Assembly: GCA_005778115.1 (NCBI GenBank)
Contig: SXKJ01000354.1
Span: 1 to 58,502 of the forward strand
Length of the DNA: 58,502 bases
Source: Planctomyces sp.
Lineage (GTDB): Bacteria > Planctomycetota > Planctomycetia > Planctomycetales > Planctomycetaceae
Direction of reading: 5' to 3'
The notes below the pieces were generated by a model. It was given only the letters and a program-made list of their open reading frames with translations, ran no database searches and was not told the origin of the DNA. Positions 1 to 58,502 of the stretch are shown in pieces. A program made the translations under genes and the position numbers. Positions within the stretch are counted from its first letter, which is position 1. Each line of letters opens with the position of its first letter.

Positions 1-1
1 G

Positions 2-3000
2 CTTAAGAATCGCGCGGTCGAAGAAACGGCGAAAGCTAAGCAAGACACAGAGAAAGCCGAAGCCGATCTTCTGGTTGCTGAGGCCGCTAAGAAACAGGCC
101 GATTTATTACGCGTAGCTGCGGACAAACTGAAAGTTGAGGCTGTAAAAGCATCGGCGGAAGCCACCAGCGCCAAGGAGATTGCAAAGCAAGAAGCGGCCG
201 ATGCCCTCGTTGCGAAAGGCCAAGCCATCGTTGCAAAGGATGCGGCGGAAGTTGCCAAGAAACAGGCGGTTGTCGCCAAAGAAGAGGCGGTTGTCGCCAA
301 AGAAGAGGCTGAAAAGCTCACCGTCGCCGCCGACATGAAAAGAATTGAAGCGGACAAGAAGGCCGCCGAGGCGAAGCTGGCCGAAGAGAAAGCGGCAGAG
401 AACGAAAGGAAGGCGGCGTATAAGGCTGGTTTGGCGGACGCGAGTCGCGTCATTTATGAAGGGAACTACGAAGGCGCACGCGAGAAGCTGGATCAGCTCA
501 AAGTGAAATTCGGCAAGCTCTGTGGCCCGGAATGGGATCTCCTGAAGAAGACCGCCTCGGCTCCTCAAGCGGTTTCATTAAAGAGGCCGGTCGAGTCCAT
601 CGGTATCAGCGGTGACGGAAAAAGGCTGGTCGCCGGCTACGGTGACCGTGATGGAAGCATTGTGATCTGGCCAATCAACGTGGATGGCAAGATTCTCGAT
701 GACCAGCCGATTCGCAACCTGAAACTCGGTTCGAAGCTGCATGCCGTTGCGATGTCTCCCGACGGCAACAGTGTGGCTGCGGCAGGCGAGAAAGGGCTCA
801 TCCGTGTTTGGCCTCTGCGGGCTCCTGAAAATCAGCCGCCGATCAGCCTCGAAGGGCACGAGCAACCGGTCTACTCGCTGAAGTTTTCCAGAGATGGCAA
901 ACGCATCGCTTCTGGAAGCGACGATCGGACGGTTCGTTTGTGGTCGGTGGAAGAGGGGCGTCAACTCGCCGCCAGCGAAAAAATGCTCTACGCCGTCAAG
1001 TGCGTGGATTGGTCACGTCAAGGCGATTGGTTGGTCGCAGGCACGTCGGCCAAGGAAGAAATCAGCGGCGTGGCTTACTCATGGAAAGTCGTGGAGACGA
1101 ACAACGACCAATTGTCGCTCATTCCCATTCGCCAGTTCCAAGTGGTCCCCGGCGGGAGCGAAACACAGTCCGCTGAGAACGAGAAGAAGATCGTTCAGAA
1201 TAGCGGAGTGGTCGCCATCGCGTTGACCGCCGATGGCGACTTCGCTGTCAGCAACGGTCCAGCGGCGGAGTTGCATTTCTGGCAAGTCAATCCCCCAACC
1301 AAGGAACCGCAGCAGGGGACCAAGGGACCGAGTAAAAAATTTCCGTTGAAGATCAATCAATTGGGGACCATCAAGTTGGGTGAACATTCCAGCCGTGTCG
1401 AGCGCGTACGGTCGGTCGCGTTCACGGACGATGGCTCGCGACTGCTGGTGGCCGGTGACGGTGGAACGATCTCAATCTGGGACCGTAACGAGGGTAATGA
1501 CAAAACAGAGCCGCCTTACAAGAAGCGCAAATACGTGATCTATGGCCACGGCGGCTCCGTTCGTGGTTGCCTGCCGCTGCCGAAGTCTCCGGATCTGATC
1601 ATCATCTCCGGCAGCTACGACCAGAACGTGCATAGCTTGGATGTGAAGAAGTACCGCGAGACTCGCGAGTCGTTCGAGACCCCTCGAAAAGAATCCGCCG
1701 GGCGTGACGCGGTCCAACCGGCGGACTCGGACGTGAGCGTCCTCGACAACACAAACCAATCAGAAAGTTCGACTTGCGGCTTCGACAGCCTGACAGATCC
1801 AGACCGCTCCGAATATGTGTTGGCGAGCGACCCACAATCGGAACAGGACTCATCCCAGAAAGCTTCCGCACCTCAGAAGCCGGCGGCTGTCCTTCATGAG
1901 GCACGCACCGCCGTGCGGTTCAATGCCAAGAATGAAGGTCTTGGCCATCGCGATTCGGTCCTTTCGGCGGTCTTTAGCCGAGATGGAAAGCGTGTTATCT
2001 CAACATCTCGCGATCAAACGGCGCGGGCCTGGAACAGTGAGACCGGCTCCGCGATCAACACCGTGACGGGAAAGCCAACAGTCTTTGTTGACGATGACGA
2101 CAATGTTTTCCAAGAGGGGCACGGCCTCGATCTGTTCGTCATGCGTTATTTTCCCGATGGCAAAAAGCTGCTGACCAGCGGCTTCGACGGCGAGACGCGG
2201 ATTTGGGATTCCTCGATCAACGCGGAGGAATCGTTCGGTCGTGAATTGGCGACGCTCCCCTTTACCAGCATGTACGGCGTCGTGGAGATTTCGCGTGACG
2301 GTCAGTGGATCCTGACCGCCGGCCGAGAAAGATCCGGTTCCCGTGAAAAAAACGCGGGCCAAGAAATTATCGCTGGCCGAGAGTACGAGGCGCAGGCGCA
2401 GCTTTGGAAGGCTGCGGACGTTCTCACGAGCCGTCGGCCAAAGCCGGAATTGAAGCTCGACAAAGTGCATCGCTTTCGCGTGACGACTGTCGCGATCTCG
2501 CCCGATAACTCTCGACTGCTCACCGGAGATCGCGAAGGCCGGACCGTGCTGTGGGACGCGAAAACCGGCAAAGTCGTCGGCCTACCACGCAACTTGCACA
2601 GCGGCGAAGTGGTCAAGTCGGTGTTTCTGGGCAAGGACGGCTCGCGTCTCTTGACCGCCGGCGTCGATCGCCGCGTCGTGCTCTGGAACGTCGTTAAGGC
2701 CGACACTGAGTTTGTGCTTGAAAAGATCCGCCAGTTCGACCAAGACGGGATGGTCGTCAACCTCGAAGTCAGTCCGCTGGAAGATCGCTTCATCAGCGTG
2801 ATTCGTCTTGGTGGTAAGAGGACCAAGAACGACGACCCCAAGGAGGCGAGTACAAAGGTCTCGCTGTGGAACCTCGAATCCGGTCAAGAACAAGTCATCA
2901 AGGTCTCTTCCCGCGACGGCAAAGCTCGAACCAACGGCGAACGCGAACGTGATCGCCCTCCCTTTCCGGCATGGGCAGCCAACGGTGCCGAGGCGGTCAT

Positions 3001-4174
3001 TACGACCTCCGAAGGCATCACGATGAATGGCACCACGAAGTCGGAAGGCACCGTTCACTTTTATGACTCCAACAAGAACGAGATCACGCAATCGTTGCGT
3101 GTCGACAACGACGGCGGAGTTGACGGCGCTAATTACCGAGCCGAACCTTTCGCCGCCATTTTGCGTCCCGATGAACCAAAGCCGCTGCACCTACTCACGC
3201 AGACACACAGGGCCGCGTATTTGTGGCAGTTGGCAAGCGAAAAAAACCTCGTCAGCTTTCGTCCCCAAGGTCCGGTCTTCTCGGCGGGCTATTCTTCCGA
3301 TGGCCGCTTTGTCGTGACCGGTGGGCGATCGGTCCGCATCTTCGACGCCGACGAAAGTAAGATCACCTACGGTCGGCTGCTTCACAAAGTCGAGTACCCG
3401 CATGACGGTGTGGTCTCCAGCGTCGAATTCTCTCCGGCAGAGAAGTCGTTTCGCTTCCTGACCACCAGTTACGATGGAACGGCGAAGATTTGGGAATGGC
3501 TCCCGCGTGATCCCAAGAATCCAAAGACTCCCGAAGTCGCTCGATTGGCTCACACTCTGTCCGGCCACGATGGCCCAGTCCGCTTTGGTACTTGGTCTGC
3601 GGACGGCAAACGCGTACTGACGGTCGGCCACGACGCGCGGGCACGCGTGTGGGAATTCCCTTCCAGCGAAGAAGAACCCAGGGCGACCATCCTCGAATTA
3701 CCAATGAATCCGACTCAAGAAAAACCAGGCGTGGCGATCCAGGACGTCGATCAATTCTGTGGTGGGTTCTCGTGGGATGGACAATTCGTCGCGGTGGGCG
3801 GCCGAGACGCCGAGACCGACGAAAGCATCGGTTGGATTTGGAACCTCACGCCAGCCCGCGGCAAGAATCCAGAGTTGCACGCAACCATTCGCGGACATGG
3901 TTTGGGAGGCGTCAACTCGGTGGCATTTCTGCCCAACGACGACCGCCTGCTGACCGGCGGCGCTGACGGCACCGCCCGGCTGTGGGATTGGCAGAAGAGC
4001 GCGGTGGACGCCAACAACGGCAAGGTCGCCGAAGCCGACTTCCTGATCTCGCTGGTCCGCCCCAACAAACAGTCAACCACACATCGCGGTCCCGTGACCT
4101 CCGTGCGAGTGACCAAGGACGGCAACATCGTGACCGCCAGCGCTGACGGCACCGTCTTGATCTGGCCCAAGTAG
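2..4174 (+). CDS. WD40-repeat protein with long N-terminal coiled coil (5' end outside window)
   Basis: The reading frame is open from the first bases of the window, so the gene starts upstream and is partial. The first 140 or so visible residues are Ala/Lys/Glu-rich and should form a coiled coil; two identical VVAKEEA heptads are encoded by a 21-nt tandem duplication at 269-310. The rest is a run of WD40 units with recognisable ends such as DDRTVRLW, DQTARAW, DGETRIW, DGTAKIW, DGTARLW and the terminal DGTVLIWPK, enough for two or more beta-propellers. WD40 propellers are protein-interaction scaffolds. In planctomycetes such propellers are often fused to Ser/Thr kinases or to secreted N-terminal regions; the upstream part cannot be seen, so neither can be tested here. 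No enzymatic motif is visible. An internal ATG at 335 is a possible but unlikely start because the coiled coil continues upstream of it. Confidence 0.9.
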   Translation, partial: LKNRAVEETAKAKQDTEKAEADLLVAEAAKKQADLLRVAADKLKVEAVKASAEATSAKEIAKQEAADALVAKGQAIVAKDAAEVAKKQAVVAKEEAVVAKEEAEKLTVAADMKRIEADKKAAEAKLAEEKAAENERKAAYKAGLADASRVIYEGNYEGAREKLDQLKVKFGKLCGPEWDLLKKTASAPQAVSLKRPVESIGISGDGKRLVAGYGDRDGSIVIWPINVDGKILDDQPIRNLKLGSKLHAVAMSPDGNSVAAAGEKGLIRVWPLRAPENQPPISLEGHEQPVYSLKFSRDGKRIASGSDDRTVRLWSVEEGRQLAASEKMLYAVKCVDWSRQGDWLVAGTSAKEEISGVAYSWKVVETNNDQLSLIPIRQFQVVPGGSETQSAENEKKIVQNSGVVAIALTADGDFAVSNGPAAELHFWQVNPPTKEPQQGTKGPSKKFPLKINQLGTIKLGEHSSRVERVRSVAFTDDGSRLLVAGDGGTISIWDRNEGNDKTEPPYKKRKYVIYGHGGSVRGCLPLPKSPDLIIISGSYDQNVHSLDVKKYRETRESFETPRKESAGRDAVQPADSDVSVLDNTNQSESSTCGFDSLTDPDRSEYVLASDPQSEQDSSQKASAPQKPAAVLHEARTAVRFNAKNEGLGHRDSVLSAVFSRDGKRVISTSRDQTARAWNSETGSAINTVTGKPTVFVDDDDNVFQEGHGLDLFVMRYFPDGKKLLTSGFDGETRIWDSSINAEESFGRELATLPFTSMYGVVEISRDGQWILTAGRERSGSREKNAGQEIIAGREYEAQAQLWKAADVLTSRRPKPELKLDKVHRFRVTTVAISPDNSRLLTGDREGRTVLWDAKTGKVVGLPRNLHSGEVVKSVFLGKDGSRLLTAGVDRRVVLWNVVKADTEFVLEKIRQFDQDGMVVNLEVSPLEDRFISVIRLGGKRTKNDDPKEASTKVSLWNLESGQEQVIKVSSRDGKARTNGERERDRPPFPAWAANGAEAVITTSEGITMNGTTKSEGTVHFYDSNKNEITQSLRVDNDGGVDGANYRAEPFAAILRPDEPKPLHLLTQTHRAAYLWQLASEKNLVSFRPQGPVFSAGYSSDGRFVVTGGRSVRIFDADESKITYGRLLHKVEYPHDGVVSSVEFSPAEKSFRFLTTSYDGTAKIWEWLPRDPKNPKTPEVARLAHTLSGHDGPVRFGTWSADGKRVLTVGHDARARVWEFPSSEEEPRATILELPMNPTQEKPGVAIQDVDQFCGGFSWDGQFVAVGGRDAETDESIGWIWNLTPARGKNPELHATIRGHGLGGVNSVAFLPNDDRLLTGGADGTARLWDWQKSAVDANNGKVAEADFLISLVRPNKQSTTHRGPVTSVRVTKDGNIVTASADGTVLIWPK

Positions 4175-4235
4175 CGTTCCTTGCGCCGCACACACGTAAT
4201 GTGATCGAGTGACCGACTTCCTCGGCGACTCTCCG

Positions 4236-4796
4236 CTACTTCTTGACCTTCGGACCGACCAGCTCGACGAAGTTCTGATCCGGGTCGCGATACACACCCA
4301 GAAAGTTTCCATTGGGAAGCTCTTGCAGCCCCTTGCTCAACGGCATGCTGCCGTAGGCGATCATGCGCAGATTCGCGGCGGCGATGTCTTTCACGGCGAT
4401 CGTCGTGTACCGCATCCCCAGCGTCGAATGAATGAATCCCTGCTCGGCCTTCTTGCCGGGTGCTTTCTTGAACTGCATCAGCTTCAGCTTGGTGACTTTG
4501 TCTCCCTTGCCGAGCGTCAGCACATGCACGTGAAACGGCTGATTGTCGGTGAGCCCAACGTCTCCCCCAAGTCCTTCTGGCACATCAAAGCCATCCAGTT
4601 CCGTCATCCCCACCGCTTGCGTGTAGAAGTCCAGCGAGCGTTCCACGTCGGAACAGACAATGCCGATGTCGATCGTCGTGCTTGCAAAGTCTCCTGGCTT
4701 GCTGATCGCCTTGTCTTTCGCCCCGGCCAGAACGAACAAGCCTGCTCCCAAAACAACCACACACATAACAGCCTTGAGCGAGGGAAACTGATTCAT
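4236..4796 (-). CDS. secreted VOC-fold (glyoxalase/dioxygenase-like) protein
   Basis: The protein is 186 residues. It begins with a hydrophobic signal-like segment (residues about 8-26) followed by one vicinal-oxygen-chelate module: DIGIVCSDVERSLDFYTQAV near the start and NFVELVGP near the end are the classic beta-alpha-beta edges of glyoxalase-family domains. VOC proteins bind a metal and act on varied small substrates, and the substrate is unknown here. The start at 4796 is preferred because AGGAG lies eight bases upstream and a signal peptide follows directly; a longer reading to 4907 has no such support. It is the last gene of a minus-strand group after the DUF1501 gene, with a 111-bp gap. 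Export of a VOC protein is unusual outside planctomycetes. Confidence 0.8.
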   Translation of the reverse strand: MNQFPSLKAVMCVVVLGAGLFVLAGAKDKAISKPGDFASTTIDIGIVCSDVERSLDFYTQAVGMTELDGFDVPEGLGGDVGLTDNQPFHVHVLTLGKGDKVTKLKLMQFKKAPGKKAEQGFIHSTLGMRYTTIAVKDIAAANLRMIAYGSMPLSKGLQELPNGNFLGVYRDPDQNFVELVGPKVKK

Positions 4797-4907
4797 GTCG
4801 AAAACTCCTGATCCTGAGTGCCTGAGGTCACATTCCACGCCACCCACGGTACGAACAACATCGCCGACTGGCCAGCCAACCCGCCGTTGAGTGCCTTGGT
4901 ATGACAA

Positions 4908-6365
4908 TCAGGCCAGCACACCTTTCACGACTTCGCCGTGAATATCTGTCAAACGAAAATCTCGACCTTGATAGCGAGCCGTCAGCCGCGTGTGCTCGAT
5001 CCCCAGAAGGTGCAGGATCGTCGCGTTGAGATCATGCACATGGACCGGATCGCGGACGATGTTGTAGCAGTAGTCGTCGGTCTCTCCGTAGGTCGTGCCG
5101 GTCTTCACGCCTGCCCCGGCCAGAAGCACGGTGAAGCAGCGCGGGTGATGATCGCGGCCGTAGTTGTCAGCGGAGATGCCCCCCTGCGAATAAATCGTGC
5201 GGCCGAACTCGCCACCCCAGACGATCAGCGTATCCTTCAACAGGTCGCGCTGCTTGAGGTCTTTGATCAACGCGGCGGTCGCCTGATCGGTGTCTTTGCA
5301 TTGCCCACGAATCGCCGCCGGCAAGCCGCCGTGATGATCCCAGCCCATGTGGAAGAGTTGCACGAAGCGCACGTCTCGCTCGGCGAGTCGTCGTGCCAGC
5401 AAGCAATTCGCTGCATAGCTTCCGGGACGTTTGACGTCGGGGCCGTAGCTGTCGAGGACATGCTGAGGCTCTTTCGACAGGTCGAGCAACTCCGGCACGC
5501 TGGTCTGCATCCGAAACGCCATCTCGTACTGCGCGATTCGCGTTTGAATCTCCGGATCGCCCACTTGCTCGAAGTGCTTTTGATTGAGCTTGGCCAACCG
5601 GTCGAGCGTCCCACGCCGCGCAGCCGCATCCACTCCCGGAGGATTCGACAAGTACAGCACCGCGTCCCCTTTGTTGCGAAACTTCACCCCTTGATGCTTC
5701 GACGGCAAGAACCCCGCGCCCCACAGCCGGTCGTAGAGCGGTTGATCATCCGGCCGCCCGCTGCCGAAGCTCGTGAGCACGACATACGCAGGCAGGTCTT
5801 GGTTCTCGCTGCCGAGTCCGTAACTCAGCCACGACCCAATGCTCGGTCGCCCGGCCAACTGCGAACCGGTCTGCGAAAACGTGATTGCCGGATCGTGATT
5901 GATCGCCTCGGTGTTCACCGAGCGAATCATGCAGAACTCATCCGCGATGCTCGACATCTGCGGCACGAGATCGCTCATCCACATCCCGCTCTGCCCGTGC
6001 TGAGCAAACTTGAAGATCGTCGGCGCAACCGGGAACTTCGCTTGTCCCGACGTCATCGTCGTCAACCGCTGCCCCTGCCGAATCGAATTCGGCAAGTCTT
6101 CGCCGCGCCGTTTCTCCAACTCCGGCTTTGGATCAAACAGGTCCATCTGCGAAGGCGCGCCAGATTGAAACAGGTAAATGATCCGCTTCGCCTTCGGAGC
6201 GAAGTTCGGAAACCCCGGTAGTGCGGCGTGGGCTTTCGCTTCCTCGGCCATCGTGCTGCTGTTCAACAACGTCGCCAACGCTGCTGTACCGATCGAAGTG
6301 GCTGATTGCCTCAAGAGAGCGCGACGGTTCAAGGCGTCTTGAACCGTGAGTGGTGCTTGATTCAT
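4908..6365 (-). CDS. DUF1501 secreted protein
   Basis: The protein is 485 residues and belongs to DUF1501, a planctomycete-expanded family related to the alkaline phosphatase/sulfatase superfamily. The N-terminus carries a twin-arginine-like NRRALLRQ motif and a hydrophobic stretch, suggesting Tat export. The body shows the family landmarks KRIIYLFQSGAPSQMDLFDP, RLAERDVRFVQLFH, VWGGEFGRT and a DHH near the C-terminus. The start at 6365 is chosen because GGAG lies eight bases upstream. It follows the G8-domain gene and the PSD1-type gene on the same strand; PSD1 and DUF1501 genes are habitually paired in planctomycetes, although their joint biochemical function is not established. Here the pair is interrupted by the G8 gene. 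Confidence 0.93.
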   Translation of the reverse strand: MNQAPLTVQDALNRRALLRQSATSIGTAALATLLNSSTMAEEAKAHAALPGFPNFAPKAKRIIYLFQSGAPSQMDLFDPKPELEKRRGEDLPNSIRQGQRLTTMTSGQAKFPVAPTIFKFAQHGQSGMWMSDLVPQMSSIADEFCMIRSVNTEAINHDPAITFSQTGSQLAGRPSIGSWLSYGLGSENQDLPAYVVLTSFGSGRPDDQPLYDRLWGAGFLPSKHQGVKFRNKGDAVLYLSNPPGVDAAARRGTLDRLAKLNQKHFEQVGDPEIQTRIAQYEMAFRMQTSVPELLDLSKEPQHVLDSYGPDVKRPGSYAANCLLARRLAERDVRFVQLFHMGWDHHGGLPAAIRGQCKDTDQATAALIKDLKQRDLLKDTLIVWGGEFGRTIYSQGGISADNYGRDHHPRCFTVLLAGAGVKTGTTYGETDDYCYNIVRDPVHVHDLNATILHLLGIEHTRLTARYQGRDFRLTDIHGEVVKGVLA

Positions 6366-6390
6366 CGATTTCACTCCAGGAAAGACGGAC

Positions 6391-6474
6391 TCACGCAGAG
6401 GCACGGAGCTCGCAGAGAGAATGCGAGGAAATCGATCTCGGTATTTCCTCTGCGAGCCCTGCGCCCCTGCGTGA
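6391..6474. repeat. inverted repeat between G8 and DUF1501 genes
   Basis: Imperfect 27-bp arms at 6391-6417 and 6448-6474 share the ends TCACGCAG and CTCGCAGAG and enclose about 30 bp. It sits in the 118-bp gap between two minus-strand genes and could fold into a hairpin in the transcript. Confidence 0.7.
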
Positions 6475-6483
6475 ACCTTGCTT

Positions 6484-8808
6484 TCACTTTATTTTCCAAA
6501 TGTGAGGAACCTTCTCCGAATTGCCTGTCGAATCGGATGCTGATGCCGTCAGCTCAGTCAGCTCCGGTCCAGCCAGGATAACTTCCCATTCCGCAAAGTT
6601 GTCTCGCACTGCGCGAGCCGCCACGCCGTTGACAGTGACTTGTTTGATCTCACCGTTGTCCTCTGCCCACCCGCGAATCAGCCACCCGTCAGACTTGCGA
6701 GTGACCGATGTGATGACCGTCGAAGGCGGCAAATCATCGACCGGGTCGAGCAGATTCGGGAACGGGATGTCGCGGACCTCGGTGACTCGCGATTCGTCGC
6801 CGGTCAGCGGTGATTCGGATTTGTAGACGGCTGGCTCGGTCTTCACTTCGCCGGACTTAGCGCTGACGACTCGTGCGTGGCGGCCGGAGCCGTAGAAGTC
6901 GTGCAGGATGACCGGGACGCTGGTGGGCGTCTTCGGATTCGGTCGCGGGCCGCCGCCGAGGTTCACCAAGGCTCGGCGGTTATTGTCTTGGCGGTTGATG
7001 ACCTGCACGTTGCGGATGTGTGTCTCGGCCGAGCCCGTGGGGTTGTGGTCGGTGATCTGGATCAACGGCATCCCGCTCTGGCGATGGCCGGAGAACGTCA
7101 GGCCGTCCACGGTCAGTGAACCGTGTTGAATGCTGTCGTCGTCGTGGCCGCGATTGAATGGCTCGGCATCGCCGTGCTTGGGCGACTGTGTGATCGACAT
7201 GTTCCGATAAACGTGGCGATCGTAATTCGGGTGATAGACGCCGTAGATCGAGTTGTAGATCGTCATCCCTTCGACCAGCACGCACGGAGCCTGCACTCGG
7301 AAGGCGTAATGGATCTCCCAAATTTTCGTGTTTCGCAGCACGAACGGATGCTTGGCGTCCGGGCCGACGCGGTTCACGCCTTGACCAAGATTGACGCCAT
7401 ACAAACCGTCGCAGTGAGCTTCGTTGTCCTCGAACCGCACGAACGGCAGCGTGCGGATGTCGGTCGGTTTCTCCGAGCCATCGGGTTGCTGCACCGGCAG
7501 TGTCAGCTTGAGGGCGCTCGTTTCGGTCGCTTCAAAGAAATAGCCATAGTGATGGTTCTCGCACGAGACATTCCGCGTGAACGTGTTGAGGCTGTTGGCC
7601 CACCAGAAACCGGCTCCGTCGTTTTGATCGAACGGCAGCACCTGCTTGGGGAGCTTCTTGCCGTCCATCGCCTGCACGGCGAGGTTGCGGTCGAGAATGT
7701 TCTGCACCTCGGTCCCATCTTCGAGGAAGAACCCGTGGCCGATGCTGCGGTAACCGACACAGTCACGAACGACGAGATAATTCGTCCCGTGAATCGTCAG
7801 CCAGCGATTGTGGCTGTTGTGAATCGACGCCCCGATGACCGAACTGCCGCGCATCGTGTTGCCGACCAAATGAAAATGCAGCGAGTATCGGCCGAGCGTG
7901 TCTTTCTTGCCGAGATGCCGGAACTCGGCGTAGCTGATCGAGCCGGCCGAACCGCGGTGATACATCGTGTGACCTCTGACCCCTTCCGGCTGAGCCGACT
8001 CAACGGTCACATTGCGACTGAGGTTCGCGACCTCACCTCGGAAGTCCCCTTCGCCAAGATGCTCTCGTTTCAGCGGTTCATTCAGCATCAACTTCGCGCC
8101 ATCCATCGCCGTAACGGTCCGCTCTTCTGTTTCGAGCAGATCGGTTCCGCCGCCATTGTCACGACCAAGATGCGTGGCCGTGACGATGACTCGATCCCCG
8201 ATTCGCCAGCCGGTCACCGATTCCGACAGCGTGACGGCGGCGTCTCCCTTCTTCGACGTCGCACCGAGCTTCACCCACGTCCGGCTGAGCGGTGCGCCAT
8301 GAAACTCCATCCGCCCGCCGCAGCAGACGATCGCCGGGCACGACTGCTTGTCTTGTCCTTCAAACGGCACGAGCCGAATCAGCGCCGTGTGCTTCGCATC
8401 AATCGGCTTCTCCGGCGTGCCGACCAACAAGGCTGGCCGCACCGCCCCGGCGGGCAAGTCTTCGATGTGAGCGTCGCAATCAAAGCCTCCTTCCGTCGGC
8501 TCATCCCCGGCTTCGATCTTCAGCACGCCGACATCCAGCCGTGTGTCCTTGTCTGCCGCGAACGTCAGCGTCCCCGCGACGTACACCGCGCGGATTGGCG
8601 TCTCGGATTTCACGTCGTACACGACCACATGACCCGGTCGCACATGCACGCGAGCACCGGCTTCCGGAACTTTGCCACCCACCCACGTCGCGGCGGACGA
8701 CCACGGCCCGCTCGCAGCCGACTGAGTCCACGGGGTCTCCGCCGCATTCGCCGAAGTTCCAACCACAAGCAACATGACAACCAGCATCAGGCTAGGGACC
8801 AGTTTCAT
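6484..8808 (-). CDS. secreted G8-domain / parallel beta-helix protein
   Basis: The mature part starts after a signal peptide (residues about 1-22 ending ANA). An N-terminal G8-type domain is recognisable from SGPWSSAATWVGGKVPEAGA and the following beta-rich stretch with VHVRPGHVVVYD; the same module occurs in eukaryotic CEMIP/TMEM2 proteins linked to hyaluronan breakdown. The middle and C-terminal regions contain repeated short strands with N/H-rich turns (SIHNSHNRWLTIHGTN, NLAVQAMDGKKL), typical of right-handed beta-helix carbohydrate-active or surface proteins. I infer a polysaccharide-related extracellular role. Start choice is uncertain. ATG at 8808 gives a clean signal peptide, while ATG at 8850 overlaps the upstream stop as ATGA and would add 14 residues. 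Neither has a strong ribosome site. It lies between the PSD1 and DUF1501 genes. Confidence 0.85.
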   Translation of the reverse strand: MKLVPSLMLVVMLLVVGTSANAAETPWTQSAASGPWSSAATWVGGKVPEAGARVHVRPGHVVVYDVKSETPIRAVYVAGTLTFAADKDTRLDVGVLKIEAGDEPTEGGFDCDAHIEDLPAGAVRPALLVGTPEKPIDAKHTALIRLVPFEGQDKQSCPAIVCCGGRMEFHGAPLSRTWVKLGATSKKGDAAVTLSESVTGWRIGDRVIVTATHLGRDNGGGTDLLETEERTVTAMDGAKLMLNEPLKREHLGEGDFRGEVANLSRNVTVESAQPEGVRGHTMYHRGSAGSISYAEFRHLGKKDTLGRYSLHFHLVGNTMRGSSVIGASIHNSHNRWLTIHGTNYLVVRDCVGYRSIGHGFFLEDGTEVQNILDRNLAVQAMDGKKLPKQVLPFDQNDGAGFWWANSLNTFTRNVSCENHHYGYFFEATETSALKLTLPVQQPDGSEKPTDIRTLPFVRFEDNEAHCDGLYGVNLGQGVNRVGPDAKHPFVLRNTKIWEIHYAFRVQAPCVLVEGMTIYNSIYGVYHPNYDRHVYRNMSITQSPKHGDAEPFNRGHDDDSIQHGSLTVDGLTFSGHRQSGMPLIQITDHNPTGSAETHIRNVQVINRQDNNRRALVNLGGGPRPNPKTPTSVPVILHDFYGSGRHARVVSAKSGEVKTEPAVYKSESPLTGDESRVTEVRDIPFPNLLDPVDDLPPSTVITSVTRKSDGWLIRGWAEDNGEIKQVTVNGVAARAVRDNFAEWEVILAGPELTELTASASDSTGNSEKVPHIWKIK

Positions 8809-8846
8809 GGCAAACTCGCTTTCATAAGTTGGGTCTCGCGAAGGAA

Positions 8847-11800
8847 TCATTCTCGAGTCACGACTTCATCCAGATTCAACAACACATTCGCGGTGAGCGT
8901 GTACGCCGCAAGTTCGGCGAGGTCGAGCGACGTACCGGCTTTGCTCTCACCGAGCACGATCAGTTGCTTGGCCGCGTTCGCATCCTGCCGGAAGCGAATC
9001 AGATCGTCATTCAATCCGCCGACGAGTACCGTCAACTCCTCGTCGGTGGGAGTTCGCGAGGTCACCCGGCGGAATGCAAATCGAATGCGAGCCTCCGGCG
9101 ATGCGCCGCCGTCGATCAACATCCGCTCGGCCAGCTTGCGAGCGGCTTCAACGTAGGTGATCTCGTTGAGCAACGTCAGTGCTTGCAACGGTGTATTGGT
9201 ACGCGAGCGCTTAACAGTGCAGATCTCGCGGCTCGGAGCATCGAACAGCAGCATCGCGGGAGGCGCGGCTGTGCGTTTCCAGATCGTGTACAGCGTGCGC
9301 CGATAGAGGCCGTCGTTCGTGTCGTGCTTGTATCCGCGTAGATCGCCGTACTTCGAGGTTTCGTCCCACACACCGTCGGGCATGTAAGGCCGCACGCTCG
9401 GCCCGCCGAGTTTCTCGACGAGCAAACCGCTGGCAAAGAGCGCTTGATCGCGGAGTGCCTCAGCCGAGAGTCGCACTCGCGGACCGCGAGAGAGCAGGCG
9501 GTTGTCGGGATCGGAGGAATTCGGAATTCGGAGAGCGGAGGGCGGAACGTTCGCCTCAATTTCCGGCTTCCGCCTTCCGCCTTCCGACATCGACTCCTGC
9601 CGATACGTCGCGCTCATCACGATTAACTTTTGCAAGCGTTTCATGTCCCAGTCGGTCATGAACTCGATGGCGAGCCAGTCGAGCAACTCTGGGTGCGACG
9701 GGAACTCAGCTTGCGAGCCGAGGTTCTCGGTCGTCTTCACGAGGCCGGTGCCGAAGAAGCGTTCCCACTGGCGATTGACCCACACGCGAGCCGTCAGTGG
9801 GTTGTCTCGCAAGACGATCCATTTGGCGAGGTCGAGGCGATTGTTCGTAGTTCCGCCTTTAGGCGGTGCAGCCTTCGTTTCATCGGCGGTTCCGCCTAAA
9901 GGCGGGACTACGAGCGAGGCCGGCAACGCCGCCAGGACTTTCTCTCCCCGTTTGTCGTACTCGCCGCGAATGAGAATGAACGCGTCGCGCGGCGGGCCGT
10001 CCTTCATGATCATGACGTTGGGCGTCTTCGCAACGAGATCGTCTCGTGACTTCTTGGCCGACGCGACGGCGATCTCTGCTTGTTTGAGTGGGCTGTCGAC
10101 GTTGGCTCGAAAGAATTTCTCTAACTCAGCTTTCTGCGCGTCCGAGCGTTTGTCGGCGGCCAGTTCGAGGATCGCTTTCAACGACTCTGGGAACTTCGCG
10201 CCGTCGAGCTTCACAGTGCTCGGAGGCAGCGAGGTCATCGACACGCGGAAGCGGCCGATGTTGTGCTGTATCAGCGCCTCGTGCTTAAGTCGCACGGCCA
10301 GCGTCGCATTGGCCGGCACGGTCAGCGGCGCTTCAAGCAGGAACATCGCCGACGTCGGATCGCGGCGCGTCGGGCCATCGACGGCCCAGCCGTTCGATGC
10401 GGCATCGTCGAGCACGAGTCCGATCTCCCAGCCTTTCTGCGAGTACGTTGCCTCGGCGCGGACAATCTTCGCGACGAGCGGTGACGTCAAATCGGGCGAC
10501 GTGATTTCCGCCTCGACGCGCGACAAGACAAAATTGCCGTTCGAGAATCGGCCGAGGGATTTCATCGGCAACGATTCATCCGGCAACGTGTCGAGCAGCA
10601 GGCCGCTGAACTGTCCGGCGGCGATCGGTGCAGTGACGGTATAAACGTCGTGCGGCGGATTTTTGCCGCTGGCGAGATACGTTCCATCGGCTTGCTTCGT
10701 GAGTTTCGCTCCCCCCGCCGACTTCACGTCGGTCGGTTGCAGCGGCGACCAGACGGCGACGTTTTCCTCAGCGAGTAGCTTCTTGCGGAAGCCTGGCTCC
10801 CACGCGGCGATCAATTCGGGGAGTCGTTTCGCTTCTTCCGAGACACGAACGTTTGCGGCGGCGATCGTCTCGTCGAGCCGCTTGAGTTCCGCATCTTGCT
10901 CGGCAGTCGGCACAGACAGAGTCGGCTCGGTGTTCTTCGATTCGCCTTGCAGCGTGCCGCTCTCGGTGACGTTATTGAAGAACGCGAACATCGAATAGAA
11001 ATCGCGCTGGCTGATCGGGTCGTACTTGTGATCGTGACACCGGCAGCAGTTGAACGTCAGGCCGAGCCACGTCATGCCGGTCGTCTCGACCCGGTCAATG
11101 ACCGTTTCGACACGCCATTCTTCAGCGATCAAACCCCCTTCACCATTGAGCCGGTGATTGCGATTGAATCCCGTCGCGACGATCTGTGATTGCGTCGGAT
11201 TCGGTAACAGGTCGCCGGCCAGTTGCTCGATCGTGAATTGATCGAATGGCATGTTGTTGTTGAACGCATTGATGACCCAATCGCGCCACGGCCATTGAAA
11301 ACGGCTGCTATCAACCTGAAAGCCGTTGCTGTCGGCGTACCGCGCCATGTCGAGCCACGGCCGCGCCATCTGCTCGCCGTAACGCGGCGACTTGAGCAAC
11401 CGATCGACGACTCTTTCGTAGGCGTTGTCTGACCTGTCCGCGAGGAACGCATCGACTTCGGTCGGCGTCGGAGGCAGGCCGGTCAGGTCGAGAGTGACAC
11501 GGCGGATGAGTGTGGTCTTGTCGGCTTCGGGGGAGGGTTTCAGGCCGGCTTGATCGAGACGATTGAGAATGAATTGGTCGATTAGGTTTGGGGTAACGGC
11601 CATCGGCCGAACAGGAACCGCAGGACGTATCGGCGGAATGAACGCCCAATGGCCTTGGTACTCTGCACCATCGGCGATCCAGCGTTTGAGCGTTTCGATT
11701 TGAGCCGGCGTCATTGTTTTTCCGGAACTCGCTGGCGGCATCCGCAGACTGTCGTCGCTCGATAGCAGTCGCTTGACGAGTTCGCTCTCGGCCGGTTTGC

Positions 11801-12026
11801 CGGGGACGATGGCCGTTGCTCCGGATTCGGCGGGCTTGAACGCGATCTCGGAGACATCCAACCTCAGACTCGCTTTGCGTTGCTTCTCGTCCGCGCCGTG
11901 ACATTGGAAGCAGGCGTCCGCCAGGATCGGCCGGATGTCTCGATTGAACGAAGGACGCTCCGCCGCAAACGACGGCAGAGACGTCAACACAACAAAGGCA
12001 AGGAGCGTGTTTCTCATAGCGGACAT
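8847..12026 (-). CDS. PSCyt1/DUF1549/DUF1553 (PSD1) cytochrome-domain protein
   Basis: The protein is 1059 residues with a signal peptide (about 1-22). An N-terminal planctomycete cytochrome c domain has the haem motif C39-FQ-C42-H43. DUF1549 follows, including RVTLDLTGLPPTP and the second Cys-rich signature CRCHDHKYDP, then a beta-rich middle region. The C-terminal DUF1553 contains NPLTARVWVNRQW and LRIP/NRLLSRGPR. The family is exported and probably redox-active, but no reaction has been assigned. Two inverted repeats lie inside the gene without breaking the frame, encoding VVPPLGG...PPKGGTT (9846-9912) and PPSALRIPNS (9515-9588). Both fall at boundaries that look like surface loops in the DUF1553 part. 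The stop overlaps a possible ATG of the downstream G8 gene (ATGA), suggesting translational coupling. Confidence 0.93.
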   Translation of the reverse strand: MSAMRNTLLAFVVLTSLPSFAAERPSFNRDIRPILADACFQCHGADEKQRKASLRLDVSEIAFKPAESGATAIVPGKPAESELVKRLLSSDDSLRMPPASSGKTMTPAQIETLKRWIADGAEYQGHWAFIPPIRPAVPVRPMAVTPNLIDQFILNRLDQAGLKPSPEADKTTLIRRVTLDLTGLPPTPTEVDAFLADRSDNAYERVVDRLLKSPRYGEQMARPWLDMARYADSNGFQVDSSRFQWPWRDWVINAFNNNMPFDQFTIEQLAGDLLPNPTQSQIVATGFNRNHRLNGEGGLIAEEWRVETVIDRVETTGMTWLGLTFNCCRCHDHKYDPISQRDFYSMFAFFNNVTESGTLQGESKNTEPTLSVPTAEQDAELKRLDETIAAANVRVSEEAKRLPELIAAWEPGFRKKLLAEENVAVWSPLQPTDVKSAGGAKLTKQADGTYLASGKNPPHDVYTVTAPIAAGQFSGLLLDTLPDESLPMKSLGRFSNGNFVLSRVEAEITSPDLTSPLVAKIVRAEATYSQKGWEIGLVLDDAASNGWAVDGPTRRDPTSAMFLLEAPLTVPANATLAVRLKHEALIQHNIGRFRVSMTSLPPSTVKLDGAKFPESLKAILELAADKRSDAQKAELEKFFRANVDSPLKQAEIAVASAKKSRDDLVAKTPNVMIMKDGPPRDAFILIRGEYDKRGEKVLAALPASLVVPPLGGTADETKAAPPKGGTTNNRLDLAKWIVLRDNPLTARVWVNRQWERFFGTGLVKTTENLGSQAEFPSHPELLDWLAIEFMTDWDMKRLQKLIVMSATYRQESMSEGGRRKPEIEANVPPSALRIPNSSDPDNRLLSRGPRVRLSAEALRDQALFASGLLVEKLGGPSVRPYMPDGVWDETSKYGDLRGYKHDTNDGLYRRTLYTIWKRTAAPPAMLLFDAPSREICTVKRSRTNTPLQALTLLNEITYVEAARKLAERMLIDGGASPEARIRFAFRRVTSRTPTDEELTVLVGGLNDDLIRFRQDANAAKQLIVLGESKAGTSLDLAELAAYTLTANVLLNLDEVVTRE
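9515..9588. repeat. inverted repeat inside PSD1 gene (GGAATTCGGA family)
   Basis: The segment has GGA/GGCGGAA-rich left and TTCCGCCTTCCG-rich right arms and reads in frame as part of the DUF1553 region. A clear relative lies in the intergenic space at 17686-17764, sharing GGAATTCGGA plus GGGCGGAA, so this is an element and not ancestral coding sequence. Confidence 0.65.
9846..9912. repeat. inverted repeat inside PSD1 gene (CGCCTTTAGGCG family)
   Basis: Arms of 21 bp with one mismatch (CGTAGT.CCGCCTTTAGGCGG and its complement) enclose about 25 bp. Each arm is itself palindromic at CCGCCTTTAGGCGG. It is translated without frameshift or stop, adding Pro/Gly-rich VPPLGG and PPKGGTT peptides. Confidence 0.85.
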
Positions 12027-12114
12027 GTTATCGGCTGATGGCTGATGGCCGAAAGCTGTTGGCTGTCATTCCAACCCTTTGCAATCCGCAGTGTCGAGGG
12101 TCAAAGTCCTCGCC

Positions 12115-13254
12115 ATGACCTCTCCTCTATTTGCTCCGCCACGAGCCGCCTATTTGCATGTGCCGTTTTGCGTGCATCGCTGCGGGTATTGTGACTTCAC
12201 CTTGCTGGCTGGCCGAGACGATTTGGCAGGGGACTATCTGCGAGCACTCGAAACCGAACTGCGGTCGCTCGAACAACCGCGTGAAGTAGACACGCTCTTT
12301 TTCGGCGGCGGGACACCGACTCATCTCGCTCCCCACGATTTGGCGAGGTTGCTCGAACTGGCTCGCGAGTGGTTTCGACTCGCGCCGGGTTACGAGTTCT
12401 CGTTCGAGGCGAACCCCGCCGGGCTGACCGATGAGAAGCTGCGGCTGATGGCCGATGCGGGAGTCAATCGCGTCAGCCTCGGCGTGCAGTCGTTCGACGA
12501 AGGGTTGCTCAAGTTACTGGAACGGGATCATCGTGAGACGGAGATAATCGACGCAGTCGCTCGGTTACAGCAGCGGTTTGAGAATGTCTCGCTCGATTTG
12601 ATCTTCGCTCTGCCGGGCCAGGCGCTGGCTCACTGGCGAGAGACGCTGCGCCGTGCGATCGAACTGGGGCCGATGCATCTCTCAACCTACGGCCTGACGT
12701 TCGAGAAGGGAACGGCTTTCTGGTCGCGACGTGAGAAGGGAGCGATCGAGCAACTTCCGAACGAACTCGAAAGGGACATGTACGCGGCCGCGATGGACGA
12801 CCTCGCTGCCGCCGGCTTCGAGCAGTACGAGATCAGCAATTTCGCCCGGCCCGGATTCCGCTGCCGGCACAATCAAACGTATTGGCGAGCACTCCCCTAT
12901 TTCGGCTTCGGCCCCGGAGCGGCGCGCTACATCAACGGCCGGCGCGAATCCAATCACCGCAGCACGACGACCTGGATTAAGCGAGTACTCGCCGGACAAA
13001 GCGGCATCGCAATGAGCGAGGAACTTACACCAGAACATCGCGCCCGCGAGGCGATCGTGCTCGGCTTGCGGCAGTTCGACGGGATTCGCCGTGACGAGTT
13101 CCAATCGCTGACGGGCTTTGATCTCGATTCGCTCGCGGGTGAGACCATCCGCCGCGAAGTCGTGGCGGGCCGGATCGAGGACTTCGGCGAAGGAATTCGC
13201 ATCACTTACGAGGGACGATTCTTCGCTGACCCCGTGATGATCTCGTTTCTGTGA
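12115..13254 (+). CDS. hemW: HemW-type radical SAM haem chaperone
   Basis: The protein is 379 residues with the radical SAM cluster motif C19-VHR-C23-GY-C26 followed by DF, the CxxxCxxC spacing of the coproporphyrinogen-dehydrogenase/HemW family. Other landmarks are LFFGGGTPTHL, VNRVSLGVQSFDEGLLKLLERDH and YEISNFARPGFRCRHNQTYW, all characteristic of HemW. HemW binds haem and is thought to deliver it to respiratory proteins; it lacks true HemN activity. The start at 12115 is preferred because the conserved AAYLHVPFC region follows closely; the upstream GAGGG lies somewhat far away. It is the first gene on the plus strand after a divergent junction and is followed by a methyltransferase gene 116 bp downstream. 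Confidence 0.93.
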   Translation: MTSPLFAPPRAAYLHVPFCVHRCGYCDFTLLAGRDDLAGDYLRALETELRSLEQPREVDTLFFGGGTPTHLAPHDLARLLELAREWFRLAPGYEFSFEANPAGLTDEKLRLMADAGVNRVSLGVQSFDEGLLKLLERDHRETEIIDAVARLQQRFENVSLDLIFALPGQALAHWRETLRRAIELGPMHLSTYGLTFEKGTAFWSRREKGAIEQLPNELERDMYAAAMDDLAAAGFEQYEISNFARPGFRCRHNQTYWRALPYFGFGPGAARYINGRRESNHRSTTTWIKRVLAGQSGIAMSEELTPEHRAREAIVLGLRQFDGIRRDEFQSLTGFDLDSLAGETIRREVVAGRIEDFGEGIRITYEGRFFADPVMISFL

Positions 13255-13370
13255 TGATCCCGATTGACCGATTCTTTGAGGCAGAGTTACAACCCCGACA
13301 CTCTTCGCGAAGGCGTGTTCTCGTCTTTGTTTCTCGTTCGCCGTCCATTCGTCATGGCAAGGAGGCCATC

Positions 13371-14114
13371 ATGGGCTGGACTCGTCTGTTGGGTTCCGCT
13401 GTTTCTTCCGTGCCACTGCCACGCGCGGTCGTGCGACATTTGTTGTTCACGCATCAGATCGGTCTGGGGTCGCGAGTTCTCGACGTCGGCTGCGGGCATG
13501 GCGAACTGGTCCACTTCCTCGACGATCTGGGAATGGACGCCGTCGGCCTGGATGAGTCTCCGGACAACGTCTCTTGGGCGGCCGAGCACGAACCCCGTTC
13601 CGACTTCCAACTGGTGACAACTCCCGCTGAGCAATCTCTGGAACACATCGCCAACGACGAACCGCTCGACCTGATCGTCGTGCGGCACCTGACCAGCTAC
13701 GACGGAAACTTGTTCTGCCCTTCGAGCTTTCAAGCCACCGCCAAAATGTTGCAGCACCTGCGACCCAACGGCTGGTTCACCTTCCTCGTGCATCGCGATA
13801 CCAGCCGTCGCAAAGCCAAGGCGTCCCACGAGGTGAGCTGCTTCGCCCGGCATTTGTCGTTCTTTCCCGGAACCTGCCGCGTATCGCACTTCGCCGACTG
13901 CGAACTCTCAACAATCGCCAACGACTGGCTGCACTTGCATCGCCATCACGGCGAGTTTTTGGTCGCGTCGCTGCGCGTTCCGCATGTGGAACTGTCTGCC
14001 GCGGAGTGGCAGCGACTCGCTAAGCAAGCCGCCAATAGTCACGCCGGCTGCTGCTGTTCCTGGGCCGCTTGTGGGGCAGGTTTTCAACCTGCCACGCAAC
14101 GACTGGCAGGTTGA
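13371..14114 (+). CDS. class I SAM-dependent methyltransferase
   Basis: The protein is 247 residues. VLDVGCGHGELVHFLDDLG is motif I of Rossmann-fold methyltransferases (AdoMet binding), followed by an acidic residue in AVGLDE and a motif-IV-like region. The substrate cannot be told. The start at 13371 is strongly supported by AAGGAGG five bases upstream; frames open further upstream into the hemW stop are not needed. The last dozen residues (GAGFQPATQRLAG) are encoded by an inverted repeat at 14071-14127 whose right arm provides the TGA stop, so the native C-terminus was probably replaced by the repeat. It converges on the TolQ/ExbB-like gene, whose stop lies two bases beyond the repeat. Confidence 0.85.
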   Translation: MGWTRLLGSAVSSVPLPRAVVRHLLFTHQIGLGSRVLDVGCGHGELVHFLDDLGMDAVGLDESPDNVSWAAEHEPRSDFQLVTTPAEQSLEHIANDEPLDLIVVRHLTSYDGNLFCPSSFQATAKMLQHLRPNGWFTFLVHRDTSRRKAKASHEVSCFARHLSFFPGTCRVSHFADCELSTIANDWLHLHRHHGEFLVASLRVPHVELSAAEWQRLAKQAANSHAGCCCSWAACGAGFQPATQRLAG

Positions 14115-14127
14115 AAACCTGCCCCAC
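14071..14127. repeat. perfect inverted repeat at convergent gene ends
   Basis: Perfect 24-bp arms at 14071-14094 and 14104-14127 (GTGGGGCAGGTTTTCAACCT and on) are separated by nine bases. It encodes the C-terminal tail of the plus-strand methyltransferase and ends two bases from the stop of the minus-strand gene, so it may act as a two-way terminator. Confidence 0.95.
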
Positions 14128-14128
14128 G

Positions 14129-14782
14129 TCAGGAACCACTGGCCGCCGACATCGCCAGTTCCCGTTTCGCGCGGGCGACCATGTCGCGCACATGCTCGCG
14201 GTTTTCAGAGAGCCGGGCGAACGCTGGTTCGATCCAGCTATTCAAAAAGATCAAGATGACTGCCGCCGCCAGCCCTGAGAACGTCGCCCAGATCGACTCG
14301 CCGAAATTGCGCACGATCGCGTTGACCGTCGCACTCCCGGTTTGATCCGCCTGCAACGCGGCTCCGATCGCCAGCACCGTGCCGAGAATCCCGGCCATCG
14401 GATACGCCTCGATCATCGACCGCCACACGTTGTAAATCGTCTCGAACCGCATCGCGTGCAAGTAACGACGCTTCTCGTCGAGGATGCTCATCCGAATCGC
14501 CAACTCCTGACGCTCGGCCGATTTCGCGGGGATATCCAAGGCGTCCTTCACGTCAGTCAGGAACGCTTCGATCTGATCCGACAACGCCAAGCTGCGATCG
14601 AGCACACTGCGATGCTTTAGTCCGCGTGTGAAATCATCCAGAGTCTGCGCGATCGCTCGCAAGTTGTGGCGGTAGGCCATCCACAGCATCACGAACACGA
14701 CCAAATGCGTGATGAACGCACACAGGATGACCGGTGTCGAAAACTCGGACAGTTGCTTCAGAAGTTGAGCCGAGAAGTGCAT
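14129..14782 (-). CDS. MotA/TolQ/ExbB-family proton channel protein
   Basis: The protein is 217 residues with three predicted membrane segments: VILCAFITHLVVFVMLW near the N-terminus, MAGILGTVLAIGAALQ in the middle and FSGLAAAVILIFLN near the end. This is the ExbB/TolQ layout, where the protein forms the inner-membrane proton channel with ExbD/TolR. No ExbD/TolR or TonB partner is present in the window. The start at 14782 is chosen to give the normal short cytoplasmic N-terminus. Upstream sequence in the same frame up to 14917 is low-complexity repeat (QIAKLQIANCQ) and probably untranslated. It lies 100 bp downstream of metW on the same strand. Confidence 0.8.
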   Translation of the reverse strand: MHFSAQLLKQLSEFSTPVILCAFITHLVVFVMLWMAYRHNLRAIAQTLDDFTRGLKHRSVLDRSLALSDQIEAFLTDVKDALDIPAKSAERQELAIRMSILDEKRRYLHAMRFETIYNVWRSMIEAYPMAGILGTVLAIGAALQADQTGSATVNAIVRNFGESIWATFSGLAAAVILIFLNSWIEPAFARLSENREHVRDMVARAKRELAMSAASGS

Positions 14783-14840
14783 GGCGTCATCGAAAGAAGA
14801 AGGTGAAAAGGCGTGGTCAGGAAGTGCGAATGTCTGACAA

Positions 14841-14872
14841 TTGGCAATTTGCAATTTTGCAATTTGCAATTC
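14841..14872. repeat. short GCAATTT tandem/palindromic repeat
   Basis: The units ggcaatttgcaattttgcaa and following are AT-rich repeats of GCAATT in the gap between metW and the ExbB-like gene, in contrast to the GC-rich surroundings. Confidence 0.6.
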
Positions 14873-14882
14873 CCTTTCCTCC

Positions 14883-15509
14883 TCATACCCCCAGCCGCTC
14901 CAAAACGTAAAGGGCACTTTCGGCCCGCAGGTTCGCGGCCCAGGCGTCGGGAACGGCTCGGCGTTTGATAATCGGTAGCTCGCGGATGATGCGGAAGTTC
15001 TGCTGCTCGCACAGGCCGCGGAAATCGCGGAGCGTCATGAAGTGGATGTTCGGGCTGTTGTACCACTCGTAAGGGAGCGATTCGGTGATCGGTGCTCTGC
15101 CCTGCCAGAGAACCTGAAACCGCACCTGCCAGTAGCCGAAGTTCGGCACCACGACCAATCCGCGCCGAGCGACTCGCAACATTTCCTCCAGCACGAACTG
15201 CGGCCGCTGCACCTGCTGCAACGTCTGGCTGAGCACCGCGAAATCAAACGACTGATTCGGGAACTCCGACAACCCCGCATCGAGGTTCGCTTTGACGGCC
15301 GGCACGCCACGCTCAATCGCCCCCAGGAGATGCTCGGCATCCAGATCAACGCCTTGCACGTTGCAGCCATGCTCATCGCGCAGCCGCGCGAGCAAACGTC
15401 CGTCGCCGCAGCCCAAGTCGACGACTCGGCTGCCACGGTCCACGTGCTGCAAGATGATCTCATCCGTCAACGCCGCCGTTGGGTCCGGCATGCAGTATCG
15501 CTTGGGCAT
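14883..15509 (-). CDS. metW: MetW-like methyltransferase-fold protein
   Basis: The protein is 208 residues and is close to full-length MetW. VVDLGCGDGRLLARL is the AdoMet-binding glycine-rich loop, followed by GVDLDAEHLLGAIERG, DFAVLSQTLQQVQRP and VPNFGYWQVRFQVLWQGRAP, which together are diagnostic of MetW. MetW works with the homoserine acyltransferase MetX in methionine synthesis in many bacteria. No metX gene is visible next to it here, so the partner must lie elsewhere if the role is conserved. Start 15509 has GGAGG six bases upstream. An inverted repeat begins 19 bp upstream of the gene. Confidence 0.92.
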   Translation of the reverse strand: MPKRYCMPDPTAALTDEIILQHVDRGSRVVDLGCGDGRLLARLRDEHGCNVQGVDLDAEHLLGAIERGVPAVKANLDAGLSEFPNQSFDFAVLSQTLQQVQRPQFVLEEMLRVARRGLVVVPNFGYWQVRFQVLWQGRAPITESLPYEWYNSPNIHFMTLRDFRGLCEQQNFRIIRELPIIKRRAVPDAWAANLRAESALYVLERLGV

Positions 15510-15528
15510 GAAGTTCCTCCGGAAATAT

Positions 15529-15597
15529 CCGTACCGCGACCGTCAGGGAGTGGCTCGGTCGATCACCGTCGGCCACTCCCTGACGGTCGCGATACGG
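15529..15597. repeat. inverted repeat upstream of metW (CGTCAGGGAGTGGC family)
   Basis: Arms of 26 bp at 15529-15554 and 15572-15597 have one mismatch. The same arm sequence (CGACCGTCAGGGAGTGGC) recurs in the repeat at 18856-18925. Confidence 0.92.
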
Positions 15598-15605
15598 CGC
15601 TGAGT

Positions 15606-16436
15606 TTATCGCGTCGCTGGCGATTCCACCTTCCGGCGGCAGCACAAATCAAACACGTCGCCAGGCGAAAGGAGTTCATATTTCTGATCGGCCGGCTTCG
15701 GCCAATAGCGGTCGTGGATCACGACTTGGCTCGCGCCGATCACCTTGAACCGTCTGCCGGTGACGACGATCGCCGTCCCTTCGTCGATGCCGATGCCCAG
15801 CAATCCCGGATAAGTGTCGAGAACCTCCGCGAGGTCGTTCACTCGTTTGCGAGCGATCACATGCTGGTCGATCGCCGTGCAGGACATGAAGCCGAAGCCG
15901 ATTTCATGCCCCTTCGCCATCATGATCGTGTTCCCTTCGGGAGCACCGCGCACCAGATACGACCCTTGAATCGTCGCTCCCGCCGAACTGCCGCCGATCA
16001 CGCCGCCGCGAGCCAACACGCAGAACAACTCGCAGTGCGTCCGCGTGCCGAGATACGAATCGGCCAGCCGCCACTGCCGCCCGCCGTCGATCCAGACACC
16101 CTTCGCTCGACGCAGCGGCGCGACGAATTCTTCGGTGTTCGCGACGTCCCGATCGCGCGTGTGCAAGACCGTGATGTTCTTCGCCCCCATTCGAGCCAGA
16201 AAGCTCTTGGCGACGTACTTCTCATCCCAGTCTTCGCCGGCATTCGCTCCTGGAACGAGCACAAACGCCGAGTCGATCCCGCCCGCTCGATCGACGAACT
16301 CTTGAGCGATCTCTTTTCCCATTCGACCACCGCCGACGATCAGCAGCGATCCATGCTGTGGCCCCATCGACTGCGCGGACACAGTCGAGACCAACAGCCA
16401 GCCACAGAGACACATGGCCGCAAAGACAATCCGCAT
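15606..16436 (-). CDS. secreted cyanophycinase-like serine peptidase (S51)
   Basis: The protein is 276 residues with a signal peptide (residues about 1-20, ending VSA). GSLLIVGGGRM near the start, WIDGGRQWRL, and GGVIGGSSAGATIQGSYLVRG with the probable nucleophile Ser151 identify the cyanophycinase/peptidase S51 family. GIDEGTAIVV is also conserved. Cyanophycinases release beta-Asp-Arg dipeptides from cyanophycin; secreted relatives occur widely in planctomycetes with unknown substrates. The start at 16436 has AGGTGG about eight bases upstream. No cyanophycin synthetase is visible in the window, so another isopeptide substrate is possible. Confidence 0.9.
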   Translation of the reverse strand: MRIVFAAMCLCGWLLVSTVSAQSMGPQHGSLLIVGGGRMGKEIAQEFVDRAGGIDSAFVLVPGANAGEDWDEKYVAKSFLARMGAKNITVLHTRDRDVANTEEFVAPLRRAKGVWIDGGRQWRLADSYLGTRTHCELFCVLARGGVIGGSSAGATIQGSYLVRGAPEGNTIMMAKGHEIGFGFMSCTAIDQHVIARKRVNDLAEVLDTYPGLLGIGIDEGTAIVVTGRRFKVIGASQVVIHDRYWPKPADQKYELLSPGDVFDLCCRRKVESPATR

Positions 16437-16461
16437 GACGTCGCCACCTTTACCATTCGGT

Positions 16462-16530
16462 GAGCCGGGCGGCGTTAGCCCCCGGACGATTTGCCAGTGA
16501 AGTCGTCCGGGGGCTAACGCCGCCCGGCTC
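16462..16530. repeat. perfect inverted repeat upstream of cyanophycinase-like gene
   Basis: Perfect 28-bp arms at 16462-16489 and 16503-16530 (starting GAGCCGGGCGGCGTTAGC) are separated by 13 bases. It lies just before the ribosome site region of the minus-strand peptidase gene. Confidence 0.95.
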
Positions 16531-16642
16531 GCCAAGACGATTGTCGCGCAGGAAAAAACCTCTGGCGATCAAACATCGCCAGAGGCTTCAATTCAATAGG
16601 TCACATAGGACGTATCAGTCGCATGCGTCCCATCCCAAATCT

Positions 16643-17662
16643 CTACAGCCCCGAATCAAACTTCACGAGTGCCCCCGCAGGCTTGTCGCTTCCTTCGGCA
16701 ACAGTGCCGAAGACGGCGACGTACAGCACGCCGTTCTTGTCGAACGCGCACGCGGTCGGCTTGTCGAGGCTGGCGATCTTCACCGCCTTGATCGAATCGC
16801 CGTCGATGTCCAGACGGAACAGACCTCCCGCTTTCGGATCGCTCCACGAGTAATCAGTCGCGTACAGCTTCTTGGTCTTCGGGCTGTAGGCCAGGCCGGC
16901 GATGTCGTTCAGGCCGGTCTTGTAGTTCTTCTTGAGCTTGCCGGTTTCCGGATCGTAGATCGACAGCAGGCTGTCGCCGGGCGGAGTCGAGACCTCGCCC
17001 ATCTGGCCAACGACGAGATCCTTGCCATCCAGAGAGAAGATGACCGGCACCGGAGCATCGACTTCGGTGGCGACCTTGGTGGCGACCGACAACTTCAACG
17101 CACCCGGCTTGCCATTGGCGGCAGTGCTCTTGGCGATCCAGCCTTTGGTGTCGTCGCCGTTGCAGGTGATGAAGATCGACTTGCCGTTGGAGGCCACTCC
17201 GTAGAAGTTCCCTTCCCCCTTGGCCGTTTCTTCGCTGGCCTTGATCGGGCCGAGCGTCGCGACGGCGGCGTCCTCTTTGATCGGCGGATGATCAGCGTGC
17301 GGCGCGTCCTTGCCGACCTTGTAGATGCGGACCAGTTCATCGCCGTCCGGTCGGCTGCCGTCGCCGACGATCAAGTGCTCGTCATCCCAGAACGCCAAGC
17401 CGAGGGGGCCGATATTGTACTTCGGCCCTTTGCCGTAGATGTCGGTCGGGAATCCGGCGATCTCGGCGTGAGCCTTGCCGCTCTTCGGATCGAGCCGCCA
17501 CACGCCGCTATGAGCCGCAATGAAGATATGCCCGGTCGCCGCCTGCACCGCAACGCCGCACGGATTGTCGATGCCGCCCAACACTGTCGTCGGCTTCGCA
17601 TCTTGAGCGACCGCCGTCAGAGCGATCGAACCACACAACAAAAACGCCATTGATCGGAGCAT
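16643..17662 (-). CDS. secreted NHL/SMP-30-like beta-propeller protein
   Basis: The protein is 339 residues. It has a signal peptide (MLRSMAFLLCGSIALTAVA) and then repeated propeller blades such as NPCGVAVQAATGHIFIAAHSG, LGLAFWDDEHLIVGDG, NDIAGLAYSPKTKKLYATD and PTACAFDKNGVLYVAVFG. The architecture resembles NHL/SMP-30-type periplasmic propellers; no enzyme is implied. The start at 17662 is supported by AAAGGA about eight bases upstream. It directly follows the cytochrome c peroxidase gene on the same strand with an inverted repeat between them, so the two may be co-transcribed. Confidence 0.75.
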   Translation of the reverse strand: MLRSMAFLLCGSIALTAVAQDAKPTTVLGGIDNPCGVAVQAATGHIFIAAHSGVWRLDPKSGKAHAEIAGFPTDIYGKGPKYNIGPLGLAFWDDEHLIVGDGSRPDGDELVRIYKVGKDAPHADHPPIKEDAAVATLGPIKASEETAKGEGNFYGVASNGKSIFITCNGDDTKGWIAKSTAANGKPGALKLSVATKVATEVDAPVPVIFSLDGKDLVVGQMGEVSTPPGDSLLSIYDPETGKLKKNYKTGLNDIAGLAYSPKTKKLYATDYSWSDPKAGGLFRLDIDGDSIKAVKIASLDKPTACAFDKNGVLYVAVFGTVAEGSDKPAGALVKFDSGL

Positions 17663-17685
17663 GAGAATTTCCTTTGGGTTGGGGG

Positions 17686-17764
17686 AAGTCGGAATTCGGA
17701 GGGCGGAAGGGGGAACGGGCAGAGCGGAAATCATTCCGACTTCCGCCCTCCCACTTCCGAATTC
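17686..17764. repeat. inverted repeat (GGAATTCGGA family), intergenic
   Basis: Imperfect arms begin GGAATTCGGAGGGCGGAAG and end with CTTCCGAATTC. It fills the gap between the peroxidase and propeller genes; its end touches the TGA stop of the peroxidase gene (17763-17765). It is related to the intragenic element at 9515-9588. Confidence 0.8.
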
Positions 17765-18770
17765 ATTTCGGCAACTCCGGAGCCTTGTGGTCCGGGTAGT
17801 CGAGGCTGCTGAGTCCTTCGGTCATGAACTTCACCAAGTCGGCCTTCTCAGTCGGGGCGATCTTGATGTTGAAAATCTCTTCGTCGAGCCACTCGTTGGG
17901 GATGCCTCCTTTGGCATAGTGATCGACGACCTCTTCCAGAGTCTTCACGCTGCCGTCGTGGAAGTACGGTCCGGACTTGGCGATCTCACGCAGCGTTGGC
18001 GTTTTGAACGCGCCGGTGTCGCCGGCAAGCTTGCTGATGTCGGCTCGGCCTTTGTCGAAATCCTTCTTGCCCATGCCGACGCCGATGTTGTGGAACGAGT
18101 TGTCCGAGAAGTTCGGCCCCGCGTGACACGCCGAACAATGAGCCTTTCCGAAGAACAGTTTTTGTCCTCGCTGAGCAGCTTCCGACAGCGCCTTTGTGTC
18201 CCCTGCTTTGAATTTGTCATACGGCGCGTTGCCGGAGATGACCGTCCGCTCGTATGCGGCGATCGCCTTGGCGATGACGTCGGACGTGACGCCGTCGGTG
18301 CCGAAGACTTTCTTGAACTGCGTCTTGTAGCCCTCGATGCCGTTCAGCTTCTTGATGACCGCGTCGAGCGTCATGTTCATTTCGATCGGGTTTTGAATCG
18401 GGCCGAGCGCCTGGTCTTCCAGCGTCTTTGCTCGGCCGTCCCAGAATTGCAGAGCGCCGTAGGCCGTGTTGATGACCGTCGGCGAATTCCGGCCTCCCTT
18501 TTTTCCTTCGACTCCGGTGGCAAATTGGTCGCCGTTGGAAAACCCTTTGGCCGGATCGTGGCAGCTCGCGCAGCTCACTTTGTTGTCGGCCGAGAGGCGG
18601 CCGTCGAAGTAAAGCTGTTTGCCGAGCGAAATCTTCTCGGCCGTCATCGGGTTGTTGCTCGGCACGGGAACCGATGGCAGTCCAAGCGGCGGATCGGCCG
18701 AAAACGCGACGCTGGCAACCAAGCTCAGACCAAATAGCACAGCGAACGAAAAACGAGGCGAGAACTTCAT
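17763..18770 (-). CDS. di-haem cytochrome c peroxidase / MauG-family protein
   Basis: The protein is 335 residues with a signal peptide (residues about 1-24). There are two CxxCH haem c motifs, CASCH near residue 68 and CSACH near residue 214, the spacing expected of bacterial di-haem peroxidases. SPTVINTAYGALQFWDGRAKTLEDQA and TPTLREIAKSGPYFHDGSVKTLEEVV are strongly conserved in the family. It reduces hydrogen peroxide in the periplasm using small electron donors, or may act like MauG. The start at 18770 has AAGGAG nine bases upstream. It is the first gene of a short minus-strand group and diverges from purB. Confidence 0.95.
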   Translation of the reverse strand: MKFSPRFSFAVLFGLSLVASVAFSADPPLGLPSVPVPSNNPMTAEKISLGKQLYFDGRLSADNKVSCASCHDPAKGFSNGDQFATGVEGKKGGRNSPTVINTAYGALQFWDGRAKTLEDQALGPIQNPIEMNMTLDAVIKKLNGIEGYKTQFKKVFGTDGVTSDVIAKAIAAYERTVISGNAPYDKFKAGDTKALSEAAQRGQKLFFGKAHCSACHAGPNFSDNSFHNIGVGMGKKDFDKGRADISKLAGDTGAFKTPTLREIAKSGPYFHDGSVKTLEEVVDHYAKGGIPNEWLDEEIFNIKIAPTEKADLVKFMTEGLSSLDYPDHKAPELPK

Positions 18771-18855
18771 ATTGTGGCTCCTTCAACGGGGGCGGTGACA
18801 TTAACCCGCTCGGCCACGTTTGCAAGCTCCGCGGCGGCAACATAGGTTGCGTGCA

Positions 18856-18925
18856 GTACCGCAACCGTCAAGGAGCGGCCCATCTTCCAGACGCGATACG
18901 GGCCACTCCCTGACGGTCGCGGTAC
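18856..18925. repeat. inverted repeat upstream of purB
   Basis: Arms of 26 bp at 18856-18881 and 18900-18925 have three mismatches and match the family of the repeat at 15529-15597. It lies in the divergent region between the peroxidase gene and purB. Confidence 0.9.
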
Positions 18926-18958
18926 GGCAGTCCTTTCCCGAGTCGAAAGCGAGCTCCT

Positions 18959-20389
18959 GTGAGTCACGACGTCTACGAAAATCCGCTCACCAAGCGTTAC
19001 GCCTCGAAGCCGATGGCGGCATTGTGGTCCGAGCAGCGCAAGCACTCCACTTGGCGGCGGCTGTGGGTCGCGCTGGCGGAAGCGGAACGAGAGCTTGGTA
19101 TCGAGATCTCTGAAGCTCAAATCGCCGAACTGCGAACCGCGACTGACGACATCGACTTCTCGCTCGCCGCGAAGTACGAGAAGGAACTGCGACACGATGT
19201 GATGGCTCACGTCCACGCTTATGGCGACCGATGCCCGTCAGCACGCGGGATCATTCATCTGGGCGCGACGAGTTGCTACGTCACGGACAACACCGACCTC
19301 ATCCTGATGCGTGAGGCATTGCAACTCGTGCAGGCGAAGCTCGTGGCGGTCATCGACGAGTTGGCCAAGTTCGCGGCGCAGTATCGCGAACTACCCTGTC
19401 TCGGCTTCACCCATTTGCAACCGGCTCAGCCGACGACGGTCGGCAAGCGGGCGACGTTGTGGTGCTATGACCTCGTGCTCGACCTGGCCGAGATCGAATA
19501 CCGCCTTGCCGCGCTGAAGTGCCGAGGCGTGAAAGGGACGACCGGCACACAGGCGTCGTTCATGACGCTCTTCAGTGGCGATCATGCCAAGATCGAAGAC
19601 CTGGATCGCCGCGTCTCGGCCAAGATGGGGTTTGAATCGGCCTATGCCGTCACCGGGCAGACCTACTCGCGAAAGGTCGATGCGCAGGTGCTCGACGTGC
19701 TGGGCGGCATCGGCCAGAGCGCTCACAAGGCGGGGACCGATCTGCGAATCCTGCAAAGCCGCAAAGAGATCGAAGAGCCGTTCGAGAAGCAGCAGATCGG
19801 CTCGTCCGCGATGGCCTACAAACGGAATCCGATGCGATCCGAGCGGATGTGCTCGCTGGCCCGCTTCGCGATGAACTTACCGGCGAATCTCGCTCAAACG
19901 GTCGCAACGCAGTGGCTCGAACGGACGCTCGACGACAGCGCGAATCGGCGGCTGGTGCTGCCGCAAGCGTTCCTGGCGATCGACGCGGTCTTGATCTTGT
20001 ACCGCAACATCGTCGATGGTTTGGTCGTGTACCCAAGGGTCATCGAAAAGCATCTCGCCGAGGAGTTACCGTTCATGGCGACCGAAGAAATCCTGATGGC
20101 CGGAGTTCAAGCTGGCGGCGATCGCCAGGAACTTCACGAACGCATTCGAGTTCACAGCCAGGCGGCCGCTCAGCAAGTCAAAGAATTTGGACGTGCGAAC
20201 GACTTACTCGATCGGCTGAAGACCGACACGGCGTTCGCGTCGGTGGATCTCGGCAACGCTCTCGACGCTCGGCGGTTCGTCGGCCGTGCGCCCGAGCAAG
20301 TCGATACGTTTATCGCCAACGTCATTGAGCCGATTCGGCAACGATATTGTGATCTGGGAAATCAGCAGTCAGAACAGTTACGAGTTTGA
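18959..20389 (+). CDS. purB: adenylosuccinate lyase
   Basis: The protein is 476 residues. [11 protein letters not shown] at about residue 281 is the fumarase/aspartase superfamily signature carrying the catalytic serine loop. [15 protein letters not shown] and [15 protein letters not shown] are purB landmarks. The enzyme removes fumarate from SAICAR and from adenylosuccinate in purine synthesis, in the cytoplasm as a homotetramer. It begins with GTG at 18959; a GAG-type ribosome site lies about six bases upstream and no better in-frame start precedes the conserved N-terminus [11 protein letters not shown]. An inverted repeat starts ten bases after the stop. Confidence 0.96.
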
Positions 20390-20398
20390 AAACGTCTT

Positions 20399-20465
20399 GA
20401 GCGGCACGGCGCTAGCCGCCGGTGTCGGCATCCACGCGAAACCGGCGGCTAGCGCCGTGCCGCTC
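20399..20465. repeat. perfect inverted repeat (GGCGGCTAGCGCCGTGCCGCTC family)
   Basis: Perfect 25-bp arms at 20399-20423 and 20441-20465. The arm recurs at 21987-22066 (right arm) and 28457-28538. It lies between purB and the next small gene. Confidence 0.95.
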
Positions 20466-20484
20466 ACATTTCAGGAGCCTCGTC

Positions 20485-20769
20485 ATGAATCGTCTCTGGA
20501 CCTTCGTTGGCCTGTTTGTCGCGTTCATGTTTGCCGTGACGTTCTTTGGCAAACCCGCTCAATCCGAGCCCCCTTCACCAGCCACACGCTGGGAATATCG
20601 CACGGAGACGATTGAGCCGACGTTGCTTTCGCAGCGGCTCAACGAGTGGGGTGGCGATCGGTGGGAAGTATTCGCCGTCGAGCGGGGCGACACGGTGCTC
20701 GAACAAGACGGCGCGACCAAGCTGAAGGTGACGAACTTCCAAGTCACCGCGCGACGGCCGCTGAAGTAG
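20485..20769 (+). CDS. small secreted or membrane-anchored protein, DUF4177-like
   Basis: The protein is 94 residues. A hydrophobic N-terminus (residues about 5-20) is followed by a short domain RWEYRTETI...LNEWGGDRWEVFAVERGD, which resembles the DUF4177 pattern of small beta-alpha proteins with W-E and G-x-x-G-W-E landmarks. Function is unknown. The start at 20485 is supported by AGGAG eight bases upstream. Its stop TAG lies inside the left arm of the inverted repeat at 20763-20849. Confidence 0.65.
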   Translation: MNRLWTFVGLFVAFMFAVTFFGKPAQSEPPSPATRWEYRTETIEPTLLSQRLNEWGGDRWEVFAVERGDTVLEQDGATKLKVTNFQVTARRPLK

Positions 20770-20849
20770 GTCAGGCTTTCTACCCTGACCCGAACTGGCA
20801 AACAGCGCCGAACGCGTATCGGGGCAGCCTGGAAAGGCTGACCTACTTC
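20763..20849. repeat. inverted repeat holding stop codons of two convergent genes
   Basis: Arms of 18 bp (GAAGTAGGTCAG.CTTTC) have one mismatch. The left arm contains the TAG of the plus-strand small gene, and the right arm contains the TAG of the minus-strand hydrolase, each reading AAG TAG. Confidence 0.9.
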
Positions 20850-21871
20850 CAAGCAGTGAAGAACTTTTGCAGTCGCACCATCTCCCCGGGGAGGTACGCG
20901 GCGGCGGTGATGTGGCCCGCATCGAGCCACACCAACTCTGGCTTCGTGCCGATCGAATCCCACAGTGCCATTGTCGCCGCGTGCGGGATGATCTCATCGG
21001 TCTTCGCGTTGACCATCAGCACGTCGCGGTCTTTGAGCAATCTGCCATGCGTCGCCGGATCGACCGGTTCCAACGCTTTGAGAAACGACTCGCGAGATTC
21101 GCCCGCTTTGATCCATTCGGCACGGAACATCTCCGCGTCGCGGTGCTCCATGCTCCACAAGTTCTCGCCGAGCTTTCCGCCACCCAGGTAGATCGCGACT
21201 TTGCGGAACCGAGGCTCACCCGCCGCTGAGAGCGCGGACATGATGCCGCCCAGGCTAATACCTGTGACGCCCATTCGTTCCTTGTCCACCTCCGGGCGAG
21301 CCGACAGCCACGCACCCGCGCGGCGAATGTCGAGCACGGCTTGTCTCATGCTTTCGGCGGTCTCGCGCGGGTTGCGCGAGATCATGCGGCGCGGGGATTC
21401 CTTGCTGCGACGTTCTCCGTAATACGGCATCTTGACGAACAGAGCGGCGACTTTCGCGCGAGCCAATGCGCTCGCCACCGTCTGAGAAAGTGGGAATTCG
21501 CCCCCCAAGATGTGCAGCACGACGACTCCCGGAAACGGTCCCGGCCCGGCTGGCTGAAAGTACTCGGCGTGGACAGTGTTATTCTCCGGCACAACCGTCT
21601 CGAGCGGCGAAGGGAACGTTACGGCGATAGTTCGCAGGGAACCGCGTTCGCGCAGCATTTCCGCGTCCGCCTCGAACCGATGTGGTTTCAAACGAAAGTG
21701 TTCGGGAACCGCCCCTTCGTTCTTGGCCGGCACGAACTCGATGGTCGCCGCTTCGGGGACCTCCGTGAAAGCTGCCTCGTCGGCCAAGGCAGAACCGGCG
21801 GAGAGACTCACGAGAACCGCCAACCACCCGGCAACCAACCAACAACCGATCAAGCAAGAAGACCGAGACAT
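20843..21871 (-). CDS. secreted alpha/beta hydrolase (dienelactone-hydrolase-like)
   Basis: The protein is 342 residues with an N-terminal signal segment (CLIGCWLVAGWLAVLVSLSA). The hydrolase fold shows FPGVVVLHILGGE, the nucleophile elbow G-I-S206-L-G-G, an acidic residue in VNAKTDEIIP and a late histidine in DAGHI, giving a plausible Ser-Asp-His triad. Dienelactone-hydrolase-like and acetyl-xylan-esterase-like proteins share this plan; the substrate is unknown. The start at 21871 precedes the signal peptide directly. Its stop lies in the inverted repeat shared with the convergent small gene. Confidence 0.85.
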   Translation of the reverse strand: MSRSSCLIGCWLVAGWLAVLVSLSAGSALADEAAFTEVPEAATIEFVPAKNEGAVPEHFRLKPHRFEADAEMLRERGSLRTIAVTFPSPLETVVPENNTVHAEYFQPAGPGPFPGVVVLHILGGEFPLSQTVASALARAKVAALFVKMPYYGERRSKESPRRMISRNPRETAESMRQAVLDIRRAGAWLSARPEVDKERMGVTGISLGGIMSALSAAGEPRFRKVAIYLGGGKLGENLWSMEHRDAEMFRAEWIKAGESRESFLKALEPVDPATHGRLLKDRDVLMVNAKTDEIIPHAATMALWDSIGTKPELVWLDAGHITAAAYLPGEMVRLQKFFTAWK

Positions 21872-21986
21872 CGTGAAACTCGTTTTCAATTCGCGAACAA
21901 TGATTCGTCCCGAGCGCATCGTATCGCTCGCGCATCCACGAATGAACCAGGCGAGCGGCAGGGCATCAGCCCTCTGACACCTTCAC

Positions 21987-22066
21987 TGAGCGAAATGTCG
22001 CTAGCCACCGGTCTCGCAGGGAAGATGTCCCACGCAAAAAACCGGCGGCTAGCGCCGTGCCGCTCA
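21987..22066. repeat. inverted repeat with decayed left arm
   Basis: The right arm (22041-22066) is identical to the arm of the repeat at 20399-20465, while the left arm (21987-22012) carries several mismatches, so this copy is eroding. It lies between the hydrolase and acyltransferase genes. Confidence 0.8.
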
Positions 22067-22129
22067 CTCACATTGACGCTCTTTGCCATCCGCTTCAGAC
22101 TCCCGCCCGAATTGGCAAGGGAGTGCCGC

Positions 22130-23098
22130 ATGAATTGGTTGGCTTGGCGATATCGACTGGAGTACTTCGTCTTTCGCGCACTGGTGTGCGTGATTCAGAT
22201 GCTGTCGCCAGCTCGTGCGCGAGACTGTGCCGAAGGCTTGGCGTTCGTCATACATCGAGTGTTGCCGCGCACGCTGACTCGTTACGACGTCGCGCAAGAA
22301 AACCTGCGTCAAGCGTTGGGGCCGGAGGCGTCCGACGCGACCATTGACGATCACATCCGCCGGATGTGGGTGCATCTTGTCCGAGTCGTGATTGAGATCA
22401 TTCAGCTACCACGCAAGGCTCGCGACAACACGATTCTGGATGTTGTGCAATATGGACCCGGCCGGCAGGCGGGTTGGTCGGCCTTCAATTCCGGCAGGCC
22501 GGTGATGATGGTCGGCGGGCATTTTGGAAATTGGGAAGTCGCGAACTCGGTGTTCGGTTTTTATGGCGTGTCGATGGGTGTGATTGCCCGCGACTTGGAC
22601 AACCCTTATCTCCACGAATGGTTCAAGCGGTTTCGCGAACTGACCGGCCACCGAATGTTTTCGAAAGACGGAGCGTCCGAGCAAATGCTGCCGCTGCTGG
22701 CTCGGCGCGGGCATGTGGGGTTGCTGTGCGATCAAGACGCTGGGATTCGGGGCTTGTTCGTGGACTTCTTCGGCAAGCCCGCCTCGACGTTCAAGTCGAT
22801 CGCACTGGCGGCGTTGGAATATCGCGCGTTGATCTGCGTCGGCGGAGCGATTCGTCTGCCGGACAATTTTCACCGTGATGACACGGTCGGCCCCGCTTGG
22901 TCTCGGTTTGAGCTAATCTGCGAAGAGGTGATCGACTCGGAGATGATCGACAGTCCTGATCCGGTGGGAGAGATCACTCGCCGCTACACCGCCGCGCTCG
23001 AGCGGCTGATCCGTCGGGCTCCGGAGCAATACTTTTGGGTACATCGCCGCTGGAAGAGCGTCCCGCAACAACGCCGCGCGGCACGCAAGGCGGCGTGA
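22130..23098 (+). CDS. LpxL/HtrB-like lipid A acyltransferase family protein
   Basis: The protein is 322 residues. It has an N-terminal hydrophobic segment and the acyltransferase motif H131-FGNW-E136 (HX4E), followed by GLLCDQDAG and the C-terminal PEQYFWVHRRWK, all characteristic of LpxL/LpxM-type lysophospholipid acyltransferases. These add secondary acyl chains to lipid A on the cytoplasmic face of the inner membrane, consistent with planctomycetes having a Gram-negative-type envelope. The start at 22130 has AAGGGAG six bases upstream; the longer open frame upstream crosses a repeat and is not coding. Confidence 0.9.
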   Translation: MNWLAWRYRLEYFVFRALVCVIQMLSPARARDCAEGLAFVIHRVLPRTLTRYDVAQENLRQALGPEASDATIDDHIRRMWVHLVRVVIEIIQLPRKARDNTILDVVQYGPGRQAGWSAFNSGRPVMMVGGHFGNWEVANSVFGFYGVSMGVIARDLDNPYLHEWFKRFRELTGHRMFSKDGASEQMLPLLARRGHVGLLCDQDAGIRGLFVDFFGKPASTFKSIALAALEYRALICVGGAIRLPDNFHRDDTVGPAWSRFELICEEVIDSEMIDSPDPVGEITRRYTAALERLIRRAPEQYFWVHRRWKSVPQQRRAARKAA

Positions 23099-23113
23099 AC
23101 GTCGACGCGTCTG

Positions 23114-23183
23114 CGCTCGTAGTGACCCCATTCATGGGGTCGAATGCGCTAGCTTGACCCGACAAACCGGGTCACTACGAGCG
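23114..23183. repeat. inverted repeat between convergent genes
   Basis: Perfect 15-bp outer arms (CGCTCGTAGTGACCC and complement) at 23114-23128 and 23169-23183 enclose two smaller hairpins (GACCCCA/TGGGGTC and TGACCCG/CGGGTCA). It separates the convergent acyltransferase and dihydrouridine synthase genes. Confidence 0.9.
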
Positions 23184-23207
23184 ATCGAACAGATCGGCTC
23201 AAACGTC

Positions 23208-24278
<1,071 letters not shown>

Positions 24279-24606
24279 AACAATCTTGGCCCCATTCAGG
24301 TCGGTGATTCGCGAACGGGATGTTACGAAATGGCGACGTGGATGTCCTCAAGCTCCGCCTGTCCGGCTTGATCGTTTTCTCCATGCGCTGTGTGCTCCGC
24401 ATAGCTTGCCAATCCCGAACAAGGGCCTCGACTGACTTAACCGTCATGTCTGTTGCCGCGAGACACGCTCTCAACGGTATCTTGCGACTCGTCCGTCAAA
24501 ACGCGGCAAGAACAATTCCGTGAGGCACACTTGCGAAGCAGGTCTAACCTTTCAACCCCGATATCTACCTGACCCCCGTACCGACGAAGCAACCTGGAGC
24601 CTGATT
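24279..24606. other. divergent intergenic region without recognised gene
   Basis: About 330 bp between the divergent dus gene and the next plus-strand gene. I see no convincing coding frame, tRNA or inverted repeat. It should hold promoters for both genes, but no clear -10/-35 pair stands out. Confidence 0.6.
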
Positions 24607-25107
24607 GTGAGCCAACACCATCTCCCCATCGAGCACTTCCTGACCAAGCTGGATTCCGAAGAGCAAGACCGCTCGGCCGCCGCCAAACGGGACGCCCGCC
24701 CGGAATGGCTGACGCACTTCATCGACAGCATCGCCGACTTGTTCGATCCGCTCATCGGTGTCGCTCGCGTAGGCTTTGACTGCAACTTCGTCGAGGGGGC
24801 CTGGGTCGTCGGCTTGTACCTCGGTTCCTACGAGATCGTCGGCGGCCGACACGATGGCGAAGCTCGCCACATCAATTTTGAGTTCGATCTGCAACAGCTC
24901 ATGGCCCACTTCAACAAAGTGAGCGAGCTGGTCTGGAGCGCGTTCCCTTCGCCGCGCGATACGCGGTCCTCCTGGGCTCGCAGTTACGTGACGATCGCCG
25001 GCCAAGTCGCCGAGCAGACTGTTCGCCTGCAAGTCTTTAGCGTCCCGCCAGTCCACGCCGAGGTCGGCATGCGCCGCTATCCCGACGGACGCTTCGAGCC
25101 GGTTTAA
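24607..25107 (+). CDS. hypothetical cytoplasmic protein
   Basis: The protein is 166 residues from a GTG start at 24607, chosen because GGAG lies eight bases upstream; an upstream GTG at 24520 would add 29 residues with no support. It has no signal peptide or membrane segment. The sequence is acidic and mixed alpha/beta, with FDPLIGVARVGFDCNF, WVVGLYLGSYEIVGGRHDGE and FVQ-free C-terminal MRRYPDGRFEPV. I do not recognise a family. It converges on the small minus-strand gene at the end of the mre cluster, with an inverted repeat between. Confidence 0.6.
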   Translation: MSQHHLPIEHFLTKLDSEEQDRSAAAKRDARPEWLTHFIDSIADLFDPLIGVARVGFDCNFVEGAWVVGLYLGSYEIVGGRHDGEARHINFEFDLQQLMAHFNKVSELVWSAFPSPRDTRSSWARSYVTIAGQVAEQTVRLQVFSVPPVHAEVGMRRYPDGRFEPV

Positions 25108-25123
25108 TCGCGCGGTTGCATAG

Positions 25124-25182
25124 GTAGCCAAGCTCGCCAGAGCTGGGGCGGCTTTACCCCACGGTCTGGCGACCGTGGCTAC
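25124..25182. repeat. inverted repeat between convergent genes
   Basis: Arms of 18 bp starting GTAGCCA have two mismatches. The right arm supplies the TAG stop of the minus-strand gene at 25179-25505. Confidence 0.85.
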
Positions 25183-25505
25183 ATCACGCGATCCGCCGCC
25201 CAGGCGTAGCGTCGGCCGGTGACGAACCCTTTGTATTCGGCGTTGATCGGCTCGTGGATTGTGTCGCGATTGAACGGCGTGTTGACCGCGTTGAGAATCG
25301 GGATGACCTCCGCATCGGCATAGCCTACGCCGGAGACCTCGAACCAATCGCCCTTAACGTCGAGAATCCGCACCCACTCGCGCGACACGCGCACCTTGCG
25401 CAGCATCCGTAGTTCACTGCGAGTCCGCTTTAAGAATTCCAGCGTTTCAGCGAGCCGCTCTGGCTCAAAGCGATGCTCGGCCACCACACGACCGCTGCTC
25501 TTCAC
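25179..25505 (-). CDS. hypothetical protein downstream of mrdA
   Basis: The protein is 108 residues from GTG 25505, with GAGGG a few bases upstream. It begins only 12 bp after the mrdA stop, so it is likely the last gene of the shape-determination operon. It is basic and mixed alpha/beta (RLAETLEFLKRTRSELRMLRK helix, then VRILDVKGDWFEVSGVGYADAE). No signal peptide or known domain is visible. The last codons and TAG stop lie in an inverted repeat, so the native end may be altered. Confidence 0.6.
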   Translation of the reverse strand: MKSSGRVVAEHRFEPERLAETLEFLKRTRSELRMLRKVRVSREWVRILDVKGDWFEVSGVGYADAEVIPILNAVNTPFNRDTIHEPINAEYKGFVTGRRYAWAADRVM

Positions 25506-25517
25506 GATGCCCTCGAC

Positions 25518-27959
25518 TCAATTGGCCTGAATCACGCCCTGATCCAACAGGACTTGGACAAACTTCTTAGCGACCGGTCCCGCCACTTTGCCGCCGGAAC
25601 CAGCTTGTTCCAGCACGACAACAAATGCAATCCGCGGACGATCGGCCGGGACATAACCGGCAAACCACGCATGATCCGGTCGGCCCCCTCCGATCTCGGC
25701 GGTCCCCGTCTTGCCGGCGATCGCGACCTCTTTCATGCGGACAGACTTGAATCCGGTCCCTTGAGGGTGAGCAACCACCTGCTCCAATCCTTCTCGCACG
25801 CGAGCCAACGTCCCCTCGGAAAGATTCGGCAGCCGGCGGCGGTTCGGTTCGATCATCGTTGATGAAGATGTTGCCAATCGGGAGGGCGAGGCTCCCGCCG
25901 AGCCGAGATGGGGATGACGCTTGATCCCATCGAACGGCTCGGCGGGAGCCTCACCCTCCCATTCCGCGCTGAATTCGCGAGCGACTTGCGGCGTCACCAA
26001 CCAGCCATCATTCGCGACGGCCGCCATGAGCCTAGCAATCTGCAACGGGGTGACCGTCAGCCGCGATTGCCCGATCGCCAGGCTCAGCGTGTCGCCGTCG
26101 TACCAAGGATCGCGGCGAGTCTTCGCAGCCGATGCGGTTCCGTCCTTCTCCCACGGTGAGGCCGGCTTCAAGGAGTTCGCGTCATCGCCAATCAGGCGTT
26201 CGTGACTGACGAGTTCGATTGGCGACTTCGTGCCGTTGCGAGACTTCGGACCGGCCGCCGGCGGTCGCGGCACATGACCGGGCCGCTCACCCGGCACATC
26301 GACACCGGTGAGTTGTCCGAATCCGAACTCGTCTGCCCAATGCACCAGCGGCTGCGGACCCAGCGTTTGAGCGGCTTTGAAGAAGTAGACGTTGCACGAC
26401 CGCGCCAGGGCCTTCGTCAGATCCGTGCCATAGTGGGCGTTGCTGTGATAGCAGCGCAGCTTGTTCGGATCTTTGAGATACCCAATGCACTCGATCTCCC
26501 GATCCGGGTCAATACGGTGCCGTGCATCGAGTCGATGACTCTCCAAGACGGCGACGGCCGAAACCGCTTTGAACACCGAACCGGGAGGCAACGTCATCTG
26601 CATCGCTCGCGAGAACTGCGGCCGGCGCGGGTCTTCCTCGAGAGCCTGCCGAAGCTCGGCATTGCCCCCCAGCAAGTCGTTGACGTCGAACGTCGGAGCC
26701 GTCGCCGCCGCGAGAATCGCTCCCGTCTGCACGTCGATGGCCACGATGCAACCGCCCGGAGGGCGTGTTTCTTCCGTAGCCCGACTCTCAACAATCTCTT
26801 CCAAGAGCTTCGTCGTCTCGTCTTGCAGAGCGACGGTGAAGTTCAACACCACATCGCGTCCCGGCTGTGACGGACGCACAATTTCTGTCCGCACGATCGT
26901 GCCGTGATGGTCGCGGACGATCTTTCGCTGGCCGCGCACGCCATGCAGGACACGCTCGTAAGACTTCTCAATCCCGGTTCGTCCGATCGTGTCCCCGGCC
27001 TGATAATCCTGCGGCCTACCGCTGGTCGAGCGATCCTGGTGCGAACGAAGTTCATCCGCGTTGATCTCGCCGCGAAAGCCCACCAGATGCGGAGCGACTC
27101 GACCGTTCGGATAGATGCGCCGAGAGGTCACGTCCGTACGGACGCCGGGATATTGCTCTGGGTGCGTCTCGATCTCAGCGACGACTTCCAGCGGGATATC
27201 CTCCAGCAACAATTGATAGTCCGATTGCTCCGAGATGCGCAGCGGGTCGCGCCGATCGCGTGTCGGCGTCGTGATAAGTTCGTGCTTCACAACCTGCCAG
27301 GCGTGCTCAAAAACGGACTCGCTGGCGAGCGGGGCGGCGGCAGCCCCCCGGTTTTCATCGGCGATCGAATCCACCGAGGGGCTGATGCCGCTCCGCTCGC
27401 CAATGGCCGCTCGCCGTTCTTCAACCAGCCGATAGATCCGTTCGACACGCTGCTGCACTCGGCCACGCAATTCAGCCAACTTGTCCGGGTTGTGCTCGGT
27501 CAACTCGGCGAGCGACTGCCATAACTCGTCACGCCGCGCAAGGACGCCCGCTTTCGCTTGCTCGAATTTCGTTTTGTCCCGCCGTTCGGCGCGGCTCAGC
27601 CGAGCGACCGCTTCATCGCGCAGCCAGCGTTCGTTGGGAGGCTCTTCCAGCCAGCGGTAATGGACCAGCACTCGATAGCGTTCCTCATCGAACGCCAGCA
27701 CGGTCCCGTCCGCCGCGAGGATGCGGCCATGCCGAGCTGGGATCGACTCGATCGATTCCGTTTCGCGCCGAGTCTCGACGGCGAAGCCTTCCGCGACGAA
27801 TCCCTGCAAATGCACCAACCGCCCCGCCACCACGAGCAGCGGCAACGTCATCGCCACGAACAACCAAACCAAACGGACCCCGGGTTCGGCATCGACATCA
27901 AACGCGGAGCTGCCGCGTGTCGGGCCGCTGTCGAACAATGGTGTCGGTCGATTACGCAT
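25518..27959 (-). CDS. mrdA: penicillin-binding protein 2, peptidoglycan transpeptidase
   Basis: The protein is 813 residues with one N-terminal membrane anchor (VRLVWLFVAMTLPLLVVAGRL). A PBP dimerisation region follows, then the transpeptidase domain with S461-VF-K (SxxK), S521-C-N (SxN) and the K750-T-G triad. It cross-links peptidoglycan during cell elongation in the Rod complex with MreB/C/D and RodA. It is long for PBP2 (usually about 630), partly because two inverted repeats are read in frame: residues about 187-212 and about 667-693, the second inside the transpeptidase domain before KTG. Start 27959 overlaps the mreD stop by eight bases; a TTG at 27998 is less likely. All catalytic residues are intact. 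Confidence 0.93.
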   Translation of the reverse strand: MRNRPTPLFDSGPTRGSSAFDVDAEPGVRLVWLFVAMTLPLLVVAGRLVHLQGFVAEGFAVETRRETESIESIPARHGRILAADGTVLAFDEERYRVLVHYRWLEEPPNERWLRDEAVARLSRAERRDKTKFEQAKAGVLARRDELWQSLAELTEHNPDKLAELRGRVQQRVERIYRLVEERRAAIGERSGISPSVDSIADENRGAAAAPLASESVFEHAWQVVKHELITTPTRDRRDPLRISEQSDYQLLLEDIPLEVVAEIETHPEQYPGVRTDVTSRRIYPNGRVAPHLVGFRGEINADELRSHQDRSTSGRPQDYQAGDTIGRTGIEKSYERVLHGVRGQRKIVRDHHGTIVRTEIVRPSQPGRDVVLNFTVALQDETTKLLEEIVESRATEETRPPGGCIVAIDVQTGAILAAATAPTFDVNDLLGGNAELRQALEEDPRRPQFSRAMQMTLPPGSVFKAVSAVAVLESHRLDARHRIDPDREIECIGYLKDPNKLRCYHSNAHYGTDLTKALARSCNVYFFKAAQTLGPQPLVHWADEFGFGQLTGVDVPGERPGHVPRPPAAGPKSRNGTKSPIELVSHERLIGDDANSLKPASPWEKDGTASAAKTRRDPWYDGDTLSLAIGQSRLTVTPLQIARLMAAVANDGWLVTPQVAREFSAEWEGEAPAEPFDGIKRHPHLGSAGASPSRLATSSSTMIEPNRRRLPNLSEGTLARVREGLEQVVAHPQGTGFKSVRMKEVAIAGKTGTAEIGGGRPDHAWFAGYVPADRPRIAFVVVLEQAGSGGKVAGPVAKKFVQVLLDQGVIQAN
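25880..25960. repeat. inverted repeat inside mrdA transpeptidase region
   Basis: Arms of 26 bp at 25880-25905 and 25935-25960 (GGGAGGG.GAGGCTCCCGCC) have one mismatch. The element is 81 bp, exactly 27 codons, and is read as WEGEAPAEP...GSAGASPSR without disrupting mrdA. Confidence 0.93.
27324..27401. repeat. inverted repeat inside mrdA N-terminal region
   Basis: The 78-bp element (26 codons) has 29-bp arms with about four mismatches, starting GGCGAGCGG. The same arm sequence begins at 58452 near the window end, showing it is a dispersed element. Confidence 0.85.
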
Positions 27960-28449
27960 GGTGATATCGCGCTGCCGAGTTGGATCGCAGCGCTCCAAAG
28001 GTGCTCAGGCCCACGCACAGCGCCAGTCCATAGGCTGCGTCGCCAGCCAACGTCGTCAGTGAGGCCATCGTTACGGCCGGCCCCTCGGACAGGACACCTC
28101 CCAATCCTCGCGACAGCAGCAGGCCGGTTGCGATGACTGAGAATTGCCAAACAAGCCTCGGCCAGCGCGAACGAACGTCCGCATCCGGTCGCAGGGACAA
28201 CATCATGGCCGCGGTCAGCGTCTTCGCGAGCATCTCGACGCCAAAGCGTCCGCTCGATAACCCATCCGCCAGCAAACCGATGAGCGATGCCCAGGCAAGA
28301 CCGCGCGCGTCTGGCAACCATGACAACGCCAACACTACCGGCAGCCACATCAGCGGCGGCCGGCAATCGCCGATTGACAATGCCGTTCCGCAAGCCGCCT
28401 GCGTCGCGAGGGCGAGATACGTCGTGAGGAGAAGAATGAGGTGTTTCAT
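27952..28449 (-). CDS. mreD: rod shape-determining protein MreD
   Basis: The protein is 165 residues, strongly hydrophobic, with about five membrane segments (LILLLTTYLALATQAA, LMWLPVVLALSWL, LAWASLIGLLADGL, FSVIATGLLLSRG, YGLALCVGLSTFG). The length and GLLADGLSSGRFG match the poorly conserved MreD family. Its position between mreC and mrdA is decisive. MreD is an inner-membrane component of the elongation machinery. No ribosome site is obvious before the ATG at 28449; translation may be affected by the inverted repeat just upstream. Confidence 0.85.
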   Translation of the reverse strand: MKHLILLLTTYLALATQAACGTALSIGDCRPPLMWLPVVLALSWLPDARGLAWASLIGLLADGLSSGRFGVEMLAKTLTAAMMLSLRPDADVRSRWPRLVWQFSVIATGLLLSRGLGGVLSEGPAVTMASLTTLAGDAAYGLALCVGLSTFGALRSNSAARYHHA

Positions 28450-28456
28450 GGTTGTA

Positions 28457-28538
28457 GTGAGCGGCACGGCGCTAGCCGCCGGTGGTGTGATTACGATTTC
28501 CGTTCCACGACACCGGCGGCTAGCGCCGTGCCGCTCAC
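28457..28538. repeat. perfect inverted repeat between mreC and mreD
   Basis: Perfect 28-bp arms at 28457-28484 and 28511-28538, same family as 20399-20465. It fills nearly the whole gap between the mreC stop and the mreD start. Confidence 0.95.
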
Positions 28539-28542
28539 AAAT

Positions 28543-29481
28543 TCAATTCGCCAGTCGTTTCGGGTTCACCGTCGGCCGCACGATGCTGACCGATTTCGTG
28601 GATTGTGGATCAATGGCCGGCCGGACTTCGATCTCCCAGTGAGTGGCCCCCGCCGCGAGCTCAGCGCGCGTCACGGTGCCGTAGAACAACGGTGTCACGA
28701 AACCGCCGGGAGTTTCCAACGAAAAGACTTCATCCCCTTCGCTGACCGGATCGGTCGCACGAATCTTGGTCAGCGAGCAAGCGGCCTTACCGTCGCCCAA
28801 CAGAATCCCTTCCGCGCCGAACACGAGACCATCGGCAGCGACTCGCGCGAGGCGGGCACGGCCGCGAAAGCGTTTGTCGGTGAGCGGCACCCAGGTGCTC
28901 GACCAGTGTCCGACGTGTTGCAGCTTGCCGATCACGCAGCTTCCCGCGAACACCGGCAGATCGGCGGTCAGCCCGATGTCAGAGCCTTGATCCAACAACT
29001 TAGCGTTGGCGTCCAGCACGAGCGACGCTTCGACAACGCCGCTCGTTTGCCCGCGATCGAGCAACCTGCCAGATCGCCACGAAGCAGCCAACTCGTCGCC
29101 GAGCACATTCGCCTCGACAACCTGCGGCACAATCAACGGCGGCGGATCGAGCGGCTTGCGAGCCTCATCATGCCGTTGCAGTGCGAGCAGCTTTTTGTCA
29201 CGGGTCCGCTGATGAGCGAGTCGCTCACGGCGCAACTGTTTTTGCGAATCGGAGATTTTAGACTTGAGATCTGAGATTTGAGTTTGCAATTCCTGCTCGT
29301 CATCACCGACGAGTCGTTTTCGGATCTGCAAAGCCGCTGTTTGCTGCATTGAATCGGCCAGTTGCATGCCGGGCTGAAAGCCGTCGCGGATCGAGGCTCG
29401 CAGCCAATTCACGACGTTGGGCGGCGCGAAGCCAATCCCAATCGCGGTCAGCAGGCAGAGAGTGATGATGAGTTTCGTCAT
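28543..29481 (-). CDS. mreC: rod shape-determining protein MreC
   Basis: The protein is 312 residues. It has an N-terminal membrane anchor (LIITLCLLTAIGIGFA), a coiled-coil segment around residues 65-110 (QELQTQISDLKSKISDSQKQ) and then the periplasmic beta-rich MreC core. MreC links MreB to PBP2 in the periplasm. Start 29481 is chosen because the anchor follows at once; upstream in-frame codons to 29589 are inverted-repeat sequence. It lies between mreB and mreD in the canonical order. Confidence 0.9.
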   Translation of the reverse strand: MTKLIITLCLLTAIGIGFAPPNVVNWLRASIRDGFQPGMQLADSMQQTAALQIRKRLVGDDEQELQTQISDLKSKISDSQKQLRRERLAHQRTRDKKLLALQRHDEARKPLDPPPLIVPQVVEANVLGDELAASWRSGRLLDRGQTSGVVEASLVLDANAKLLDQGSDIGLTADLPVFAGSCVIGKLQHVGHWSSTWVPLTDKRFRGRARLARVAADGLVFGAEGILLGDGKAACSLTKIRATDPVSEGDEVFSLETPGGFVTPLFYGTVTRAELAAGATHWEIEVRPAIDPQSTKSVSIVRPTVNPKRLAN

Positions 29482-29500
29482 GCTGATTGGGACGATGATG

Positions 29501-29571
29501 AGCCAGAACGCGCTAGCGTCCGGTTTGTAGGCAATGCTCGTGCCCAAACCGGACGCTAGCGCGTTCCGGCT
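29501..29571. repeat. inverted repeat between mreB and mreC
   Basis: Arms of 27 bp at 29501-29527 and 29545-29571 (containing ACGCGCTAGCGTCCGGTTTG) have one mismatch. It occupies most of the 104-bp gap between mreB and mreC. Confidence 0.93.
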
Positions 29572-29585
29572 GATCAAGAGATCGT

Positions 29586-30635
29586 TCAAAAATCCTTCGC
29601 GCCGTCATCGAGGCTCGTGCGCCATTGCGACAGGTGGTCCAGGCAGATCGCGGTCCCGCGAGCGACCGTCGTCAGTGGATCGTCCGCCACGCGGACAGGG
29701 ATGCCAAGCTGCTCGTTCATCAGTTGATCCAGTCCGCGCAGCAACGCTCCGCCGCCAGTCAGAACGAGACCATGATCGACGATGTCGCCGACCAGTTCCG
29801 GCTTGCATTGTTCGATGCAATTCTTGACGCAGTTCAGGATCGCGGTGACTGGCTCGCGCAGCGCTTCCCGAATCTCTTCACTGGTGACGACCGCTTTGCG
29901 CGGGATTCCGCTGATCGTGTCGAGGCCACGAACTTCCATCGTCAGCTCTTGTTCGAGCGGGTACGCGCTGCCGATTTGGAGTTTCACTCTCTCTGCGGTC
30001 GGCGTGCCGATTCGCAGAGAGAAACGTTGCTTGAGGTATTCGACGATCGCCTCGTCGAGTTCATCGCCGGCGACACGCACCGACTGCGCAACAACGATCT
30101 CGCCGAGGCTGAAGATCGCCACATCGCTGGTGCCGCCGCCGATGTCACAAACCATGCTGGCAATCGGTTCGGAGATCGGCAGGCCAGCTCCGATGCCGGC
30201 GGCCTTCGATTCTTCGATGAGATACACGCGGCCGGCTCCGGCCCGTTCGGCAGAGTTGAAGACGGCTCGCTTCTCGACGGGAGTAATCCCTCCGGGGACC
30301 GCGATGATGACTCGTGGCTTCAGACCTCGCATCTGCCGGGAAGCCTTCTGAATGAAGTACCGCAGCATCGCTTCGCAGAGCTCGAAGTCGGTGATGACTC
30401 CGTCCTGCAACGGGCGGATGGCGGTGATGGAATCAGGGGTGCGGCCGAGCATCTGCTTGGCCAGCTTGCCGACGGCGGTCCCTTTGCCAAGTACTCGCCG
30501 CGTCCCCTTTTCGAGCGCGACGACCGAGGGCTCGTTGAGCACGATCCCTTCACCTTGAACCGACACGAGCGTGTTCGCCGTGCCCAGATCAATGGCCAGG
30601 TCAGGACAGAACATCCGGCGCAGACGATGAAACAT
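29586..30635 (-). CDS. mreB: rod shape-determining protein MreB
   Basis: The protein is 349 residues, the usual MreB length. The actin-fold nucleotide motifs are clear: DLAIDLGTANTLV (phosphate 1), VCDIGGGTSDVAIFSLG (phosphate 2) and GLVLTGGGALLRGLD (adenosine loop). MreB forms membrane-associated filaments that guide elongation-phase wall synthesis. GGAAGG lies close before the ATG. It is the first gene of the minus-strand cluster mreB-mreC-mreD-mrdA and diverges from the pilin gene. An intact cluster argues for peptidoglycan elongation in this organism. Confidence 0.97.
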   Translation of the reverse strand: MFHRLRRMFCPDLAIDLGTANTLVSVQGEGIVLNEPSVVALEKGTRRVLGKGTAVGKLAKQMLGRTPDSITAIRPLQDGVITDFELCEAMLRYFIQKASRQMRGLKPRVIIAVPGGITPVEKRAVFNSAERAGAGRVYLIEESKAAGIGAGLPISEPIASMVCDIGGGTSDVAIFSLGEIVVAQSVRVAGDELDEAIVEYLKQRFSLRIGTPTAERVKLQIGSAYPLEQELTMEVRGLDTISGIPRKAVVTSEEIREALREPVTAILNCVKNCIEQCKPELVGDIVDHGLVLTGGGALLRGLDQLMNEQLGIPVRVADDPLTTVARGTAICLDHLSQWRTSLDDGAKDF

Positions 30636-30935
30636 GGGCCTTCCATGACGGCTAAAGAGAAAACGCTCTGGCGATCCAACGCCAGAATTCGAGTGGGGTT
30701 GTAGGTCGGATCTGAAGAACCGGACAAGACGCCTTTTCCTCCGGTAACGAGTGGCGATTTCGCCTCATGGAACCACGACCCACAGCAGCCTTCCGCAATC
30801 TGAGCCGTTATTTCAGGAACGGTTTGACTCGTTCAAAAAGTGTCACAGGCTTGTGCCGGAGCCTTTCACGCGGCAGGCCTAACGGTCTTCGACAGACGCT
30901 CCATCGCAGATTATTCACATCGAATCGAGCCTGAA
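30636..30935. other. divergent control region of mreB and pilin gene
   Basis: About 300 bp without a gene. A TCTGGCG/CGCCAGA hairpin lies at 30669-30689 in the mreB leader. Promoters for both directions must lie here; none is clear enough to place. Confidence 0.55.
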
Positions 30936-31097
30936 ATGAGTCGTTGGAAGCAGTTTCTTACCACAGACGATGGTCCAACTCTGGTCGAGTACGCTCTGCT
31001 GTTAGGGCTGATCGTCTTGGTCTCTGTGACCACACTGGGGGGGGTTGGGGCGGGCATGCACAGCATCTACGTCATCATTAGCGGCGCATTGCCCTAA
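30936..31097 (+). CDS. Flp/Fap-type pilin
   Basis: The peptide is 53 residues. A short basic leader (MSRWKQFLTTDD) is followed by G-PTLVEYALLLGLIVLVSV, the Flp pilin pattern with a prepilin cleavage glycine, the conserved Glu-Tyr pair and a hydrophobic helix. Flp pilins are cleaved by TadV-type peptidases and assembled by the Tad machine. No tad/cpa/rcp genes are in the window, so this pilin is an orphan here. The start at 30936 gives the short leader typical of the family. Confidence 0.85.
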   Translation: MSRWKQFLTTDDGPTLVEYALLLGLIVLVSVTTLGGVGAGMHSIYVIISGALP

Positions 31098-31311
31098 CCG
31101 GAATTCTTCAAAGAGCGCACGCGGCGGCGATGCAAACAGCCCACAATTAACTCGCTGGGAGTCGTGGCATCTTTAACTTGGCGATCGCGAATAAAACCCA
31201 TTGACCCATTTTTCGCGGCTGGCCTATAACCCGCCGCCTCAAATCGGCCGGGGGAGTTCGGCTGATCGTCTTGTTCACAGACGCCGCACATGGCGGCAGG
31301 GATGCGAAGCC

Positions 31312-32589
31312 ATGACCGCTCAGAATCGTTCTTCATCGACACTTTCGTGGATCGTCGCCGGAACCGGAGCCGCCGTGCTCGGAGCCGGAATCATTTTCCA
31401 AGCGTGGCGTGCTCAGCCGGGCACCGCAGCCGAAGAACCCGGCGCTCGCGCAGGTGCCAAGACAAGCACTTCCGGCAAAGCCTCGCTCAACAATTCAGGA
31501 ACGCCGGCTGCCAACGGACAGGCCGCTCGGACGAGCGACGACGGCGCACGAATCAGCCGCAACGGCAAGGCCGCGACCATTTCCATGCGCGACGTCGAAG
31601 CCGAATGCGTCCGCCGACTCGGCAAAGAAGTGCTCGACAACATGATCAACCGCGCGACGATCCAACTCGCTTGCCAAGAGCGAAACATTGTCGTGACCAA
31701 GGCCGAAGTCGAAAAAGAAATCGTTCGCATCGCCTCCGAATTCAAAATCCCGCTCGAACAATACCTGCAAATGCTGCAAGCCGAACGCGGCATCAACCCA
31801 GATCAGTACCGCAACGATGTGATTTGGCCGATGCTCGCCCTGCGAAAGCTGGCCGGCGAAGAAATCCAAGTCACCAGTGCGGAAATCAAGAAGGCTTTCG
31901 AGCGTGAGTATGGCCCTCGCGTGAAGGTTCGCATGATCCTGTGCGACAACCAGCGGCGTGCTCAGACCGCCTGGCAGAAAGCTAAAGAAGATTCGGACAA
32001 CTTTGAAAAGTACGTCCAAGAGTTCTCGATCGACCAAGCCAGCAAGTCGCTCGACGGCACCATTCCACCGATCCCGCGTCACTCCGGCAGCCCGAACATC
32101 GAAGCAACGGCGTTCAAGCTGAAGCCGGGTGAAGTCTCCGCGATCGTGCAGCTCGACAATGCCGCGCAACGTTACGTCATCCTGAAATGCGAAGGCCACA
32201 CCGATCCGGTCGTCCGCGAACTCGACAAGCAAGTGCAAGCCGAACTTGAAGACCAGATCAAGCGTGAAAAGATCCAAGAACAAGTCGCGATCGTGTTCGA
32301 CAACCTCAAGAAGGAGACCCGCGTCGATAACTTCTACGTCGGCACCTCCACCGGCGGCATGAAGCCGTCGAACGTCACACGCAGCGACGCCACAAAACCG
32401 ATTAGCACGCGTCCGATTCCGAAGTCCGGTCCGGCCGATGACGACAATCTCCCGATTCGTCCAGCGAGTGCGAAGGGAACACCGACGGAGACTGTGAAGC
32501 CCGCCTCGGCCAGCAGTGATGATGACCTCGACACCCCTCTGCCGGTGAATCGCACGACCACGAAACGGCCGACGGATTCCGCGAAGTAA
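31312..32589 (+). CDS. exported SurA/PpiC-like peptidylprolyl isomerase
   Basis: The protein is 425 residues. An N-terminal membrane or signal segment (LSWIVAGTGAAVLGAGIIF) is followed by a Gly/Ala/Ser-rich linker, then a SurA-N-like helical chaperone part (AECVRRLGKEVLDNMINRATI, EVEKEIVRIASEF). A parvulin-like domain covers roughly residues 195-320 (KVRMILCDN, FSIDQASKSLDGTIPPI, FKLKPGEVSAIVQL, YVILKCEGHT). The tail is Pro/Thr/Asp-rich and disordered. It probably assists folding of envelope proteins. The start at 31312 follows AGGGA about ten bases upstream. The parvulin core is divergent, so catalysis is uncertain. Confidence 0.8.
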   Translation: MTAQNRSSSTLSWIVAGTGAAVLGAGIIFQAWRAQPGTAAEEPGARAGAKTSTSGKASLNNSGTPAANGQAARTSDDGARISRNGKAATISMRDVEAECVRRLGKEVLDNMINRATIQLACQERNIVVTKAEVEKEIVRIASEFKIPLEQYLQMLQAERGINPDQYRNDVIWPMLALRKLAGEEIQVTSAEIKKAFEREYGPRVKVRMILCDNQRRAQTAWQKAKEDSDNFEKYVQEFSIDQASKSLDGTIPPIPRHSGSPNIEATAFKLKPGEVSAIVQLDNAAQRYVILKCEGHTDPVVRELDKQVQAELEDQIKREKIQEQVAIVFDNLKKETRVDNFYVGTSTGGMKPSNVTRSDATKPISTRPIPKSGPADDDNLPIRPASAKGTPTETVKPASASSDDDLDTPLPVNRTTTKRPTDSAK

Positions 32590-32749
32590 TCACCTCGAGT
32601 TTTTATCACCTGCCATGTCTTCTTCGTCGCCCACGAACTTCTAATCGGTCAGCGGGTTAGTAGAATCCGCCCGCTGCCTGAGTGCCGCGGAAGCGCATCC
32701 ACCGGCTGCCGAGCTAATCCCCTCGCCTCATTTTGCGCTCCCTGACACT

Positions 32750-33982
32750 ATGCGAAGTGAAACCGAATCGTCGTTCTCCGATGAGCCATTCAAGATCCCG
32801 GTCGCTGACCGAGTGAAGCGGCTCCCACCGTACTTGTTCGGCAAGATCAACAAGCTCAAGCACAAGAAGCGGCAAGACGGCATCGACGTCATTGACCTCG
32901 GCATGGGCAACCCCACCGATCCGCCCGAGCAATTCGTCATCGACAAGATGATCGAGTCGCTCGCTGACTCGCGTAACCATCGCTACTCCGTCAGCAACGG
33001 CGTGGAAAATTTGCGTCGCGAAGTCGCCAAGCGCTACGATCGCAAATACGGCGTGCAACTCAATCCGCAGTCGGAAGTCATCGCCTGCATCGGCTCCAAA
33101 GAGGGCTTCAGCCACATGTGCCTGGCCCTGATGGGACCGGGCGACACCGCCATCGTGCCGGCTCCGACGTTCCCTATTCACTCGTATGCAGTGATGCTCG
33201 CCTCCGGCAATGTCATCGCACTCGACGTCCGCAATCCGGAAGAATTTCTCTCGAACATCGCTTACACCTGCGAGCACCTCTTCCCGAAGCCGAAGCTGGT
33301 GATCGTCAACTTCCCGCACAACCCGTCGGGCACCTGCATCGAGCAAGATTTCTATGTGGACCTCGTCGCGTTGGCGAAGAAGTATCAGTTCCTCGTCATC
33401 AGCGACTTCGCCTACGCCGACATCTGTTACGACGGCTATCAAGCCCCCAGCTTTCTGGCGACTCCCGGAGCCATCGACATCGGCGTCGAACTAACGACGA
33501 TGAGCAAAGGCTACAGCATGGCCGGATGGCGCATCGGTTTCTGCTGCGGCAACTCCGAAATGGTTCGCGCTCTGGGCACGATCAAAGGCTACTACGACTA
33601 CGGCATCTTCCAAGCGATCCAGATCTCCGCGATCGTCGCGATGCGTCACGGCGACGAGGCGATCGAACGACTCTGTGTTGAATATCAACACCGTCGCGAC
33701 TCGCTGGTGGATGGGCTCAATCGCCAAGGCTGGGACATCGAAGCTCCGAAAGCCGGCATGTTCGTGTGGGCCAAGATTCCCGATCAGTGGTCCGAGATGG
33801 GTTCGATCCCATTCGCAATGAAACTGCTGAACGAAGCCGGAGTCGCCGTCAGCCCCGGCCTTGGCTTCGGTCCCGAAGGAGAGGGTTTTCTGCGTTTGGC
33901 GGTCGTCGAAAACGCACAACGGCTTCGACAAGCCGTCCGCGAAATCGGCCGTTGTCTCAAGCCCGAATCGGTCACTGTTTGA
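32750..33982 (+). CDS. alaC: class I PLP aminotransferase, AlaC-like
   Basis: The protein is 410 residues. [14 protein letters not shown] and [14 protein letters not shown] at the N-terminus, the NFPHNPSGT motif and TTMSK253[11 protein letters not shown] with the PLP-binding lysine place it in the class I/II aminotransferases, closest in pattern to glutamate-pyruvate transaminase AlaC and LL-diaminopimelate aminotransferase-like enzymes. The likely reaction is transfer of an amino group from glutamate or alanine to a 2-oxoacid. The specific substrate cannot be fixed from sequence by eye. It has no operon partner, and tRNA-Asn follows 90 bp downstream. Confidence 0.88.
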
Positions 33983-34072
33983 TGCTCATCAATGAACCGG
34001 AGAAAGGCTTGCATCACCTGACATCATCCGGTACACACCCCGCCTCATTCACGGACATCGCGTCCGTGATTT

Positions 34073-34145
34073 TCCTCGATAGCTCAATCGGTAGAGCGAG
34101 CGGCTGTTAACCGCTAGGTTCTTGGTTCGAGTCCAAGTCGAGGAG
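34073..34145 (+). tRNA. tRNA-Asn (GTT)
   Basis: A 73-nt cloverleaf folds fully: acceptor TCCTCGA/TCGAGGA, D-arm GCTC/GAGC, anticodon stem AGCGG/CCGCT with loop CTGTTAA (anticodon GTT), T-arm CTTGG-TTCGAGT-CCAAG, discriminator G. CCA is not encoded. A rearranged copy lies at 34468-34549. Confidence 0.96.
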
Positions 34146-34151
34146 CTTTTC

Positions 34152-34186
34152 CCAACGGGACCAGCCATCAGGCTCGGTCCCGTTGG
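34152..34186 (+). terminator. hairpin after tRNA-Asn
   Basis: A perfect 11-bp stem CCAACGGGACC/GGTCCCGTTGG is extended by AGCC/GGCT with a one-base bulge and an ATCA loop. It follows the tRNA by six bases but lacks a strong T tract. Confidence 0.65.
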
Positions 34187-34211
34187 CGTTTCCACTGCGG
34201 GGGGAATCTGC

Positions 34212-34514
34212 GTGGCGACCACATCGTCAGCCGGTCTATTCTGGGTCTATGTGCTCGTCAGCGAGTCGGCCGGCCGTCGTTACATCGGCTAAACCGACGA
34301 CCTCAATCGACGTCTCCACGAGCACAACACACCAGAGCACAACCTGAGAAAAATCACCTCCTCCCGTCATACCGGGCAGTGGAGGCTCATTTACTCGGAA
34401 GAACATGCCACCAGGGCTGCCGCCATGCAGCGAGAGCTTTGGCTCAAATCTGGAGTTGGTCGCGCATGGCTCGATCGCTCAATCGGTAGAGCGAGTCCGC
34501 CGAAAACGGATTAA
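34212..34514 (+). pseudogene. GIY-YIG nuclease (UPF0213-like) with one in-frame stop
   Basis: Reading from GTG 34212 gives FWVYVLVSESAGRRYIG, then TAA (34290-34292), then TDDLNRRLHEHN and, further on, WRLIYSEEHATRAAAMQRE and LWLKSGVGRAWLD. This is a complete small GIY-YIG domain of the UPF0213/YhbQ type: YVL and YIG form the paired beta-strands, R is the catalytic-region arginine and E of YSEE or MQRE falls in the expected acidic region. The stop replaces one residue in YIG-x-TDDL, where Gln (CAA) or Lys (AAA) is usual, so one base change explains it. The frame runs into a rearranged tRNA-Asn copy and ends at a TAA formed by tRNA sequence. Such nucleases cut DNA; a tRNA-linked mobile role is my inference. 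Confidence 0.85.
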
Positions 34515-34549
34515 CCGCTAGGTTCTTGGTTCGAGTCCAAGTCGGGGAG
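34468..34549 (+). other. rearranged tRNA-Asn copy (tRNA pseudogene)
   Basis: The 25-nt segment 34471-34495 matches 34076-34100 of tRNA-Asn with one mismatch, and 34511-34551 matches 34107-34147 with one mismatch. Between them, six bases of the anticodon arm are replaced by 15 bases forming TCCG/CGGA. The acceptor stem no longer pairs at its end, so it is unlikely to be a working tRNA. It overlaps the 3' end of the nuclease reading frame. Confidence 0.85.
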
Positions 34550-34551
34550 CT

Positions 34552-34569
34552 GTGACCGGTTTCGGTCAC
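34552..34569. terminator. small hairpin after tRNA-like copy
   Basis: GTGACCG/CGGTCAC, a 7-bp perfect stem with a four-base loop directly after the tRNA-like copy. Confidence 0.4.
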
Positions 34570-34580
34570 CGTTCACACCA

Positions 34581-34620
34581 AAAACCCTCGGTCGCAAGTT
34601 GTTATGCGGCCGAGGGTTTT
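34581..34620. terminator. intrinsic terminator
   Basis: A 16-bp stem AAAACCCTCGG.CGCA and its complement with an eight-base loop ends in GGGTTTT. It is A-rich on one side and T-rich on the other, so it could stop transcription from both directions. About 200 bp of sequence with no visible gene follows up to deoC. Confidence 0.85.
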
Positions 34621-34826
34621 CGCTTGGTCATCTTCCGATGAGCTACTTCGCGGTGGTATCACAAGCCTCGCGACCGTCCCAGCCGATTGGTTCGCCTGCC
34701 GCTTCTCAAGTGCCACAACTGTTGTATTCACATTGTGATGCGTTGATTTGATCTGGTTTGAGTCCGTCTATTTTGCGATTTTCGTCGCCATTCAAATGAG
34801 ACTATTACGACACCTCAGCACCTTGC

Positions 34827-35609
34827 TTAATATCCACCGGAACCGATTGAGGCTGAGGAGGACGACGCCACGGAGGACTGTTGCCGATGGCGGTAGGTGT
34901 CGAGCATCGCGGCCGTCGCGGTTGCTCCGCAGCGAGTGGCTCCGAGGTCGCGGACTTTGATGAGGCCGTCCAGATCGCGGACGCCTCCGGCAGCTTTCAC
35001 TTGTACTCGCGGCGAGACACTCGCGCGCATCAATGCGAGATCGTGCTCAGTCGTGCCTTTGTAGTTGTACGAACCGTCCGGCTGTTTCACAAAGCCGTAG
35101 CCCGACGAGGTTTTCACCCAATCGGCTCCGGCTTGTTCGCAGATGTGGCACAGACGGCGTTTGAAGTCGTCGCTACTCAAGCCCGCGCCGCCCATCGTCA
35201 GGTAGTCGTTTTCGAAGATCACTTTCACTTTCGCTCCGTGTCGATGTACCTCGTCGCAGACGGCCTGAATGTCGCGTTGCACGTAGTCCCAATCGCCACT
35301 GAGGGCCTTGCCGATGTTGATCACCATGTCGATCTCGGCTGCCCCGTCGCGACAGGCCAGTTCGGTTTCGTAACGCTTCGATTCCGTGCAACTGTTGCCA
35401 TGCGGGAATCCAATCACCGCGCCGACTAGAACACCGCTGCCGCGCAGCAATTCGACCGCTCGTGCGACGAAATACGGTTTGATGCACACCGACGCGACCT
35501 TGTATTCGGCAGCGAGACGACAACCGGCCTCCAGTTCTGCATCGGTCATCGTCGGATGCAGCAGCGAGTGATCGATCATCTTGGCGAGTTCTTCGTAGGT
35601 GTATTGCAT
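34827..35609 (-). CDS. deoC: deoxyribose-phosphate aldolase
   Basis: The protein is 260 residues. The aldolase signature is intact: Schiff-base Lys in WVK166-TSSGYGF, the proton-relay Lys in VK205-AAGGVR, and Asp in EIDMVINIGK. It splits 2-deoxyribose 5-phosphate into glyceraldehyde 3-phosphate and acetaldehyde. GAAGG lies eight bases before the ATG at 35609. The C-terminus is a Ser-rich tail (QQSSVASSSSASIGSGGY), which is unusual. It lies about 100 bp after the ROK kinase on the same strand, separated by an inverted repeat, and may be read with the sugar operon. Confidence 0.96.
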   Translation of the reverse strand: MQYTYEELAKMIDHSLLHPTMTDAELEAGCRLAAEYKVASVCIKPYFVARAVELLRGSGVLVGAVIGFPHGNSCTESKRYETELACRDGAAEIDMVINIGKALSGDWDYVQRDIQAVCDEVHRHGAKVKVIFENDYLTMGGAGLSSDDFKRRLCHICEQAGADWVKTSSGYGFVKQPDGSYNYKGTTEHDLALMRASVSPRVQVKAAGGVRDLDGLIKVRDLGATRCGATATAAMLDTYRHRQQSSVASSSSASIGSGGY

Positions 35610-35643
35610 GCGGTCAGCCTTCAAATGGGAAGTTGTGTGAGAA

Positions 35644-35719
35644 GTGGGATAGGCATCCTGCCTGTCGGCATCGGCAATCTGATCTGGAACATTACTGACC
35701 GGTTGAAAGCCTATCCCAC
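35644..35719. repeat. inverted repeat between ROK kinase and deoC
   Basis: Arms of 11 bp (GTGGGATAGGC and complement) at 35644-35654 and 35709-35719. The right arm contains the TAG stop of the ROK kinase gene. Confidence 0.75.
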
Positions 35720-36691
35720 GGGTGTTTGAGCCAATGCGATCGCTCCCATGAGTCCGGCCGACTCTCCGAGTTGCGAGCGTACGACTTGCACGGCGTCCGT
35801 TGGGAACATCCTGACACGATCGCGGATGACGTCTCGAACCGTCGAAGTCAGCAAGTCGCCCAGTTCTGCAACGCCTCCGCCGAGCACGACCAGATCCGGA
35901 TGGAGCACCGTCACCACGTTCGCTGCCGCAATACCGATCCAGGTCGCTGCTCGCTGCAACGCCTCGCGTACCAGTTCGTCTCCTGCATCCGCCGCATCGA
36001 GCATTTCACGAGGTGTAACTCGATCGCATTGACCTGCGACGAGCTGATGCAATTGCGGAGCAAGTCCCGTTCGCATCAACCGCACACCCTCAGCAATGAT
36101 CGCCGGGCCGCTGGCGAGTGCTTCGAGGCAACCTCGATTTCCGCACCCGCAGCGCGGGCCATCGGCCATCAAAGTCTGATGTCCGAGTTCTCCGGCAGCT
36201 CCGAGTGGACCGAGTCGCAGCTGTCCATCGATCGCGACTCCGCCGCCGACTCCTGTACCAATTGAGAAGAACGCAAGAGTCACCCGAGGCCGATCGCGAC
36301 CATGACCAAACCGCAGTTCGCCGAGCGTCGCCGTGCGAACGTCGTTCAACAACCGCACGGGAGAACCCAGCCGCTCGCCGAGCGTGGCTGCCGCAGGGAC
36401 ATCGCGCCATTGCGTCGGTAAGTTCGGCAGGAACTTCGTGGTCCCAGTCTGCACATCGACGAGCCCCGGCACGCCCATTCCCAGTCCGAGTAACTGCGCC
36501 GGCACCGACTCGTTGGCGATGTTCGAGAGCAGACGTTGAATCAAGTCCGCAATGCGCGCGAGGACGCCGTCCGGTCCCTGATGCGACTCCGTGGGAATCA
36601 CTTCGCGCGCGAGGACTCGACCTGATTCGTCAGCGAGCGCGGCCTTGATCGAAGTTCCGCCGAGATCCACTCCGGCCAGTAGACCTGCCAT
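35711..36691 (-). CDS. ROK-family sugar kinase
   Basis: The protein is 326 residues. LAGVDLGGTSIKAAL is the ATP-binding phosphate-1 loop, GMGVPGLVD and IGTGVGGGVAIDGQL follow, ELGHQT is the sugar-binding region, and CGCGNRGCLEALAS is the ROK zinc-binding cysteine motif. These fit glucokinase/hexokinase-type ROK enzymes phosphorylating glucose or an amino sugar. The ATG shares its A with the TGA of the upstream oxidoreductase gene (TGATG), and GAGGA lies nine bases upstream, so translation is probably coupled. Its last codons and stop fall in an inverted repeat. Confidence 0.93.
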   Translation of the reverse strand: MAGLLAGVDLGGTSIKAALADESGRVLAREVIPTESHQGPDGVLARIADLIQRLLSNIANESVPAQLLGLGMGVPGLVDVQTGTTKFLPNLPTQWRDVPAAATLGERLGSPVRLLNDVRTATLGELRFGHGRDRPRVTLAFFSIGTGVGGGVAIDGQLRLGPLGAAGELGHQTLMADGPRCGCGNRGCLEALASGPAIIAEGVRLMRTGLAPQLHQLVAGQCDRVTPREMLDAADAGDELVREALQRAATWIGIAAANVVTVLHPDLVVLGGGVAELGDLLTSTVRDVIRDRVRMFPTDAVQVVRSQLGESAGLMGAIALAQTPVG

Positions 36692-37860
36692 CAGCAACTT
36701 TCCTCGATCGAGACCCAGCGCCGTTCGCGGTGGCTGCGCAGCGCGGCCTCGCACAGCAGAATTTCGCGATGGCCATCGGCGAACGTCGGAAATGGTGACG
36801 GAGCTGAGAAGTCACCGGCGGCGATATAGCCGTAGAAGCTGCGGAAGAGTTGCTTAAACGTGTCGGGAAAGCCCTCGTTGTGCCCACCGGGATAGCTGGT
36901 GATGCCACGCGCCGATTCGTGCAGCAGCGACGGATCTCGAATCAGCGTCTCGTTCGCGCGGTCGCGGTGCCCGATCCAGAGTTCGTTGGGCGACTCGCTG
37001 TTCCAGGCCAGCGACTGCTTCGCGCCGGCGATCTCAAATCGCAGACAGTTCTTTCGACCCGCCGTCGTCTGCGAGACCCACAAGCTGCCGTTCGCTCCGT
37101 TCGCGAATCGCAGCATGACGGAGCCGCAGTCGTCCGTGTCGATCGGCACAGGCTCCGACTCAACGCGCGGACTGCCTGGTCCAGAGAACGCCTCAGCGCC
37201 GCCGCTCGGCTGCTGCCGCTTGGCATGGATCGTGCGCAGGTCAGCACACACCTCGACGATCTGCTGCCCGGTGATGAACTGCACCAGATCGAGCCAATGC
37301 GTGCCGATGTCGGCGACCGCCCGCAGTTCGCCGCCGTCCTCGGCTAGCACACGCCAGTTGAAATCGGTCTTGAACAGCAACCAGTCCTGGACGTACGAGC
37401 CGACGACATGCAACACGTCACCGATTGAGTCGCCTCTGACGCGCGTGGCTGCTTCGTGGCAGAGCGGATAGAAGCGGATGTTGTACGCGACCCCCGCCGC
37501 ACAGCCGCTCTCCCGTGCGAGCCGCACCAGTTCCGTAGACTCGGCGGATGTCATCGCGAGCGGCTTCTCGCACAGCACATGCTTGCCGGCACGCAACGCG
37601 GCAGCGGCCTGTTTGAAATGGAATCGGTTGGGCGTCGTGAGATGCACGGCCGAGATCGAGTCGTCCCGGAGCAGTTCGTCAAACGACTCATAGCCACGCG
37701 GCAGCCCCAGTCGCTCGGCGGCTGCCTTCGACTTATCCGGTGATGAACCGACGATGCCGGCGACTGTCACACCAGCTCGCCGCAGGCCCTCGACATGGAC
37801 GGGACCAATAAACCCGGTGCCAACCACCGCAGCTGAGAGACTCTCGATTCGTGAACTCAT
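36691..37860 (-). CDS. Gfo/Idh/MocA-family oxidoreductase
   Basis: The protein is 389 residues. The N-terminal NAD(P)-binding Rossmann part shows [21 protein letters not shown] and [15 protein letters not shown] with the EKP motif. The C-terminal GFO/IDH/MocA alpha/beta domain contains [15 protein letters not shown]. No signal peptide is present, unlike many planctomycete paralogues, so it is cytoplasmic. Substrates of the family are sugars, inositols and related alcohols. The start ATG overlaps the GntR stop as ATGA, and the stop overlaps the next gene, so it is the middle gene of a three-gene coupled operon. Confidence 0.94.
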
Positions 37861-38621
37861 CGTAGTTTGCCGCGTGCGGGGGTGGCGGACTGGATCGGGC
37901 CGAGGCGGCTGTGGAACTCGTACTGGTCGCCTCGGTAGAGCGTGCGCTCCCACCACAGCGGCGAGTCGTCTTCGAGATAGCCGATCGAGACTACTTCTAA
38001 CGCCGGTGACTTGGCTGTGGTCTGAAGGTATTTGGCTTCGCTGGACGACAGTAGGACGGCTCGAATGACTTCGTTCGCGCCGCCGATTTTGAGGCCGTGC
38101 GTCTCGGTCCAAGTGCGGTACAGCGAGCCTTCCGCCTGCGACTTCGTCAGCTTGGGGCAGTGACGCTGCACGACGTAGCGGTGCTCCAGAATCACCGGCA
38201 CGCCGTCCGCAAGGCGGATGCGATCCAGTTCCCATAACTCGTCGGATGGCTCGACAGCTAAGGCGGCGTGTAATGATTCATCCACTTCGGCGGCAGTCAG
38301 CTTGCCGAAGGTGAGCAGTTCGGTGCTCGGCTTCTTTCCGGCGGCGCGAGCCTTCTCGGTAAAGCTCACCAGCGAGCGGACGTCGTAGTCGATCACATCG
38401 CGACGGACGAAAGTGCCGAGTCCCTTGCGGAACTCCAGAAAGCCTTCGGAGACGAGACTCGCGAGCGATTTGTTGGCGGTGGCTCGGCTGACTTGAAACT
38501 TCTCGGCGACTTCACGCTCGGTGAGGAATTGGTCCCCCGAGCGATACTCCGTTGCGAGAGCAGAACGCAGTCGCTGATTGAGCTGTTGATAGACCGGACT
38601 GCGGACGAGCGACGTATCCAT
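37857..38621 (-). CDS. GntR/UTRA transcriptional regulator
   Basis: The protein is 254 residues. An N-terminal winged helix ([37 protein letters not shown]) is followed by a UTRA effector domain ([46 protein letters not shown]) of the HutC/FadR-like GntR subfamily. UTRA domains bind small ligands such as sugar phosphates. As first gene of the coupled operon with the MocA-type oxidoreductase and ROK kinase it is expected to control that operon; its operator probably lies in 38622-38711. Confidence 0.95.
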
Positions 38622-38711
38622 GCTGGTGACGTTTCCTGTGGGGCTTGATGCGGTGGCTTAGCCACAGTAGCCTAGTGCGATGGAATTGGCAAGGCGGCCG
38701 TCTCAACGCCC

Positions 38712-38815
38712 GATAGTCGCCTTTCGCTCCGCGAAAGGATGCTACTGCCAAGACGGTCTCCATCATGAAATCCGTTGGGACTAAGCGTCCTTTCGCGGAG
38801 CGAAAGGCGACTATC
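38712..38815. repeat. perfect inverted repeat upstream of GntR gene
   Basis: Perfect 28-bp arms at 38712-38739 and 38788-38815 begin GATAGTCGCCTTTCGC. Each arm contains CTTTCGC/GCGAAAG, so it can form nested hairpins. It lies between divergent genes. Confidence 0.95.
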
Positions 38816-38838
38816 CCCTATCCCACGAGGAGCAACTC

Positions 38839-39783
38839 ATGAGTCAGCAAGTTTGGTTCGCATTCATCGTGCTGCTCGGCGTGCAGCAGGCGGCGCGGGC
38901 GTTGGAGATTCCGTTACATCCCGCCGAGGCAAAGATCGTTGAGCAGATCATCGCCGTTGAAGGGCATGCGGTCGAAGTGGCCGAAGTGCCGGGATGGGCT
39001 AAGGGCGGCGTCGTCAATCGGCTCAAGGAGTTCGGGATCGAGACTGCCAGCCTGAAGTCCTGGGGCGTGCGGGACAAGGAGAGGAACGCGGTGTCGTTCA
39101 GTTGTATTTACGACTCGAACGGTCGCACGCTGGCGCTGACCGGCAACGGCCCTTGGCTGCGAGATGAGAGTCTCCGTGCTCTGAAGGGGATGCCGGAACT
39201 GCGGATCATCCGCTTCGATCACAACGGCTTTTTGAGGAATCATCCGATGTCGCCGCTCTACAGCGGTAGAGGATTCGATGCGTTGTTGGACTCGAAGCTG
39301 GTCGACATCAAATTGACGCTCGGCATCAACGATGCGGGCATGGAGCAAGCGGCCAAGATCAAGGGGCTCAAGTCCTTCACGGTGGTGCATTCGCAAGTGA
39401 CCGAGGCCGGAGTGAAATTCTTCGAAGGCCATTCAACGCTGGAGTCATTCTCGGTCGCCGAGATGGGCAATGTCTCGCAGGCGGCTTTGGCGTCCGTTGC
39501 GAAGATGCCCAAGGTGGAGCATGTCGGCCTTCATGAAGCGTTCGTCACCTACGAAGGCGGGTTCAAGCATCTGCTGCCGATGAAAGGCCGGCTCAAGACG
39601 CTCGACCTCTCGATGAGCCTCATCAACGCCGGCGATCTGGAGCTTGTGCGGGCCGATCATCCCGACGAGTTTGTGAGTTTTTCACAATTCAATGAACTCG
39701 ATTCGACATCACATGAAATCGACCTCGTAGGAATGCTTCACGGCTGGCTAGAAGTTCGATTTGAGTTGAGTTTGTGGGCATAG
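38839..39783 (+). CDS. secreted leucine-rich-repeat-like protein
   Basis: The protein is 314 residues with a signal peptide ending near residue 22. Repeated segments of about 24 residues, such as LRALKGMPELRIIRFDHNGF, KIKGLKSFTVVHSQVTEAG and VAKMPKVEHVGLHEAFVT, have the spacing of degenerate leucine-rich repeats common in planctomycete secreted proteins. Function is unknown, probably binding. GAGGAG lies upstream of the ATG. An inverted repeat begins three bases after the stop. Confidence 0.7.
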   Translation: MSQQVWFAFIVLLGVQQAARALEIPLHPAEAKIVEQIIAVEGHAVEVAEVPGWAKGGVVNRLKEFGIETASLKSWGVRDKERNAVSFSCIYDSNGRTLALTGNGPWLRDESLRALKGMPELRIIRFDHNGFLRNHPMSPLYSGRGFDALLDSKLVDIKLTLGINDAGMEQAAKIKGLKSFTVVHSQVTEAGVKFFEGHSTLESFSVAEMGNVSQAALASVAKMPKVEHVGLHEAFVTYEGGFKHLLPMKGRLKTLDLSMSLINAGDLELVRADHPDEFVSFSQFNELDSTSHEIDLVGMLHGWLEVRFELSLWA

Positions 39784-39785
39784 GC

Positions 39786-39868
39786 GGCACGTCCCTGACC
39801 ATCGGGAAGGGCGTGGTTTTCCGTGTCGATCGCGATTCCCACGTCCTTCCCGATGGTCAGGACGTGCC
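39786..39868. repeat. inverted repeat
   Basis: Long imperfect arms of about 30 bp, GGCACGTCC.TGACCATCGG and complement, with one indel and one mismatch, between the LRR-like gene and the DUF1501 gene. Confidence 0.9.
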
Positions 39869-39993
39869 ACCCAATTTTACAAATTGGCCAGCCGTGAGGA
39901 TTGCTCAGGATCGACGAGTGAAATCGTCGTCCATAAAAAGTGTTGAAACGAAAAGCTCACAAGCTTTTCGGGTGAGTGGTTTTGGAGAATCCC

Positions 39994-41397
39994 ATGAACG
40001 ATCGAATGATGTTTGATCCGAATCGCCGCGGCGTGCTGCGTTCCCTGATCGGCGGTTCGATGCTGCTGCCGGGGATCGTCTCGCAATTGCTTTCGGAAGA
40101 CGCCGCGCCCGATCCGCTCGCACCGAAGCCGACACATTTCCCGCCTAAGGCCAAGCGGGTCATCTTCCTCTTCATGAGCGGAGGAGTTTCGCATGTGGAC
40201 TCGTGGGACCATAAACCAAAACTCTTCGCGGACGCGGGGAAGACTGTGCCGGTCAATGAGTTTCAGGGACGCAAGGGGGACTACAAGATGTTCCTCAAGC
40301 GGCCGCAGTGGGAGTTCGCTCCGCAAGGCCAGTGCGGCACGCAAGTCAGCTCGCTGTTCCCGCACATGGCCGAGTGTGTTGATGACCTGTGCATGATCCG
40401 CTCGATGAAGTCGGATCACACGAATCACTACGAGGCGACGCTCGGCATCCACACTGGATCGTTCACGTTCGCGCGGCCGAGCATCGGTTCGTGGGTCAGC
40501 TACGGACTGGGTACGGTGAATCGCAACTTGCCGTCGTTCGTCGTGATCGCTCCGCAGTCGCCGTATGCGGGAGGCCAAGTCTGGGGCAGCGACTTCCTGC
40601 CGGGTGCGCATCAAGGGACGCTCGTGGTGCCTGGTCCGGAGCCGGTCGCGAACATCCAGCGCCGCGCCGCCAGCAGTCGTTTGCAGGAGATTGAGCTTGG
40701 CGCGATGGCCAAGATGAATCGCCGCCATCTTGCATCGCGCGCTGACGACCCGCTGCTCACCGCGCGGATCAAATCGTTCGAGACCGCCTTCGGAATGCAG
40801 GCCGAGATGCCCGAAGTCTTCGATCTCTCGAAAGAGACGGACGCCACGCTAAAGCTCTATGGATTGGAACGAGGCAGCACCAAAGGTTTTGCTTGGCAAT
40901 GCCTCGTCGCCCGCCGGCTCGCCGAACATGGTGTGCGGTTTGTCGAACTGATCGACGTCGGATCGTCGAGCAATTGGGACGCACACGGCGACATGCTGAC
41001 TCACGCTCCGCTGGCGAAAAACATCGACCAACCGATTGCCGGCCTGCTGCGCGATCTGAAACAGCGTGGTCTGTTGGAAGACACGCTCGTCGTCTGGACA
41101 ACCGAGTTCGGTCGCACGCCGTTCAACGCCGCCGCTGGTGCCGCCGGCCGCGAACATCATCACTGGGTCTTCTCCTCCTGGCTGGCCGGAGCGGGGGTAA
41201 AGCCCGGCATCACCTACGGCGAATCAGATGAATACGGCATCGAAGTCGGTCGCGATCCTGTTCACGTTCATGACTTCCACGCCACGATCCTGCACCTGAT
41301 GGGTCTCGACCACGAACGGCTCACCTACCGTCACACCGGTCGCGATTACCGGCTGACCGACGTGCATGGCAACGTCGTGAAGTCGATCCTGGCTTGA
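39994..41397 (+). CDS. DUF1501 secreted protein, unpaired
   Basis: The protein is 467 residues with a twin-arginine-like PNRRGVLR start and hydrophobic segment. Family landmarks are KRVIFLFMSGGVSHVDSWDH, RLAEHGVRFVELID, VWTTEFGRT and EHHHWVFSSWLAGAGV; the usual RDHH is REHH here. GGAG lies eight bases before the ATG at 39994. Unlike the other copies, no PSD1-type gene is adjacent; the upstream neighbour is an LRR-like protein and the downstream one a convergent sialidase-like gene. Confidence 0.93.
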   Translation: MNDRMMFDPNRRGVLRSLIGGSMLLPGIVSQLLSEDAAPDPLAPKPTHFPPKAKRVIFLFMSGGVSHVDSWDHKPKLFADAGKTVPVNEFQGRKGDYKMFLKRPQWEFAPQGQCGTQVSSLFPHMAECVDDLCMIRSMKSDHTNHYEATLGIHTGSFTFARPSIGSWVSYGLGTVNRNLPSFVVIAPQSPYAGGQVWGSDFLPGAHQGTLVVPGPEPVANIQRRAASSRLQEIELGAMAKMNRRHLASRADDPLLTARIKSFETAFGMQAEMPEVFDLSKETDATLKLYGLERGSTKGFAWQCLVARRLAEHGVRFVELIDVGSSSNWDAHGDMLTHAPLAKNIDQPIAGLLRDLKQRGLLEDTLVVWTTEFGRTPFNAAAGAAGREHHHWVFSSWLAGAGVKPGITYGESDEYGIEVGRDPVHVHDFHATILHLMGLDHERLTYRHTGRDYRLTDVHGNVVKSILA

Positions 41398-41423
41398 TCG
41401 CACATTCTACGAACGAACTGCCA

Positions 41424-41488
41424 ATCAGCCGCAGGGCGCTCGCCCCGGTTCGGATGACACTAGCCGGGGCGAGCGCCTTGCGGCTGAT
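41424..41488. repeat. inverted repeat between convergent genes
   Basis: Arms of 25 bp at 41424-41448 and 41464-41488 (ATCAGCCGCA.GGCGCTCGCC) have one mismatch. A related element lies at 47861-47919. Confidence 0.92.
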
Positions 41489-41513
41489 AGAGAAGTTTGC
41501 GTGACCGCGATTC

Positions 41514-42674
41514 TTATGGCAGATTCCAGCGAACAACTTCTACGTGGGACTTCCCGTCTTCACCTCGGTACGAATACGACGTGACGAGTGTGCCGTCGTC
41601 GAGTTGCACGGTCGGCCCGAATCCTCCCTCTTGAGGTTGGCCGACGGGAGTCTTCGTATCCAGCAGGATGCGATCGTGAGCGAAGTCGAATTCAAATCCG
41701 TCATCGGTCTCGCTGCCGACAATCGCTCGCACACCCAGCGGTGGTTTGAGATCGCGGACCGTAAAGGTCAGCAATAGTCGTTTGTTGTGCAGCCGCAACA
41801 GCGACAGATACATCTCGCCGTAGTCACCGAAGTCGCGAATGCGGTCGAAGGTTTTTCCGCCATCGGCTGACGAGAACAGAATGAAGTGGTCGGCCTGGTC
41901 ATTGCCCGCTTTGATGGGACGGTCCTTGATCGGCAGTTCGTTGCTATCAACACGGACCAGCGCCCAGACCTTGCCAGATCGAGCCTGCCACAACCACGTC
42001 TCGCCGCCGAAGAAGCCGTACTGGCTTTTGAAGTCGCGCGGCTCGCAGCGCGGTGACTTGGCCCAAGTTTGGCCGCCGTCGGTCGATCGCCAAACGAAAT
42101 ACGGGCCATCTCCGCCGTCGTAGTCGACCCCCAGCAGCAGCGAGCCATCGGCCAATTCCAGCACGTTGCGTGTGGTGTGATTGCTAGCCTTCGGCTTGAG
42201 TTGCTCCGATTCGATCCGTGTCGATTGCCAGGTTCGGCCGCCGTCGGTCGAACGATGCAGGAAGCCAGTCGTGTAGCCCCACTCGTTCCGCACATCGTTG
42301 GCCAGCAGGTGACCGGTGAGGAAGACCGTGCCGTTCTTGAGCACCGTCAGATACGGCTCGCGGCCAAGCAGGCCGAGCGGCTGCGGTCCGTTCCACGTTC
42401 GGCCGCCATCCGACGAGCGAAACAACAAAGTCTGTTCGAGAACCTTGTTCCCCTCTCGCTTGTGCTGATGAAACGCGGTCAGCAGCAGCTCACCGTTGGC
42501 CAACTTCGCAAGGCACGGCTTGTAGTCGTCTGCTTCGCCGAGTCGGATTCGTTCACAGTTGAGCTTGTCCGTCGTCAGCGATTTGCGATTCTCAACGGTG
42601 ATGTCGTGACTCACGGCCAGTGAAGACAGGGCGAACGTCACCATTACCACGCACGACTGTCTTATCGGTCGCAT
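41514..42674 (-). CDS. secreted sialidase-like BNR-repeat protein
   Basis: The protein is 386 residues with an N-terminal signal segment. Four Asp-box/BNR motifs are visible: SSDGGRTW, STDGGRTW, STDGGQTW and SADGGKTF, spaced as in six-bladed sialidase propellers. Exo-alpha-sialidases cleave terminal sialic acids, but many BNR proteins have other glycan substrates, and the catalytic Arg triad was not verified. The start at 42674 has AGGAG nine bases upstream. It diverges from the second PSD1-type gene. Confidence 0.85.
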   Translation of the reverse strand: MRPIRQSCVVMVTFALSSLAVSHDITVENRKSLTTDKLNCERIRLGEADDYKPCLAKLANGELLLTAFHQHKREGNKVLEQTLLFRSSDGGRTWNGPQPLGLLGREPYLTVLKNGTVFLTGHLLANDVRNEWGYTTGFLHRSTDGGRTWQSTRIESEQLKPKASNHTTRNVLELADGSLLLGVDYDGGDGPYFVWRSTDGGQTWAKSPRCEPRDFKSQYGFFGGETWLWQARSGKVWALVRVDSNELPIKDRPIKAGNDQADHFILFSSADGGKTFDRIRDFGDYGEMYLSLLRLHNKRLLLTFTVRDLKPPLGVRAIVGSETDDGFEFDFAHDRILLDTKTPVGQPQEGGFGPTVQLDDGTLVTSYSYRGEDGKSHVEVVRWNLP

Positions 42675-42771
42675 GTTTTTCGTCTCCTGGTTTTGACATC
42701 GAGATTGTCGTATCACTCCTCGCGACAAGCCGTTGTTACCGGGGCGGGCATCGAACAGGATACCAACTGGA

Positions 42772-42969
42772 ATGATCGAGCGCCGGCTCCGTCAAATGTC
42801 TGGAGAAATGTTGGCGATGATGAAGTTCCTGTCCTGGACGACTCCGCGAATCGTGGTATGGGCCTGGCTTGGCGGGCCCTGCTGGTTGGCGAGTCTCACG
42901 GCGGACGATGCAGGGCAAGCCGCGGCTTCGTTGGGAAGAATTACGCAGTTCTCATTGCGTGATGCTTAA
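42772..42969 (+). pseudogene. small open frame, possible truncated redoxin-type protein
   Basis: The 65-residue frame has a hydrophobic N-terminal part (RIVVWAWLGGPCWLASL) and ends LGRITQFSLRDA. The next codons after the TAA read GTTHTRKSL in the same frame, reminiscent of the FxLRDA-xGK-HxL start of secreted thioredoxin/AhpC-type proteins. It may be the decayed 5' end of such a gene or chance. The remaining 77 bp to the PSD1 gene hold only its ribosome site. Confidence 0.3.
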
Positions 42970-43046
42970 GGGACGACTCACACGCGGAAGTCCCTCAGCA
43001 AATCGTGATCGCGTCTCATCAATGATCGAAAACTGGAGTGACGGCC

Positions 43047-46000
43047 ATGCAACGAGCGACCTGCCTGAGCATGATGCTGGTGGGAAGCCTGCTGGCGACG
43101 AGCAACGGGGCGGATGATCGTGAAGAGTTCTTTGAGGCCAAGATTCGGCCGATCCTGGTTGAGTCTTGTCTCCACTGTCACGGTGACACGAAAAAGTCCG
43201 GAGCATTGCGCATCGATTCGCGAGAGATGCTGCTCAAGGGAGGTGCCTCCGGAGCCGCGATCGTGCCGGGGAAGCCGGAAGAGAGTCTGCTGATCCGGGC
43301 GATTCAGCGGCAGGAGGACGTCTCCGCGATGCCGCCGGAGAAGGAGAAGGCTCTGAAGTCCAGTCAGGTGGCGGACTTCGTGGCGTGGATCAAAGCCGGA
43401 GCTGTCTGGCCCGCGAAGACGGCGGAGTTTGAAACCGCGAAACACTGGGCCTTCGAGCCGCTTCGAGCGATCTCGCCACCGACTGTTCGAGATCGTGCGT
43501 GGGTGACAAGCGACGTCGATGCGTTCATGCGATCCAAGCACGAAGCGGCGGAATTGATTCCCGCTCCGCCGGCTGACAAACGCTCGCTGCTTCGCAGGAT
43601 CACCTTCGATCTGACGGGGCTGCCGCCTTCACCGGATGAACTGCGAGACTTTCTGGATGACGATTCGCCCAATGCCTTCACGAAGGTTGTCGATCGGTTG
43701 CTGGCCTCGCCCCGTTATGGCGAAAGGTGGGGTCGGCACTGGCTCGACGTTGTCCGGTACGCCGACGCGCGCGATCTGATTCAGTTGCCGATCGAGAGCG
43801 ACTTCCGCGAGGCGTGGCGGTATCGCGATTGGGTGGTTGGCTCGTTCAATCGCGATCTGCCGTACAACGAATTCATCACACGGCAATTGGCCGGCGACCT
43901 GATGCAGCCCCCTGATCCGACCAAGATCGATGCCGAAGCGCTCGTCGCGACCGGGATGCTGGCGATCGCCGATTTCGTTCCCGGCGATGTCGATAAACAG
44001 CAGATGATCGCCGATTACGTCAACGATGAGATCGACGTGGTGGGGCGAGCGTTTCTCGGACTCACGCTGGCGTGTGCTCGGTGTCACGATCACAAGTTCG
44101 ATCCGATCACGACCGAAGACTATTACGCGATGGCCGGGATCTTCTTCAGCACACGAGTCATCCCCAGTCCGGTGCTGGGCAACACTCCGCTGGTCCGCGT
44201 GCCGCTGCTTCCGGCCGCTGAAATTCAGGCAATCAACACTCAGGCCCAGCATGACAAACAGCGGCTGGTCGACCTGTCGCAGCTCGTTCAAGTCGCCGCC
44301 GATCAGGAGTTTTTGTTGCATCTGGAGCGGCAGGTAGTTGCTGCTATGCCGAGAGACTTGCCAGTGGCGGTCGAGTACTTGCAGGCGATGCAGGACGAGA
44401 ATCCCCCGACGTTGGCGGACTTCGGGGCTGCGCGCAAGCTCGATGCGTCCGTGCTGGAACGCTGGGTGAAATTGCTCAGCAGCGGAGGTAGCCGAACTCG
44501 TGAGAGTTCGGATCGACGTCTCACGACTTCAGCTACGGAACTCTTGAAGAAGCTGTCAATGATCGCGGCGGAACGTCGTGAGCAAACAGCGCGCGACCCA
44601 GTGGCCCGGTCGCTCGCAAAGTCTGTGCTGTTGCAATTTCGCGCGGACGATCGGCACATCGCGATCAACGCGACTCGACAAGTCACGCTCTGGCCGGATC
44701 GTGCGGCGCTTGCCGACGATGCCACACCACCTCCCAATTCGCACGGGCCTGTGTCGGCAACAGAGATGATTCACGGGCATTCGCGCCCCGTGATCCGCTT
44801 TGATGGCGAAGCATTGTTGCAGTCGTCGCGGTCAGTTCCGCTCACCGGCGCGTTGTTCGCCGTCGTTCGTCCCGATCCGGTGGCAGGCGTTGGGACACGT
44901 CTCATCGGTTGGGAAGACTCCGCAGTGGGACAACACGGACTGGGCCTGATGCCCACTGCGGCGGGAGGACTTCATGCGATCTTGCGTCGAGCGGGTGGCA
45001 ACGGCGACATCGTGGCACCGGCTCCGTCGAAGAACTCGGAATTCCAATTGATCAGCCTCACTTGGGGCTCCGCCGGAGTCGCTCTGTTCCGCAACGGCGA
45101 AGCGATCGGCACGAACAAGTCGATTGATTCGGTCTCGTCCGATCCGGCGATCACGGCGCTGCGGATCGGAGGGCCGGGATCGGGAGGCAGCCAGCGGTTT
45201 CGCGGCGAATTGTGCGAATTGCGAGTTTATGGAAGCCCTCTCGACGACGCGGCTCGTGCGCGAGTCGAGACCGAACTGCGAACGCGGTGGTTTGCGCCGC
45301 TCGACCAGCAATTTGCGAGCGTTGATGACGTCTCTGATCTCTATGACGAATTGCTCTCCTCGCGCAGTCCGTATTGGATCGCTGCGGCAGACCGATCGCA
45401 GTTGCTGCCACAGGAGGTGCGCGACAGGCTCGCGGCCCAGCGCGATGAATTGGAAATGCTCAAGACGAAACCGGCGGTCGTGATTCCGCAAGCGGTCGTT
45501 GTGCAAGAGGGCGGCCCGACGGGAACCAAGCACGAAGGGTTTCATGATGCTCCGGTTTTTCTTCGCGGCAGTCCCGCGACGCCCGGCAAGACTGTTCCGC
45601 GCGGCTTTCCTCAGATCGTGGCCGGGGCTAATCCGCCAAGAATCTCCGAAGGAAGCGGCCGACGCGAACTGGCGGAGTGGCTGACGCGCACCGATCACCC
45701 ACTCACGGCGCGAGTCATGGTCAATCGCATTTGGCAACATCATTTCGGTGAGGGGCTGGTTCGGACCTCGACGAACTTCGGTGTGCGGGGCGAGCAGCCC
45801 AGTCATCCGGAACTGCTCGATCACTTGGCGCGGCGCTTCATCGAATCGGGCTGGTCGATCAAGTCGCTGCATCGACTGATCGTGTTGTCGAGCGTCTATC
45901 AACAGAGCACTTTCGCGTCCGACGCCACGCGCATTGCCGATCCCGAGAACCGTTGGCTGGCTCGAATGCCGCGCCGACGCTTGGAAGCTGAGGCGATTCG

Positions 46001-46457
46001 CGATGCACTTTTGGCAGTCTCCGGCCGACTCGATGCGACACCTGGCGGACCGGGCTTTCTGGAAGCCGCTGTGCCGCGACGTACGCTCTATTTGATGACG
46101 TCGCGCACCGGGGCGAAAACGGCCGACTTCAATTCTGTGTTCGACGGCCCCGATGGCGGCGGCATCATCGAACGGCGGAATCCGTCGATCGTCGCTCCGC
46201 AAGCGTTGTATCTGCTCAACGACCCGCTGCTCGACGAAGTCTCGGCGGCACTCGCGGCGCGAGTCGCTCGCGATGTCCCCTTCGGCCACGATGGCGAACG
46301 CATTGCACGCTTGTATGAACTGGCCCTCGGCCGTGCGCCGACGCCAGCGGAGTTCGACATCGGTCGGCAACTCGTCGCCGATTCCGCTGTCAAAGAGGCT
46401 TGGGCTCGTTACTGTCGTGTCGTCCTTTGCACGAATGAGTTCGTCTATGTTGATTGA
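43047..46457 (+). CDS. PSCyt1/DUF1549/LamG/DUF1553 (PSD1) protein
   Basis: The protein is 1136 residues with a signal peptide (MQRATCLSMMLVGSLLATSNGA). The cytochrome domain has CLHCHG. DUF1549 includes RITFDLTGLPPSP and CARCHDHKFDP. The middle region around residues 590-760 resembles a concanavalin/LamG fold (LFAVVRPDP, FQLISLTWGSAGVALFRNGE, FRGELCELRVYGSPL). DUF1553 follows with HPLTARVMVNRIWQHHFGEGLV and IERRNPSIVAPQALYLLNDP. GGAG lies eight bases before the ATG. The LamG-like part suggests carbohydrate or surface binding. Its 3' end overlaps the next DUF1501 gene, so they form a coupled pair. Confidence 0.94.
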   Translation: MQRATCLSMMLVGSLLATSNGADDREEFFEAKIRPILVESCLHCHGDTKKSGALRIDSREMLLKGGASGAAIVPGKPEESLLIRAIQRQEDVSAMPPEKEKALKSSQVADFVAWIKAGAVWPAKTAEFETAKHWAFEPLRAISPPTVRDRAWVTSDVDAFMRSKHEAAELIPAPPADKRSLLRRITFDLTGLPPSPDELRDFLDDDSPNAFTKVVDRLLASPRYGERWGRHWLDVVRYADARDLIQLPIESDFREAWRYRDWVVGSFNRDLPYNEFITRQLAGDLMQPPDPTKIDAEALVATGMLAIADFVPGDVDKQQMIADYVNDEIDVVGRAFLGLTLACARCHDHKFDPITTEDYYAMAGIFFSTRVIPSPVLGNTPLVRVPLLPAAEIQAINTQAQHDKQRLVDLSQLVQVAADQEFLLHLERQVVAAMPRDLPVAVEYLQAMQDENPPTLADFGAARKLDASVLERWVKLLSSGGSRTRESSDRRLTTSATELLKKLSMIAAERREQTARDPVARSLAKSVLLQFRADDRHIAINATRQVTLWPDRAALADDATPPPNSHGPVSATEMIHGHSRPVIRFDGEALLQSSRSVPLTGALFAVVRPDPVAGVGTRLIGWEDSAVGQHGLGLMPTAAGGLHAILRRAGGNGDIVAPAPSKNSEFQLISLTWGSAGVALFRNGEAIGTNKSIDSVSSDPAITALRIGGPGSGGSQRFRGELCELRVYGSPLDDAARARVETELRTRWFAPLDQQFASVDDVSDLYDELLSSRSPYWIAAADRSQLLPQEVRDRLAAQRDELEMLKTKPAVVIPQAVVVQEGGPTGTKHEGFHDAPVFLRGSPATPGKTVPRGFPQIVAGANPPRISEGSGRRELAEWLTRTDHPLTARVMVNRIWQHHFGEGLVRTSTNFGVRGEQPSHPELLDHLARRFIESGWSIKSLHRLIVLSSVYQQSTFASDATRIADPENRWLARMPRRRLEAEAIRDALLAVSGRLDATPGGPGFLEAAVPRRTLYLMTSRTGAKTADFNSVFDGPDGGGIIERRNPSIVAPQALYLLNDPLLDEVSAALAARVARDVPFGHDGERIARLYELALGRAPTPAEFDIGRQLVADSAVKEAWARYCRVVLCTNEFVYVD

Positions 46458-47823
46458 TCTGAACCGCCGCGAAATGCTGAGCCGTACCGGAGCAGGCTTC
46501 GGTGCCCTCGCCTTGTCGGCGTTACTCGCCGACGACACATCTGCTGCCGAGTACCCGTTGGCCGCGCGGCGTCCGCATTTCGCCGCGCGAGCCAAGCGGG
46601 TCATTTTCCTCTTTATGCCCGGTGGTCCTTCGCAAGTCGACACATATGATCCAAAACCGCGACTGACCCAGGACGATGGCCAGCCGTCGCCGAAGTTGTA
46701 TCTCGGCCAGCAACGCAAACTGCTCGCCTCCCCCTGGAAGTTCCAGAAGCACGGAGAGTCGGGCCTGGAGGTCAGCGAACTCTTTCCGCGCACGGCCACC
46801 TGCATCGACGACCTCTGCGTGATTCGTTCGATGGTCACCGACGATCCGAATCATCCCGGCGGTTGCTTGCTGATGAACACCGGCGAGCGTGTCTTCTCTC
46901 GGCCGAGCCTCGGTGCCTGGATCACATACGGGCTGGGGACCGAGAATCAAAACCTCCCCGGCTTCGTCGCCATCGGTCCCGGACCAATCATCGAAGGGGC
47001 AAGGCAATATGGTGCGAGCTTTCTACCTGCCAGCTATCAAGGGACGTTCGTCTCGAACCTCGCACAACCGCTTCGCAATCTCAGCAGTCTGCAAGTACCT
47101 CGTGAGCGGCAGCGACGCGAACTCGACGCACTCGCTCGCTTGAACGGACTGCACCGTGAGCAGCGAGCGGATGACGACCGACTCAGTGCCCGCATCGAAG
47201 CGTTCGAACTCGCGTTTCGGATGCAGACTGAAGCCCCTGAAGCATTCGATCTCGCCGGTGAGACACCCGCGACCGCCAAGCTGTACGGGCTCGATCAACC
47301 AAAGACGGAAATGTTCGGCCGACAATGTCTCTTGGCGCGGCGATTGGTCGAGCGCGGCGTGCGCTTCGTGCAGCTCTATCACACGACCGGCGGCTTCCAG
47401 CCTTGGGACCAACACAGCGGACTCAAAGCCGGACACGAGACCAACGCTCTGGCCACCGATCAGCCGATCGCGGGCTTGCTTCAGGATCTGAAATCGCGCG
47501 GCCTGCTCGACGAGACGCTGGTGATCTGGGGTGGCGAATTCGGTCGCACGCCAACCGCCGAAGGGAAGGACGGTCGCGATCATCATCCGTTCGGGTTCTC
47601 GATGTGGCTGGCCGGCGGCGGCATCCGCGGAGGCATGACTCACGGTGCCACCGACGAATTCGGCTGGGATGCCGTCGAGCACCCGGTCCACGTCCACGAC
47701 CTGCACGCCACGATTCTGCACCTGCTGGGCTTAGATCACGAGCGTCTGACGTATCACTTCGCCGGCCGCGACTTCCGACTGACCGACGTGCATGGCCACG
47801 TCGTCCGCGAAGTGCTGGCCTAG
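46447..47823 (+). CDS. DUF1501 secreted protein, paired with PSD1
   Basis: The protein is 458 residues with NRREMLSR at the N-terminus (Tat-like) and an Ala/Leu-rich segment. Landmarks are KRVIFLFMPGGPSQVDTYDP, RLVERGVRFVQLYH, IWGGEFGRTP and GRDHHPFGFSMWLAGGGI. The ATG at 46447 lies inside the end of the PSD1 gene (11-base overlap); ATG 46435 is an alternative. This is the canonical planctomycete PSD1-DUF1501 couple. Confidence 0.93.
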   Translation: MLIDLNRREMLSRTGAGFGALALSALLADDTSAAEYPLAARRPHFAARAKRVIFLFMPGGPSQVDTYDPKPRLTQDDGQPSPKLYLGQQRKLLASPWKFQKHGESGLEVSELFPRTATCIDDLCVIRSMVTDDPNHPGGCLLMNTGERVFSRPSLGAWITYGLGTENQNLPGFVAIGPGPIIEGARQYGASFLPASYQGTFVSNLAQPLRNLSSLQVPRERQRRELDALARLNGLHREQRADDDRLSARIEAFELAFRMQTEAPEAFDLAGETPATAKLYGLDQPKTEMFGRQCLLARRLVERGVRFVQLYHTTGGFQPWDQHSGLKAGHETNALATDQPIAGLLQDLKSRGLLDETLVIWGGEFGRTPTAEGKDGRDHHPFGFSMWLAGGGIRGGMTHGATDEFGWDAVEHPVHVHDLHATILHLLGLDHERLTYHFAGRDFRLTDVHGHVVREVLA

Positions 47824-47860
47824 TGCGTTGTCAGGGCAATGAACTTGGGTTGAGAAAATC

Positions 47861-47919
47861 AGCCGCAGGGCGCTAGCCCCGATTCGAGCGAAATTAACCG
47901 GCGCTAACGCCCTGCGGCT
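47861..47919. repeat. inverted repeat (CAGCCGCAGGGCGCTAGC family)
   Basis: Arms of 21 bp have about two mismatches; same family as 41424-41488. The remaining sequence to 48084 shows no gene. Confidence 0.85.
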
Positions 47920-48084
47920 CATTTCGTGAACCCCATTTCTTACTCGTGACAGAGTACTAGCGTCGCTTGGCAATTGAAGTCCCCAACGAATTGGTCGCCA
48001 TGACTTCGGGATGGCACCAGCACCTTTTCGATGTTGTCCCGCGCACTTGGCCGGTGCATGCTCGATTGACACGAGTTTTCGGCC

Positions 48085-48531
48085 ATGATCGGCGTGAGTG
48101 ATCTGCTCCATTTGGCGGAGGTGCTCAGTCGCGGCATGAGCGAGTCTGAATGGCGCTGTGCCGTCGGCCGAACGTATTGCGCTGCCTTCCACGAAGAATG
48201 AGACTTGTTGCAAACGCTGGGATTTCAAATTCGGCGAGCCGAATTCGTCCGCGCATTCCTTTGGAAACGACTGCTGTGTTGCGGGCGTTCGTCCGTTGTC
48301 ACGGCGGGGTCAAGGTTGCATCAGTTGCGAAGCTTGCGGAACCGTGCCGATTGCGACGTGGTGATCGACTTCCCAAAGCAGAATGCGATTGCCACCGTGG
48401 AAACCAGCCGGCAGATTCTCGACCAGTTCGAAACACTTACGTCGGAAGACCGCCAAGCCACGTTGGATATCATGGTCGCCTACGCACGCGATGTCTTACG
48501 CGAGATAACTTGGCGAGCTTGTCCTCGCTGA
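48085..48531 (+). pseudogene. HEPN-domain protein with one in-frame TGA
   Basis: From ATG 48085 the frame gives SDLLHLAEVLSRG, ESEWRCAVGRTYCAAFHEE, then TGA (48199-48201), then DLLQTLGFQIRRAEFVRAFLW and LRNRADCDVVIDF, ending WRACPR at 48531. This matches the plan of small HEPN proteins (AxSRxYYAAFH, RN-ADYD). The conserved context AFHxxRDLL suggests that the TGA replaces an Arg codon (CGA). HEPN proteins are often RNases in toxin-antitoxin or defence modules, usually beside a nucleotidyltransferase. None is seen upstream or downstream, so it is probably a decayed, isolated copy. Confidence 0.7.
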
Positions 48532-48545
48532 AAACAACGCACGCC

Positions 48546-49364
48546 CTACGAGACTTGCAACAGTCGTTTGAGTCCCGGCACTAGCAGCAGCGTCAGCAGG
48601 AGATAGCCCGCCATCCACGGCGGCAGGCCGAGCGTTTCCGTTTTAAGATTCAGTCCCAGCGGTTGATAACGCTTCAACACGACTTCGGTCGTCTTGTTGG
48701 GGTGGACTTGTTGCGGCGGCAGATAGGTGGTTCGACCAACCGTGACGCGATGCACTGCCGATTCGCCGCGATGCCGGATCGTCAGTTTCAATTCGTCGGT
48801 TGCAGAGGTGGGGCACAGCGTCCACTCGGCCATACCGATGGGGGGAGTTCGAGAATCAGCGTGAATGACTTGGATCGGCGAGGATTTCAGTTCGATGCCC
48901 TCTGTCGGGACGAGATGCGTTACGTCATCGACGGACGAGATCGGAAAGAACGCTCGGATAACCAACTCGTCCCCGACGCGCGGCGGCAAGTAATCCAATC
49001 GCTCGACCGCCCACATCGCCAGAACGGCGACCGGCACGAGCACAACGCCCAAGACCTTCATGTCTTCGCCCAATTGCATTTGTTTGACCAATGCCACCGT
49101 GTTCCGCAGACGTTGCCGTTTTGGCTTGTCACGCGATTGCCGAGCTTCTTGCTTCAGTCGCTTGAGTTGCCGCAAGTCCTCCGCGCACCGTCGCAGCAAG
49201 TCTTGATTCGTGAACCAGCGCCGCGCGAGCGTCATCAGCAACGCGGTCAGCGTCGAAAACACCAGCAGCGTCACATCGCGCGGCAGTACCAGCAGCCCGT
49301 CGAAGACGACTTTCCAGTCGATCATGAACATGGCTGCCAACGTATGGATCGCGTCCAGGCTCAT
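48546..49364 (-). CDS. membrane protein, EMC3/DUF106-like (Oxa1 superfamily)
   Basis: The protein is 272 residues. Membrane segments are VTLLVFSTLTALLMTLARR near the N-terminus, VLGVVLVPVAVLAMWAVERL in the middle and YLLLTLLLVPGLKRLL at the C-terminus. Between the first two lies a charged helical hairpin DLLRRCAEDLRQLKRLKQEA. This is the layout of EMC3/DUF106 and YidC/Oxa1-like insertases, followed here by an added beta-rich exoplasmic domain (residues about 130-245). I am moderately sure of the superfamily. GGAG lies nine bases upstream of ATG 49364; the gene starts two bases after the stop of the phosphohistidine-enzyme gene, so they are co-translated. Confidence 0.55.
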   Translation of the reverse strand: MSLDAIHTLAAMFMIDWKVVFDGLLVLPRDVTLLVFSTLTALLMTLARRWFTNQDLLRRCAEDLRQLKRLKQEARQSRDKPKRQRLRNTVALVKQMQLGEDMKVLGVVLVPVAVLAMWAVERLDYLPPRVGDELVIRAFFPISSVDDVTHLVPTEGIELKSSPIQVIHADSRTPPIGMAEWTLCPTSATDELKLTIRHRGESAVHRVTVGRTTYLPPQQVHPNKTTEVVLKRYQPLGLNLKTETLGLPPWMAGYLLLTLLLVPGLKRLLQVS

Positions 49365-49365
49365 G

Positions 49366-51888
49366 TCACTTCGCTCCCAGCAGCACGACGCCGTGATTGG
49401 CATCGAGTTCAATCAACGCGCCATCTGGAATGAGTTGCGTAGCGGCTTCGAGCACAACCGCTGGAATGCCAAAGTCGCGAGCGACGATCGCTCCGTGAGA
49501 CAGAACTCCGCCACGTTCGACGATCAGCCCTTTGGCGTACACGAACAGCGGAGTCCAGCCGGGATCGGTGCTGGGGCAAACCAAGATCGCATCGCTGCCG
49601 AGATCGGTGACTTCATTCGGATCGAACACAATGCGTGCAATCCCGCGTGCTGTGCCGGCCGCAATCGGACGACACTCCAGCCGAGTGTGATCCGCGTTCG
49701 TATCGACTGGCCGAGGTTTGCCGAACTCGTCGAGTTGTCGCGAGTCGATCACATCCGGCAATGAGAGCTTCTGCGACGATCGCCAACGCAATTTGAGCTG
49801 CGCGATCGGTGTCTCCCAGGCAGTCGGATTGGACTCGTACTGCGACAAAACCTCTTCGTGCAGAAAAAACAGATCGCGTCCCAAGTCCCAACGGCGGCCG
49901 AGTTCAACCAGCACCGCTCGCAGCGTTTCGTAGCCACGCATCAGATGAAACTTGCCGACTTCACGATACGGCAACAACTCTTGAGCTTGTCGCAGGTCGT
50001 GAGCGATTCGCTCCAAGAGCGACGAACCTCCCACTGCCGCGAGCTGTTTTGGCAACGACGTTTCGGCACATCGCCGCATCTCGACCTGAGCCGCGTGACG
50101 GTCATACGGTGATACTCCCGATGCTCCGCGAAAACGGTCGATCATTCGTGTGACGAAGTCGTGATCCTCGCGCCATCGAGGCTGTGACAACTCCATCTCG
50201 TTGGCTGCACGATGACCGAAGCGATTCAGAAACTGTTCGCGCGATTGCCGGCCGGCGGCGACCTCGAACAGCGCGATGTTTTGTTCGACGGTGATGTCAT
50301 TGGCCAAACCGGTCGTTAGTTGGCCGACAAGTTGCTCCCCTTCCTCTTGCCCGAAGATTTGAGCCAAAAGCGTCCGTAGTCGCTCGTGAGCCAATCCTCC
50401 AAAGAAACCAGGCAGTAGCGACTCGGCCGCAAACTCCCCCAGTACGAAATCGCGCCGCCGGCGCAGCTCTTCCAGCAATTCGGGCGTCGAGAGCTTTGAC
50501 AGATCAACCGGATTCACGCTCTTCAGAAACTCTTCGAGCGCCGGGAGAGCACGTTTCTCGAATCGCTCCGCCACCGTTCGTTCCACTCGCTTCATTTGCC
50601 GAGCACTGCAAATCATCCCGAACAACATCCCCGGCCAGCGGAAGAAGAACAACGAATCCGCTCGATCGAGATTGAACTGCGTCGGCGGCCGATCAATCGC
50701 CGTCCGGTCGTGCAAGACTTCGTCGAGGTCGTAATCGAACGGCAATCGTCCGAAATGAAACTCGGCAGCGCGGCGCGGATCGACATAGACGCGCCCCGCG
50801 ATCAATTCCAAGAAGTTGTGCCCCAAATGACGCTCCCGCGGCCGATGGCCGAGCAGCCGATACATCTGCCCGTAGCCCCCCGCCGCGCTCATGAACCAAC
50901 GCACGAGATCCCAGGTTAGCGGAGTCGGAGCAGGTAAGGTCTCCGAGAGATTGTGAACAACCCAGACAGTTGGGTTGTCCTGCGCGAGTCCACGCAACCG
51001 CGTGATCTCTTCCAGCCGTCCGCGTTCGATGTCATCGAGGATTTCGAGGCCGCGAATCTTGCGCGTCTGCAACAGAGCAACTCGTCCGTCTGCGATGCCC
51101 CATTCGATGTCGGACGGCGTTTGAAAGTGCGACGCGACACGACGACCGAGTTCGGCCAGTTCGGTGATTTGAGAATCGGTGAGAGCTGGTTCGTTCGCGG
51201 GACGTGCTCCGGCGACAACTCGCTTCGTTGCCAACGTCGCCGCGTCGATCACGTAGATGTCCGGCGTCACAGCACCGGAGACAACCACTTCGCCCAGGCC
51301 CCACGAGGCTTCGAGCAACATTTCGTTGGCGGTGGGATCATTCGGATTCGCCGTGAACAGCACGCCGGATCGTTCGGAGGGAAACATCGCCTGCACATTC
51401 ACGGCCGTGCCGACCACGCCGCGCACGTCGTGATGTTGCCGATAAGCTCGCGCGCGGTCGCTGTGCCACGAGGCGAACACCGCGTTGATCGCCTGATAGA
51501 GCGCGTCCCACGGCTCGACGTTCGGGTCGCTGCCGCAGTTGAGGATCGTGTCCATCATCCCCGGCATCGACACCGCCGCACCGGAGCGAACCGCGACGAA
51601 CAGCGGCTTCAGACCTGGGCCAAACGTGCGGCCGGTGGAATCTTCCAGCCAGCTCATTGCAGCGTAGACTTGCTCGGCTAATCCTGCCGGCCACTCGCCG
51701 TTGTGCTGTTCGGCCCACTCGCAACACGCGGCCGAGATCGTGAAGCCTGGCGGGACCGGGAACCCCGCGCGGCTCATCGCCGCGAGGCTGGCTCCTTTAC
51801 CACCCAAGACGTCGGTGCGCGCCGGATCGCAGTCAGACTCACCGAGGCCGAAGCGGAACACCAGCGGATTAGGGATCTCGTCACTCAC
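49366..51888 (-). CDS. PPDK/PEP-synthase-like phosphotransferase, rifampicin-phosphotransferase-like architecture
   Basis: The protein is 840 residues. An N-terminal PPDK-type ATP-grasp domain (residues about 10-310) shows GGKGASLAAMSRAGFPVPPGF, VRSGAAVSMPGMMDT and LLEASWGLGEVVVSGAVTPD. A helical middle region (about 330-740) has no PEP/pyruvate TIM barrel. The C-terminal swivelling domain carries the phosphohistidine motif GGVLSH798-GAIVARDFGIPAVV. ATP-grasp / central substrate domain / His domain is the order of rifampicin phosphotransferases and unlike full-length PPDK. The acceptor substrate is unknown. Start is GTG 51888 or TTG 51927. It is followed directly by the EMC3-like membrane gene. 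Confidence 0.85.
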   Translation of the reverse strand: MSDEIPNPLVFRFGLGESDCDPARTDVLGGKGASLAAMSRAGFPVPPGFTISAACCEWAEQHNGEWPAGLAEQVYAAMSWLEDSTGRTFGPGLKPLFVAVRSGAAVSMPGMMDTILNCGSDPNVEPWDALYQAINAVFASWHSDRARAYRQHHDVRGVVGTAVNVQAMFPSERSGVLFTANPNDPTANEMLLEASWGLGEVVVSGAVTPDIYVIDAATLATKRVVAGARPANEPALTDSQITELAELGRRVASHFQTPSDIEWGIADGRVALLQTRKIRGLEILDDIERGRLEEITRLRGLAQDNPTVWVVHNLSETLPAPTPLTWDLVRWFMSAAGGYGQMYRLLGHRPRERHLGHNFLELIAGRVYVDPRRAAEFHFGRLPFDYDLDEVLHDRTAIDRPPTQFNLDRADSLFFFRWPGMLFGMICSARQMKRVERTVAERFEKRALPALEEFLKSVNPVDLSKLSTPELLEELRRRRDFVLGEFAAESLLPGFFGGLAHERLRTLLAQIFGQEEGEQLVGQLTTGLANDITVEQNIALFEVAAGRQSREQFLNRFGHRAANEMELSQPRWREDHDFVTRMIDRFRGASGVSPYDRHAAQVEMRRCAETSLPKQLAAVGGSSLLERIAHDLRQAQELLPYREVGKFHLMRGYETLRAVLVELGRRWDLGRDLFFLHEEVLSQYESNPTAWETPIAQLKLRWRSSQKLSLPDVIDSRQLDEFGKPRPVDTNADHTRLECRPIAAGTARGIARIVFDPNEVTDLGSDAILVCPSTDPGWTPLFVYAKGLIVERGGVLSHGAIVARDFGIPAVVLEAATQLIPDGALIELDANHGVVLLGAK

Positions 51889-51935
51889 CGCGAACAGTTC
51901 TCCGCCAAAACAATAGGTGTCTCTCAAAATGAAAT

Positions 51936-51987
51936 CTCAGTCGCGTGAGCGACTGAGCTACCTAGGCGAGTCGCTCCCACGACTCGC
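51936..51987. repeat. twin hairpins upstream of phosphotransferase gene
   Basis: CTCAGTCGC/GCGACTGAG (51936-51957) and GCGAGTCG/CGACTCGC (51966-51987) are two adjacent perfect short hairpins in the gap to the PQQ-propeller gene. Confidence 0.8.
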
Positions 51988-52023
51988 ATTCGGACACGCA
52001 GCTTCGGTTTTCTCAGCGAGACG

Positions 52024-54435
52024 CTACTCGGAAGGTTTGTGGCCGAGACAAACGACCGCTCCGCGAGACGTTCCCAAGTAGACTCGTTGACGCCATGCGA
52101 TGGGAGGAGTGACCAGCTTGCCGACTTCATGGGGAATGGGCCAGTGGTCCCAGTCGCGCGTTGAGGAACGATCTCCGCCGGACCGACCATCGAGCAAGCT
52201 ATGCAGCGCGTGCCGACCGGCATGGGGCAGGATGACCTGCAAGCCTTCCACAAACGGACCGGCAGAGAGTGGCGTACGCAAAGGGACTTTCCAGAGCAGC
52301 GTGCCGGTTGGTTCATCGAGCGCGGCGAGGAGTGATTCCGTTGCGGCGAACACGATGCCGTTCGTGATTGACGGTGCTCCGACGGCATTCGAGCCTGCGA
52401 GCTTTGTCTTCCACATCGTTTTGCCATTGGTCAAATCGAAACTTTGGAGTTGATCGGAACTGCTCCAGACGACAACTTGATTCGCGTCGATCGCCAGCCC
52501 CGCCGAGTCATCCATCAGCGGCTGCTTCCAAAGAGTGCTGCCGTCCTCGGCGGAGAGACACCACAACAGGCCGCCACTTTCCGACGGAGCGGGACACTCG
52601 GCAACGCACACGCGCCGTCCGCTCCCCACCGGAGCCACTTGGATCGAGCCCGATGGAGAATGGACCTCGAACGAGCACGACCACAGCAGCCGTGACTCAG
52701 GAGCGACCGCTTCGTCCATTGAAATCTTGATGAGCTGAGACCGGCCTTCGCGAACTCCCGCCGCATAGATCGCTCCGCCGAGCGGCATCAGCGGAGCGGA
52801 GATCTCGAACGGCAAGTCGCTCTCCGTCGGATACTGCCACGCCACCGACAGCGATTGCGGCACCGGTTCATCATCCGCACGTCCGCCACGTTCACCGCGC
52901 GACCAGAGCGGCGCGGCGGGAACTCCCGGCTGGCCAAGACAGCACACTCCTTGCTGAACCGTGCCGATATAGATGTGCCCGTGAGCGACGACCGGTGAGC
53001 TGACGAAATTCTCGCCGACACCCAACGAGCCATCCCACACCGGTTTGAGCGTCAGCGCATCCAAGCAGAGCAACCGGCCCGACGTGGTCGTGACGTAGAG
53101 ATGCTTCCGCCCCAAGGCTGGCGAGCAGACCAGCGGTTCGCGCAGATGGACCTTGCTCAATAGCCGGCCATGGAGCGAGACCCGATACAAAAACTCGTCG
53201 CGCGAGCCGAAGTACAACGAGTCCTCGCCACATACGACGTCTCCCAAGATCGCATCGTCCGCCGCAAACTTCCAATCGACTTGCTGAGTGGCCAGATCAA
53301 TGCACCAGACCTCGCCCGCAGGTTTCAATCGCTGTCGAGCGGCGGCTAATTCCTGTTCGGTGGCTCCGCCATCCTTGAGGATCATCAGCTTCATCTCCAA
53401 AAGGTCCGCCGCCGACTGCACGAAGTTGCCGTTCCCGGTCGGGACGTACAACTTGCCGTCGGCGATCGTCGGCGGAGCGAAGACTGGATACGGCGTCTCG
53501 ATCCGCCACCGCTGCGCGCCAGTCATCGCATCGACGGCGCAGATCCCGAAGCCTCCTTCGCCCAAGCCGAAGTAGACGACTCCCTCGCTGACGGCCGGAG
53601 ACGATTCGCAGTCCGGGAACTTCTCGCCATCCAAATGCCACAGGACTTGCGGCTGACCATCGGCGGTCGGTTCGAGAGCCAGACAGTAGAAGCCGTCGTC
53701 ACCGGCTCCGATGAAAACCTTTCCGTCGGCGATCGCGGCGGTCGATTCGACATGACTCTTCGTCCGAAATTCCCACCGCTTTTGTCCGAGCGGATCAAGA
53801 CAGGTCACTCGCGCGTCATGCACTTGATGCAGTCCCTCGCCACACACAACGTAGCCGTCGGCTACCACCGGCGACGAAAACGTCGCGCGAAAATCCTGCG
53901 GTGCGTAGCGCCAGACTTCGCGGCCTGAATCCGCTTCGACACAGACGATCGCTCCGCGTCCTTCGGGTGTGAACGGTCCCATGCCGGTCGCCGTCGCGAA
54001 GTAGACTCGCGAACCTGACACTGCTGGAGATGAAAAGACCGTTGCGTCGCGATCGTTCTTCCACACCGCGGCGCTGGTGGTCGGATCGTGCTCGCCCGGC
54101 CCGCGTCCCCATCGCCGCAGGCCGCCGCGCGAAGTGCTCCAGTCAGTCCCGTCTGTTGCGGCTGTCACGTTGGGTGAGCGTTGCGACTCAAACAACTTGG
54201 CAAACACTCCGTAGTGCCAACCGACTGACAAGCCAGCCACACAGCCGATGAACAATTTCTGCCGCCAACAAAAACGGAGCAGCTTGACGAAACCCTTCGG
54301 CTTGAATGCCGCGAACAACATGCTGCCCAGACCGACCAAGATCGCGGGCAGCAACGCCAGCAGCGTCTGTAATGGACCAACCAAGACCGGGAAGACGGCC
54401 AACGTCGGAAACGCGAACCAGTCAGAGGTCGTCAT
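52024..54435 (-). CDS. membrane-anchored PQQ-like beta-propeller protein
   Basis: The protein is 803 residues. Two N-terminal membrane segments (LLALLPAILVGLGSMLFAAF and LFIGCVAGLSVGWHYGVF) are followed by many PQQ-type blades: VFSSPAVSGSRVYFATATG, ATFSSPVVADGYVVCGEG, ESTAAIADGKVFIGAGDDG, ESSPAVSEGVVYFGLGEGG, FAPPTIADGKLYVPTGNG. Such propellers occur in quinoprotein dehydrogenases and in BamB-like scaffolds; no catalytic features of a dehydrogenase are evident. GAGG lies seven bases before ATG 54435, which lies 14 bases inside the upstream gene, so the two are translationally coupled. Confidence 0.88.
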   Translation of the reverse strand: MTTSDWFAFPTLAVFPVLVGPLQTLLALLPAILVGLGSMLFAAFKPKGFVKLLRFCWRQKLFIGCVAGLSVGWHYGVFAKLFESQRSPNVTAATDGTDWSTSRGGLRRWGRGPGEHDPTTSAAVWKNDRDATVFSSPAVSGSRVYFATATGMGPFTPEGRGAIVCVEADSGREVWRYAPQDFRATFSSPVVADGYVVCGEGLHQVHDARVTCLDPLGQKRWEFRTKSHVESTAAIADGKVFIGAGDDGFYCLALEPTADGQPQVLWHLDGEKFPDCESSPAVSEGVVYFGLGEGGFGICAVDAMTGAQRWRIETPYPVFAPPTIADGKLYVPTGNGNFVQSAADLLEMKLMILKDGGATEQELAAARQRLKPAGEVWCIDLATQQVDWKFAADDAILGDVVCGEDSLYFGSRDEFLYRVSLHGRLLSKVHLREPLVCSPALGRKHLYVTTTSGRLLCLDALTLKPVWDGSLGVGENFVSSPVVAHGHIYIGTVQQGVCCLGQPGVPAAPLWSRGERGGRADDEPVPQSLSVAWQYPTESDLPFEISAPLMPLGGAIYAAGVREGRSQLIKISMDEAVAPESRLLWSCSFEVHSPSGSIQVAPVGSGRRVCVAECPAPSESGGLLWCLSAEDGSTLWKQPLMDDSAGLAIDANQVVVWSSSDQLQSFDLTNGKTMWKTKLAGSNAVGAPSITNGIVFAATESLLAALDEPTGTLLWKVPLRTPLSAGPFVEGLQVILPHAGRHALHSLLDGRSGGDRSSTRDWDHWPIPHEVGKLVTPPIAWRQRVYLGTSRGAVVCLGHKPSE

Positions 54436-56560
54436 CGGCGTCCTCTTCGGGTTCGACAACGTCCTCGACCTCGGCCTCATCGAGCAGGCCGAGCAGAAAC
54501 TCAAATGGTCCCTCGCCCCAAACACTCGCGACCACCGTCATCGCCGCGTAACCCTGGAACAACGCCACCAGCGAATCGTTCATCTGAGCCGAGGACCAGG
54601 TGGACCAGCGAATTCGATCGGGGCTGGTGATCGTGGTGGTCACATTCGGGAATAGCGGTTGCGTCACCAACTCGGCCGGTGGAATATCGAGCGATGAGAG
54701 ATCGACTCCGGGTGCGATCTCCTTTGCGTTCGCGCTCCAGACGCCGGCCAGCCACGGCAGAAGACTCATAGCAAAGCGCACGGTGCTGCGCGGGTCGCTC
54801 CAGGTCAGGCCGCTGAATTGCTTGGGGATCTCGACCCCGGTGCTCTTCGCGACGTCTCCCTCCCAGCGTGGTAAGCGGCCTTTGGAGCGGAGCACCGTCG
54901 CTTCGACCGTCTGCGTTTGCAGGCCCAGAATCAACCAGCCATCGCACAGCGCGACACACGGTTTGATGGCCGAGGTGCGGCTCGCGAACACATAGAAATA
55001 CGGACAGCCGTGCCGAGTGCTGGCCGTGTGCGAGAATTCCACTCCCTCCTGCTGAATGACTTCAAACAAGCGGTCCAGTGTCTTCTGCAACGCCGGAGCA
55101 TCTTTGACCGAGATCGCGAGATTGAATCGACCGAGGCTCAGTAACTCCTGGTCGGTATCGCTCCAGGTGCAGAGCACATTGCCCAGCGAGGCAAACAATT
55201 CGCGGCGCAGTTCGGAGGCGTTCTCGTTACCGAACTTGGAGCCGATGCTGTGAATGGCCGCGTTCAATTCATCGGGCAGCATCGCGGACAGCCCTGAGAG
55301 AATTTTGGCCGACTGCTCCCAAGTGTGAGCCGCATCAAACGACTGAACCGAAAACGATCGCACCGACACGGGCAATGGCGGAAGGCGATCCAATGAAACA
55401 TTCGGTTGGTCGTACAGCGCCAAGAGTCCCTGACGAGGCTCCGGCGTGACGACATCCAGCACATTCACCAGATGCCGGCCATGATAGCCCCAGCGCCACG
55501 CGATGGACTCGATCTCGTCCACGCCGAAGGGCTTCAGCAGTTTCGCCACCGTGATCGGTTCCGGCTGTGTCTCGATGACCCTCGTTGATCCGTAACGCTT
55601 CAAGAGCCGCGTAACATCGCACCACACATGCGAAGATTCGGCGATTGGCTGTTCGAGTTCCGGCCAGGCTCGCTGCCAACTCCGTGACGTCGTGAGCAAC
55701 TCCTCCGCGTTGGTCATCTTATCAATCACCAATTCGATGCTTGGCCGGCCGGAGTAGACCATCAGGTCACGACCCTCTTGCCAAAAAGCCCAGACCACTT
55801 TGGCGTGGCCTTCGCGGCAATGCAGGCGATAGATCGTGCGGCCTTTGTATTCGATCTTGTCGAAGCCGATGATCGCTGCCGGTTCCGCCGTTTCGGTTTC
55901 CGATGGCTCGTCTTCGCCCAATTTGTCGGCAATCTCTTTGGCCTTGGCAGACTTCAATTCCTTCTCCAGCGGTTCATCAGTGTCGTCCGATTTTTCTTGC
56001 TCGCTGTTTTCATCCTTCTTCTTCCCTTTCGCATCGTCCTTGGCGGCCGTCGCTTTCTTCGCGAGCGATGCTGCGGCTGCGGACTCCGCCCAAGCACTGA
56101 TACTGGGGAGGTGTGTTCCCGCCTCGGGAATGACGGCGAGCCGATACGGCCATGAACCTCGATCATCCTCCGGAAAGCAAACCGCCAACGTGAAGCCGCG
56201 TTGAAAGACAAAACCGTAGACGTCGATGCTTTGTTGAAGTGTCAGGTTTCCGGTGGCTTCAAGATCCAGTTCGTTCTTGATGCTCTCCCACGGCAGAGCC
56301 GCCGCGAACTTCTTGAACGTGGGGACCAAGCCGGATTGGAAAAAAGCCTGGAAGGCGGCCGTCTTCTCAAACGCCTCACGCTGCGATTCGCTGCCACCAT
56401 AGTGCCAGACGAACGCCGCCTCCTTCGGAAGCAGCTTGGCCCATTCGGGATCGGCACCGCTCGCAAGGCTCGGCGCAGACAGCAAACCGCAGGCAAGCAG
56501 ACATATCCAAACGGTTCGCACTCTCAACGCCGAACATATTTTCCAAGAGGCTTGGAACAT
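54422..56560 (-). CDS. large secreted protein of unknown function
   Basis: The protein is 712 residues with a signal peptide (about residues 14-36). After EWAKLLPKEAAFVWHYGGSES comes a mixed alpha/beta region, then a highly charged Lys/Glu/Asp linker (residues about 170-225, KGKKKDENSEQEKSDDTDEP) and a second large domain. Parts resemble the DUF3352-type lipoprotein/propeller-like family, but I am not sure. AAGGAGG lies upstream of two adjacent ATGs (56563 and 56560); the second gives better spacing. The acidic C-terminus ends in DEAEVEDVVEPEEDADD. It forms a coupled pair with the PQQ-propeller gene. Confidence 0.75.
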   Translation of the reverse strand: MFQASWKICSALRVRTVWICLLACGLLSAPSLASGADPEWAKLLPKEAAFVWHYGGSESQREAFEKTAAFQAFFQSGLVPTFKKFAAALPWESIKNELDLEATGNLTLQQSIDVYGFVFQRGFTLAVCFPEDDRGSWPYRLAVIPEAGTHLPSISAWAESAAAASLAKKATAAKDDAKGKKKDENSEQEKSDDTDEPLEKELKSAKAKEIADKLGEDEPSETETAEPAAIIGFDKIEYKGRTIYRLHCREGHAKVVWAFWQEGRDLMVYSGRPSIELVIDKMTNAEELLTTSRSWQRAWPELEQPIAESSHVWCDVTRLLKRYGSTRVIETQPEPITVAKLLKPFGVDEIESIAWRWGYHGRHLVNVLDVVTPEPRQGLLALYDQPNVSLDRLPPLPVSVRSFSVQSFDAAHTWEQSAKILSGLSAMLPDELNAAIHSIGSKFGNENASELRRELFASLGNVLCTWSDTDQELLSLGRFNLAISVKDAPALQKTLDRLFEVIQQEGVEFSHTASTRHGCPYFYVFASRTSAIKPCVALCDGWLILGLQTQTVEATVLRSKGRLPRWEGDVAKSTGVEIPKQFSGLTWSDPRSTVRFAMSLLPWLAGVWSANAKEIAPGVDLSSLDIPPAELVTQPLFPNVTTTITSPDRIRWSTWSSAQMNDSLVALFQGYAAMTVVASVWGEGPFEFLLGLLDEAEVEDVVEPEEDADDDL

Positions 56561-56749
56561 CATGCCCTCCTTGCACGAAGACAGCTCATCTCATTCATCA
56601 ACGACCGGGGAGATTACCGCCGACTGCGACAGCAACAAGTCAAATTCGACCGAATGGCTCGGCTCGTTGCTGCCGACCGGCGTTGATACGATGAGGCCCG
56701 TCGATAACGATGACCGATTATGCGACCACGGTCTTAATGATTGTGCTCA

Positions 56750-56934
56750 GGCCCGAAGGGTCATGACTCGAAAGCCCAGGGCAACGCCCTGGGACACCGA
56801 AGTTGCGGACTCTCAAGCCCTGAAAGGGCGACACTCGCTTCGATGGTTTGTTTCGCCCTTTCAGGGCTTTGGGTTCCTCGAGATCGACAACCCAGGGCGT
56901 TGCCCTGGGCTTTCGAGTTGTGACCCTTCGGGCC
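56750..56934. repeat. nested 185-bp inverted repeat
   Basis: Outer arms (56750-56793 and 56891-56934) contain GGCCCGAAGGGTCA and CCCAGGGC-aac-GCCCTGGG, the latter palindromic by itself. Inner arms AAGCCCTGAAAGGGCG and its complement lie at 56815-56830 and 56854-56869. The whole can fold as a multi-branched structure. It fills the gap between two divergent genes. Confidence 0.9.
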
Positions 56935-56991
56935 AAAGCGCAAAACTCAAGCTGACTCCTAACGATCACGTTTTCATTTGGCGGACGAATC

Positions 56992-58419
56992 ATGTTCTCG
57001 ATCCACGGTTCTGCCGGTCGAATGTGCGACACCGCTTCACGGCGAGAACTGTTGACGGTTGGTGGTCTGTCGCTTATCGGCTTGAGCCTGCCGGCATTTC
57101 TGCGACAGCGAAACCTGCATGCTGCACCAACAGCCGGACGCGGCGCGGCGGAGTCGGTCATCCTGGTCTACTTGCAAGGATCTCCGAGTCACATCGACCT
57201 CTATGATCCAAAGCCCGCCGCGCCGGCGGAGATCCGTGGCGAGTTCCAGCCGATCGCGACGCGCGCGCCAGGCATGTTCCTCGGCGAAGTACTGCCGCTG
57301 CTGGCCGGGCAAGCTCAGCACTTCTCGTTGATCCGGTCCATGAGCGTGAAACCGAAGGGGCTGCGCAATCATGGCTCGGCGATCTACATGTTGATGACCG
57401 GTACCGACCCGGCGAATTTTTCCTCGACAGGACTGGCCGTGCCACCATCGCGCGACGATCTGCCGTCGGTCGGTTCGATCGTGGCTCGGCAACGCCCGTC
57501 GGTGTCGAGCGGCCTGAGCTACGTCGCGGTCTGCGGCCCGGTCAAAGAGGGCAAAGAAATCGGCGTGGGGCAATCAGCGGGAATTCTCGGCGCGGCTTAC
57601 GACCCCTTCACGATGTATGACGATCCGACTCAACCGCTGAAGTTGGAAGCGTTCGCACTGCCCGGCGACATGACGCTCGATCGACTGCAATCACGCGTCG
57701 ATCTGCGGGCCAACATCGACCGGCAGCGCGATTCCGCTAAGACGGCGGCGACCTTCGACACCTACTACGAACGAGCCCTCGGCTTGGTGCAGTCGCATCG
57801 AGCCGTGCAGGCGTTTCGGCTCAACGAAGAATCAGACGCGATACGCGATCGCTACGGCCGCACGCGATTTGGTCAAAGCTGCTTGCTGGCTCGGCGGCTG
57901 GTCGAGGCCGGGACGCGATTCGTCCAAGTGACGTGGCCCGCTCGATCCGATGACGAGCCGGTCCCCGGCCCGGATGGCTCATGGGACACGCATCGCAACA
58001 ACTTTCCAACTCTGCGCGAACATCGCTGCCCGTACTACGACCGCACGCTGTCGGGACTGATCTCGGACCTCGCCGAGCGCGGGTTGCTGGAGAAAACGCT
58101 GGTCGTGGCGGTGGGTGAGTTTGGTCGCTCGCCAAAAATTGGTGTCGCGACGACGGACAACGTCGGCCCCGGCGGCCGAGACCACTGGCCCGAATGCTAT
58201 TCGTGTCTGATTGCCGGAGGCGGCGTACGGCCGGGCCAGGTCTACGGCGAATCCGATCGCTTCGGCGCGTGGCCGAAGAGCAACCCCGTGCATCCCTTCG
58301 ACCTCATCACCACGATCTATCACGCTCTGGGTATCGACCCGGCCACCGAATACCACGACTCACTCAATCGCCCGCGCCGGCTTGTGGAACATGGGCAGCC
58401 GGTCTTGGGATTGTTCTGA
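56992..58419 (+). CDS. DUF1501 secreted protein
   Basis: The protein is 475 residues with SRRELLTVGG (Tat-like) and a hydrophobic segment. Landmarks are SVILVYLQGSPSHIDLYDPK, RLVEAGTRFVQVTW, VVAVGEFGRSPK and GRDHWPECYSCLIAGGG. It belongs to the DUF1501 subgroup with FQPIATRAPGMFLGEVLP and NPVHPFDLITTIYHALGIDP, different from the three other copies in the window. No PSD1-type gene is adjacent within the window. The stop is complete, 83 bp before the window end. Confidence 0.93.
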   Translation: MFSIHGSAGRMCDTASRRELLTVGGLSLIGLSLPAFLRQRNLHAAPTAGRGAAESVILVYLQGSPSHIDLYDPKPAAPAEIRGEFQPIATRAPGMFLGEVLPLLAGQAQHFSLIRSMSVKPKGLRNHGSAIYMLMTGTDPANFSSTGLAVPPSRDDLPSVGSIVARQRPSVSSGLSYVAVCGPVKEGKEIGVGQSAGILGAAYDPFTMYDDPTQPLKLEAFALPGDMTLDRLQSRVDLRANIDRQRDSAKTAATFDTYYERALGLVQSHRAVQAFRLNEESDAIRDRYGRTRFGQSCLLARRLVEAGTRFVQVTWPARSDDEPVPGPDGSWDTHRNNFPTLREHRCPYYDRTLSGLISDLAERGLLEKTLVVAVGEFGRSPKIGVATTDNVGPGGRDHWPECYSCLIAGGGVRPGQVYGESDRFGAWPKSNPVHPFDLITTIYHALGIDPATEYHDSLNRPRRLVEHGQPVLGLF

Positions 58420-58451
58420 CGTCGATGCCGCTTTCTGTAGCCTGACTCTCA

Positions 58452-58502
58452 GGCGAGCGGGGCGGCGTCAGCCCCCCGGTTTTCAGTCGCCATTGTGACC
58501 AC
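58452..58502. repeat. partial inverted repeat cut by window end
   Basis: The left arm GGCGAGCGGGGCGGCGTCAG and following bases match the element inside mrdA at 27324-27401. The right arm lies outside the window. Confidence 0.75.

Follow-up and report, generated by a model that had tools for sequence, protein, structure and literature searches.

The window analysed here comprises 58,502 nucleotides of Planctomyces sp. DNA (contig SXKJ01000354.1, one contig of a draft genome) and carries, at 34073-34146 on the forward strand, an intact tRNA-Asn (gtt) gene that is recognized by ARAGORN and by Rfam (RF00005, 69.9 bits) and that would be the functional copy kept at the insertion described below. 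Downstream of this gene, and on the same strand, are a terminator-like hairpin (CCAACGGGACC...GGTCCCGTTGG, 34152-34186) and a reading frame for a GIY-YIG nuclease, which starts with GTG at 34212 and runs to a TAA at 34512-34514. The frame matches PF01541 with 47-48 bits (48.1 bits against a curated cut-off of 22.6), which places it in the GIY-YIG superfamily. Its 3' end lies within a second copy of the tRNA-Asn gene that spans 34470-34550, again on the forward strand, and that is made up of two blocks with one mismatch each: the 5' part, of 26 nt (34470-34495), doubles as the code for the C-terminus of the nuclease (..DRSIGRAS), and the 3' half, of 40-41 nt (34511-34550; TTAACCGC...GGGGAGC), repeats positions 34107-34146. 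Moreover, the terminal TAA of the nuclease frame is the TAA of the tRNA anticodon loop. The intact tRNA-Asn, the near-identical second copy in two blocks and the stop codon derived from tRNA sequence had all been noticed in a preliminary description of this DNA, and all three are borne out here.

That description had called the second tRNA copy rearranged. The copy is indeed altered, but not by plain rearrangement; rather, CGGCTG (6-7 nt) on the 5' side of the anticodon arm has been swapped for a palindrome of 15-16 nt, which reads TCCGCCGAAAACGGAT in the window copy and TCCGCCNNNGGCGGAT in relatives. The palindrome of the window (TCCGCCGAAAACGGA, 34496-34510, forward strand) stands where the 5' side of the anticodon arm should be and is decayed; its intact form, TCCGCCNNNGGCGGA, is found at the equivalent site of seven other loci (L006, L007, L171, L172, L174, L175 and L218). 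The second copy folds like a cloverleaf, with a hairpin in the anticodon position and without an anticodon loop. (ARAGORN calls it a tRNA-Phe; we rejected this call as an artefact of the hairpin, the sequence being a copy of tRNA-Asn.) Similarly, a small GIY-YIG gene had been reported downstream of the tRNA, and the domain is present, but the frame is broken by a TAA at 34290-34292, directly after the YIG motif (YIG*TDDL), and because of this in-frame TAA the window nuclease is a pseudogene. Relatives have a Gln codon at this position, among them congener G437, whose element is 95.4% identical and has CAA there; recoding of the TAA as a sense codon was rejected in view of that CAA. Neither the internal stop codon nor the palindrome nor the mirrored arrangement described below had been noticed in the preliminary description. 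Note that a search of 33900-34900 against Rfam gave no intron family at E<=1 and that the tRNA is uninterrupted, so that the locus does not qualify as a group I intron.

We compared the locus with its counterparts in related genomes. Within the family and genus of the window, only 3 of 37 tRNA-Asn loci are accompanied by a second tRNA piece (at least 12 nt, within 600 bp), those of G422, G437 and G443; G422 and G437 carry a GIY-YIG gene, and G443 has a palindrome-bearing copy. An aminotransferase gene is kept in 11 congeners and adjoins tRNA-Asn in most of them. The close congener G441 provides the empty tRNA-Asn site that the preliminary description had proposed to look for; G442 and G444 have the element's terminator together with a gene that is decayed or lost; G437 has the element with a truncated gene and a copy of the palindrome upstream; and G443 has the palindrome-bearing tRNA copy, its nuclease gene being absent. 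The terminator-like hairpin, common to the window, G437, G442 and G444 and absent from the empty site of G441, is therefore counted as part of the element. (G432 was dropped as the empty-site comparison, and G441 taken instead, since the contigs of G432 break inside the tRNA and may hide an island.)

Between the window and G437 the element is 95.4% identical and the neighbouring host gene only 85.9% (Fisher p 9e-6); between the window and G442 or G444 the host gene is 92-93% identical and the alignable part of the element only 72-86%. The T stem of the tRNA reads CTTGG/CCAAG in the window and in G437 and CTAGG/CCTAG in G441, G442 and G444, and the tRNA-Asn of the window is identical to that of G437. 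Thus, it is the element and not the host gene that agrees with the tRNA variant, as would be expected if the element moves and brings the 3' half of the tRNA with it. Because the T-stem variant is also present in other congeners, it supports this idea without deciding it. On these comparisons, lateral movement of the element within the window's genus is well supported, and transfer of the tRNA 3' half along with it supported, which is in line with the earlier suggestion that the element carries part of the tRNA: in element and T-stem variant alike, the window matches a distant congener and not its nearest relatives. With the site empty in G441 and filled in the window and in G437, the locus combines presence and absence of the gene at one site with lateral spread, as do free-standing homing elements. 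The right-hand junction of the insertion in the window cannot be fixed, because the downstream flank lies away from any tRNA in G443 and G444. For the same reason, strong matches in 2 of 25 relatives, obtained when we asked whether the native terminator follows the second copy, do not decide that point.

Two further congeners, G440 (L259/L269) and G438 (L266/L274), have what appear from the flanking sequence to be tyrosine-integrase-like islands in the same tRNA-Asn, with a 43-46 bp fragment of the tRNA 3' end at the far end of the island. Because these islands also occupy tRNA-Asn, the gene is an insertion hot spot, and the window locus could in principle be the remnant of an ordinary island whose att site was the 3' half of tRNA-Asn, the GIY-YIG gene being leftover cargo; the length of the islands' repeats is near that of the 40 bp repeat in the window. 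Like the element described here, such islands enter tRNA genes and themselves supply the 3' half that makes the gene whole again. Between the two tRNA copies of the window, however, there is no integrase gene, only the GIY-YIG frame and the hairpin, so that the locus does not qualify as a tyrosine-integrase island. The second copy, moreover, has a 5' part and a palindrome, both of which are missing from the att fragments of the islands, and the element differs from islands in its size of about 400 bp, in a break that falls in the D, anticodon or T arm, in the duplication of either half of the tRNA and in the palindrome at the break. Since the mirror form described below duplicates the 5' and not the 3' half, and a unit of about 300-400 bp stands alone in many phyla, we consider an island remnant, already disfavoured, to be very improbable.

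The wider occurrence of this layout was examined in two steps. In the first, the window protein (its TAA read as Gln) served as query against 392 genomes of the phylum; 89 of them matched, and 130 loci were analysed. The second was a scan of one genome per species, which added 80 loci for a total of 210. The loci of the wider scan come from Planctomycetota, Bacteroidota, Ignavibacteriota, Thermodesulfobacteriota, Verrucomicrobiota, Acidobacteriota, Nitrospirota, Calditrichota, Chlorobiota, Myxococcota, Aminicenantes and many CPR groups, and a tRNA lay within 500 bp at 59 of the 80, in a sample biased towards the query's tRNA-linked clade by the use of a narrow alignment (16 diverse proteins having proved too divergent). 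Over the whole set, a tRNA is found within 500 bp of 101 of the 210 GIY-YIG loci, whereas comparable positions in other parts of these loci have one in 4.9% of cases (p 3e-73); a tRNA at this distance lies on the same strand as the gene in 100 loci and on the opposite strand in 3. Direct repeats of at least 14 nt surround the gene at 58.5% of the tRNA-linked loci of the phylum and at 0.6% of mismatched flank pairs.

An exact duplication of one end of the tRNA on the far side of the gene was found at 59 loci, in two mirror forms. Type A (25 loci) has the order of the window, namely intact tRNA, nuclease, 5' fragment, palindrome and 3' half; type B (34 loci) has 5' half, palindrome, nuclease and intact tRNA. 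The same plan recurs in three remote lineages, at tRNA-Asn in L006 and L007 and at tRNA-Pro in L008, and altogether 14 tRNA isotypes are occupied (Asn, Pro, Asp, Leu, Val, Ser, Lys, Ala, Arg, His, Gly, Met, Gln and Phe). The break falls in the D arm at 24 of the 59 duplicated loci, in or beside the anticodon arm at 16 and in the T arm at 19, and a GC-rich palindrome (stem of at least 6) touches it at 36 of the 59, compared with 6% at random points (p 3e-29). (By eye, several of the other loci have palindromes with longer loops.) The view put forward in the preliminary description, that a minimal nuclease element uses the tRNA as its target, is thus supported by the many tRNAs and phyla concerned, with the enzyme as the putative agent that cuts the tRNA gene.

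The fusion of gene and tRNA is likewise not peculiar to the window. In type B the stop codon of the nuclease lies inside the intact tRNA at 21 of 34 loci, 10 of which end at tRNA position 10, that is, with the widely conserved TAG of positions 8-10; a further 9 loci stop at most 6 bp from the tRNA. Type A elements at tRNA-Asn take their stop codon, TAA, from the anticodon loop, and the junction is GGCGGATTAA|CCGCTAGG in the planctomycete clade and GGCTGTTAA followed by the palindrome in Aminicenantes, Smithella, Terriglobia and L010. A precise boundary of this kind, shared among relatives, had been named beforehand as what would speak for the element, and GIY-YIG frames that end in one or other of these two ways within tRNA-Asn occur in about a dozen lineages. 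In a tree of the enzyme (69 sequences, 82 columns, weak support), tRNA isotypes are clustered, with 34 changes against 43.8 in shuffled data and none of 200 shuffles as low, and one group of 20 holds 19 tRNA-Asn elements from five phyla. That enzyme lineages tend to keep one tRNA, above all tRNA-Asn, across phyla is well supported by the sequences.

These recurrences bear on a passive history, according to which a tRNA gene was duplicated in tandem, the extra copy acquired palindromes by a separate process, and a GIY-YIG gene unable to move was carried along or kept. Such a history could account for the tandem, nuclease-free, palindrome-bearing tRNA copies of G443 and for the arrays of them found in G422 and L006. 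However, tRNA-Asn loci that have no gene seldom have a second tRNA piece (1 of about 33), the element has moved laterally together with a tRNA variant, and mirror forms, breaks at the level of the arms and stops taken from the tRNA recur in many phyla. We regard this explanation, too, as already disfavoured and as improbable. (At three loci, L172, L176 and L177, the nuclease has no intact tRNA within 500 bp; L172 and L176 retain a palindrome-bearing remnant of tRNA-Asn, and all three are possibly orphan copies.)

The nuclease itself consists of a GIY-YIG domain of 80-90 residues and no further domain for DNA binding, and the catalytic Tyr, Tyr-x-Gly, Arg and Glu are invariant among 16 relatives. 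Its nearest solved structures are UPF0213 proteins, 1ywl (EF2693; E 2.6e-5) and 1zg2 (BH0048; E 0.0047), and a Foldseek search with a single-sequence model of L172 (pLDDT 70) ranked 1zg2 first (probability 1.00, E 2.6e-3) and gave a weak match to the catalytic domain of I-TevI. By similarity of sequence and fold, the enzyme can thus be assigned to UPF0213 and the small GIY-YIG proteins, with the fold judged from that model; we know of no UPF0213 protein that is mobile. Among 50,697 phage records no match to the enzyme was found at 1e-5, and by sequence it falls outside the SegB family; PHROG gave weak hits only, confined to half of the GIY-YIG domain, and viral contigs gave distant hits only, apart from a single copy, located where a predicted provirus ends. 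This GIY-YIG gene is identical to the one at L007 and lies at the end of a 37.7 kb contig predicted to be viral (L301, IMGVR_UViG_2713897301_000001); a provirus may abut the element there.

A second GIY-YIG subgroup (..YLKSGSGxAFAxRHF; L031, L066, L069, L072, L088, L110, L112 and L129) is found on the strand of an Ala, Pro or Gln tRNA, 100-400 bp downstream of it, and no tRNA duplication was detected at these 8 loci.

The preliminary description had held that GIY-YIG genes with no link to tRNAs, or tRNA copies with no nuclease at unrelated sites, would refute a tRNA-targeting element, and both are found in part: 109 of the 210 loci are not near a tRNA, many of them being inside other palindromes, and congener G443 has a tRNA copy without the nuclease, which would fit a decayed or non-autonomous copy. 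Genes away from tRNAs lie between inverted repeats of at least 12 nt in 26.5% of cases, compared with 0.2%. Three insertions between inverted repeats are in 23S rRNA as identified by Rfam (L028 and L048, both of G127, and L070 of G372; the arms of L028 are TCCGTCACTTGATTTA), and at four loci the GIY-YIG domain lies in frame within a long host ORF, hsdM-like in L017, L024 and L092 and helicase-like in L019 (names given by eye), with arms CCTGCCTGC.../...GCAGGCAGG. Insertions of GIY-YIG genes near stem-loops have been described in the rRNA genes of CPR bacteria, as non-intron insertions that the authors place outside spread by homing (PMC11270868); the kin of our enzyme inside planctomycete 23S rRNA resemble them, whereas tRNA genes were outside the scope of that study.

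The palindrome TCCGCCN3-5GGCGGA was counted in 12 related genomes and occurs 178 times in G311, 53 times in G443, 47 times in G287 and 39 times in G441, once in G048 and not at all in G024, and the search for the enzyme gave no match in G048 or G024; these genomes are too few to prove a link between palindrome and nuclease. Together with the placement of palindromes in D, anticodon and T arms alike and with the insertions outside tRNAs, this dispersal in gene-bearing genomes would suit a system that mobilizes palindromes, in which an SLX1-like, structure-specific nuclease acts on hairpins or cruciforms and palindromes and gene spread by way of hairpin loops. The arms of tRNAs would then be merely the commonest hairpins and the tRNA duplication a by-product of repair, and the nuclease would be to its palindromes what RAYT is to REPs. 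SLX1 cuts branched DNA, and the nearest solved relatives of our enzyme are UPF0213 proteins; SLX1 itself is a very weak match (E 0.27-0.47), far below significance, and the enzyme differs from it in having neither an SLX4 partner nor an extra domain. REP/RAYT systems and the palindromic elements of Rickettsia are small dispersed palindromes, some of them inside genes, and REP/RAYT is tied to a nuclease; RAYT, however, is a Y1 (HUH) and not a GIY-YIG enzyme, and REP/RAYT is not known to involve any rebuilding of tRNAs. On its own, mobilization of palindromes leaves unexplained the rebuilding of the tRNA, the stop codon taken from it and the fidelity to tRNA-Asn across phyla, and G127, in which the gene is present, has only 5 of the palindromes. 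We therefore think this explanation unlikely; were the enzyme to prove to mobilize palindromes, it would define a new kind of element. The palindrome may be mobile alongside the nuclease, may have been left behind by repair or may serve for protection.

Taken together, our best explanation, which we hold to be probable with a good measure of doubt, is that we have here the dead copy of a minimal, free-standing element of the homing type, about 400 bp in size, that targets tRNA genes, rebuilds them and works in the manner of phage SegB. The enzyme would cut a tRNA gene within or next to its D, anticodon or T arm. Repair from a donor locus would then copy in the nuclease gene, a palindrome-interrupted tRNA copy and a tRNA half that leaves one intact tRNA; the duplication is present in the loci themselves, transfer of the tRNA half is supported by the congeners, and the route by repair we infer. 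The nuclease would presumably be read from the tRNA promoter, and its stop codon, as its sequence has it, is borrowed from the tRNA. In the lineage of the window, the element would have arrived laterally in tRNA-Asn and its nuclease would have died later by nonsense mutation. The duplication, the palindrome, the orientation and the fusion of gene and tRNA are direct observations; cutting of tRNA genes by the enzyme and copying of the element in the course of repair are proposed steps.

SegB of T-even phages, a free-standing GIY-YIG homing endonuclease, breaks DNA within tRNA genes (PMC13096335, citing Brok-Volchanskaya 2008), and according to the same source its cutting leads to tandem tRNA-segB repeats through homologous recombination, the 5' end of the tRNA is homologous to the 3' end of the nuclease gene, and the gene co-localizes with phage tRNAs without isotype preference. 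SegB is the strongest precedent for the mechanism proposed, the two having in common a GIY-YIG enzyme encoded beside tRNA genes. They differ in that SegB belongs to phage tRNA arrays and the present elements to bacterial chromosomes, in that for SegB we found neither a palindrome nor a rebuilt tRNA half described, and in that SegB, as portrayed there, shows no isotype preference, whereas lineages here keep to one tRNA and the enzyme has no match in the phage collection. According to the same paper, the donor allele is a poor substrate for free-standing GIY-YIG enzymes (PMC13096335). Classical homing immunity is not explained by the homing-type element, because the intact tRNA of the donor should remain a target: it persists there with the same sequence as in gene-free congeners such as G445, and the copy that is altered is the one with the palindrome. 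Also to be counted against homing are the palindrome copy without nuclease in G443, the roughly one-half of related genes that are not near a tRNA and the weakly resolved tree. Palindromes have no known role in homing.

A broader possibility, which we put forward tentatively and consider doubtful, is that of a class found throughout bacteria, in which a single-domain, hairpin-recognizing GIY-YIG nuclease would spread itself and non-autonomous palindromes through hairpin loops (those of tRNA arms, rRNA stem-loops, intergenic palindromes and in-frame sites in protein genes), tRNA genes being rebuilt at each insertion. If true, this would explain the hitherto puzzling GIY-YIG insertions in CPR rRNA as well as many dispersed palindromes of uncultured bacteria.

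In the open-access literature we found no account of bacterial chromosomes with GIY-YIG elements that rebuild tRNAs and carry palindromes, which is not proof of absence; the architecture is apparently undescribed, and we file it among free-standing homing elements. As the bacterial-chromosome counterpart of phage SegB, the homing-type element would rank among the smallest self-sufficient mobile elements, with one enzyme of about 90 residues invading essential tRNA genes while the host survives, and would account for GIY-YIG proteins whose C-termini are translated from tRNA. It would also be a source of natural enzymes apparently tuned to one tRNA and would tie a nuclease to dispersed palindromes of obscure origin. 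In addition, its tRNA-like pseudogenes, which ARAGORN calls tRNA-Phe, -Cys, -Arg or -Thr here, corrupt tRNA annotation.

Other palindromes were seen around genes that lie outside tRNAs. Long inverted repeats such as TGTCATTCCCG... and TGAGCCTGTCGAA, which we take to be widespread palindromes of metagenome genomes, flank the gene at eight loci (L052, L074, L100, L103, L115, L121, L124 and L131), and the arms ACCCcGTTAGA.../...TCTAACgGGGT are common to six (L012, L018, L032, L036, L047 and L059). Finally, in Pseudozobellia thermophila DSM 19858, a cultured type strain, two near-identical tandem copies of the nuclease, each with a palindrome, precede tRNA-Arg (L200, about 2150-2800).
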